Source: Argentina anserina | Lineage: Eukaryota > Streptophyta > Magnoliopsida > Rosales > Rosaceae | Direction: 5' to 3' | DNA length: 64,000 nt | Assembly (NCBI RefSeq): GCF_933775445.1 | Contig: NC_065874.1 | Location: forward strand, 29,830,501 to 29,894,500 | Part shown: one piece after another, positions 1 to 64,000 of the stretch | Layout: every line of letters begins with the position of its first letter | How positions within the stretch are numbered: position 1 is the first letter of the stretch | Position numbers and translations under genes: made by a program | Notes under the pieces: model-generated | Seen by the model: the letters and a program-made list of their open reading frames with translations, nothing else | What the model was told of the DNA's origin: nothing | Database searches by the model: none

Positions 1-690
1 GGAACTGTCGGTGAAGATGCACTGATGGGTCGGGTCAGGCGAACCGGGTCGGATCAGGCGAACCGGGTCGGGTCAGGAGAACCGGGTCGGACTGAGCTGA
101 GCTGGGCTGGGCCGGGTCGCAACGAACTGGGCTGGGCTGGGCTAAAAAATGGGTCGGATACCCATGTGACGTCGCACCGAATCTGGTTGAGCGATATAAA
201 AAGCGACCCGGTTATAAAAAGGGAGAGGACGGCGACTGCAGAGGGAGAGGACGGCGACGTTGGGGGCAGCAACAGCGGCAGAGGGACAGCGATGTTGGGT
301 CGACTCTGGAGTGGGTGGCGACTGCGGGCGATGAGTACCGGTGAGGAGCAGCGGTGACGGAGCCGGAAGAACGGAGCGCGGAGGACAGCGACTTCGGGTC
401 CGAGTGCGGAGCAGGCGGCAACTGCGGTTCGATGAGCGAGGAGCAGCGGAAATTCGACCGCGAAGTCGAGAGGCGCCGGAGGGCAGCGGTGAGCACGAGA
501 GGGCGACCGGCCGGAAAAACAAAAGAAAAAAGAAAAAAAACAGAGCCTTCTTGCTCTGATACCAAGTGGAAGTAAGTTGATTATTGCTTGGTTTTGATTG
601 ATTGTTCATATACAGATTACAATGGTATATATAGGCTAATTCATCCTAACCACCTACTCACTCCACTATACCTACTACATTCCACTCACA
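1..690 (-). mobile_element. Copia-type LTR retrotransposon, 5' end only (runs off left edge)
   Basis: Read on the minus strand this is an LTR, a primer-binding site and the start of the internal region; the rest lies left of position 1. The reverse complement of 553-564 is the classic initiator-Met-tRNA primer site TGGTATCAGAGC. The internal part (1-550) is GC-rich with repeated GGGTCGG- and CGGCGACG-like words. It resembles the same part of the complete Copia element at 41100-41680, which also begins its G-rich stretch after a similar GTCGGTGAA-like motif. The long open frames here come from base composition and I do not regard them as genes. The polyprotein is not in the window, so family and integrity cannot be judged. 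Confidence 0.6.
565..690 (-). repeat. Putative 5' LTR of the left-edge Copia element
   Basis: This AT-rich stretch of about 126 bp lies between the primer-binding site and the LINE remnant. On the minus strand it would begin TGTGAGTGG at 690, the expected TG start. The inner boundary is set by the primer site ending at 564 and may be off by a few bases. The partner LTR is outside the window, so the call rests on primer site position and terminal dinucleotide only. Confidence 0.5.
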
Positions 691-691
691 G

Positions 692-1768
692 TTAAGTCTT
701 TTGTGTGGGGGTTTGTGGATGAAAGTGCTGCTGCATGGGTATAGCAGAATTCTCCTTTGTGTGGAGGCTGTGTAAAGGTGTGATTCCAACAAGGGATGCC
801 TTGGTTAAGAAGGTGCACCTACAAGATCTTGAATGTGTTTTATGTGGTGAAGGTGTTGAGACCAGTGTGCATTTGTTTTGTTCTTGTCCGATTACCAAAA
901 GCTTCTGGAATTTTATCCCTCTTAAATTGAAAACTGAGAATTTTCCCTCTCCTTCCTTTATGGAATGGTTCTGTTTGGTTCTTGATGCTATGGACAAGAA
1001 GAAGGTTGACATGTTCTTTATTCTCTTGTGGACAGTGTGGTCGGAGAGAAATAATATTGTGTGGCAGGGAGGTGTTTGTAACCCTTTCTATATGGCCGAT
1101 TGGGGGGGGGGGGGGGGGGGTTTGAAATTTCTGGAGGAATATAATACAGTGCATCCGAGGCCAATTAACAATAAGATGGGGCAGGTTGCGAAGTGGTGTT
1201 TACCTCCTAGTGGTAGAGTCAAAATGAATGTAGATGGTTCTTATAGCAGTTCTTCGGGGGTTGGGGGAATTGGTGTGGTTATGCGTGACAGTGAATGGAG
1301 TTGTGTGGCTGCGCTGCTCTTACTCGGCACTTCCCCTGTGCACAATCAGCTTTGCAAATGGAGGCTGAAGCCCTGTGGAGCGGCCTGCTTGCTGCAATAG
1401 AACATGAGTACCGTGAGCTTGAAGCTGAATGTGATTGTATTATACTGATCAATGCCTTACAACAGCCAACTGGTGATTTGCTTGAGGTGAGTAATATTCT
1501 ACAAGATTGTCGTCGTTATCTCTGGTCGTTCGATTTTGTCTCCCTCAATCACATCTATAGAGAAGCAAATGGTGTGGCTCATAGGTTAGCCCATCTTGTT
1601 AGAAATCCATAAATGGATGAGTATTGGGTTCGGCAGATCCCTCGTAGTATTGTGGTTGTCCTACTATTTTAGGTTTAGGCTTTTTGTCCTCCTTGTACTC
1701 TCATTTATCTTCAATAATCGAATACCTAGCGGGACATTCACCATTTCACCCGTTGTCAGAAAAAAAAA
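692..1768 (+). pseudogene. LINE (non-LTR retrotransposon) 3' remnant: zinc-binding RT tail plus RNase H-like region
   Basis: From about 735 the frame reads FVWRLCKGVIPTRDALVKK and then CVLCGEGVETSVHLFCSCP, the Cys/His pattern of the zinc-binding region after plant LINE reverse transcriptases (zf-RVT). Further on, VKMNVDGSYS and GGIGVVMRD match the start of the plant RNase H-like domain (RVT_3). The frame breaks near 1300-1400 and the domain continues in another frame at about 1345-1612 (MEAEALWSGL ... REANGVAHRLAH). A run of about 18 G at 1103-1121 is another lesion or sequencing weak point. The 3' end CAGAAAAAAAAAG at about 1758-1769 looks like a LINE poly(A) tail. The reverse transcriptase itself is absent, so this is a 5'-truncated dead copy abutting the Copia LTR. 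Confidence 0.72.
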
Positions 1769-2162
1769 GATAATTTTAAGGCATGGCGCTAAAAATGAAA
1801 AAAAAAACAATGTTGTTTTGTTTATAAAGTACGCTTAAGGCTTTAAGCTATGAATTTTCGAATAAGATCAATGTTTAAGCTTCGAACTTGGATAAACGCA
1901 ATCGCATTAAGTTTTTATTAATCTATTGTGAGTCGAACTTTAGACAAATAAACATTTACATGTTTTTCTATGAATTTCTGTTCGTTGTTTAAAAATTTAG
2001 GACATCAATTTTCCTCGAAAAGAATAGAAAAGTTTGGCCCAAAAGGCAGGTGACGATGGATAGAATAAAAGACACAAACTGAGTGAAATCAGAACCGAGT
2101 GAGTTTCGATTTTCCCTTTCTCTCCTTCTCCCTAAAATCGATCTCAAATCTCGTCGTTGAAG

Positions 2163-3660
2163 ATGAAGAAGGAAGACACCGTGAAGCTGATCAGCGCCGA
2201 GGGCTTCGAATTTGTCGTCCACAGAGACGCCGCCATGGTCTCCCAGACCATCCGCAACATGCTCACTTCTCCAGGTCCGTTTCTTTCTTTCTTCCTTTCC
2301 TTAATTAGTTGCCAACTAAAGGATTCGGGTTTTGAATTTTTGATATATTGGGCAGGTGGTTTTGCCGAAACGGAACTCGGCGTGGTGAAGTTCCCTGACA
2401 TAAGCACCACAATTCTTGAGAAGATCTGCAAGTATTTCTATTGGAATCTTCAATTCGCCAGGTTTTGATTATCTGTTTCTCTCTTTTGCTATTGGATTTT
2501 ACCTCATTCATGTTATTGCCTGAGTTTTTGTAATTTTTGGAGTATTGGAAATTTATTAGGACTTTTTGTTTGGGTTAATGTTAAGTTAATAAGGTGATTA
2601 TAGGGTTGATGTTTAGCAGTTTACTCAGGCTTAGTATATCTAAGTTGTGACATTATCTTAATGACAATTGTTAGGCCACGAGATAAGGGCGAGTTGTGAA
2701 CTTCCAAAGTTGGCTCCTTTTTAGGAAAAGAAGTATAAAAGAAATTCCACCCCTTTCAGCTAGGAAAGGTTCAGTCTTTATGCAGAGGATGTCAGAAGAT
2801 AACAGAATTTAGATGATCTCGGTATTGTCGTAGTTTAACTAAGAAGGTTTCTCTAGATTGGTGGTTTATCTGTTTTTATAATGTACCTCCATCTCTGTAC
2901 TGAGCTGTATTCTTTTTGTGTATTGAAAACTTATAGGCCTCGGAATTGAACTATAAATATGATTAATGTTAAGCTAATACTGTAACTATAGGCTTAAAGT
3001 TTAAATGAAAGCTGTGCCTTAGCTACCCAGGCTTAGCATTATCTTAATGATTGGCGAAAAATTTGGAGATCACTCTTGTAAACTTTCTAAAGTTGGCTAC
3101 TTTTTTCTATTTGGAAAATAAGAAAATTAATTCACCCATTTCAGCAAGGAAAGGTTCAACATTTACTCCACCCAACACTATAAAAGGATGTGAGAAGATG
3201 TGAGGAATTAAGAAATTCTCGTACGTTCTGTGGTTTTTTTTTCTCTCATATTAATTAGAATTAGAAATAATGTGTCTCAGTTTTGGTTACTTATTGAGGT
3301 TAATTTAGACATCAAATGTGCATATAATTACTGATACGACTTTGGCAACAGAAAAGCTGGCAACAGAGAAGTAAGATAGAGGGGATATGCGAATATTGGT
3401 TAGGTGAACCACATATTTGCATGATAAATAGAGTTGAATTGTAGGATTTTTATCTGGATATTGGTTGAAGCTTAAACTGACTATGGTTAGTTGGAATTAA
3501 TAATTTGGTGAGAATGTTACTTCACTTTTTTGCTCACTATCCTTTTACATACTTATTACTGTAATATTGTTCTTCGAACAGTGGTAAGCAGACTGAGTTT
3601 CACATTGAACCAGAACTGACCCTGGAGCTGATGATGGCAGCCAATTATCTTCATACATGA
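2163..3660 (+). CDS. ELC: Elongin C (BTB/POZ-Skp1 fold), 3 exons, 98 aa
   Basis: Exons 2163-2274, 2356-2461 and 3582-3660, all with GT/AG boundaries, join in frame to 98 codons plus TGA. The protein starts MKKEDTVKLISAEGFEF, has SQTIRNMLTSPG, then FPDISTTILEKICKYFYW, and ends MMAANYLHT. This is full-length plant Elongin C, a Skp1-like BTB/POZ fold. In animals and yeast Elongin C is an adaptor of cullin-based ubiquitin ligases and of Elongin A in transcription elongation; plant homologues are much less studied. I chose the ATG at 2163; an ATG six bases upstream would add only Met-Lys. Intron 2 is 1.1 kb. No frameshift or stop is seen, so the gene looks functional. The 3' end of the transcript is not marked by a clear signal. 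Confidence 0.95.
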
Positions 3661-6005
3661 GTATATCATTTCTGCCCAGCCACGTAGGTGAATCCTATTA
3701 AAAATGTAAGATAACTCTTCGGTACCAGTTCCTAAGATTTGCATGTATACTTGTTATTTCAATGGACTATTTTCAGAGTAAGTTAACTGTGTTTTTCTTT
3801 TCTTTTTATGGCTAAATGTAGTGATTGTCCACGAGGTTGGTGTTACACTGCTTGAAGACGTTAGGATTTTAAACACTGGTGTCTAGACCAGAATTGTCAA
3901 CTGGACTCAATGTAGTATATGTATGATTGCACTTTGACTTGGAACAGCGTGTGAAGTCCATTGTAGTAAAGTTCATTCAGTTACAACTTATCAGACAATG
4001 TGAGACTCCTCCCTTAACATTAATGATTAGTCTTAAAACTGAGAATCATAATTTAGAGAAGATCTCTGACAAACGCTAGTCACCTGTGCTGGTTGGCTTA
4101 GATATAACTGAAGTTAACATCCGATCCCTTTAGTAGTGTCTGTTTGTTTGTGTGTGACTTTCAAAACTCTTTTTTTTTTTTTATCAATTTATTCTTTAGT
4201 TAAAATATTACGGGACACAGTGGCTGCGCTGTGCAGAGCTGTTCAAAGTTTCGAAGCTATATGTTTATGTTGGTCAGTTTTCCTCTGTGCCGTCTGCTGT
4301 TGGGGGTCTTCTAGCAGGCAAGAACATGTCTGTATTCTTACATGGTAGTGCTTTCCAGACCAGGCTATTCTGTCGTTTTTCAAAATGCTCTTGTATCTTA
4401 GAGCTAAATTTCAATTTCAAGCTCCATGGATGATTTATGATTACATTCTCAAGTTAACTCTGTCATTGAAAATGGCCGCAAAAGTTGGATTTCAGTTCGA
4501 AGTCAGAAGTCTCAGATCCTGCTGGGTTACAAGGGGAAAGGACTTATGTTAACCAAAGTACCCAAAAAAAGCAACAAGAACCTATTCCTAAATATGTGCA
4601 CTACATTTGCATCACTAAAGATGCTATTTGCAAAGCCAAACTGTGGCAGACACCTTCCGTGCACCCACTTTCGATTCCCTCTTCACTAAACAATCAGCTT
4701 CCCCTCAAACAAATATTACCCGCCATCACTATGGCGCCCTTCATACGCAAGCCACTGACTTGCTGTGTTCTCTCAGCTTCTGTAGAAGTTGATCTACTCA
4801 ATGGTTGTGTGCGTACACGAAATCTGTCTCGATCAGAGATCTAATCTTTTTAAATGGCCAGGGGATTAATCAGTGGGAAGGTCCTTCTGTAGATTATCAC
4901 TCCAACAGGGGCCGCATTCACCATTGTCACATTGTGTTTCTCCATTCAAATGAGGGTTCCTTCTCTTCTTCCGTCAGTTTTTGCTTTTGTTGTGTTCTTC
5001 TTGCCTTCAGCGATTGATTACAACCCAGAAAGAGATTAAAGAAGCATGAATTCTTTGCCTTTTGTTTTGGCAGAATTAAAATGTGCTTCAATTGTGATCT
5101 AAAAAAGAAATTATGTAGAATTAACTGTATGTTTATCAATGCCATGTGTGAAGCTCTATGGTGATGGCTAGGGTTGATCTGCTCTATGCATACATTGTAA
5201 TCGGTTTAAGGTAGTCATGACTGGTTCATTGTCCTTAGGATTTGCCTTCTGCATTCCAGAATAACCGGAACCAACCTTGTGTTTCAACTTATCTGTACTT
5301 GGAGTAAAGTGAAATCTCTGTATTCAAAACTTCAAGTTTCTCTTCTTGTGGAAAGATTATTAGAGCACCTAATTGTAGATTCTTATTGGAGCTGTCATTC
5401 CTGCAGTCAGACTTTTATGGCTCCCAAAGAAAACTTAAGACTGTTGCTTTATATCTCTTTGTTATCCAGTTTGTTGCAACTCACTCACAAAAAATTAGTA
5501 TTAGAGTCGATACTTATTGCTAATACTCAATCTCTTATCTTACTAGTGTCGACATCAGCTTTAATCCCCAGTGCTTGTTGGTAATATCGTAACACCAATC
5601 TCTCTTCCTTAATTGTCAATTTAAATACTGACCCTCATGGCTATTGAAGGTTCAAGAATGGCCAAGTACGGAACTCTTCTATTTTTAAGTGCTCTTCTAG
5701 TTCTCATACCCATAACATCAAAGATAGAAAGGTAAGACTCGACTTTGCTGCAAACTACCCTTCTCACTTTTGCTGCATTTTATTAAATTGGAAAGAAACC
5801 TTTAAGCGTTATTGGTATACTTTATAACTTGACTCTAAAGAATGAGGTCCGTATTGTGCACCTGGGATCACTTGATTCACTTCCTTATGTACTCTCCATT
5901 TTCTCATCATCATGGTATGCTAAATAAATACTGTTGTCCGGATCAGGCAGTCTACTTACACGGTTACACCTTTAGTATCAGTTTTCTTATTGTTGGCGAT
6001 AAGTT

Positions 6006-6043
<38 letters not shown>

Positions 6044-6595
6044 AGTCTTAATGGCCAAGCTTACAGACCAGGAAAGAGAAACTTTCTAGTGATCCAGTGC
6101 TTCATAAGAAGTTTGTCTGTCATTAGAAAGGATTAATAAATATTACGCATGCTTGCTTAAAGATTGATCATATCTAGAAATTGTGTGAATGAATTGCAGA
6201 CATTAATGAACTAGTATCTGTCAAGCATAGCATTACAACTTCAAACAACAGGATCCTGGGACTTCATCAGATTGGCTAAGATAACTGATAGATTTACACC
6301 CACTATAAACATTGCACTTTGGCGTGAATCAGATAGCTTCAACGATGGAGGTCTGGTCCTCCATATAAGAAGTAGAAAGTTGCTTGTTAAGCAGCTTCAG
6401 CTTCACTAGCAACAAGTAAGTCTGTAAGTACGTTCACTAGTCACTCTAGGGATGCCATTTGCTTGAGAAGTAATCTATAGTTGGAATTAATCAAAGACAA
6501 AACAGATATATGAGCATATACATTTACATGAACATTTAGAAGTGGTTACTGCAACTTTGAATCCTAAAGCATGTTCCGACACAATCCTATACTTA
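3661..6595. other. Intergenic stretch after Elongin C, no gene recognised
   Basis: The first few hundred bases are presumably the Elongin C 3' UTR. Several open frames of 60-120 codons occur (for example 4485-4844 plus) but none shows a domain, compositional bias or splice logic I recognise. A CT microsatellite lies at 6007-6040. The segment ends where the 1.26-kb duplicated sequence begins. Confidence 0.5.
6007..6040 (+). repeat. (CT)17 microsatellite
   Basis: Seventeen uninterrupted CT dinucleotides. Likely length-polymorphic; no function is implied. Confidence 0.95.
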
Positions 6596-7852
6596 TTTTG
6601 CTTTTAGAATTCGAAATTGTTACAATGGTGTTGCCTGTGTACTTACCGTAGATCTTGTCAACTATATATAAGGTACAAATGCTGTAAGCTCATTGATTGG
6701 AGCTAGCTACTACTAAATGGGTTCCACAAGGGATGAAATGGTAATGAAATCACAGCCTCAATGGCAGCAGGAAATGCAGTAAAGATGAAGCTAAAATCTT
6801 GTTGACAACCGAAGCTGATATCAGAGTGGTTCCTGATATAGCGGATTTACTCACAGGGTTGGTGAACTTTCCCTGAACTCGTTTTTCGAATATAAAGTTT
6901 ATATACTTGAGTAAGTACGAATCTTTTTTGGGATTGTTCTTTCTATTTCTTACACTAACTTTAACTGACTGTGATAATATTTTCAACCTCTTTCTCTTTC
7001 TCTTTTAGACTAAAGAATTTTTTCTTTTCTTTTTTCGGAAGTTTATCTACTTGGACTGCAATAATTCTTGCAATCTTTTCTCCCTTTCTAGTCAATAAAG
7101 AAAATATATTTTTCCTTTTTAGAGTATTTTGCATTAGTTTAGAGTAAAAGTTTAGACCATTTTTCTTGTCGGTAACTAGTTCCGGCTGGTTCTTAGTTTC
7201 GGCATCTCAATGAAAAATACATTCATTTACTTCAATATGCTATTTAACTACTGGTGGTAAATTATTTGTTACTACTTGCTTTAGAACCAGGCTTTTGCGA
7301 GTTCAAAACTTAGATATCAGGGTTAAAAGTACTGCATGCCAACTTATCCAAAGCATTCTCATGTATTTATACCTCTTTATTTCTAACTGGGGTACAATGG
7401 CTCTGATTCAAGGCATTGTTGACATAATTGACATTACTGTGGCTAGGGTACCTGGTTTCTAGACTACCGGTTTAGAACTATTTCACATGGGTCTCGTCAA
7501 GGATTAGTCACATACCTGAGGAATTACCTTCGACCGTGAGAATATCCTGATGTCCGGTTTCTGGACTGGCCTCTCCGCTTCGATATGCAATGATGTACCA
7601 CCGTGAGACATTAGAGGGTTTTCCTCCGTTAGATTTACCTTCAGACCCCACATAGAAAATGTCTAAGAACTCGAAAAAAAAAACAAAATTATTAGCAAGT
7701 TGATTTCTCGTTCTTGGTTGTGTGGAACCGTAAATTTGACCATTTTGTAAATAGAAGGTAAAAAATAGAAAACAAAATTAAAAAAGTAAATACACTGCGC
7801 CAGTGAACGACCGTAAAGAGAAAACCCCAAAGTCTAAACACGACTAAACCCC
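6596..7852 (+). repeat. Direct duplication, copy 1 (1.26 kb)
   Basis: By line-by-line reading this copy matches 24036-25291 with only two differences: C at 7627 versus T at 25067, and an A run of 10 (7674-7683) versus 9. The left boundary is at TTTTGCTTTTAG and the right at GACTAAACCCC. The copies are in the same orientation, 17.44 kb apart. Copy 1 lies downstream of Elongin C and is followed at once by different sequence (CGAGAATTATTC). The ends are not TG...CA, so these are not ordinary LTRs. A 78-codon open frame on the minus strand is identical in both copies but resembles nothing I know. Confidence 0.95.
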
Positions 7853-8634
7853 CGAGAATTATTCAGTGCACGGCCCGTGCTTATACACTGGCCATCTTAG
7901 CCGTCGAATCAGCCGCGTGGAAAAAAAAATTTCTCTGTAATATCAAGTAATTATGGATGGAATTGAACGGAGTTAGTGTCGGTGGTGGTAAAATCAGTCA
8001 AATAAAGGGTAGATCTAATAAAGAAAAGGGTAAGGATGAGAGACGGGATAGGGATATTTATCATACATGATCAGACAAATCGTCTTCAGTTGAAAGTAGA
8101 ATGAATAAGGTTTAGAGAAGAGATTTATATAGTTGTAGGAGATTGGATAATGGTGCGGTAGGAATTTGGTGTCCACCATTTTCCGCCACTGAACGCAACC
8201 TTGCAGCGGATAGTTATAATCATGGAAGGCAATCTCTGAAACGTAAGGTATGATGTAAATTTTAATTTATGGGTTGCAGCAAGTGTATGTATTATATAGA
8301 GATACGGTTGTTTTGTTAGGATCTTACTGTGCCGATTGGAATTTTTCGCATTTTAGGTTTATTTAGTGACCTCACCTGTTTAAGGTTAATCGTAGTCTTA
8401 ATGTGAGGCTTAAATATGAACATGGTTAGTTTTCTCTGCATTATTTTGGAGATTTTGATATCTCAAAGCAGTGTTAGTTGGTTGTCTAAGATATTGATGA
8501 TATGGTGTCACCCAGTCTAGCTGTGTGAGGAAGTTTTATTGTTGTGGAAGAACTAGGCGGTGAGGGGAAGCATAAATTTAGATTTTATAATGGTCATTTG
8601 TTCTGTTGTGTATGCAGAGCATTGGATTATAGTT
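7853..8634. other. Flank upstream of the FRS/MULE transposase remnant
   Basis: No coding sequence is seen. Near 7867-7884 is a small imperfect palindrome (GTGCACGGCCCGTGC). This may be the left end of the transposon that carried the transposase, but I could not find a matching inverted terminal repeat near the right side of the block. Confidence 0.4.
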
Positions 8635-11362
8635 ATGGAGTCCACTGAGCTGAGTTCATTTTAGCTGAACAACATCCCATCTATCGATAATGCAAACACA
8701 ACATTTTCAGTTGATGACAATGTGAATGGAGATTCACTGCCTTTTATGCAAGAGGGCGACGATAGGGAATTGGGTTATGATTATGAATGCCTGATGTTCA
8801 ACGGTAAACCTTACGAAGACCTGACTCTATATGACATGAAGAACGTTAAGTTTGCCAGTCAAGAGGAAATCGAGTCGTTCTATGCCCACTATTCATTGGC
8901 AAAGGGGTTTAGTATGAGGAAGCACAGGTTGGAGTAGAACCGTAATAAGTCAGCAGTTATCCAAAGACTAATGGTTTGTTCCAGACAAGGGGAGCGCAAT
9001 GTTAGCAGTGATGATTTTGGTAGTGATCCTGATGTTGAAAGTGAGTCGGAGGAAGACCCTTACGTTGATAAGAGGATGAGGAATAATGAAAAACGGCCGC
9101 GGCTTTCCAACCTGGATGAAAATGATAGGGTCTTATGTTCCGGGAACCCGCGAAGAAATCGGCCAACAAAGACCCGACGCCTTTCAAGGTGCCACTGTCT
9201 TGCCCAGATAACCTTTAAAAAGGAGAGATTGGGGACTTCATTCTATGTTTCCGAATTTGTAACTGAACACAGCCATCCACTGACAAGGTGGAACCAGAAG
9301 CATTTTGTTAGGTCCAATCGTGTTGTTAAGGAGCACGACATTGCTCAGGTCATGTCCATACGACAAGTATCTGTTGGGACTGCCCGTGCTTATGAGTTTC
9401 TTGTCCATCAAGCCGAGGGTCAGGAATTTGTTGGGTTTACAGAAAGAGACCTGTACAACAGGGTTCAACAGGAGCACACAAAGCTGATGATGGACGGTGA
9501 TGCTCAAGCCTCAATTAGTTGGATGAACTCTAAAGCCATTAGGGACCCCAATTTCTTTTGCAATTTCAGCGTAGATGAAAGTGGAAGGCTAGCAAACATG
9601 TTCTGGCGAGATGGACAATCCTATGAGGATTATTGTTCTTGTGGGGACATTTTGATATTTGACAGTACTTACAAAACAAATATTTATGATAAGCCTCTGG
9701 CCGTTTTTGTGGGAACCAACAATCATAGAGGTACTATTATTTTCGGGTGTGCACTTTTGGCTGATGAAACTGAGGAGACATACAACTGGGTACTGACCTC
9801 TTTTTTAAAAGTCTATGAATGATAAGAAGCCAGTATCTGTTGTGACCGACAGCGACGAAACAATGAGAAACGCTGTTCTAACTGTCATGCCGGAGGCCAC
9901 ACACCGTCTATGCGCATGGCATGTCGGGAGGAATGTTAAATCTCACTTGAAGGAAGAAGATATGCAAAAAGACTTCTTCCACCTTATATTTGCAGGGCTT
10001 AGTATTCCAGAGTGGGAGGCTTCATGGGAGTATTTTGTGGCGATGAACAAGTTAGAAGACAATAGTTGGGTAATTAGAATGTATGGTAAAAGAGAGATGT
10101 GGGCAGAAGCTTTTTTTCGAACCTCTTTTTTTGGGGGGATTTGTAGTACACAGAAGTGTGAGGGGATGCACAGAAATCTGAAGATTGGTCTGGGCAGTTG
10201 TATAAGGCTGTATGAGTTGCTTCCCCGGCTTGATAAAACTATTGCATGAATAAGAAATCGCGGTCTCTATGACGATTACTTGTCCCACCAGTTTTCTCCT
10301 GTTTTTAAATCCCACCTCCGTGGTATGGAACAAGAGATTGGAAGTTTGTTTACTCAAGATGTATTCCTACTGCTAAGAGATCAGATTTATTTTGAGCCGA
10401 AGTTCATACTAACCGGCAAGGTTCCGGATTTAGGTATCACAGTTATCTGCATCTCACAATATGGTAAAGTGGAGAGGACATGGGAGGTCAGGTTCCAGGG
10501 TGGCCGAGAGAACCCAATTTTATCATGTTCGTGCAAATTGTTTGAGTCTGATGGCATTCCATACTGCCACATGTTCCTGGCGATGAAATCTGAGAATGTG
10601 ACTACATTTCCCCATTCCTTAGTTAAGAAGAGGTGGACAAAAGAAGGCGTTGATTGTGTGGAAAATGACCACAATGTTTATAGGAAGGTTATGCAGCAGG
10701 CCAGGTACGGTGAACTAATGTCTGCATGTGCCAAGATATGCCACATTGCGTCACACAGTGATGAAGGCTATGACACTATTAAGGAAGCCCTGAATGACCT
10801 AACCATAGACGCGCGCAACCTACCTCAACCGAGAGAGACAGATTCTCTTGTCTATGTTGATGAAGCAACCAGATCAACCGACCTTCATCCTAATGTAATA
10901 AGAGACCCCGTGACCTGCCGCAGTAAGGGGAAAAAGTCTAAACCAACTAAAGGGCAGGGGAACGTGAAGAAAAGAAGGACCTGTTCAAAATGTGGAGTGG
11001 TTGGGCATGACTGTCGCACTTGTCTTGGAGTTGGTTCCCATGTGAATTTGTCAACTGCCGAACCAGATATCAGTGTTGGTGCTACAGGGAATAATAGTCC
11101 TCAGCGCTGTAGTAGCGTGGCTGATGGTAGTTGTTCATCAGATTGCTCTGATACTGAGGCTGATGAGTTGGTTGAAGAAGCTGACAGGTTGAACAGTGAT
11201 ACATATTCCCTAATTCATAACAAAGAGGAAGCCATGTCTTTTGACTTTATAACCGGTGTGGTTAACAACAATTCACCCTCGAGATCCAGCAGCTGTGAAA
11301 TCGGAGATGTAGGGGGAGATTATTGGAGGTTCTACCGATCGTTTCCTAACATCCTGCCGTGA
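8635..11362 (+). pseudogene. FAR1-related (FRS) / MULE transposase-like gene, broken
   Basis: An intronless frame runs from ATG 8635 to TGA 11360-11362, interrupted by TAG 8662-8664, TAG 8935-8937, a frameshift near 9810-9817 and TGA 10247-10249. Domains in order: FAR1-type zinc-binding DNA-binding region (SFYAHYSLAKGFSMRKHRLE ... CSRQGERN ... RCHCLAQITF ... TEHSHPL), the MULE/DDE core (IFDSTYKTNIYDKPLAVFVG, then VSVVTDSDETMRNAVL and HRLCAWHVGRN), a SWIM zinc finger (CSCKLFESDGIPYCHMF) and a C-terminal CCHC knuckle (CSKCGVVGHDCRTC). FRS proteins are domesticated Mutator-like transposases, and FHY3/FAR1 act as phytochrome-pathway transcription factors. Whether this one was a transposase or a host FRS gene is unclear; the neighbouring Ulp1-type remnant favours a transposon. 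Apart from the lesions it is near full length, suggesting recent inactivation. Confidence 0.85.
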
Positions 11363-12452
11363 TACGAGCACGTACCACTCACAGAAAAGGTAATTCAATC
11401 ATTTATATCAGAAAGTTGGTGTGAAAAATTTGTAGAACTGATTAGTTGCTGGCATGGCTTATATCTCTCCAACAGGGTCATGATAATTGAATTTGTTGTA
11501 AGTTTTTCCCAATTCTGTATTTTTAGCCGAGCTCGTATAACCCACTTCCTTGACGTCATTGTTATTTGCTATTATAAAACAACACGAAGTTTGTACACTA
11601 ATCTACTTCAGTAGGCTATGTGTTTTGACAGTTTTGATTTTGACAGATGAATGGTTGCAGGGTCCTGGTGGTAACGAAGGAATGCCCCCATTCAAAGTCA
11701 TAGAAATTGACATGTACTGATTAATGTTCCATGTTAAGTTCTCATATCTTGATCCAACTTATTTAATCTTATTATTGTAAAACTATGTTGTTGAAATATG
11801 TTGACACTCAGGGGGTGATAGGTGGTGAATATTTTGTTGAAGGTTCCTGTATTATTTGTGTGACATTTAATTCCCAATACTTATGATATTGGTTGACAAT
11901 CTGGAGTACTTAGCTGATGAGTTACAATTGTTGCTTCATTTCTTTCCATTTTAAATCAGGATGTAAACTTCACTTCTTTAAATTTTTATCTGAGGACGAA
12001 CACTTAATTTGTTTCCTAATGATATCAGGATTGCTCCCCTTCCACCCACAGTGGTAGTCTATCATGTAACGAATCAAGTCAATGTAGGTATAATAGTAAT
12101 TAAGCCTAATATTGGTTGATATTAAAATAACAACTTGTTTGCAGTAAGCATATAGTTTGCATACAAACCTGTTGCATTGTAAAAACCTCTACCATAATGT
12201 TTTTGCATTGCAACAACTTGACTACCGAACATAGCCAGTAGGGGGCCTAGAGTGATTACCCAAACAAAATTATCTCCAAAATCGAATAATAATCCCCGCA
12301 AAGTAAGGATATTTAACACTATCATTGTTTGGGGAAGGGGGGGCACCGCATACTTGCACCATCTTTTTTGATCTGGATTCACCTGGTAACAAAAAGTAAT
12401 CCATCAAACTGTATAACTCCTCCCCATAAACCTTTCAATTGAACTAACGAGA
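11363..12452. other. Spacer between the transposase remnant and the Ulp1-like remnant
   Basis: AT-rich, with no domain recognised on either strand. It lies between two convergent broken genes, so it may hold their 3' ends. An open frame at 12122-12382 on the minus strand has no recognisable similarity. Confidence 0.4.
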
Positions 12453-13796
12453 TCATTTCTTCCTCCCCCTCTTTTTGGTGTGGAGGCAACTTGTATCGTC
12501 CGATGAAATTTTAACAAGTGATGTATCCTGGATATTAATTGGCTCTTTCAATGTTGCGCCTTTACCTGGTTCTGTTCCCCCGTGGTTTAGATTTTGTTTT
12601 TTTTGCTGTTGTTTTTTCTCTTCAGCCATTTTGACCGTACTGTCCCTTCTTCCTTTCCATCGGAGAAGTGACCTTTCCACCTTGTCATGCAGATCAACAA
12701 CCTCATTTTTCGGATGCATTAGCAGTTTAATGATCAACTTTGCTCGCTCCTTGTCTGAATCATACTGCCATGCACATTCATTGTTTTATATTCAAAAATG
12801 TACAACAATATTTCTCTTTGAAAATTGAACATTGTATAAATTCTATCAATTAGACTTCACCTATTACCTGTTCACCCCATGGTCCTTGTGGATCCTCCAT
12901 ATTGTTTATGGTAAACACACCATAGTCTGCACCATTCGGCTGAAGCAGTGCCTTTGGATCATATGTCCAAGGAAATTCAGACATCATCGACAGAGGCACC
13001 ATGAAGTTTACAATGTCATTTAGTAGTATGTTGTCCAGAAGATCCACCTTCAACACATCAACAAATTATAAGTAGTGGAGAATTATGCAGATCACATATG
13101 TTTAAGTTATTAGTAACGCTTATTATTTACAGTTATGTATCTATATATTTGAAATTTTTACCACGGCTTTTGCGGCACGGCGTCTTGGAAGCAACGTACT
13201 GTCTGACGAGGCACTATCAAGTAATTCCATATATCGTTGCTTGACATGAATAATAAGCAAGTACCAGTGGCCAAGATCCCCATTCTCTTTAGGCTCATTG
13301 ATTGGAACAAAAATCTGGGGCACCATAGTAGGGTTGTATCAAACAATATCACAATAAATTTAAATTTAAGTTATATTTACCTAATAATTTCGTAGATTGA
13401 TCATCAATAGCACAATCTTCTGTTAAGCATTGCATAATTTAAACTTCCTCTTATCCTAATGCAATCTTCAAATTTTCCAATGAACCTGTACATGCGGCTA
13501 ACAGTAGATACATGGTCAATCCACTTGTCATATGATGTTTTCATATCTTTCCCTTTAGTTGCAGCTTCCTGATAATGCCATTTGAACTGTTGTAAATATA
13601 TTATCCGAAGCATATATTTACAACAAATATGGAAGGTGGAAGGTGGATGTATAAGCAAGCCACGTACCGAAATGAATGTTGGAAGGTACCAGTCGCCTCC
13701 TCCGTTGTTCATAATGTTCGCAAAGGTGTTGATAACCTGCATTCTCGTCGTTATAATCATGTCCACACTGTACTGATAACCTAGACTAGTATACAT
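12453..13796 (-). pseudogene. Ulp1-type (C48) cysteine protease-like gene, catalytic Cys replaced
   Basis: Several minus-strand segments with plausible splice sites read as one plant Ulp1-like gene. They are MQVINTFANIMNN ... DWYLPTFIS (about 13796-13668), WHYQEAATKGKDMKTSYDKW (to about 13480), then IFVPINEPKENGDLGHWYLL ... YMELLDS (13326-13160). Next come NFMVPLSMMSEFPWTYDP ... GADYGVFTINNMEDPQGPW (about 13050-12870) and a basic, Gln-rich tail (12767-12453, YDSDKERAKLIIKLLMHP). The family uses a His-Asp-Cys triad to cleave SUMO. Here His (GHWYL) and Asp (LLDS) are present, but the position normally Cys in DCG reads DYG, with the Tyr codon at 12922-12924. Proteolysis is therefore not expected. 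Ulp1 domains are often carried by plant Mutator-like elements, which fits the nearby MULE transposase. Confidence 0.72.
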
Positions 13797-13837
13797 TCTG
13801 ATGTCTTTTGTTTAAAGAATTAAAGTGACATTATTAA

Positions 13838-14493
13838 CACACCACCAGATCTTTTAGCTTCTTTAATATAAGTGAAATGTCCATCAAATTGTTGTTTCAG
13901 GTCTGTCGATTCTTTGTCCACAACTACCTCAATTTTCAAAGAGCGCCAACAAAAAGAAAAAAATTCAAATCAGTTCAGCAATCTTCTATTGCCTCAAGTA
14001 TTATGATATGCAGTACATTTTGATTAAGTGAATGCATGTGGATCAGTACTTAGCAACTCCATAAATGACAACAAAGTTGAACAATTATCACAACGATACA
14101 AAACAAAAGAACAGATCATGCAAACTGGAGTTCAGCAACCTAGAAAAAGAGTAGAGCAATATAAAATTGAAAGATGACAAGCAGTGATTACCATTCAAGA
14201 CCTCATACACGAATTCATCTCGATAAGCAGAAGCCAATGAACTACCAACGGTCAAAATGTGAGTGATGTTCAACTTCTTAAGTCCATCTCTGTTATGTGC
14301 AGCTCCAATTGATCCCAAGAAGAGACCCTGCGAAATGAAGACATCAAAAGACCCTCAACTGCTGAATCGAGCACTATAAAAACAATTCAAAAGGTCAATA
14401 ATGTAAATGACTGATAAAGTCAATTCACATGATCAAAGAACCTCTTCAATCTTGCTTCCTAAGGGATTCATCCATCGGATCCATCACTAGTCC
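13838..14493 (-). pseudogene. Dual-specificity phosphatase (DSPTP1-like) gene fragment, three exons, no catalytic loop
   Basis: Three minus-strand pieces with consensus splice sites give a partial plant dual-specificity phosphatase. The first is MNPLGSKIEE (14471-14442, in an exon beginning at about 14493), the second GLFLGSIGAAHNRDG ... NITHILTVGSSL ... DEFVYEVLN (14327-14192). The third is VVDKESTDLKQQFDGHFTYI ... AKRSGGV (13923 to about 13838). In the intact family the next residues would be the HCxxGxxRS phosphate-binding loop, and the sequence stops just before it. It therefore looks like a captured or truncated 5' part of a phosphatase gene with introns retained. It sits between a ClpP-like exon upstream and the Ulp1-like gene downstream, all on one strand. 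Confidence 0.75.
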
Positions 14494-14675
14494 CTACAAA
14501 GAGTACAACAACCAAAGTGAGCGAGATTTCAAATCATCATCGACTCGTTGGGACAATTAGATCGAGAGTTGTGAAATTAAAAGGATTGAAGAACAACTCG
14601 TAATTATAACCTAATCAAACAAAAACCCAAGAAGATGATTCTCTAATCAAACAAAACCCCAAGGGAGGGAGACAC

Positions 14676-14921
14676 CTGAGAGCCCAAGAAGATGATTCTT
14701 TGGAAGAGAAGCGTGTTGGTGGTGTCGAGCTCTTCGAATCTGGGGACACATGGCAAAGCAGCAGCAGCAACAACATCTGCGAATTGAAAATCCGAATTGG
14801 TGGACAAGGTGGGTCTTGTGCGCGACGATGAAGCCGCTTTGACCAGAATGACGCGCCTTGATGCGGGGGTGGGAGAGGGAGGCGCCGATGGAAGAACCCA
14901 GATCTGAAGAGTGAGATTCCT
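14676..14921 (-). pseudogene. ClpP3-like plastid Clp protease subunit, first-exon fragment
   Basis: An open stretch of 82 codons on the minus strand (stop TAA just upstream, donor GT at 14675-14674) reads as a Ser/Arg-rich, transit-peptide-like region (SRRVILVKAASSSRTRPTLS). It then reads PRFEELDTTNTLLFQRIIFL followed by GSQ, the conserved N-terminus of the ClpP3-type subunit of the chloroplast Clp protease. There is no in-frame ATG, and the catalytic Ser-His-Asp exons are absent. A different frame over the same DNA is open for 125 codons (14647-15024) but does not carry the homology. This is one gene's 5' exon cut out of context, most simply explained by transposon capture. Whether it is spliced to the phosphatase exons downstream is unknown. 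Confidence 0.75.
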
Positions 14922-14999
14922 TTAAAAAGAAAAGAAGAAGAGTGGGATTAAATGGAGGAAACGAAACTTCTGCAAATTTCGTTTGAAATTTACCCAAAT

Positions 15000-15465
15000 T
15001 TTCGGCGGAATCAAAGACCGCCATATTTGAGAGAGAAATTCCAAATTAGAAGTGTTGTGGGGCGCGATTCAGATCGTTAGATCTATCCCTATCTAACGGC
15101 TTAGATAGTCAATCCGCGTCATGTCTCTTTATTGGCTGAAGTGTTATTTTGTTAAATCCATGTATTTTTGATGTTATCTTTTCGATTTTATTCTTATATT
15201 TTCACTTTCATTCAACACAAATTTCTCTTGATTATCCCTCATTCCCTCGAGCCACTTAAATAGAATGAAATTATGAAATTATTACTTGTACTATAATGCT
15301 AAGATACATTTTGATTTAACAATTTAAAGTAACATTTTTTTTCTAAATTAGTCGCAATCTTAATTCAATTTTACTCATCTAATTATTTTACTTAAATTTC
15401 AAATTTAATATTAATATCATTGTCACTTAATTCGTCTTGAATAAGACGAAAGCATGCTATTTAGC
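15000..15465 (-). repeat. Promoter-like segment shared with the CACTA element at 45 kb (copy A)
   Basis: Read on the minus strand, this segment aligns collinearly with 44680-45165 on the plus strand. Shared landmarks in order are GAATTAAGTGA / TAATTAAGTGA, TTTGAAATTTAAG, TAATTTAGAAAAA, CTTAGCAT, GGATAATCAAGA, GTTGAATGAAAGTGAAAATAT, and an ATGGCGG...CCGCC stem followed by AAACGAAATTTGC. Identity is moderate with small indels. In copy A it lies directly upstream of the ClpP-like exon, so it could be that gene's captured promoter or a long terminal repeat of the capturing element. Confidence 0.75.
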
Positions 15466-15494
15466 CTTTTTTATTTATGACCTTCAATTGAAAT

Positions 15495-16073
15495 TAGGGA
15501 TGACAATGTGCATGGTAGGATAAGGCCGTAAGGGGATCAAAATACCATACACATACCCAATTTCAATTACGTCAACATACCCGCCCCAATCTCTGTTAGA
15601 AAGTAATAGGTATTCCACGTCCCTATACCCGCTAGGGATCCGTTTCTCATACCCGCTTCAATACCCGTTAATAAAATTTTGTTATATTATATAAAAATTT
15701 ATATGAGTGTATAACAAACGTAAAATCTAAAATGAAAACTAAATATTATGATGAAATTAGTTTTTTTTTACATTAATCCAACTAAAACCAATATAAGTCT
15801 AGTTCAAAATAAAATTAACTATAAAAAAGTATTTATTTACATAAATATAAATTAATTAATTAATATTAAAACATATATAATATATATTTTATTCTTATTG
15901 GGTGGGGATATGAATGAGAATGGGGATCAAAATATCATCCACACCCGTTACCCGATTCCATATTTCGAATATAGGGGATCTGCATACCCGTTCCCCGTTT
16001 TTACCCATTACACAGCCTTATTAGGGTCGAATACCCGTAATACCCTACTCAATGGATAATATTGTCATCCCTA
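15495..16073 (+). mobile_element. Non-autonomous hAT-like element (579 bp)
   Basis: The ends are inverted: TAGGGATGACAAT at 15495 and ATTGTCATCCCTA ending at 16073. They are flanked by 8-bp near-duplicates ATTGAAAT (15487-15494) and ATTGAACT (16074-16081), 7 of 8 matching. The interior is AT-rich, with many ATACCCG/CGGGTA words near both ends and no coding capacity. End sequence and 8-bp duplication fit hAT-superfamily MITEs. Confidence 0.8.
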
Positions 16074-16175
16074 ATTGAACTACGCTATTGACCCATTTAA
16101 AAAAATTGAAAAAGTTTTAAACGCCCACGCGACTCTAGTTAGAGATGTATTATGTGAATCAGGGTTGACCACATA

Positions 16176-16485
16176 GATCGAGACCCAAACGAATATGGAA
16201 ATTGGTAAATTTCATACCGTACCCGTACTTGTACCTGTACTTTAGTGTGACGATCACATCCAACGGTCGGAGTTTAATTTTGAGAATATTGATCACGTGA
16301 ATCACAATGTGCCCTCTAATGTTGCATAACATTTCTAGTTTGTTTTGTGAAAAAGTATATGTTTACAAACTAATTATACTACCGAAATAATATTTTCAAA
16401 AATCGACTGTCTGATATTGTCACCATTGTTTACAATGTATGTGGTAGAAAATTCATCACTTTTCGTTAATGTTTGGGTCTCGATC
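16176..16485. repeat. Imperfect inverted repeat, possible small foldback/MITE
   Basis: GATCGAGACCCAAAC at 16176-16190 is the exact reverse complement of 16471-16485, and weaker pairing extends inward. No clear target duplication was found, so the class is open. Confidence 0.5.
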
Positions 16486-16859
16486 CACACGATTAGCTCT
16501 TTATTTCTCATTTTTTCCTAAGGGCATCTGTGTTACCCATATATAATTATCTTGAAAATTTAGATTTAGTCGATAGAGCGCGTCACTATGAGTGTGTGGT
16601 AATTTTTTTTGAAATTTTTTGGGCAAAGTGAAAAAATGGGAGCTGTTGTGTTGTCAAAAAATTGAGAGAAAAAGAGTGAGTGGGCTGGCAAGCTTAAGAG
16701 ATGAGAGAAGAGAAGTTGAGTTAATCGAATGGGCTCGGGTCTTGAATTTTAAAAGAGGAAAGAGCTGGGCTTGGGGTTTCTCAAAGCCAAATAGGCCTAA
16801 TTCATATCTTTAAATCAATAAAACAATTTGGAAAACATTCTCAAAAATGTCATATATAA

Positions 16860-18560
16860 ATTTGAGTTTTAGAATACAGTCGATTGATACCAGCCAATGT
16901 GATTGGTATATATATTTACAGACCCTGTAAAAAATTTCATCTGATTTAGATGTTGTTGGACCGTCTGATGCATCGGTTAACGGTAATATCATGTTAATAT
17001 CCATATTTGACCACATTTGACCGCAACTTCCACTTTAGGGGTTCCGTGAGGCGACACTACATGTTGTATGGAAAACAATATGCCGTTTCAAGTGTGTCGT
17101 CTGCGGCCATCCGGTCCCTCCCAGGCACATCGTCCCCTTTAGGAGGGTTTAGGGTGGTTTAGCGTTTACTAAATAGTCCAATGGCCGAACAAGTCCTGAC
17201 TGGGACCAAATGTTTACACGTCGCCCACGTAATAGGAAGGGAAGCATCGGCTGGCACCGATCATTAACCTCTCTTCCGTAATCGAAAAGTATTTCAAGAT
17301 CCCCCAATTTCTCATTAAGCAAGCTATTTAGGTTAGTAAATATTAGGTCACACCTTGAGACTCATGATCTCGACGGCTGGATAGGGTCGATCGGCACCAG
17401 CCGATACGTTCAGTATATCTATTAAGGATATCTGGTGAAATTTCGTAGGATTTGGATGTCGTTGGACCGTCTGATGCATCAGTCAACGGTAATATCATGT
17501 TAATATTCATATTTGACCTTATTTGACCGCGGCCTCCGCTTAAGGGGTTCCGTGAGGCGACGCCACACGTTGTACTGGAAAAAATAGGTCGTTCTAAATG
17601 TGCTGGGCACGCCCCTCCGCTCCCCTCTGAGGACGTCACCTTTCTTAGGGGGGTTTAAGGTAGTTTAGGATTGACCGAATAGTACGACGGCCGAACGAGT
17701 CCCGATTGAGACCAAATTTTTATACGCCGCCCACGTAATAGAAGGGAGACATCGACTGGGCCCGATCGTTGACCTCTTTTCCGTAATTGAAAAGTATTTG
17801 TCAAGATCCCCAAATTTATTATTAAGCAAGCTATTTAGGTTAGTAAATATTAGGTCACACCTTGGGACTCGTGATCCCGACAGCCGGATATTGTTGATCG
17901 GCACCATCCGATATGTTTAATATATATATATATATATATATTAAGAATCCCTGGTGAGATTTTGTAGGATTTGGATGTCGTTGAACTGTCTGATATATCG
18001 GTTAACGGTAATATCATGTTAATATCCATATTTGACCGCGGCCTCCGCTTTAGGGGTTCCGCGAGGCGACACTACACGTCATACGAGAAACAATAGGCCG
18101 TTCTAAATGTGCCAGGTGCGGCTCTCCATCCCCCTCCGAGTACGTCGCCCCCCTTAGGGGGGTTTAGGGTGGTTTAGCATTGACCGAAGAGTCTGACGGC
18201 CGAACGAGTCCCAATTAGGACCAAATTTTTTCATGTCGCCCACGTAATAGGAAGGAATGCATCAGCTGTCCCCGATCATCGTAATTACAAAGTATTTCAA
18301 GATCCCCCATTCCTACTAAGCAAGCTATTTAGGTAGTAAACATTAGGTCACACCTTGGCCCTCGTAATTATGACGGCCTAATACGATCGATCGGCACCAT
18401 CTGATATGTTAAATATATATTTTAAGGATCCCCGGTGAAAAATTGTAGGATTTGAATGTCGTTGAACCGTCTGATACATCGGTCAACGATAATATCATGT
18501 TAATAGCCATATATTGACTGCATTTGACCGTGGCCTCCGCTTTAAATGTTCCGCGAGGTG
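16860..18560 (+). repeat. Tandem array of ~500-bp units, subfamily I (about 3.5 units)
   Basis: The anchor word GGTAATATCATGTTAATA recurs at about 16982, 17488, 18007 and 18488, giving periods of about 506, 519 and 481 bp. Each unit also repeats GGACCGTCTGATGCATC, GGGGTTCCG(C/T)GAGGCGAC, GGTTTAGGGTGGTTTAG, GCCCACGTAATAGGAAGG and GGTCACACCTTG in the same order. Copies have diverged by point changes and small indels. No coding capacity is seen. The unit head is recognisably related to subfamily II immediately downstream. Confidence 0.85.
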
Positions 18561-20150
18561 ACGCCGCACATTATACGAAAAAAAATGAGATATAAAATTC
18601 TAACTTTAAAATTAGAAAAAATAATAATTCAAAAAAAATTGCACAACCCTAACCCCGAAACTCCGAACCCTATACCACCCGATGTGATTGTCATATATAG
18701 TAAAACACATGGTAAAAAATTCTTTTGATTTGACGATTGTTTGACCGTCCGTAAGTGGAGTCAACCGAAAAATAGCCCGATTGTTTGACTGTCCGGGATT
18801 GTTTGACTTTTTTTTTAATTCGACTGCTTACACTCAGTCGCGAGTATTATGTGGTTGGGGAAATGTAAAACCCGCTCAGTCATCGCCCCCGGTGATGGCT
18901 CCACCCATAGAGCATATTAATATTTTTTCGGTTGACCCGAATAACGGACGGTCAAACGAGCCCGAAATGAGATGAAATTTTTACCATGCGCATAATAATA
19001 TGTACCGATAACATTGAGTGGTGTCCATTGGATACAAGAAAATTCTTCCATATAGTTGTTTCATAATACTACATATTTTTTATTTAAACATAGTTAAAAT
19101 GTTATACAAAATTAGTGAATACTTTGTTGATCACGAACTTAAGTTCAATGATGAAAAATCAACACAACCCGATGTGGTTGTCATATATAGTAAAACACGT
19201 GGTAAAAATTTCATTCGATTTGACGATTGTTTGACTGTCCGTAATTGGAGTCAACCGAAAAATATGCCGATTTACCAAATGGAAATGCTGTGACCATATC
19301 CTTCCGGAATTGTTTTTTTTCGAATTCGACCTCTCATACTCAGTCACGAGTATTATGTGGTTGGGGGAATGTAAAATCTATTTGGTCATCGGCCCCAAGT
19401 GATGGCTTCACCCATAGAGCATATTAGTATTTTTTTCGGTTAACTCGAATAACAGAAGGTCAAACGAGCCTAAAATGGGATGAAATTTTATCACGCGCGT
19501 AGTTATATGTACCGATGTCATTGGCTGGTGTCGATTGAGTATGAGACATTTCCTCCATATAGTTGCTTCATAATGCTACATGTTTATTTAAATCTAGTTA
19601 AAATGTTATACAATATTAGTGGACACTTTGTTGATCACGAATTTAAGTCCAACGTATGGAAAATTGACACTATTTGATGTGATCGACATATATAATAAAA
19701 CACGTGGTAAAAATTTCATCTGATTTGGGTATTGTTTGTCTGTCCGTAAGTGGAGTCAACCGAAAAATATGTCGATTTACCAAACGGAAACCCTTTGACT
19801 GAATCTTTCCGGAATTGTTTTTTTTTTAATTCAACTAGACACACTCAGTCGTGAGTATTATGTAGTTGGGTAAATGTAAAAGCCGGTCGGTCATCGACAC
19901 CTGGTGATGGCTCCACCCATAGAGCATATTAATATTTTCGGTTGACCCGAATTACGGACGGTTAAACGAGGCCGAAATGAGATGAAATTTTTACCACATA
20001 TGTAATTATATGTACCGATGGCATCAGGTGGTGTTGATTGTACATGAGACATTTTATCCATATAGTTGCTTCATAATGTACATGTTTATTTAAACCTAGT
20101 TAAAATGTTATACTACATTAGTGGATACTCTATTAATCATGAACTATAAA
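18561..20150 (+). repeat. Tandem array of ~500-bp units, subfamily II (about 3 units)
   Basis: The anchor GATGTG(A/G)TTGTCATATATA occurs at about 18681, 19171 and, diverged, 19676 (periods 490 and 505 bp). Each unit repeats a GTTTGACTGTCCGTAA-like word, CTCAGTCGCGAGTATTATGT, GATGGCTCCACCCATAGAGC and ACGGACGGTCAAACGAGCC. Compared with subfamily I, the order of a GATGTGATTG head, a GACCGTC core and a ...AACGAGTCC/GAGCCC...AAATTTTTA block is conserved. The two blocks therefore probably descend from one satellite-like unit. Confidence 0.82.
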
Positions 20151-20305
20151 GGCATTGAGAGGCTCTTGGGTTAATGGGTTATGAGGGAGCTGCGAAATCA
20201 TGTACTTCCATACGTAACTATAAAGCAGTGGAGTCTCAATCGTAATATTAAGCAGTGGAGTCTCAAGTATATAACTCATTTCATTGCTTGGTACTATGTT
20301 ACACC

Positions 20306-21005
20306 CAATGGTCTAAATAACGGTTATCGGCATCGTATCGGTTTTGTAAAATAAGGATATAACGGGGATATATCGAGATATATCGGATTATATCGGATTT
20401 ATCGTTTTTGCTAATTTTTAATTAAATTTAATATAATTATAAAAATATACATCAAAATATACCAAATAAACTTGAGAAATTAAAACTTATAGAAGTATAT
20501 CTACTAAATAAACTTCATAAAAAATTATTTAATTATTTTGACAATTAAAATACATAAATAATATTAATTAATAAAAATAAAGGTGATCATTCATCATAAA
20601 CTCTCTCGTCATTGAATGTTATCAACGAAACTTTCATTTTTTTTAAATTATTTTTTCAAAACGACGTGGTTTTAAAAAAATATTTTAAAAAAGGGCACCG
20701 ATATATCGGGTTAAACAAAGATGATCATTCATCATAAACGCTCTCGTCATTGAATGTTATCAACAAAATTTTCATTTTCTTTAAATTATTTTTTCAAAAC
20801 AACGTGGTTTTAAAAAAAAAATATTTTAAAAAAAGGGCACCGATATATCGGGTCAAACTCGGTTTGACCCGATATATCGTCATTTGACTTGATTTTTCGG
20901 GTTGACAGATATAATAGACCGATAAGCAACTTATCGTATCGTTTTCTTAATATTAGGGATATATCGGGGATATATCGAGGATATATCGGGATATTTAGCA
21001 CATTG
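20306..21005 (+). mobile_element. Non-autonomous hAT-like element rich in ATATATCGG words (700 bp)
   Basis: A perfect 8-bp target duplication GTTACACC flanks it (20298-20305 and 21006-21013). The ends are imperfect inverted repeats: CAATGGTCTAAATA at the left and TATTTAGCACATTG at the right. Near both ends are repeated GGATATATCGGGG words. The interior has an about 138-bp tandem duplication (about 20582-20719 and 20720-20860). A second family member is at 55402-55991. No transposase is encoded. Confidence 0.88.
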
Positions 21006-21013
21006 GTTACACC

Positions 21014-23900
21014 AGTGAGTCAGAAGCAGCAATAGTATGAGAGACGACACAAAAAACATACATTTCATGAGCTATGTAATAAACAAAAGACATAAACAAA
21101 CTGATGTAAAAATATAAAACTTCGTTAATCGAACTGGAGCAGAATCCAGAATCAGTTTATTGAATGGCAAAATGAAACAGTAGGAACTTCACCATAATAT
21201 ATAATTTACATTGTTATAAGCCTAAAACCATAAAACCACAAATGAAAGCAAAAACAATGAATACAAAAGATCTGACAAAGGATAGCACCCACAACAATAG
21301 CTTCATACTTCATAGTGTTTGAGCCGTGAAAGTCTTTGTTCACAAGCAGTCCCGCACAACATTCCCTGCAGAATATACAAGCAAGACAGGTGAAAGCCAT
21401 CCAATAGAATGGATCCAATATTCTCATTTCCTTGAACATGCTACAAATTTTAACAACACAGATAGAAACAAAGAAACCTATGATAAAGACAATAACTAAG
21501 GATTTTTATTATCTGGATCTTTAGACGGTAAAGATGTTAATACAAAGGTAAGATAAATGTGACCTCTGCCACAAATGCAGTGGGGTAGCAAAGAGATTCA
21601 AAATTTGTTGTACCAATACTAGGGTCACTTATACCTATTCAGGCATCAGTTAAAACTTACAACACATGGATGCTCAATAAATGCCACGAGGACTCCAAGA
21701 AAATTTAATACCATTTTTGAGAGGGAAATTGACTGCTGCATTTGACCACACCAACTTGCCCTCAGTTGTGTATAACAACATGTCTATAGCCATTTTGAAC
21801 CCATGACTCGCAATGCTCTATGTGCCAGCAGACTAGGTCTCTTTCTAATTAAAATAAAGTGGCAGAATCAACCACACTATCATTAGAGGGCAAGGTGTGT
21901 GTGTTTTGTGGCTGGGGGAAATGGTGAAACTAGTGACATAGAAAGAATGTGATTCATGTACTTACCAATATTCATTGTAAAGAACAAAATTAACCATATC
22001 TGATGTGGATAGAACTTCAAAACTCAATTGGGGTATAGACTATAAAAGACTAAACAGAAATTTAATTATGAATTCTGAATGGCTCAAATTTTTTATATTT
22101 GAGAAAATGACAGGGGAAAATAAAACAGAAAAAAAATTCCACAACTTTTCATATTTTGCTGTAAATACATTTGTCCAGGGTGACTTTTATACAAATAAAC
22201 ATTAAACTGAAGAACATGCACACTAAAAATCAAATTGGGAATTCAACTTATTACAATAAATTATCAGGGCCAATATTATAATCTTATGCCTTAGTCTATG
22301 GTAAATGTTCATACAACAATTTTGGCTCCAGAGCACTCACATTTTTTCTTATAAGAGTTTAGGAACGGTATATCTAACATGCATTAAACTGCAGTATCTT
22401 GAACCAAGCTATTTCCAAAATCACTTGAGATAGAACAATCTAGAGGTTGAACTAATTACATGAGTCTCAGGTACCATAACAAGAAGCTAATATTGAAAAC
22501 AGAGTATATATATGTTCACACTTGCTAACACGAAAATAGTAAGAATAGTTGATTCTAAAAAATTCACAAAAGAAAAATAGCAATAGATGTACACAGTACC
22601 ACCCAGATTACTCACATTTTCGGTTTTGTTTTCTTCTTTACAAATATATACATACATATATATATATATAAGTATATTATACACTACAATAAATTACAAG
22701 ATATATGATGAATGCAAGTAATAAAGATATGACATTCAAATGGCTCAAACCTAGTATCAAGGTTCCTCAGCAGAAAACAAGTTGAAGGATTGATAAACTT
22801 TGCTCTGGTAGTCAGAATAGATTCTTGGTTGTCCATCCCTGAACAATGGCTCAAAACATTAGTTATAACACTCACAATACTAAGAAAACAAACAGAAATA
22901 TACTGCTCATTCCACGAGGAAAGAACTATACTTGGCTCACCATCAGGTCAGAAATAACATATTCATAATCAAATAATTCCACCACGAAAGCTTAAAACTA
23001 GAAAATCAATTGTGAACAATCTAAGCCATTACTAATTCATATAAATAAGGAACGAACCCAACTTTGGTTCAGCTCAGTCATTATACAAAAAACCATTAGA
23101 CCTAAAACAAGTTCAATTCCAAACCCGGGTTAAACCAAGTACACTTTCATAACATCAATATCAAAGAGTGAAGATCAACAAATTCCAAAGCAAAGCTCAG
23201 AACTTAAAGACATACCCAATTCAAATTTCACAATACAAACACAAACCCACTTAAAATCTTTGCAGCTTATTTTCATGAGCCCCAAAATCGAAAATGTCAA
23301 ACAAAGAACATAATCTAAATTAAGAACACATACATGCTAATAGACATGGTCAATCTCGAATTACAGAACAATCAAAGTTCGGTAAATCATCCCCTCTCCA
23401 TTTTCTCCTTACCCAGACGACTCAGTTGACCACATTTCAAAGCCGCGTCTCATTTACCTCAAAATCCAGACCGGACCTTTGCATAATCAAACACACAAAC
23501 AGACCGAGTTGAGGGAGAGGGTTGTTTGTGTGTGAGTGAGAGTGAGAGTGCTGTGAGATATGAGGGACTCTCGCACGTATGAGGGAACAAAGTCACGCTG
23601 CATCCTCTGCAACGCTGCACAATAGACGAATCCCTTTAATATGCACCGGAATCGGTGTACTTCAGCTCGGTCGCCGGCGGCACGAAGAGCTTCTCGACCG
23701 GGATTTTGAATTGGGCATGGAAATCTTTTGAGTGCTATTTCGATGCGGGATTTTGGTAGAGGTGAGGTGCGGATGGGTTCTGAGATTGAGAGGGGTGGAT
23801 TTGAGAGAGGAGAAGAAGATGGGGTTTACACACTTTTAAAGAAAGATCACTGAATGGTAAAAGCCTAATTAACCGTACTAACGGGATCAGATTTGGCCGT
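21014..23900. other. Intergenic stretch, no gene recognised
   Basis: AT-rich with only short open frames. Around 23450-23800 the composition is less AT-rich and, on the minus strand, looks like a 5' UTR or first exon with a possible donor (GAGGTAAATG). I could not follow a coding frame into downstream exons or recognise a product. A non-coding transcript on the minus strand is possible but unsupported. Confidence 0.35.
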
Positions 23901-23902
23901 CT

Positions 23903-24035
23903 CCCCAAATGTTAAGTGACACCTCAGCTTTTTTGACCCGTGTATATACACGAGTCGTGTATGGAATAGGACACCTCAGCTTTTTGAGCCGTGTATGGAA
24001 TAGGACACCCCAAATGTTAAGTGACACCTCAGCTT
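23903..24035 (+). repeat. Local tandem duplication at the left edge of duplication copy 2
   Basis: The words CCAAATGTTAAGTGACACCTCAG and CCGTGTAT...GGAATAGGACACC occur two to three times within about 130 bp, directly left of the TTTTGCTTTTAG boundary of the 1.26-kb duplication. Such short repeated patches are typical of repair synthesis at a break junction. Confidence 0.75.
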
Positions 24036-35002: not shown

Positions 35003-36206
35003 TTAAGCTTTCTGATCCTTGACAATGGTAACGGGGCAATTTGCATTCGCCATAACGTGGCTTGATACACTTCCCAGTAGCACCCTGAATTCAAGAAAGA
35101 TTATACACCAGATTAGCGTCGATCATTTTACACAGCATGCTCAACAAAAGTACCCCATCTAGCTATATGAATCGTTAATTGGTACTTACATACTTATACA
35201 ATATATCAGAAATCAGGTAACCTAAATGAATGCATGTACCTTTGGATGGTGCCCAGTCCTCTGCTGCCGACGACCAAGCAGTCGAGCTTCAAGTCTTCGA
35301 CTGCTTCACAAAGTCTGTCTCTTGCATCTCCCCAGTAAAGCTTAGCTACAACCGTCACCTATGTTCATATTTCACACACATTCAATTCTCAATTATGAAA
35401 CACCTCTTTAAGACATCGTTGTTTTATGGTTAGTTTACTAGTTTTACCGGGTACCGTTGCATGTTATGAGTTCATTGAATCATTGAGTTGTGCTAAAATG
35501 TCGATCGATAATAGGCATTACTTGCATGAACTCCTGACCAAAATATTTAACTATCTACATGCATGAACTCTTTGTATCGATCATTATGGTGTACGTTAGT
35601 CTTGTATGCTTGATACTTGAGTATTATGGTTATAATTAATTAAAGTGTACTTTGTTAATCACCCATAACTTCCCATGGGGATGATAATGGATGTACGTGG
35701 TAAGTTTACAGGGTAGTACTCTTATATGTGACTCATGTGATGCATTTCAAGGCTCATCAAAAAAGACAACAAATATTGACAGGGTAAGTTCTCACAATTA
35801 GCATCAACAACAGAACATGTAAGCACATACGTGTTTTTCCTTGATAGCAGTGTCAAGGAAGTCCAAGACCTCTGGATCAAGCTCAACTTCGTAGTTCTCC
35901 ATAACGTCCTTTTGACGGAACTCGGCAAACGGAATAAGAGCTGCACCAAAATTCAGAATCTAAAACTCATAAAAAACCAGAACCATCCTGCAGAAATATA
36001 CATATTACTTTGAGCTAATAACAAAACGTACGTGATCCGGTGGTAGACCAAAGAAGGCTGCGGCTCTCACTGCCTTGTTCCGGCTTGACATGGATGACAT
36101 ACAAGGTGTCACCTTTGTCACTCAGATTCTGAATACCCCATTTCAGAGCAGTCTTGCTTCCCTTCGAGAATTCCACCGCAAACCCTATATTTCTATCTTT
36201 CGTCAT
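35003..36206 (-). CDS. Universal stress protein (USP/PHOS32-like), 4 exons, 161 aa
   Basis: Minus-strand exons 36206-36032, 35940-35831, 35358-35240 and 35084-35003 join in frame to 161 codons plus TAA. The N-terminus, [20 protein letters not shown], and the C-terminus, [20 protein letters not shown] followed by [14 protein letters not shown], are those of the USP domain. The C-terminal part carries the complete nucleotide-binding pattern G-2x-G-9x-G-(S/T), so an ATP-binding type is likely. Plant USPs are small soluble proteins induced by various stresses; the specific role is not known. All splice sites are GT/AG and no lesion is present. The gene starts about 370 bp from the end of the Copia element that inserted upstream of it. 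Confidence 0.93.
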
Positions 36207-36578
36207 CGATTAAACCCGGGAGTGGTACCAAGTCTTTGAGCCTGGCGATGGAGTTGAAGTTCGAAGCGCTGAAATCAAATTGATAAAGGAGAAGCTAGAA
36301 AGATATGATCAGATGTGAATCTATGGGTTGACGTTTGGTGGGCACTTGTGTAAGGGGAATTAATTCTCTGTGGCTTACCCTTATGTAACATCTCACATGG
36401 ATTTCATTAATATACCTGCTGCATGTTCTTATTAGCTGATTGATCTGTTCTTCTGCTACTTGATGTTTTTTAACTAGAAAAATCTGCAACTCTGTGGGCA
36501 CAAGTGGTTTCAACTCCAATACGCAATCTCTTGGATTATTGAGGTTGATTAGTTAGTGGAACTTGAGTAAGCTAATTA

Positions 36579-36669
36579 AGTTGAATTATATTGCTCTATA
36601 TATTCATACACAGATTAACTATATATATAATCTAACTAGCACAAATTATTCTCGTGATTTACGCCAACA
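36579..36669 (-). repeat. 3' LTR of the Copia element (91 bp)
   Basis: On the minus strand it starts TGTTGGCGTAAATC and ends TTCAACT. The end is not the canonical CA; boundaries were set by the AATTA duplication and by comparison with the other LTR. Confidence 0.85.
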
Positions 36670-36988
36670 CTCTCTCTCAAGTTGGCGCATACATATCAAC
36701 CATGTCCAACTTGCTAAGTGAATCATAAAAGACCTTTTTAGACACTTATTTTGTGAACATATCGGCAAATTGCTCTTATGTGGGAACAAAATGAAAACTA
36801 ATGATCTTTGCTTATAGCTTCTCTTTTATAAAGTGACGATCAACCTCCACATGTTTTGTACGATCATGTTGCACATGATTATGTGAAATATCAATAGCTG
36901 CTTTGTTGTCACAGTACAAGTGCATAACACACTTAGGTTTAATACCCAAATCTTGTAGCAAATTTCTAAGCCATAACAATTCGTACAC

Positions 36989-39900
36989 TCACTGAGTCAT
37001 ACCTCTGTATTCTGCTTCAGCACTAGATCGAGCTAGCACCTTTTGTTTATTATTATTCCATGTAACAAGATTACCCCCAACAAAGGTAAAATACCCTAAT
37101 GTGGATCTCTGATCTGTAATATTTCCAACCCAATCTACATCTGTGAAGCCACAAACTTCAAGGATATTATTGTGATTAGAGAACATTACTTCTCTCCCTG
37201 GAGCTGACTTCAAGTACCTCAAAATCCTTACAACAACATCCATGTGGTCCACACTTGTATTATGCATGACCTGACTCGCTACACTTACTACATACACAAC
37301 ATATGGTCTAGTATGTGATAAATAAATTAGGCGTCCAACTAGCCTCTGATAACGAGGTTTTTCAGTAGGGACTTGATCTGGATACTCTACTAACCGATAG
37401 TTCTGCTCAATAGGAGTACCAATGGGAGTGCAGTTCAACATACATGTCTATGTTAGTAGATCAAGGGTGTACTTCATCTGACACAGATAGATACCATCAC
37501 TTCCCCTGGCTACTTCAATGCCTAAGAAGTACTTGAGTGTACCTAGGTCCTTTATCTCAAACTATGTGGCAAGCTGTTTCTGTAATCTACCCACCTCAAC
37601 AGTAACTATCATATCATCAACGTATTTAATTAGGGTTGTTACCTTCCCTTGTTGATGTTTGAGAAATAACGTGTGGTCTGAATTACTCTGTCTGTAGCCA
37701 ATTTTCCTCATGAATTGTGAAAATCTTCCAAACCAAGCACGAGGTGACTGTTTAAGACCATACAAAGACTTTCTCAATCTGCATACAAAGTTACTTGGAG
37801 AAGCGGCCACATATCCAGGCGGAAGATCCATGTATACTTCCTATGTTAGTTCTCCATGAAGGAATGCATTCTTAACATCAAACTGCCTAAGTGGCCAGTT
37901 TAAGCTAGCAGCAAAAGAAAGCAATACCCGAATAGTGTTTATCTTTGCAACATGTGCAAATGTCTCATCATAGTCTATGTTATATGTCTGGGTGAACCCC
38001 TTCGCTACTAGGGGTGCTTTATACCGGCTCACTAACCCATCTGGATTGTGCTTCACTGTAAACACCCAACGACATCCCACAGCCTTCTTGCCATGTGGTG
38101 GAGATACAAGCTCCCAAGTATTGTTCTTTTGTAATGCTTCCATCTCTTCCTCCATTGCTTTCCTCCATTTGGATCTCCTAATGCATCATGCACTTTGTTA
38201 GGTACTGATACAGTAGATATTTGATTCACAAATGACTCATATGACTTAGATAATCTTTTGGTAGATATAAAATTTGCCACATGATACTTAGCTTTAGCCT
38301 GAAGGGTAGGTTCATATTTTTTTGTTGGTTGACCCCGAGTAGACCTATCTGACAAGACATATTGTCTACTATTAGCCCTAATAGAATGACTAACCTTAGA
38401 TGAGTGTTCTTCTTTACCAGGAGAGCATTGGTCATGTGTATAAAAAATAGTACATGAGACATGAGGGGCAGTTATGTTGTCAGCTTCTAGTACCTACATC
38501 TCCGGAGTGACGACACCGAAATCATCCGGTGGTGCTTGTGTAGCTGACACACTGGTAATCTCAATGGAACCTATCACCATATCGACTGGCTCACTTGTCT
38601 CCCCCTCTCCATGATACAGCTCTTCAAAATATGAATTCTCCTCCTGAAGAGCAGTATCAGAAGAGGTAAAATAGCTTATGTCCTAAAAAAATATAACATC
38701 CATAGTGACATAGTACTTCCGGGTAGGGGGATGATAGCACCAGTACCCTTTCTGATGTCCTCCGTACCCAACACACATTTAACTGCCCGGTCATCCAACT
38801 TAGACCGCTAATGTTGTGGAAAATGAACAAAAGCAACACAACCGAAAACACGGGCAGAATGATTATGAAAATAGGGTAATGAGACATGAGATGCAAGCAC
38901 CTCATAGGGAACTTTTCCCTGAAGGACACGAGATGAAAGACGATTAATGAGGTGGGCGGAAGTTATGACAGCATCACCCCAAAGGTATTTAGGCATATGG
39001 GCACTAAAAAGAATACACAGAGCCATATCAAGTAATGACGATTTTTTCTTTCAGAAACGACATTCTGCTCAAGTGTGTAAGGACACGTTGTTTGATGAAC
39101 AATTTCGTGTGTTTTAAAAAACTCCTGAAAGCATGATTCACATATTCCCCCTCCCCCCATTATCAGAACGAATAACTCTAATGGTGGCATTATATTGTGT
39201 TTGGACAAAGGTATAGAAGGCGCGAAAACCTGGAAAAATCTCATCTTTAGTTTTAAGAAGAACAATCCATGAAAGATATGTGCAATCATCAATAAATGAC
39301 ACATAATACCGCATTTCTGACACAGTAGACTCTTTGGAGGGTCTCTAAACATCAGAATGGATTAATTCAAAAGGAATAATACTTTTAGTAGAAGTACTAG
39401 GGGAATAAGTAGATCGATGACTCTTACCCAAAATACATGTCTCACAACATAAAAAAGACTCGTCCACACTAATAACACAAAGTAAGCATGGATTTTTTCA
39501 TAACACTAAAAGATGGATGCCCTAAGTGACGATGCCATAACCAAACTTCACTTAGCTTGTAAGAAGTGGAGAGTAAAGCGATCCGAGATTGTCCCACTGG
39601 TTTTTCCCCCGCGTATGTCAGATCCAGATGAAACAACCGGCCCCTCAGATACCCCTGACCAATTACCCCTCCGGTGAGAAGATCCTGAAATATCACATAC
39701 ATATGAAAAAATATCACATAACACTTAACGTCAGTGTTCAATTGGGGAACAAATATCAAATAATGAGATAAAGCAAATACATAGAGCACATTGTGAAGCT
39801 CTATTATAGGAGTAATTTGAACAGAACCTGTCCCTAACATGGGGAAGGCCTCACCATTAGCATTAGTAACATAGGGTACTGGTGGAGGGAACAATATAGT

Positions 39901-41059
39901 AAAATAAGATTTGTCATAAGTCATATGATCAGATGCACCAGAATCAATAATCCATGTATCAAAATTAACAAAGTTAGAAATATTGAAAGCCATACCAATT
40001 TGACCACGACCAGCTATGGAGGCTGTAAGTGGTGCTCCTCTTGCGGTATGATGATCATGTCCAACCACACCATAGATATCTGGTTCCTGAACTAATTGAA
40101 TAACGGTTTTTGCCTGGGACGATAATTAGGCCTCTTAGACCTAAGGTGTGGATACAATTTCCAACATGTCACACGAGCATGGTTAGTATCATGGCAATAA
40201 GAGCAATGAGGGCGGTGTTGATTCCCGAAGCTTGGTGGTGGTCCTTGTCGATGAAGTGGAGCTGAAGTTTCTTGCGGAAGGGGCGGTGCTGGAGATTTAG
40301 CATGAACAGTAAGATTGGAAACGACAGTCGATGCCTGAAAAAAATCTCTTGCTGAGACTCATCCTTTCAGATATAGGTGAAATCGATGATTAGGCTAGGG
40401 GTTTGGTCGTTCTGAGCAATTCGCATTTCGCACTGTTATGCTTTGCATCCAGACCCTTCAGGAAATGGTGAACTCGTTCAAGCTCCTTCTCCTTTTGGTA
40501 TCAAACAATATCCTATTGATTTTCAATCATGCAAGGACGTTTCACATCCCTCAGCCCAAATATTCTTCAGTTTGGTGAAATAGTGCGCCACTGGTTGCCA
40601 ATCCTGGTGTATTGCCAAAGCTGTGCACATTAACTCATAAACCTATATGAAATCAGAGTCATTTGTATATAAGCCGTCCACTGTCACCCATATTGCCTGC
40701 GTAGTGGAACGTGCCTCCACTAGATCAACTATCTCGTCATTCATAGCCTTCCACAAGACGGACATGACAAGACCATCATTGTCGTCCCATTTATTGTAGG
40801 CAACAATATCTTCAGGACTAGGAGCCTTAGTGACGCCGGTGACATGCCCCATCTTGTGCATGCCTCGAAGATGAGCGGCCATAATTCGCTTCCATTTACG
40901 GAAATTGGTCTCGTTGAGTTTGGCGCCCCCAAATGAACCACTGTCAGAACCCTTGGCAGATACTTGGAATTTCGGAATATCAGGGATCTGAGAACCCTCC
41001 GCTTCGTTCCAGAACCCATTGAAAAAGAAACAATTAAAAAAATCAGAATTATGCAGCAA
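36989..41059 (-). pseudogene. Copia gag-pol polyprotein, broken into several frames
   Basis: Order on the minus strand: gag (41059-40643, LNETNFRKWKRIMAAHLRGM), then a region with WIIDSGASDHMT, the retroviral-type protease active site (about 39960), and the GAG-pre-integrase motif WLWHRHLGHPSF (about 39520). Integrase follows (SFIDDCTYLSWIVLLKTKDE and SDNGG, about 39320-39140), then reverse transcriptase ([20 protein letters not shown] at about 38120; DLPPGYV ... SLYGLKQSPRAWFGRF at about 37830-37740; KYVDDMIV at about 37620). RNase H ends it (ARSSAEAEYRGM, about 37000). The frames are separated by stops and shifts, so no functional polyprotein is made. Protease before integrase before reverse transcriptase defines Copia. 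Confidence 0.9.
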
Positions 41060-41672
41060 AAAATCACAAAAAACGGATAAAAACCTGTCTGCGGTGCACT
41101 TGCACTATCGGTGAATCTACACTGACAGTCAAGGCTATTGAATCTGGCCGGTAGAAGTAGGGTTAAATATGACCGGGTTGGGTCAGGTTGAGATGGCTGG
41201 GTCAAGTCGAGATGTCTGGGTTGGGTCGAATCTGGACTAGGCTGGGTTGAATTTGGGCCGAGCCGGGTCGGGCGGTGCGGAGAGTGGCCGAAAGAGACGA
41301 AAATTTCAGGCAGAGAGGAGCGGCGGCGTCGGAGAGCCGTAGAAATGCCAGAGGAGTGATATCGACGTCAGAGGAGTGCTATGGCGACGTCGAAGGGCAG
41401 CGGCAATGCGGAGGAGTGACGGCGAGGTCCAAGCTAATGGCGTTGGAGAGCAGCAGCGCCGGAGGAGCAAACGGCGACTTCGGGGGGAGGGGGAGGGGCA
41501 ACGGCAGTGCGGAGGAGTGACGGCGACGTTGGGGATCGTCGAAGGGCAGCGGTGACAGAGCCGGACATGAGGAGGCAGCGGTGAGCAGAGGGCAGGGGTG
41601 ACCGGCCGAAAAAAAAGAGAGAGAAAAAACCAAGAAAAAAACAAAGCAAGACGAAAAGAGAAGAAAAAGGTG

Positions 41673-41684
41673 GCTCTGATGCCA
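41673..41684 (-). other. Primer-binding site of the Copia element
   Basis: The reverse complement, TGGCATCAGAGC, differs by one base from the initiator-Met-tRNA complement used by plant Copia elements, and directly follows the 5' LTR. Confidence 0.85.
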
Positions 41685-41775
41685 AGTTGAATTATATTGC
41701 TCTATACATTCATATACATATTAACTCTATATTTAACCTAACTACCACAAATTACTCCCGTGTTTCACGCCAACA
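41685..41775 (-). repeat. 5' LTR of the Copia element (91 bp)
   Basis: Same limits as the 3' LTR; about 11 substitutions separate the two copies and no indels are needed. Confidence 0.85.
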
Positions 41776-42091
41776 AATTATAAGGACATCCCAGCATATA
41801 GTCAACTTAACTTGGAGAAGAAGAATTTAAAAAAGACAAAAAGAAAAAATAGGAGATGAATCTTATGCCGAACATATGGTATACATGAATGAGTCGAGCC
41901 TCACTGTTTGGATCCAAGATCCAGACTATCCTTTGAGCTGGGCTTTGGTTTTTTATTTCTCATATGGCTTTGCCTTTAATTTAGAAAGCGCAAGTGACTC
42001 TAGGGCTCGATCGTTAGGTACGTCAAGCACTCGTTTTTTTTCATTAATCGGATCACCTCGTCTTTATAAAATGGGAAGCTGGCGATGCAGC

Positions 42092-42766
42092 TAGGGCTGT
42101 AAGTAGGCTCGAGCCGCTCGTGTTCGGTTCGCTTTTAGCCTGTTTGACTCGAGCTTGTAAAACTAAATGAGCCAAGTTTGAACTCAATAGTAAGTCTGAT
42201 CTTAAAAATGAGCCGAGTTTGAACAATAAGCATTTGGCTCGTTTGACTCGTTTAGCCCGCAAGCAAGCTCGGGTTCGGGAAAAGTTCGGTTTGTTTACTA
42301 ATTAAACTTGATTTATTAATTTTTATAGTATATATAACGTATAATTTTATATGAAAAATAATATTAAAAATATAATATTAATTTGAAATAGCTGAAAAGT
42401 TTCTTTTTAGAATAATTAGTTAAAGACTTTAAGTTTAATAATGAGTTTGATTTGTTATTTTTAATTTATTACAAATAAAATTGGTTTTGTTTGATGTTAT
42501 GACATCAGATTTTAAATTTTCTTTTTAATTTCTTTATTTTAAAATTTTAATTTCATATGATTCAAGCCGGCACAATTCGAGTTCAAGCTCGTCTAATAAA
42601 ATGAGTCGATCCGAGCCCAGCTCAAGTTTTTTCAAGCCGAGCCGAGCTTAAACATGAAGTACAAAAATCAAATTTTTGTCCGGCTCAAGCTCGATCGAAT
42701 GAAAACAAGGCAAATATAAATAACTTAGTATTCAGCTCGGGTCGGCTTAGCTCATTTACACCCCTA
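42092..42766 (+). mobile_element. Non-autonomous hAT-like element (675 bp)
   Basis: Flanked by a perfect 8-bp duplication GATGCAGC (42084-42091 and 42767-42774). The ends are TAGGGCTGTAA and TTTACACCCCTA, an imperfect inverted pair typical of plant hAT elements, with GGCTCGAGC/GAGCCGAGC-like subterminal words at both sides. The AT-rich centre has no coding capacity. Confidence 0.88.
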
Positions 42767-42774
42767 GATGCAGC

Positions 42775-43330
42775 ATATCCCATGGTTAGTTCTGTCGTGG
42801 ATGTACTCATTATGTTGTGGATGTACTCATTATTTCTGGACGATTAGCGGGTAACACTTGAGCGCGTAAATTAATTGAGAGATCAAGAATATATGTTGGG
42901 ATTGCTGGTAATGTTCATATTGGGGTATGCCCGATCCGCTTGTGCAGCTGTGCTCTACTCATGGCTTACACTCAGACTTCCTGTAATGCATTTGGTTGTC
43001 TACGCTCGAATATGTCTTCTCAAATTGAAGGCATTGAAGTATTAAACATACATTTTCAGTAAGTAGTTTGTCAGCCTCTTAAGTTTGCTGATCGTACGTC
43101 AACGCGGCCAAAATCTTAATGAGCTGACAGTTCAGGATCGGAAAAGAATTATTAGCCTAGCTGGGGAGATTTGGAGAGGATAGTATTGCAATATTGCATT
43201 ATGCATGGAACGTACGTATTAATTAGAGATATGTTTTGGAGAATGTAATTCACACCTACTCTATATATGTCGATCTCTATATTAAGTAGTGTTAATTTTA
43301 CTCCTTTTGATCTATCTGATAGTTTAATCT
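42775..43330. other. Short intergenic stretch, nothing recognised
   Basis: Between the hAT and CACTA elements. Apart from a short local duplicate (GTGGATGTACTCATTATN, twice near 42800-42835), no gene or element boundary is seen. Confidence 0.4.
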
Positions 43331-43596
43331 TCTCACTACACCAATAACACTCTTGGGCGACGACCACTAACGGGAAACGCAAAAGTCTGTCGCCTCAAAT
43401 AGTTTAGGTGACGGAGAAACAAGTTCATCTCTTAAGGATGGCCTTCCGTCGCTCAAAACACCCTTGAAGCGACGAGAACAAAAGTCTGTCGCCAAAACTC
43501 CAACACTTAAGTGACCGACTTGTTATGTCATCGCTTCAACACTCTTAGGCGACGAAAGATTTATGTTTCTATCACTTTAATTTTTTTTCATTTCCC

Positions 43597-44413
43597 ACTT
43601 ATATCCCATATGGGTGGATCCCACTTCCGGGGCCTTTTTAAGGGGTGGGGTTTCCATATTCTAGACCCCGTAGTTATTTTCTTCTACCGTCTCCTATTCG
43701 TCGTGGGGGAAGATTTTCAAAAGGCGGCAGTCAAAGGGTATTTGTGTGATCAAGTGCACTTTTTTCGGTTTTCTCGACGATTATACAGTCAAACGACGCC
43801 CGTTCCATCCCAAATTTTAATCATGTAACATAATATACGTATATTTGATATCCAACGGTTAGTTAGTCTAAAGGACTTACTTTGCTAATTGAAAACGCAA
43901 GTAGCCTCTTATGTTGCATAACCTTTGTACTAGGTTAATAAAGAAGTTGTTATTTCTTGAAGGCGCTATTTGAAGTTGACATCCTTCGGCAAAACTGATC
44001 GTTAGATGTGGCATGTACGTAGAATAATGAGGATGGTTAAAATTTGGGCCGGAATGTGCGTCATTTGGTCGTTCGATTGTTGGAAAAACCGAAAACACCA
44101 CTTAATGCCATATGGGTAGATCCCACTTCCGGGGCCTTTCTGGGTTCAGGGTTGCCATATTTTAGACCCGGTAGTCATTTTCTTCTACCGTCTCTTATCT
44201 GTTGCGGAAGAAGATTTTCGAAGGGTGAGGATCAAAGTGTATTTGTGTGGTCAAAGTGCACATTTTTCAGTTTTTTCGATGATCGGATAGTCAAATGACG
44301 TCTGTTTCATCCCAAATTTTAACAGTGTACCATAATATACGTATATCTGACATCCAACGGTCACTTAGCCCAAATGACTTACTTTGCTAATAGAAACCCA
44401 AGTACCCCTATGC
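43597..44413 (+). repeat. Two diverged ~310-bp direct repeats inside the CACTA element
   Basis: 43597-43909 and 44107-44413 share, in order, GATCCCACTTCCGGGGCCTTT, TTTTCTTCTACCGTCTC, GTATTTGTGTG, CATCCCAAATTTTAA, CATAATATACGTATAT and ATCCAACGGT. They have diverged by many substitutions. No product is recognised. Confidence 0.85.
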
Positions 44414-44679
44414 TATTTAACCTATGTTCCTTTAACCTTTGTAGTAGATAATTATATTAAATTTTGATAACTAATTCTAATTAAAAATTGATATTGAAAA
44501 TTCAATCCATTTCATTCTATTATTTTAGTTACTTTGATTTAGCTTATTAACAATATATGTATCGATGAATAAGGCAACCTTCCTAAAAAATATATGACTA
44601 TATATATACTATGTATTGATAGCATATATATTTCCATTGAAGTTCATAAATAATAACGACTATTCTTCTTCCAAAATTA

Positions 44680-45165
44680 AAGACTAATTAAGTGATAGTT
44701 GTATAAATTAAAGTTTGAAATTTAAGTTTTATTAATTAAATAAGAAAGTCAATTTTATTTCGTAGGTGATTACGGATAATTTAGAAAAATATATGATACT
44801 TTAATTTAGTAATTTAACAAATATCTTAGCATCAGTGTACGAATTATGAGATTAATTTTCATTTCATTCAAGTATCCCAAAGGATAATCAAGATAAATGT
44901 GTGTGTTGAATGAAAGTGAAAATATAAAAAATAAAATCGGAAAAAATATATATGGATTTTACTTAGCAACACATTAGCCAATATGAAGACATGGCGCGGA
45001 TGGATTGTCTGAGCCATCATATTGGCCCAGATCTAACGATTTGAATCGCCTCACAACACTTCAAATTCCAAATTTCATTTTCACACACCCTCAATTATGG
45101 CGGTTTTAGTTCCGCCAAAAATTTGGGCAAATTTTCAAACGAAATTTGCCAAACTTTTTGTTTCC
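44680..45165 (+). repeat. Promoter-like segment shared with the ClpP-fragment region (copy B)
   Basis: Collinear with the reverse complement of 15000-15465 (landmarks are listed in that entry). Here it lies inside a CACTA element, and the homology fades after AAACGAAATTTGCC. Downstream (45260-45500) is a C/T-rich leader-like region with a possible acceptor (TTTTGCAG at about 45263), but no ClpP-like reading frame is present. Confidence 0.75.
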
Positions 45166-45549
45166 TTCTTCATTTATTGCCATTAAAATTTGGGCAAATC
45201 CTCTCATTCTTCTTCTCTATTGCCATTAAAATTCTCTCATCTTGTTTCTCTTTGATTTTGCAGATCGATCAGCTTGAAGGCTTTGGAAAAAGGAGGTCCT
45301 GGGTAAATCGATCACCACTGATTCCAAACTCATCTCTCTCCCACTCTCACCCTCACTCTCACTCATCAGATATGTCTCTTCTTTCTCCTCCTCTTTTCAC
45401 ACCTCCTCACTGCCGCTGTCTCCCTTTGCCTACCCTCTTTAGATCTAGATTTATCTATCCCCACTCCATCGGCACCTCCCCTTCTTCCTTGTGTTCTTAA
45501 TTTTTTATGCTAAGGTTTGTTTCTTTATGAATTGTGTAGATCAAAATTT

Positions 45550-45950
45550 GCAGATTGGCTTGATTTTGAGTTCATGGAGGTGGAGAGGGTGGAGACGATG
45601 TTGGCTTTAGTGGCGGAGAAGAGATTTGTGAGGCGCTGCTTGTGGATGTGGGGGACGGCTGTGGGATGGCCGGAGTGAGGGTTGGGGGTGGTGGTGCATG
45701 GCGGCGGCCATTAAGAGAGAGGGTTTTGATAAGAACCAAAAAAATAAATTTACAAATTGGCTTGATTTTGAGTTCATGGAGGTGGAGAGAGTGGTGGCTT
45801 TAGTGGCGAAGAAGAGGATTGTGAGGCGCCGCTTATGGATGTGGGGAACGGCGGCGGGATGGCCAGAGTGAGGGTAGGGGTGGTGGTGTACGGCGGCGGC
45901 CATTGAGAGAAAGGGTTTTGATAAGAACCAAAAAAATAAATGGACCTAAA
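45550..45950 (+). repeat. ~202-bp tandem duplication inside the CACTA element
   Basis: TTGGCTTGATTTTGAGTTCATG begins at 45555 and again at 45757, and both copies end AGGGTTTTGATAAGAACC. G-rich words (GGTGGTGG, GGCGGCGG) give open frames on the minus strand that look compositional, not genic. Confidence 0.85.
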
Positions 45951-46346
45951 ATTAAAATGAAAATAAATAGATATAAATAAATTTCAACAATAAAAATTGT
46001 AGAAAAAAATTCGGTAACAAAAAATACTATAAATATCAAATATTGCGACGTACCAAAGTTTGTTGCTTAAGCTCTAAACATTCGTCACTAAAGTCTTGAG
46101 GTGTCGTCGTGTAAAGTAAATAGGTTCATCGGGAGAAATTTAGTGCGACGAATTTTGATGTCGTCGCCTCATAAGGTTAAAGCGACGAACATTAATTTTG
46201 TTATCGCTTCAGACCTGGATGGATGGACTTTAAGCGACGACCTTTAAGCGACGGACAATTGGTCACTTTAAGCTCCTAGCGACGCTATTACTATTTTATG
46301 CGACGGAAAGTGTCCGTCACTTAAATGTATTATGGGCGTAGTGTCT

Positions 46347-48880
46347 TGTATCTGGCTGATACAGTGATACCTCGCATCAAATTCGTATCCATAAACTGAA
46401 CCAGTAGCTAGCCTAACCATAACCGCTGGAATTTTAGGTGAATTGCCTAAACGAATCCATTTACCAGTTTCACCAGTGCAAATTTAAGTCCAACTACCTC
46501 AACACCTCAAGTAGCTCCAGTTACAGTACGAACTAATTTTCTTAATCAATCTCGATCTGCCTTTTTTAATTTGTCGAAGCGTACTTGTTCTCTGTGCATG
46601 GCAACATGGCAAAGAACCAAATTAATTAAAATCCAAAATAGAAAGAATGTTGTGCGGCCCCAATTGTCAACACTCAACACTTCACCTCATCAACTCTCAA
46701 CCATACCGGTGGAAATGCTACACGGCCTACACCCACCCCAACTATTTCTTTCAACGTTAATAAATAAGACTGTTAGAAAAAGAAAAAAAAGAAGCTCTCA
46801 TCAATTTGAAACTCCTGAAGTAGCTATAAGCCTATGACATAACTTTTCATAGAATTCGAAAGATGGCTCGTTGTGTCTAATCAGTTAGTATTATTCCCTA
46901 GCTATATGCATGGTGTAAAACTGTAAAACCAATAATTTGTTGTCTTAGATTTGAAAAATTCATCATCATGTCCCGGTTATGTAAATAGTAAATACATAAT
47001 CAAGCTAGTCTAATCAAATATGTAGGAAAATTTTATAGAGCTTAAATACTTATGTAATTGATTTTGGAATTATTACTAAATCGTACTAGTAGGAACACAA
47101 AAGTCAGTTTATTCGAGATTTGGTTGAAAATATATATAACCGTAGCTTAACTAGCGCGCATGCATGCCCAAAAATGGGTGCAGCCAGGTGGTCCAAGCAT
47201 TTTTGGAAGCGTGGATTCCATACTACTCCATAGTAATTGTAGGATTCGGCCTGATTCAACCGTACCACGAGTGTGGCTAACCAGCACTGTCAGGGACATT
47301 AAATGGCGATTGTACCTTAAAAAAAAAAAGGGTTTTCACCACTAGGTATGTGAGTCTTTCTAATTAGGAAATGAGGATTAGTTGAAGGTTTTTGGGTTTA
47401 TGGTTAAAAATATTCATTTTTCGATCACATTTAATATCTCATCCATTTAATTTATAAGTCTATATTAGTAGATCATTGTTACAAAATTTTAACTAAATTA
47501 GTAATCGTTAAGGTATAAAACTAGATTAAATTAATGGACGTACTAAATCACTTAAATGTGAACTGCTCAAGTTATGAATTGGTAAATCACAATTATGATT
47601 GTCTTCACGATTCTCAATTTAGTTGAAAATTTGTATAAATGATTTACTCATAAATATCTGTAATTAAATTGAATGGTTAAGATGAAAATATAATATCAAA
47701 ATCATTGTGACCCATTTCTACAAAAATCAGATTATAAATCTAGATTTTCAAAGAAGCGATGCTGGGTTTCAAAGCTATATAATAATGCAAAGAGCAAGGC
47801 GGAAAAGCTAGGGTAGTTGGAGAAGCTAAGCTAAAAAGGTAAGACCTGGAAACCAAATCGAACAAGGTTTGTATTAGTTAAATTTAGTTTATGAAATTAC
47901 TTTGTTTCTAAAAAGCTAAGACTTCGCCGCTGGTCCCGCCATCAAGCTCCGCCGTCCGATTTGTCACTTGAAAATGTGTTTCTTCCTTGCTACTATAAGC
48001 TTAGGAAGTTTCATGTCGTAGCAGCACCGGTAGGTGTTTGTAAGGCCCACGTGGCATAGTAGGACAGATGGGACACACCTGCAATGATTTCTAGAGTTAT
48101 CGCAGCCATAATATGTTACTGCGGCCATAGTTATTTTGCGATCACATGTACAGAAAGACGATTTGCATTGTCAACTTTGACAATTTGGCCGCCTTAATGT
48201 TGCAGCAATCAGTGCTACCGTTTGTTTTTCTTATTTATTTGTAATTAATCTCACCAATTGTTGCTAAGATTTCATTCTTTTTCTTTTTCTTAGTTTCAGT
48301 ATAAATATGGCCTTAGGTTTCATTGTTAGAGGTCCTCGACCAAACACTCAACACGGCTACACTATTTTCTTATAAATACAATTCTACAATTCATAATACA
48401 CCAGTCTCCTTTCAATTTTCAAGTTTACTTTATCATTTTCTTTACCGGTATTTATCTTTTCTGCACTTTTCTGTATCGTTTTTTACTATATTGTTCTTTA
48501 CGTTCTTACTTTATATTTCCCTGTCTTTTCTTTTATATTGCTTACATTAAGTATTAAGAAAATCACAAAGAACCACAATCACCCTCACATTCACAACATT
48601 CACCCTACCACACAACACTAAGATCGCGGCTAGCTAGCCGATCCGTATTAAAGTCCTTGTATCAAGGCATTGAGAACCCTGCGGCCGAGAGTGATCCTTC
48701 CTCAGCCCACAGTCGTTTGATTACAAGTTAGATCCGCGCAAACAACAACTTTGAAACCTCGCTTGGCCCCTTGGCCGCGAGTTGGCATACCTTAGCACAC
48801 GTCACAAGCCAGAAGGACATGTGGAAGCCAAAGAGAACCCGGCCTATTGACACGCGGCCGAGACGATTTTTGAGCCAACA
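46347..48880. other. Intergenic stretch with a possible LTR-like piece near its end
   Basis: Mostly AT-rich, without genes. Between about 48040 and 48880 the DNA resembles the end of a plant LTR. A TATAAATATG box lies at 48300, and a long C/A-rich leader follows. The terminus reads TTTTTGAGCCAACA at 48868-48881, a common LTR ending before a primer site. No primer site or partner LTR follows, because the MurG-like scrap begins at once. Confidence 0.3.
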
Positions 48881-48888
48881 GTAGGTAG

Positions 48889-49041
48889 ATGTCATTTCCG
48901 GTGGGTATTGCGGCGGCGCTGAGAGGAGTGAAGTTTGTGATTCAAGAACATAATGTTGTTCCGGGGATAGCCAACTGGGTGCTGTCATTTTTGGCTAGGG
49001 TTGAAGGAGAAAGATTAGATGAATTAATTGGATGCCATTGA
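48889..49041 (+). pseudogene. MurG-like glycosyltransferase gene scrap (50 codons)
   Basis: The frame reads SFPVGIAAALRGVKFVIQEH NVVPGIANWVLSFLA before diverging to a stop. This matches the N-terminal glycine-rich/QE-N-x-PG-x-AN region of MurG, the GlcNAc transferase of peptidoglycan lipid II synthesis, which plants encode in the nucleus for plastids. The preceding Gly-Gly-Tyr is out of frame by one base (GTAGGTAGATG). Only this internal block is present, with no donor, UDP-binding or C-terminal region nearby. It is a captured or residual exon fragment. Confidence 0.7.
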
Positions 49042-50082
49042 AAGTTAAAACAGATATGTTCAAAGGCCAAAATGGGTCATAGAAATTGATCAAAATTTGA
49101 CTTTTAATATGAAGGGCTTAGATTCTGACACGTCATCCCTGACACGGGTAGTTAGACATACTGGTTCAACCCAGAATTCACCGTAATTGTAGTACGTATA
49201 CGTATGCTTCTACCTCCACTAGGGGAAACATACATTCACGGCATGTACATTATTATTCTCATAGTTGTGTCCCCGTTCTGGCTAGGTTCGAATTGTCAAG
49301 CATCACGTTAACTGATCTGATATTGCAGTCACGTTAACTTCAGATGCCGCTTTCTCGATCTATTAATGTTCTATTAATTGATTAAGCTGCTACCTCTACT
49401 AACCGGCATATATATAGCGAATTAAACTGATCTCGTGGAGATTTACATTTGATTTTGTATCGCTCAATGTCTCATCAAATGTATAGGTGTATATGTTTTC
49501 TTTCATATTACTAATTGATAACATTTGCAACAGTAAGTAAAGCCTAAAAAAACACGGTCTCATTTCTAAACTTGAAGAAGGATTATAACAAGGTCGTCAT
49601 TTGACAAAAATGATTCCAAAATCATGTCTTGTGATCTATGTTCGAATCATTAAGTATAACAGTGATTTATGTATGTATGTTTTTATTTAGATACTTGTCA
49701 AGCTAGCTAGCTATACCAATTTTTAAGTTAATTACAGTATCAACTGTGCTGGTGCTCTAAATTATTGAATCAAGATTCAAGAATCCTTTGTGTCTCGGAA
49801 TCTTATTTCTCCCCTTTTGTTTAAAACAAACCAACACCCATTATTTTCTTGATCGTGATATTTGAGCAAAACATAAGTTAGAATATAAGAGTACTGTGAC
49901 AACCGTGGTTTAGGTACACCCCGATTTCTTTCAACAAATGGAAGGAGGGTTGGCCAGCTGGACAAAACGGTCCAACTACCAGAGAGCCCAACACTTCTGG
50001 ACAGAAAGCACCAAACAACGAGTCCAGCTACTATGTGACCCCGGACCCTACACCCGGGCCCCACACCGTTTTCCCCTCCCTT
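49042..50082. other. Intergenic stretch upstream of the 50290 gene
   Basis: No coding sequence is recognised. The last 300 bp before the TATA box are less AT-rich, with C-rich patches, as in many plant promoters. Confidence 0.4.
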
Positions 50083-50088
50083 TATAAA
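50083..50088 (+). promoter_or_regulatory. TATA box of the 50290 gene
   Basis: TATAAA follows a pyrimidine-rich patch (TTCCCCTCCC), about 200 bp upstream of the ATG. Confidence 0.6.
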
Positions 50089-50289
50089 CCTAGCGTGGCT
50101 CTTTTCAGACCCCAATTTCAGCCAGTAGCACTGAGATAATAATTAGTTCGTGATATTCATCCTCACCATTTCTAGATTACTGCTCATTCATATCTATCTC
50201 TTCTCAAAACCCACCTGAAGTATCTTCTGTAGGATCTGTTTTAGGTTCCAAAAGAAGCAGAGTAGAATACTGCGGTTAGGGCTTTAACT

Positions 50290-52488
50290 ATGATGGATGT
50301 AGATAACTTCCAACGCGGGAGAGAGTTACTGTTCGATCATCATCATTTTCTTGACGAGCGGGAGACTCCATCGTCGGAAATGAAGGTTTACGGTGGCTCC
50401 GATTACAAGCAAGGCTGGAGATTTCCTGAAGGTGAGGGAAATGGGTTTGTTGAGTCGAGGACTATTGAAGCTGGGCTTGTTTCGTCGTCTGAGACGACTG
50501 AGGAAGACGACGATTACATTGCTGAGTTGACTCGTCAAATGACTCAGTATATGCTGCAAGACGATGACAAACACGCTCTCAAAACCAGTATTACTAGCTC
50601 CGAGAAAAATGGAGAGGTAACATCTGAGGTAATATTGATATATATGTTCCAGAGTTGAATATGAATGTTAAAATCTTGGATCGTATTGACGGTGTTGTTA
50701 CTGTGTGGCAGTCGTGGGGTCGTGTCGGTTGGCCAAGTGACTCTGCGACGATATGGTCACCGTTGGGATCGAGCAGCGGAAGTCCAGAAGGTCCATCTCA
50801 GGAGCCATCGCCGCCGGTGACGCCAGGCAATAAAGACCAAGCTTCGGAGCATAAAAGTCCTCCGTCGTACGCCGCCGTATTGTGCAAGTTGGACAAGTTA
50901 GAAACGAACAAACAAGGAAACCCAAGTGGAACTACCCAAGTAGCTGAAGCTGAAAATCCAAAGCAAGGTGTAGCTTTTGATCAAAGCCAAGACTCTAAGG
51001 TAGGACTAAGTTACCATAACCATCAAAATTTGTTAACTATTCACATACCAAACATTCTACTTACCAAGTTTGGTGTTGTCTTTGTAGATTAAGTTTAAGC
51101 TAAAGCAAGGGAAAAGTTCCAAGAAGCGAAACTCAACAAAGAATGGTACACAACCGAAGCATATCACTCATCAGGAATTTGAGTCCTACAACCAAAAGGA
51201 AGTAGGGTCTTGTGTTAATGGTGGATTAAGGCCTCCTCTACCTATGGCCAATTTTCCGTGGCTGAACAACCAGCAAGGCCCCTCGGATATGAGGGCTGCC
51301 TTCCATAGCCTGTCGGGCTCCGGCTCGAGAGTCGGCACGCCGTCGTGCGGAACTGGTGTCTTCTTGCCCTGTGTTATTGGTAATACATCCCAGTCATCCA
51401 AGAATAAAAGAGGTACGTATTGATTGAAAGCCTCGAATCTTGTTTTGGATCGAATTACAGATTTTAGTGGATTTTTGCCGAATGTAAAATTATTGGAGTG
51501 GTTGGGGTTTGAAGTGAAATATTTTGGTTATATTTGGATTGGTTGCTTGTGTGATGTGTATTGCATCTTTTAGCGTTTGACTATGGATCTAGATTAGGTT
51601 CCATATTCTTGAGATTCCTTTTGATCCTGAATCAAAAGTTTGATATATCTAGGTACTGGCCAATCTTGTTGCTAGCATATGACTCGTGTGAAATGGAATC
51701 TTCCCTAACCTCTTGGTTATTTGAAGTAAAATCATTATAGAAGAATTTATGTTAGGACGTACTCTCGATAACTTAGCGATACTGTTTGTTTAGAAGAATG
51801 GTCTACTCACACAATTAAAACTCTGTATTATACCATCATATATGAGATTCATATGTCAGTTTGATTAAATGAAACACTACTATTACATATATTATCTCAG
51901 ATGTGCTAATTGTAAACTTCGTTTACACCACATCGCGTGCCGTGAATGATATGTTTTGCTAGTATAACTTTTTGAATTGAAGTCATAGTACTAGGTGAAT
52001 GAAAGTCGGCGTTTTCATGCTAGTGTAATCCTAGCTAGTCCGATAATGTGGTCCGTAATTTACCTCTTTTGTACGTAGAAAAGATCAATTCTTGAATCTC
52101 CTAAACGCTGGCTCTCTCTGATTGGTTAATTTGCAGGATGTTCCCCTGTTCTAATACCCGCGAAGGTAGTCCAAGCCCTGAAGGTTCATTTCGACCGAGT
52201 GGGCGAGCTACCTCGACAAAACCCTACTGCCTTCCCCATACAAAACGGTACAAATTACCTTGTAGCTAGCTAGATCTAACAAATCTGTACGTCATGCCAA
52301 ACTCTTCCCCAAGATCTGACTTCTCTCGTAACTCTTGCTCTGTTCGTTTGTGTTTGATCAACTCAGATTCCTCAAAGGGTGGAAGGAGGACAAGCACGTT
52401 GGCAAATAGAAAGCGCCACCCGAGAGGCACGGCACCGCCGGACATGAACAATAATGAGATAACTCTACCTCAAGAATGGACGTATTGA
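50290..52488 (+). CDS. Conserved plant protein of unknown function, 5 exons, 390 aa
   Basis: Exons 50290-50616, 50712-50999, 51088-51412, 52137-52247 and 52367-52488 join in frame to 390 codons plus TGA, all with GT/AG sites. Conserved-looking blocks are DDDYIAELTRQMTQYMLQDD near residue 80, then RVGWPSDSATIWSPLGSSSG SPEGPSQEPSPPVTP and SPPSYAAVLCKLDKLE. Later come FPWLNNQQGP, CSPVLIPAKVVQALKVHFDR VGE and the C-terminal ITLPQEWTY. The family occurs in flowering plants as a Ser/Pro/Gln-rich, probably disordered, possibly nuclear protein (KKRNSTK and RKRHPRG basic patches) without an assigned domain. I recall similar Arabidopsis proteins of unknown function but cannot name the orthologue safely. 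No lesion is seen. Confidence 0.87.
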
Positions 52489-54899
52489 CTTTGCCAAAGC
52501 TAAGGCAAATGCCTATGCTTATTATTTCCTCACCACCTAAGTGTTGCTAATCTCTCATTTTCACTTATGGTGGTGTCACTGTGATGCTTTGGTTTTTTCT
52601 TAGCAAATAAGGAAAGGGGGATTAAGATGGAATAAAGAGGAAGATGATGACATACAGATTGAAGTCGATCAATTAGATATGTTGGGGAATCCATTAGATT
52701 ATACATTAGGACAAACAGATCGAGATTGACAAGAATATTATCTTGTATAATTTCTCTCTTTTATGATCTTTCCAGAAAAATAAACAAACAATAAGTTTGA
52801 ATTTGTCAGCTGCAGAGGCCGGGCTGGGCTTGAATAGCTTAAGCAAATACTGTAAATAGATGTCTGCTCATCAGGTGCTAGTGACTGACATTTCTACTGT
52901 AAGCATTTGGTGAAGTAATAATATTGCTTGTAGTTGGTTTTCCACATGAATACAATCAAGAAATTTATATCGTCAGGAAGTTTAATTCACTAGACTTTTG
53001 GAGAAGTAATATTGCTTCTATCTGGCAGTGGTTTGTAGTTTTTGGTTTACATACTTGTACGTAGAACTAATCATCTCAGATTTTTATTAAATGAAGAAGA
53101 TAGACGTCATTTTATAATAACAGGAATAGTATATAAGTTTATACGTAATACAATACTTTTCATATTCTCTTTAATTTGAAGTCGAATATGATAAAAATTG
53201 AACGTGCTAATCGGAGCTGTAATTATCTTAAACAATTCATTCATGGCAAAGGGGAGCTTTCCTGAATTATGATCTATCTTTTGGTACTTGTTGATCATCG
53301 TTTCGATTGTGATGGTACTTGTCGATCATCACGGAATCTAATAAGATAGTTCTTTTTATTCATTTGTTGCCACGTTACTGCATGCAGATAGAGATGAATG
53401 ATTGAATGGGCCGGGGTTTCATCATCTCATGTCTAATACCATTTGGCAAGTTGTAACATAACTTGCTGATGCGCACGATGGGAAAGGTCTTGGTATTTAA
53501 GCAGGCAAACAAAATTGTATGCAAAATGCGCAGGCATGACTGTAACGACAGAAAATTTATAATAGTAAGTTTGATCTTTTCGTTATGATAGAGGATAATC
53601 GTCTCCATGATATAGATTTTTTTTTTCAATTAAATCATCATAAACACAAATGTTAGTTTGAATGTTTGATATTGAAAACTCTCAATCTCCTATTTACAAA
53701 ACCTAATTTCGCTGCACCAGTGATTATTGAGTGAACGGAACCATCTTCATTTAATTAATTTTGTAAGTCATGCATTTGGGAAGAAGTGTAGGACTATGTA
53801 ATATCTCCATAGAACTAGGATATCTAGGCAAACTGATAACATTGCTATCCTGCACTTGACTCAAGGTTCAAGACGATAAACCATAGAGAAAAGTAGAGCA
53901 ATTTTCTGTGTATTCCTATAATGATCAAAAGGTACAAAAAGAAAAGACAATACAGCTATTTATAGTTTGGGAAAAGTCAAACTATTATTACAAAAAGATA
54001 AGGAAAGCACAGAAATAAGGAAAGCCACCACTGTATAAGTGACAGCTGTACACCACCATCTGAGTTAACAGTCTTCATGGTCAATAGTCAACACATACTA
54101 CATCGATTGAGTCATTGTCTCATTGCCATACCAATGGAATCCAGTTTTGTGAGTATTGATGATACTGTACGTAAACAGAACATATCAAAGCATATGCAGT
54201 AGTGTTGACATATCAAAGCATTGAGTAGTCATCCTAAATGTTGAATTGTTGATAGTACTGTAAATGGAACATCACATGTAGTTTACTCTAAACTAAACAA
54301 ACGCAACAAATTCTGATCATTCACATACAAAAACAACTGAATTAATTATAGTATCATCAGGTAACCCAGTCCAATCAGCTAACCGATTATACACTGAGCC
54401 TGAAACTCCTTCCTCAATCTTAGGATAGCTTGGCAAAACCACCTCCTCCTTCCCTTCCTACACGACAGATCTACAGTCAATATTCGCACGCACACCAGTG
54501 CTGTAAACCGACCTCATTTCAAACCATGGAACCTTTACCTTCAAAGTTCAAACCAAAGATAAAAGACAGCAAGGCCTAATGGAAAGGTACAAGCCCAACT
54601 TTCAATTATGACAAAGGGCCATCCACAATCGTCTCAAAAATCCATGCCATGCAGCCAGTATCTATCTCATCGTCCCACACTCCCACCACCCTGTCGGAAC
54701 GCCAGCTGCACTGCCATGGTCATCAGTATGAATCTAAAACATGCCGGTGAAACACTCATCATGTTTTATGCTTGGGGATGGTATATCCCGACTTGATTAA
54801 TTAATTAAGCACCATATATGTATTATGATGAGCTATACCTATGTATTTTGACAATGCCCCATTCCCCCCTCCGGTGAAATGAGATCAAATTAAAGAAGA
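52489..54899. other. Intergenic stretch after the 50290 gene
   Basis: The first 250-400 bp are probably 3' UTR. Beyond that no gene, terminal repeat pair or RNA was recognised on either strand. Confidence 0.4.
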
Positions 54900-55133
54900 C
54901 TACACTCATACCCCGTGTGATGCACGTGTTAATTTATCTCACAGTTTATTGTGTAAAGTTGACAAAAGTAAACTTTATTTGTGGTTATATGTTTTATTTT
55001 GTTTTTTGAAAGCTTATTCGTTTTGATTTTTTTTAAATAATCATTTTGTGTAATTGTGTTTAATAAAAAGGGTATTATGGGCAAAATATAATTTGGTGAT
55101 TTTTTAAGCATGTTGGTTTTATAGTAGTAGAGA
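54900..55133 (-). mobile_element. Short non-autonomous Helitron-like element
   Basis: On the minus strand it begins TCTCTACTACTATAAAACC, the usual 5' end of plant ATREP-type Helitrons. It ends after a GC-rich hairpin (CACGTG...CACACGGGG) with ...GTAG followed by T. The terminal tetranucleotide is not the ideal CTAG, so the 3' limit is tentative. Confidence 0.6.
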
Positions 55134-55401
55134 TAAAATGAAATAATTAAGAAGATCAAAGTGTACTCATTTTTCCAATTGAACATAGTAGTTTCAGGTT
55201 TTCAATTGCTTCATTTTCTCTTTGAATAAAGGTGACTATCTCCTCGATCAGAAACCAAAACGATGGCTACACATCGGTATTAATTAAAGAAACAGACCTT
55301 ATGGAACTGCCTACCTGGTCTTTCCTTTTTTCCCCCTTTATATTAATAAGCTTACATAAATAAACGCCATTCAAAAATCAAATATTTACCCCTCTCTTAA
55401 T

Positions 55402-55991
55402 CAATTGTCTATATAGGGGTTATCGACATCGTATCGATTTTGTAAAATAAGGATATAACAGGGATATATCGGACTATATCAAATTTATCGTATTTGCTAT
55501 TTTTAATTAAATATATTATATTTATGAGTTTTACTACAACCAAGTACCAAATAAAAATACACAAATGGTTTCAAATAATAAAAACAAGTATCTAAATAAG
55601 GATTGTTGGATTTGAGGCAGATATGCAATGGTTTTACTACATATGAAGTTAGAGGTTTCGCCTGATGATGCTTTCGACTTCCTTGATTAAGATATCGGCG
55701 TTCGAAATTACTTTGAATATGAATATTTTTTCACTAATTTAAAGTGCATCGCGTCTCAATTTTAGATTTTGTCATTTTTTCTTTTCTCGTAAAAGTAAAA
55801 TGATGACATTTTTATTTGAAATAAAATAAAAAATGTTAGATATATCGGGTCAAAATCAAATTGACCGCATATATCAGATTTTGACCATAAAATTATCGGT
55901 TAACGATAACTTGAAAGGATATCTAGGATATCGTATCATTTTCTTAATATTGGTGATATATCGAGAATAAATCAGGATATTTAGAACAAAG
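55402..55991 (+). mobile_element. hAT-like element of the ATATATCGG-rich family, second copy (590 bp)
   Basis: A perfect 8-bp target duplication CTCTTAAT flanks it (55394-55401 and 55992-55999). The left end reads CAATTGTCTATATAG, followed by GGTTATCGACATCGTATCG and AAAATAAGGATATAAC, shared with the element at 20306. The right end reads GGATATTTAGAACAAAG. The internal tandem duplication seen in the other copy is missing. Confidence 0.87.
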
Positions 55992-56114
55992 CTCTTAATA
56001 TAAGTTCATAGCAAATGAATTAAATTTAAAAAGGGTAGAACAGTTTCAGTTTCTTTCCAAAACTGATTTTGTAGTTCTTCTCTCACGTTTTCAAGATTGG
56101 GCAAAAGACGAATT

Positions 56115-56470
56115 CACTACACCACAATAGTTGACATTTTCATGTTGTCAAAGTAATTGACAATATTCAGCACATGTTGTAGATACCAAAGTAGTTAAAA
56201 GTCCAAGTAATTTTAACAACGTGTTTTGCACGTTTTTAAAAGGATAGCATGCACGTTGTGTTGTTGTAATCTTGTAACAACACAATTAGCATGTTGTAGT
56301 AAATTTTCAACAGCATGCAAAATTTATGTTGTATTTTTTAACAACACTCAATGCATGTTGTTATAACTTTTCAACAATATGCAAAGTGTGCGTTGTACTT
56401 TTTATCAACACACTTCGCACATTGTTAAAAAAATTTGACAACATGCATGACATGTTATTTTGTAGAATGT
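56115..56470 (+). mobile_element. CACTA-like terminus with CAACATGCA repeats
   Basis: CACTACACCACAATAGTTGAC at 56115 is a typical CACTA start. It is followed by about 350 bp of repeated GCATGTTGT / ACAACATGCA words in both orientations, resembling a subterminal repeat zone. No matching right end (GTAGTG) was found before the next element, so it is a truncated end or a miscall. Confidence 0.5.
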
Positions 56471-57041
56471 GTTATACCAATTCAATAAATACACAATTTA
56501 CACCCAATTTACTGGTCTCATATTTCCTGTAACTCTATAAACATTCACAATGATTTAACCACAATTGCATCACAATATTATGCTCAGTTTAACCATAAGA
56601 AATACATAAATGCCTTAAATTTTTTTTTGATACATCATCCTTTCCATTTCCACTAAAATGAGAGACATCAACACTATTAGTCCGTTAAATTATATAACTA
56701 TACAACGCCCTAAAGAAGACTTGATCACCCACACAAGCATGTTTCCTGCATTATAAAAAGAAGACAATAATAAGAAACATTGAGTATGATAACCACATTT
56801 GCATAATGTTCTATAAGAAGTTTATAAAGCTAGTGCAAATGATATTATCTTATAATCCAACAAACAGAAGTAGATCTTAAATCAGCATTTCCAAAGAACC
56901 TATCCTAAGAGATGCATTTTTGCTAGAAAAGTAACACATTTAAGTCGCCAATTGCAAGACCATAAATCACTTATCCATGGACAACTAAGTAACTTTTCCT
57001 TTCCATGCTCAACTCCATTTTCATTTGCACTCTCTAAGCCT

Positions 57042-57875
57042 AGGGCCGGCCCTGACATTTTCGGAGCTATAGACGAAACAAAAAGATTGGGCTCCCTATC
57101 TTTTAATGTAGTCACAATTTTTTTTCTAAGAATGTATAATAGTTTGCGAATTGAAATTTACAGACAAGACTTACCCACAAGTTGAATTCAATTGGTTTTT
57201 TTTAACAAAAAAGAAAAAAACTACAAAGGAGCTCCCTAACACGACCGTTAGGGGATACATCAAGCTGAATATATAGTTGAATTGAAATTGTTCTCTCTCT
57301 AATTCCCAATTCCCGAATATGCTGGAAACTAAAAAAGAAAAAAAAATTGATCTTTTATGGTGGAGCAAATAACTAACAATTACAATAACATAAAAATAAT
57401 TATAGATATCGCCGACGAAATAATAAGATCAAAAGTATGACAGTATTGAACTGATCAGAAATAACTAAAACTTGCAAAGTCGTAACTGCAAAGGAAAATT
57501 TAGAAAACCTAAATCTCTCTACTTCACATTGACCTTATATATACTAGAAACTGCTCACCCCTTATAGGTGTGGGAAAGTGTGTAGTTATCTACATGAAAA
57601 TGTTGGTGGTTAAAATTGGTGAAGAAATAATATTATTCAAATAATCTATTTAAGTTTTGACCGTAACACCCCTAATAGTATGTTTGTCAATAGAAGGAAT
57701 ACGATGGCGTATTCGGAAGTTCACAATTTAGTGAAACTTTTGGGTGTTTGTTTTATAGTCGTAGAGATAAATAATAATATTTTTAACTAAAATATATACA
57801 TGAATTTTTTTGGGGCCTACTGAATTAGGGGCTCTAGGTAGCCGTCTGCTAGGCCTAGCCCCAGGGCCGGCCCTG
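57042..57875 (+). mobile_element. hAT-like element with AGGGCCGGCCCTG ends (834 bp)
   Basis: The self-palindromic word AGGGCCGGCCCTG occurs at 57042-57054 and 57863-57875, preceded inside the right end by GGCCTAGCCCC. These ends recur in plant hAT-type elements. Flanks are only loosely similar (TCTAAGCC versus TCCGAGCT), so the duplication has decayed or the limits are slightly off. A Helitron is nested inside. Confidence 0.62.
57544..57767 (-). mobile_element. Helitron-like element nested in the hAT-like element (224 bp)
   Basis: On the minus strand it starts TCTCTACGACTATAAAAC after a T-flanked site. It ends with a hairpin (CCACACCTATAAGGGGTGAG) and then CTAG followed by T, all hallmarks of plant non-autonomous Helitrons. 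Confidence 0.7.
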
Positions 57876-57928
57876 TCCGAGCTAGCTGAGTCTAGTTGGA
57901 GAAACTTCTCACTTCCCTAGATCATTAA

Positions 57929-58369
57929 GGGCACATTTACTAATCCGTAATAGAATTGGTAAGGAATATGAGAGAGAAAGATTGGGGGGAGAGGAGGAAT
58001 GGGAGAGAGGAGTCATTCATTTGCATGTGTTTACTTGTAAATATGATTTAATACTAGGATTTATTCCATTTTATGTGTTTACTAATATGTAGGAAATGAA
58101 ATCTAGAATGAGAATCATGTGTATTTGTAGGGGTATTTATGGATTATGCATAAATGATGAGGATAATTTTGGAATAAAAAATTGATTCTCTCATAATCAA
58201 AAATTAATACTTAGTCCTCATGTCGGAATGAAAATGAGGGAGTCATTCATGAAATTATTGTGGGACTCACACGGAATCATTTCCTAATAAGTTAGTAAAC
58301 ATGCATTTTATGGGAGAATGTGAGTCACTCCTATGGAGTCATTCTCTTTCCTGGTTAGTAAACATGGTC
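57929..58369 (+). mobile_element. Tourist-like (PIF/Harbinger) MITE (441 bp)
   Basis: The ends are GGGCACATTTACTAA and TTAGTAAACATGGTC (imperfect inverted repeats), flanked by TAA on both sides (57926-57928 and 58370-58372). Length and 3-bp duplication fit Tourist MITEs. Repeated GAGTCATTC words lie inside. Confidence 0.75.
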
Positions 58370-58464
58370 TAACATAAAGTAAAAAGGAAGAAAGATTAAT
58401 ATATCAGTTATGGTAATAGGATTATTACAAAAGTGTCTCCATTTATGTAACTTGAGTATTACAT

Positions 58465-58837
58465 GAGAAATTTTTTAGTGCTACCGTAACACTACGTGAC
58501 AATGTCTAATGGTCTATCATTTTAATCACAATTTGACATGCAAGATTTAATTATAAAAATTATATTTAAGCTATTTTGTCAAACACTATTTGGGTTTTTT
58601 TTTAAAAAACTCTACACTCTAATACCCTAAAACCCTACATCTTACACCCTAAATCCTAAACTCTAAACCCGAAATTCTAGTTCAAAATCATCAATACCCA
58701 TAAAGGTCATTTCACAAATAATAAAAATATGTTAAATCATAATTTTGATGTAATAAATCCACGCGTCGGAATATAACAGGTAAAGATGACCACTAGACAT
58801 TATCACGTGGTATTACGGTAACATATAAAAATTTCTC
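58465..58837 (+). mobile_element. MULE-like MITE with ~50-bp inverted repeats (373 bp)
   Basis: The left end (GAGAAATTTTTTAGTGCTAC, then CGTAACACTACGTGACAATG) pairs for about 50 bp with the inverted right end (TAGACATTATCACGTGGTAT ... AAATTTCTC). The flanking 9-mers are GTATTACAT (58456-58464) and GTATTATAT (58838-58846), 8 of 9 matching, as for Mutator-like elements. Confidence 0.82.
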
Positions 58838-59320
58838 GTATTATATAAGCGATCTAGCGGCATTAACAATAAGTGACTCTTTCAATTCATCAATTTTTTT
58901 GAATTCTGAAAATTTATAAACATTGCACAAATATTGAATTTAATTTAAAACTTGCGCAAGCAAGACATATTGCTCTCTTGTGTACTAAATGAATCAGTGT
59001 TGGAATTAGTGGAAGACGCAGTGGTTCCCCTTAGTTTATGAACTACAAGAAACAAATAAGTAGAAGCAACAACACCTATACAAGCAGAACCAGCAAATTT
59101 GTGAACCAATATTGATTCTAGATATATGGACCTGTCGAATTCTGAATGCTAACCGTAAACTTCAGAAAACTTAAATGCTCACCGGGCTGAATTCTGAGCA
59201 AGGGAAGGAGAAAACTGTTTTTGTATGGTGACTAATGTGTCTTTGATATGCCTAGTCTTTGTTTATAAAGCAAGAATCTTATGTGCTTTGTTTGTTTGTT
59301 GATGTGATGCATTTGTTTAG

Positions 59321-59411
59321 GGTTGGCTCGGAATTCGTCTATCATAGGCTTCCTTGGAGAGAGCCGGATGCGCCTTACTTGCTCGAGGTTCTGTATGAGG
59401 ATGATGATATG
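59321..59411 (+). pseudogene. Orphan exon of an RluA-type pseudouridine synthase
   Basis: Between a good acceptor (TTTGTTTAG) and donor (GGTGAGTTT), 91 bp encode GSEFVYHRLPWREPDAPYLL EVLYEDDDM. This is the N-terminal block of the plant RluA-like RNA pseudouridine synthase (PUS5-type), just before the conserved LNKPxG region. I found no neighbouring exon, catalytic HRLD region or start codon within several kilobases. It is probably a captured or leftover exon that still has intact splice signals. Confidence 0.72.
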
Positions 59412-60500
59412 GTGAGTTTCTTGATCCTGTCACAGTTTGCTTCATTTTCGTCATAATCAATGATGCTAAAGACCTAGGATTAGTGTATTGGTATTTAAGA
59501 TGAGTTACTTCACACTATGTGGATACAGTTGCTAACTGAAAGCATGAAATTTCTGCACTGTAAGAGATTTAGGCTACTGTTGTTTTGTGTTTGGTAGTAT
59601 TAGATAATTGAATGCAGGCTTCAAATATCTATATATCATTATAGATTATAGTTGATTTGTATGCAGTTAAATTGGATGACAAGAAAGCTTTAAAGACTTT
59701 CTTCAAGCAATTCTAAGCCAGAAAGTTTCTCTTAACAAGCATGTATTAGTTGAAATGAATATCTTAAGATTGCCATTACTGTTTGTATTAGGATCAACTT
59801 TTGGAGTCCATAACAATTAATCATTCAAGACACATAAGTTGCATGTTCAAACCTGTTCCAATTAACATCCTCGGTGAATGCTGCATTTTACTCCGAATTT
59901 TGAACTTTTATTATAAATTTCCCATTTCAAATATTTATAATCAAGTTGCTACATTATGTCCATAAATCATAATGAACAAGCAGGAAGTGTACCTGATTAA
60001 CTAGCTGATTTTTGAACTGTTCAGGATGCAATTTCCTCTCTGAATGAAACGCATATGATACTTCAGCATCCATTCCTAAGAAAACCATGAAGAAGTAGGG
60101 TTAACTTCAAAGGAACACAGTTTTGAGGAAACTACCAGCAATTAGTCAGCCTATACGTGAAAGAAAACAAAGAGATTGAATTATATGGACTCAGAAAAGG
60201 AGATGGGCACTAGAAAGAATCAGGTAAGTTTGCATATTAAACTTCAAACTTTGTGAAAGAATCCAAGGGAAAGTACTGGAGCATTTGTTTGGGGTTTATT
60301 TTTCTTAGCTAACACCGCCAATTTGTTTCTCTCCTTTGAGCATCATCATTCTATTTCTTCCATTTGACCTTGAAATTCTGTTTCTTTAGTGCTCATTGAA
60401 TCTGGAGTACACTGAAAATATTCATTCCTACTGTTAGAGCATTACACAAAAAGAAATTTGTTCATCATTGCAAGAAGCACACTGATCAAGTACTTCTCTG
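59412..60500. other. Intergenic stretch after the orphan exon
   Basis: AT-rich. No further exon of the pseudouridine synthase and no other gene was recognised. Confidence 0.4.
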
Positions 60501-60589
60501 AGAGTTGTGTGGACGTAGCTACGACTATGGAGGATTGAAGCCAACAACAAGCCAACTTGACGGATCAAGTTCAAGATACGATGAGTGTT

Positions 60590-60660
60590 TGCACACTTCT
60601 TACGACTTAAGGAAATTTCGAGGGCGAAATTTCTTTAAAGTTGGTAGAGTGTAAACTTCT
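60590..60660 (+). mobile_element. Possible Ty3/gypsy polyprotein end and LTR start
   Basis: TTTCGAGGGCGAAATTTCTTTAAAG followed by GGTAGAGTGTAA resembles the final codons, polypurine tract and TGTAA start of plant gypsy elements. No recognisable reverse transcriptase or integrase is next to it, so the call rests on this short signature. Confidence 0.3.
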
Positions 60661-63600
60661 AGAAATTTTTCTTTACATTCCGGCAACTAAGACTAATTTT
60701 TCCGACATTGACTTATATTTTTACGACTTTATTATTAAGTCGTATGTTGCTAATATTTAGTTGTGTCTTTTTTAAAAATTGTTTCTCTTAAAGTTTTTGT
60801 CTAAAATCATTTTCTTATATTTTTATTTTGTTTCTTTAAAAAATTATCTTTGGGTTATTTTTTTTTTAATTTGTGACACATGTGGTAATTGTATTTCCCC
60901 ACCTCTTCTCCACCGAACCAACACACTTTTCCCCTCCTTTAATTATTGTCTCTTTCATTGTGTGAAAGCCATGTTTCCTCCACCTCTTCATTTTGTCATT
61001 GAGCCGCCTCTTTAATCATCCTTTTTTTTTCCTTCTTTTGGTGCGACACCACAAATAAGACCAGTTCCTTCTCTTCCTCCTTATCTGCTCGCATCACCAT
61101 CATCTTATTCTCGGTTCTATTCACCTACACCAACAAATTAAACATGCAACCAAATATGCAGCTTTATTGGGAATTTCTGTTCAATTTGATTCTTATAATT
61201 TCTGTAATGGATCGAAGCTTCAATCCCTCCAATCTTTTTCAATTGGTAAGCTCAATCATTTTCTTTAAAGTTCAATTCGATTCTTGCCCAGATTTCTTAT
61301 AATTTGATTCTTATTTATGTTTTCTTCTTTTTCACCTCTGTTTCTGGAACCGACGCCATCACCCATTACTATCAGTTTCTTTAATCAGAAAGATCATTAG
61401 AGCCTCGTGTTGAGTTCAAGGGAAGGATTAAAGTACTGATTTGCAACTTAAAAGTTTTGGAAAGGAGGAAACAATTCTGTGAAGACCAAAAGCCACCGAT
61501 ATTTCAATCTTCTCTTTTATAAAATTTGCTGAGGTAAAGAACCCAGTCTTTTTAGTTTTTGATTGATGTTTTTGTGTTCCTGTTATTGGAAATTACACAT
61601 GGTTTAGCTTATGTTTAATTTTAGAATTGTTGGCATTATTATATATTGTGTTCTTACATGTTGAATGAAGCCTTAGATTTCCAGATTTTTGAAACAAACT
61701 TTGTAATCGGTGATGAAATGGGTCAATCTCTGGGTTTTTATTTTATAAAAAGTTAACCTTTTACAGTTTTACGGTCAATGTGAAATGACCCTTTTACCCT
61801 TAACATAAATTACCTTTTTACTGTTTTATTTTACTTATTTACTATTTTATTTAAATAACTTTTTTACGGTTTTATAAATTACTTTTACTGTTTTACTTTA
61901 ACCTTTATTTTTAGTAAAACCTAACTTTAAAATATGGCGATAAATGACGTAACGTCATGTTACGATTAAACGTTTGTTTAGATTTACGCCCGGTTCGGAA
62001 ATCGTGAACTTGTTAATTTAGAAATGTGTTGGAAATATGTTAATAGCCCTCCCGTTGTGATATAGAATGCTATCGAATTTCCGATAGTTATTTAATATCA
62101 CGCGGACATTAAGTTTGATGATTATTGAGTTTCTTGGGTTTTCAACTTGGTCTAATTCCTGGTCATACTAGGAATGTCTTGGTCAACACCAAGTCAACCT
62201 TGGATTTCTCCTGGTCAAATCAGGAGAAGGACAATTCGACCATGATAATCGTCATATTTTCGTATTCGAATCGTTTAAATTACTAACCCTTTTATCAAAC
62301 GAAATTCAGGACTTCATCGTTTTTGGAACACATGGATTGAAGTACGAGACGTGGACTTCGACGCTGCTATATCAGGTAAGGGGAGCCGCCCGTTAGGGTG
62401 AGCCACTCTCTTCCAGGTTAGTCTTTTCCAATTTGTATAATGCTCTATTTGTTTCTATTTCTTGTGTTTTATGCCTATATCCGCATTTTAGTCTATGCCT
62501 TAAGATTTACATAATTCAAATTTACTATTTTACCCAAGGACTAAAATATCGACGAGAACGGAAATATTGAAGGTCCAAAAATTAGAAATTTCGACTGCAA
62601 TTTCGAGAAAATATCAATTTTAAAAAATAATTAAGTAAATTGATGGAAATTTAAATAAAAACATGGAAATTTTGAATGAAATTTTGAGAGATATTTATTT
62701 TATCAATTATCTACTATATTTCATAAGAAATTATTATATAACTATTAGTCTATAGTGAGTTGTAGTCATTTAAGGTGAAACAATCATCGAGAATTATTAA
62801 AAATTTACTTCAATTTTTTTAATGGCTAGGAACCCAAAGGGAGGCTATGTCATCACACCTTATATACATACGATACATTAAACATGAAATTACATGAGTG
62901 ATTTAGAACCACATAGAAGATCTATGAGTTACAAAATTTTCACCGTCTTCATCATCTCCTTGAGTAGATACAACATATATTACACATATAATATATATTA
63001 TAAAGCGTCAAAACATAACACAAATTGACTTAATAGAGTTGACTAAGTGATCCATTTTCTAATGAGGTGAACATGGTTTGATTCCCCTCAAGGGTTTTAT
63101 TTGAATTTTATTTGAAACATAGAATGAAATATATTTAAAATGTCTTTATAGAACAATAACTTTTCTTGGTAGAGTTGGCTACACATCTTTTTTTGCAAAG
63201 AAATGACCAGGGTTCGATTCCCTTCAAAAACATATTTGAGTTTTAATTTCTAGTGGCGACACGTGGGCGATGAACATTATATTTTCCGTAGGTGTATAAA
63301 TTTATATATACTATAAAGATCATATATATAACAATGTGCATGCTTAGCTGGGTTAGCTAAGGCTTTTAGCCTTCTAGCTGGAGAGTAGGGTTCGAATCCC
63401 CCTACTTACAAGTTTGATTTTGGTGGAAATTTTGGTGTAGGGGAGGGGACGGTGCCACGTGGCATCCTCTTCGTATGGTCAACGGTCAAATTTCCCATAA
63501 TATCGTGATATATCGAAAATATCGCGACATTTCGAAAAAATTCTATAATTTCATTCGAAATCAAATTGGTAAGGAGAAGATATATCCTCATGTGAAAAAA

Positions 63601-64000
63601 AACGAAAATATCACCGATATTTCGACTATATTTTCGATTTTTCAGTCCTTGATTTTACCAAGACTAGACTTCATTCATATTTTATTTCTTGAGTAGACCT
63701 GAGAGTGAATGAGAACCTAGAAATATGGACACCCTCGGTGTCGATAACCGTAAACTTTCGGAGGGGCAATGTCATGTTATCATTCTACATTGCGCACTAT
63801 ATTTTTAGGGTATTGTCTTAAATGGACACTCTTGCTTACTTATTGCTATTATTAGCAATAAACATAGTTAGCCTCGACTTAAGGGGTGGTTATATTCCCT
63901 CCTCGTCGCTAGGTCCGGTCACCAAATTACTAAAAATTCTGCGGATTATTATTCTCAAAATATTCTATCTATTTTGGTGTTAGCATTTTTGCATATGAGT
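60661..64000. other. AT-rich, probably transposon-derived right flank
   Basis: No gene was recognised. Features such as repeated ATATCG/TTTCGA words at 63500-63650 and a GGTCAACACCAAGTCAACC-like stretch near 62180 suggest decayed LTR sequence, perhaps following the gypsy-like signature at 60.6 kb, but no boundaries could be set. Confidence 0.35.

What the first reader, a model, noticed from the sequence alone, without database searches (positions are those of the whole stretch)
12453..14921. ClpP - dual-specificity phosphatase - Ulp1 gene pieces lined up on one strand with usable splice sites
Reading the minus strand from 14921: a ClpP3-like N-terminal exon ends at a GT donor. Phosphatase exons with introns follow and stop just before the catalytic loop, and then come the exons of a Ulp1-type protease. 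Parts of three unrelated genes share one orientation within 2.5 kb, with a promoter-like segment upstream. This fits transduplication by a Mutator-like (Ulp1-carrying) element, and splicing could in principle produce a chimeric transcript. I know of no described protein combining these three.
Basis: partly seen in the sequence, partly recalled or inferred. Interest (0 to 1): 0.82.

Follow-up and report, generated by a model that had tools for sequence, protein, structure and literature searches.

The report
Recombinant Mutator transposon carrying gene scraps
A plant jumping gene that had picked up pieces of two ordinary genes has been fused, in this one place, to half of a related jumping gene carrying a Ulp1-type protease gene; the pieces look broken, so the three-gene row is probably a scar of transposon recombination and not a new protein.

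Summary
The pieces are really there: part of a ClpP first exon, dual-specificity phosphatase (DSP) exons with parental splice sites, then Ulp1 exons, on the minus strand. They are not one three-gene capture. ClpP and DSP fragments form an older two-gene chimera found at 4 places in this genome; parent genes lie on C7 and C4. Two copies read end to end are Mutator-like elements (MULEs) of 11.1 and 12.2 kb with exact 9-bp target-site duplications and no detectable transposase or Ulp1. The Ulp1 exons belong to a FAR1-type MULE (transposase 8665-11362, plus strand; end at 7853) whose closest copy, on C5, shows no ClpP-DSP. The two meet at 13835/13836: there the phosphatase loses its catalytic loop, present in the three other copies, and Ulp1 its 5' exons. 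Best reading: a recombinant MULE, Pack-MULE 5' half plus Ulp1-MULE 3' half. A chimeric protein is unlikely: DSP exon A is frameshifted, no Met lies in the ClpP frame here, the Ulp1 D-C-G Cys is Tyr, the transposase frame is broken. Transcription could not be tested.

The parts
7853..13835 (+). 3' part of an Ulp1/FAR1-type MULE; terminus CGAGAATTATTCAGTGCACGG at 7853; truncated inside the Ulp1 gene at 13835
   Evidence: 96-97% identical to C5:16195250-16200750 over 7853-13364; the terminus resembles the 3' ends of C1a (81% over 36 nt) and, by eye, C3b
8665..11362 (+). FAR1/MULE transposase pseudogene: in-frame stops at 8935 and 10247, frame change near 9809-9820
   Evidence: Pfam MULE 1.2e-12 and 4.6e-8, FAR1 3.2e-7; stops
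12453..13742 (-). Ulp1 (C48) protease exons (about 13742-13665, 13568-13449, 13338-13162, 13065-12868, 12785-12453); 5' exons missing
12922..12924 (-). TAT (Tyr) codon where the two other Ulp1 copies read have the Cys of D-C-G (taken as the catalytic Cys from recalled knowledge of C48 proteases)
   Evidence: window DYGVF, C5 near copy DCGVF, C5 distant copy DCGIC
13835..13836 (.). junction between the two elements
   Evidence: DSP homology of 3 other copies and the parent continues past it; window sequence does not
13836..13923 (-). DSP exon C, truncated before the HCx5R loop
14192..14327 (-). DSP exon B (GLFLGSIGAAHNRD...)
14442..14493 (-). DSP exon A with a 65-nt deletion relative to the C4 parent (between GCA repeats), giving a frameshift and stop
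   Evidence: BLAST coordinates; alignment and splice test; deletion length computed by hand from those coordinates
14495..14579 (-). captured DSP 5' sequence (86% to C4:14483900-14483983)
14662..14858 (-). ClpP exon-1 fragment and start of its intron, from C7:4354159-4354358; lacks the start codon and about the first 44 residues of the parent frame
14859..15494 (-). MULE-family leader; main match block 14956-15494
   Evidence: 83% to C6:35521418-35521907 and 68-72% to 5 further loci over most of the block; compared
15495..16073 (.). high-copy repeat of about 580 bp beside the leader; C1a shares it
   Evidence: 31 other places listed (40 of 1241 candidates scored); C1a colinear across it
16085..20145 (.). 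tandem arrays (monomers of about 507 and 490 bp, plus one 16085-16625 unit that is repeated in C1 and C3b)
23831..24035 (-). 5' terminal region of the Pack-MULE side: last family-like terminus near 23977, then about 58 bp of rearranged terminal sequence
   Evidence: 82% to the C1a 5' end over 74 nt
6596..7852 (.). 1257-bp flanking direct repeat, copy 1, abutting the MULE terminus
   Evidence: 99.84% to copy 2; no other near-identical copy (40 of 106 candidates scored)
24036..25291 (.). 1256-bp flanking direct repeat, copy 2

Best explanation
This is a recombinant Mutator-like element. Its 5' half (13836 to about 23977, read from the right) is a non-autonomous Pack-MULE whose ancestor captured the 3' part of a ClpP first exon and, behind it, genomic DNA of a DSP gene, downstream of a family leader sequence. 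Its 3' half (7853-13835) is a FAR1-type MULE with an antisense Ulp1 gene. The halves were joined at 13835/13836, most likely by template switching or end joining while a transposon-induced break was repaired. The cargo and Ulp1 share a strand because both lie between the element's 5' end and its transposase, pointing the same way. Shown: parents, copies, 9-bp duplications in two copies, junction, broken frames. Inferred: that 13836 to 23977 is one element half, the repair mechanism, the order of events, and that nothing here makes protein.
For: The two halves have different closest relatives: 13835-18583 is colinear with C1a (C1:19405726-19410421) at 90%, 93% in the chimera itself; 7853-13364 is colinear with C5 at 96-97%. 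C1a (C1:19401235-19413482) has 9-bp duplications TAAAGAGAC and C3b (C3:12794519-12805626) TAATTTTTG. The 3 other ClpP-DSP copies and the C4 parent continue past 13836 into VHCFVGKS[RK]R; the continuation is absent from the 64-kb window. A related Ulp1 element, C5:10558595-10565629, has further 5' Ulp1 exons missing from the window. The C1a 3' end and the transposase-side end of that element are homologous (73% over 649 nt; 75% over 333), and its transposase is 73% identical to the window's, so both halves are of one family.
Against: C1a is colinear with the window only to 18583; 18584-23830 has other relatives and several high-copy repeats, so that the 5' half is one continuous element is inferred from its two ends. 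No close copy of the Ulp1 element is intact across 13365-13835, so microhomology at the junction cannot be tested. The window's left terminus matches C1a's over only 36 nt. The right terminus is rearranged and a canonical 9-bp duplication around the composite cannot be shown independently. Simple deletion between two neighbouring elements would leave the same junction.
Confidence: 0.7

Rival explanations
1. One autonomous Ulp1-MULE captured ClpP and DSP in a single lineage. C1a, C1b and C3b are deletion derivatives, and the window copy only suffered an internal deletion between DSP and Ulp1.
For: The termini belong to one family; cargo and Ulp1 occupy the same side and strand.
Against: The stretch between DSP and the 3' terminus in C1a, C1b and C3b has no match to Ulp1 5' or 3' exons or to transposase at 1e-2. 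The C5 Ulp1 copy has no ClpP-DSP match in the 10 kb read. The two halves differ in closest relative.
Confidence: 0.12
2. Two separate MULE insertions became neighbours and a deletion fused them; the 16-kb stretch never was a single element.
For: The junction is found once; both genes are truncated there; there is no clean 9-bp duplication at the right edge; 18584-23830 is a patchwork.
Against: The outer ends are one 3'-type and one 5'-type terminus of one family, as expected of one element; two chance neighbours would need matching order and orientation.
Confidence: 0.14
3. A working chimeric gene: ClpP N-terminus spliced to phosphatase and Ulp1.
For: Parental splice sites are kept, and skipping exon A joins ClpP FLGSQ in frame to DSP GLFLGS. 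Between window and C1a, 4 synonymous and 3 nonsynonymous changes (dN/dS about 0.2) would fit constraint, on few changes.
Against: Exon A is frameshifted; there is no Met in the ClpP frame before the conserved segment in 3 of 4 copies, and the fourth, C3b, has lost the exon-B acceptor and the start of exon C. The other 9 of 10 pairs, 4 of them against the parent, show dN/dS from about 0.3 to 3. The catalytic loop and the Ulp1 D-C-G Cys are lost here.
Confidence: 0.03

Closest known systems
Pack-MULEs (non-autonomous MULEs with captured gene fragments)
   Same: Gene fragments with introns from two unrelated host genes inside an element with 9-bp target-site duplications and without detectable transposase; decayed
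   Different: Terminal repeats are short and imperfect and long tandem arrays lie on the 5' side; the window copy has lost its own 3' half
KAONASHI / Ulp1-carrying MULEs (Arabidopsis, grapevine, melon, rice; passages of PMC2528002 and PMC13317346 seen)
   Same: Ulp1 in reverse orientation to the transposase inside a MULE, as PMC2528002 describes for KI-MULEs
   Different: The transposase here carries a FAR1 domain, which recalled knowledge links to Jittery-like elements; PMC2528002 reports Ulp sequences in both MuDR-like and Jittery-like grapevine families. The window Ulp1 has a 5' truncation and Cys to Tyr

Membership tests
Mutator-like elements (MULE) | MULE transposase domain (related element or window) | tested here: met
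   PF10551 1.2e-12 and 4.6e-8 in window 8938-10249
Mutator-like elements (MULE) | 9-11 bp target-site duplication | tested here: met
   9 of 9 bp in C1a and in C3b, 2 of 2 copies with both ends read; C1b's 5' end was not read; the window composite itself could not be tested
Mutator-like elements (MULE) | terminal inverted repeats | tested here: inconclusive
   Short imperfect similarity of termini by eye (C3b GAGAGCTTATTTGGTACACGG against CGAAACTTATTCGGTGCACGG); for C1a BLAST finds only a 12-nt stretch between its ends at the termini
Pack-MULE | captured host gene fragments with an identifiable parent | tested here: met
   C7 ClpP and C4 DSP parents
Pack-MULE | no transposase in the element | tested here: met
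   No tblastn match in the C1 and C3b stretches read at 1e-2; not met for the window composite, which carries a broken transposase
Ulp1-MULE (KAONASHI-like) | C48 domain antisense to the transposase in one element | tested here: met
   Window and both C5 copies
Ulp1-MULE (KAONASHI-like) | non-TIR VANDAL-type MULE lineage | not tested
   No transposase tree was built
Chimeric protein-coding gene | open frame with start codon across the pieces | tested here: not met
   No Met before the conserved segment in the ClpP frame in the window; exon A frameshift

The most novel reading that the evidence does not exclude
The recombinant moved as one unit. A Pack-MULE half and an Ulp1-MULE half of the same family joined, keeping one 5' and one 3' terminus, and the 16-kb composite then transposed into this site. 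A later break at its right end, perhaps a failed excision, was patched by copying 1257 bp from beside its left end plus scrambled terminal sequence. MULEs would then shuffle cargo between elements by exchanging halves.
Probability: 0.25. Interest if true: 0.5.

Novelty: new member of a known kind. Interest (0 to 1): 0.3.

Why it matters
It gives a resolved case of how gene fragments come to sit together: two captures in one Pack-MULE, amplification to several copies, then recombination with a related element. It also cautions that a neat row of same-strand exons with usable splice sites need not be a gene. If composite MULEs stay mobile, inter-element recombination would be a route for shuffling captured exons.

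Tried and rejected
LTR retrotransposon for the 6596-7852 / 24036-25291 direct repeat: rejected, since its ends are not TG..CA and only these two near-identical copies were found. Helitron as vehicle: set aside once 9-bp duplications were found. Simple nesting of the Ulp1-MULE inside the ClpP-DSP copy: rejected, because the DSP continuation is not elsewhere in the window. Leader as terminal inverted repeat: rejected; no close inverted pair was seen among the listed copies. Chloroplast-targeted phosphatase from the ClpP presequence: rejected, because the capture starts downstream of the parent start codon. Reading the distant C5 element's 5' side for the leader: uninformative; no leader match, and its outer part matches sequence in the other C5 locus instead. 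Literature: searches, seen as listings; only passages of PMC13317346 and PMC2528002 were seen; search 56 for Pack-MULE with dual specificity phosphatase found 0 papers.

Full report
Observation. The window lies in an unnamed 237-Mb genome (G000:C3:29830501-29894500) whose genes and transposons are plant-like. The ClpP fragment (14858-14662) is 87% identical to a gene on C7, whose spliced product hits CLP_protease at 1.1e-70; the fragment alone matches no family or structure. The phosphatase exons match human DUSP19 at about 1e-12, score below Pfam's cut-off for DSPc, and match a DSP gene on C4 at 82-96% DNA identity. Of 4 Ulp1 exon frames scanned, 1 hits Peptidase_C48, at 1e-5. The splice sites are the parents' own.

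Copies. ClpP and DSP occur joined at 4 of the places listed (its counts are lower bounds): the window, C1a (C1:19408785 on, 93%), C1b (C1:19413483 on, 88%) and C3b (C3:12799448 on, 88%). In C1a, C1b and C3b, and in the C4 parent, DSP homology runs on past window 13836 through HCFVGKS[RK]R; C1a has K for the R of that motif. Sequence shared with the parent ends near C4:14485662. The window copy alone is cut, and the continuation is absent from the 64 kb.

Vehicle. C1a begins at C1:19401235 and ends at 19413482 with TAAAGAGAC on both sides; it sits inside C1b, and the window shows the unfilled site. C3b runs 12794519-12805626 with TAATTTTTG on both sides. These are 2 of 2 copies with both ends read; C1b's 5' end was not read. 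tblastn with transposase and Ulp1 peptides finds nothing in the C1 or C3b stretches at 1e-2. So the ClpP-DSP chimera rides a Pack-MULE of 11-12 kb.

Second element. On the plus strand, 8665-11362 encodes a FAR1/MULE transposase with in-frame stops at 8935 and 10247 and a frame change near 9809-9820. With the antisense Ulp1 gene it forms an element that is 96-97% identical to C5:16195250-16200750 over 7853-13364. That C5 copy is itself cut at the point equivalent to 13364 by other sequence. A more distant relative (C5:10558595-10565629, 73% in the transposase) has Ulp1 5' exons that the window lacks. Its transposase-side end matches the C1a 3' end at 73% over 649 nt, so both vehicles are of one family.

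Junction. At 13835/13836 the DSP gene loses its 3' part and the Ulp1 gene its 5' part. The sequence 13340-13835 has no other close copy, so the arrangement appears unique in this assembly. The outer ends are a 3'-type terminus at 7853 (81% to C1a over 36 nt) and a 5'-type terminus near 23977 (82% over 74 nt), as in one element; hence the recombinant reading. Against it: C1a is colinear only to 18583, and 18584-23830 is a patchwork with high-copy repeats. Deletion between neighbours is not excluded.

Coding capacity. Relative to the parent, DSP exon A lacks 65 nt in the window (computed by hand). The gap is shared by the four copies; C1b and C3b lack 9 nt more nearby and C3b has one extra base. 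Splicing ClpP to exon A runs into a stop in the window, C1a and C1b, and reads the following exon out of frame in C3b. Skipping exon A makes an in-frame joint in all four, but C3b has lost that acceptor's AG, and C1b and C3b carry one extra base near the end of exon B. No Met precedes the conserved ClpP segment in that frame in 3 of 4 copies; C3b has one. Over exon B and part of exon C, the 6 pairs among the four copies give dN/dS of about 0.2 (window against C1a, 7 changes), 0.7, 0.8, 1.4, 1.7 and 3 (C1b against C3b, 12 changes); the 4 pairs with the parent give 0.3-0.7. This does not suggest steady constraint on the copies, but numbers are small. The window Ulp1 has Tyr where the two C5 copies have Cys.

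Known context. PMC2528002 (passages) describes KI-MULEs with Ulp in reverse orientation to mudrA, and Ulp in MuDR-like and Jittery-like grapevine MULEs. PMC13317346 (passages) reviews transduplication and says the most common fate of captured sequence is pseudogenization or loss. What is found here fits that picture. I know of no report of this ClpP-DSP pair, but only search 56 addressed it, in an open-access library.

Noticed in passing
window 6596-7852 and 24036-25291: A 1257-bp direct repeat, 99.84% identical and found near-identical only here, flanks the whole composite. Copy 1 abuts the MULE terminus; both copies end in CTAAACCCC. It may be a repair scar of a break at the element's right end.
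   Followed up: partly
window 23978-24035: About 58 bp of rearranged terminal sequence between the last family-like terminus and repeat copy 2, like templated filler DNA.
   Followed up: partly
window 44630-45166: Another copy of the MULE-family leader (about 71%), in the opposite orientation, part of a 3-kb repeat with 95-98% identical copies on C1.
   Followed up: no
window 15495-16073: A repeat of about 580 bp; one search lists 31 other places at 82-88% identity, with only 40 of 1241 candidates scored.
   Followed up: no
G000:C1:19400861-19419156: One ClpP-DSP Pack-MULE (C1a) inserted into the leader of another (C1b), with a 9-bp duplication.
   Followed up: yes
G000:C3:17328137-17334351, C5:12591486-12594351, C2:8692583-8696598: Sequence like the window's tandem arrays lies near sequence like the 7853 terminus or the transposase; by the listed strands its orientation is opposite to the window's at C3 and C5 and mixed at C2. 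Possibly arrays in long terminal repeats.
   Followed up: no
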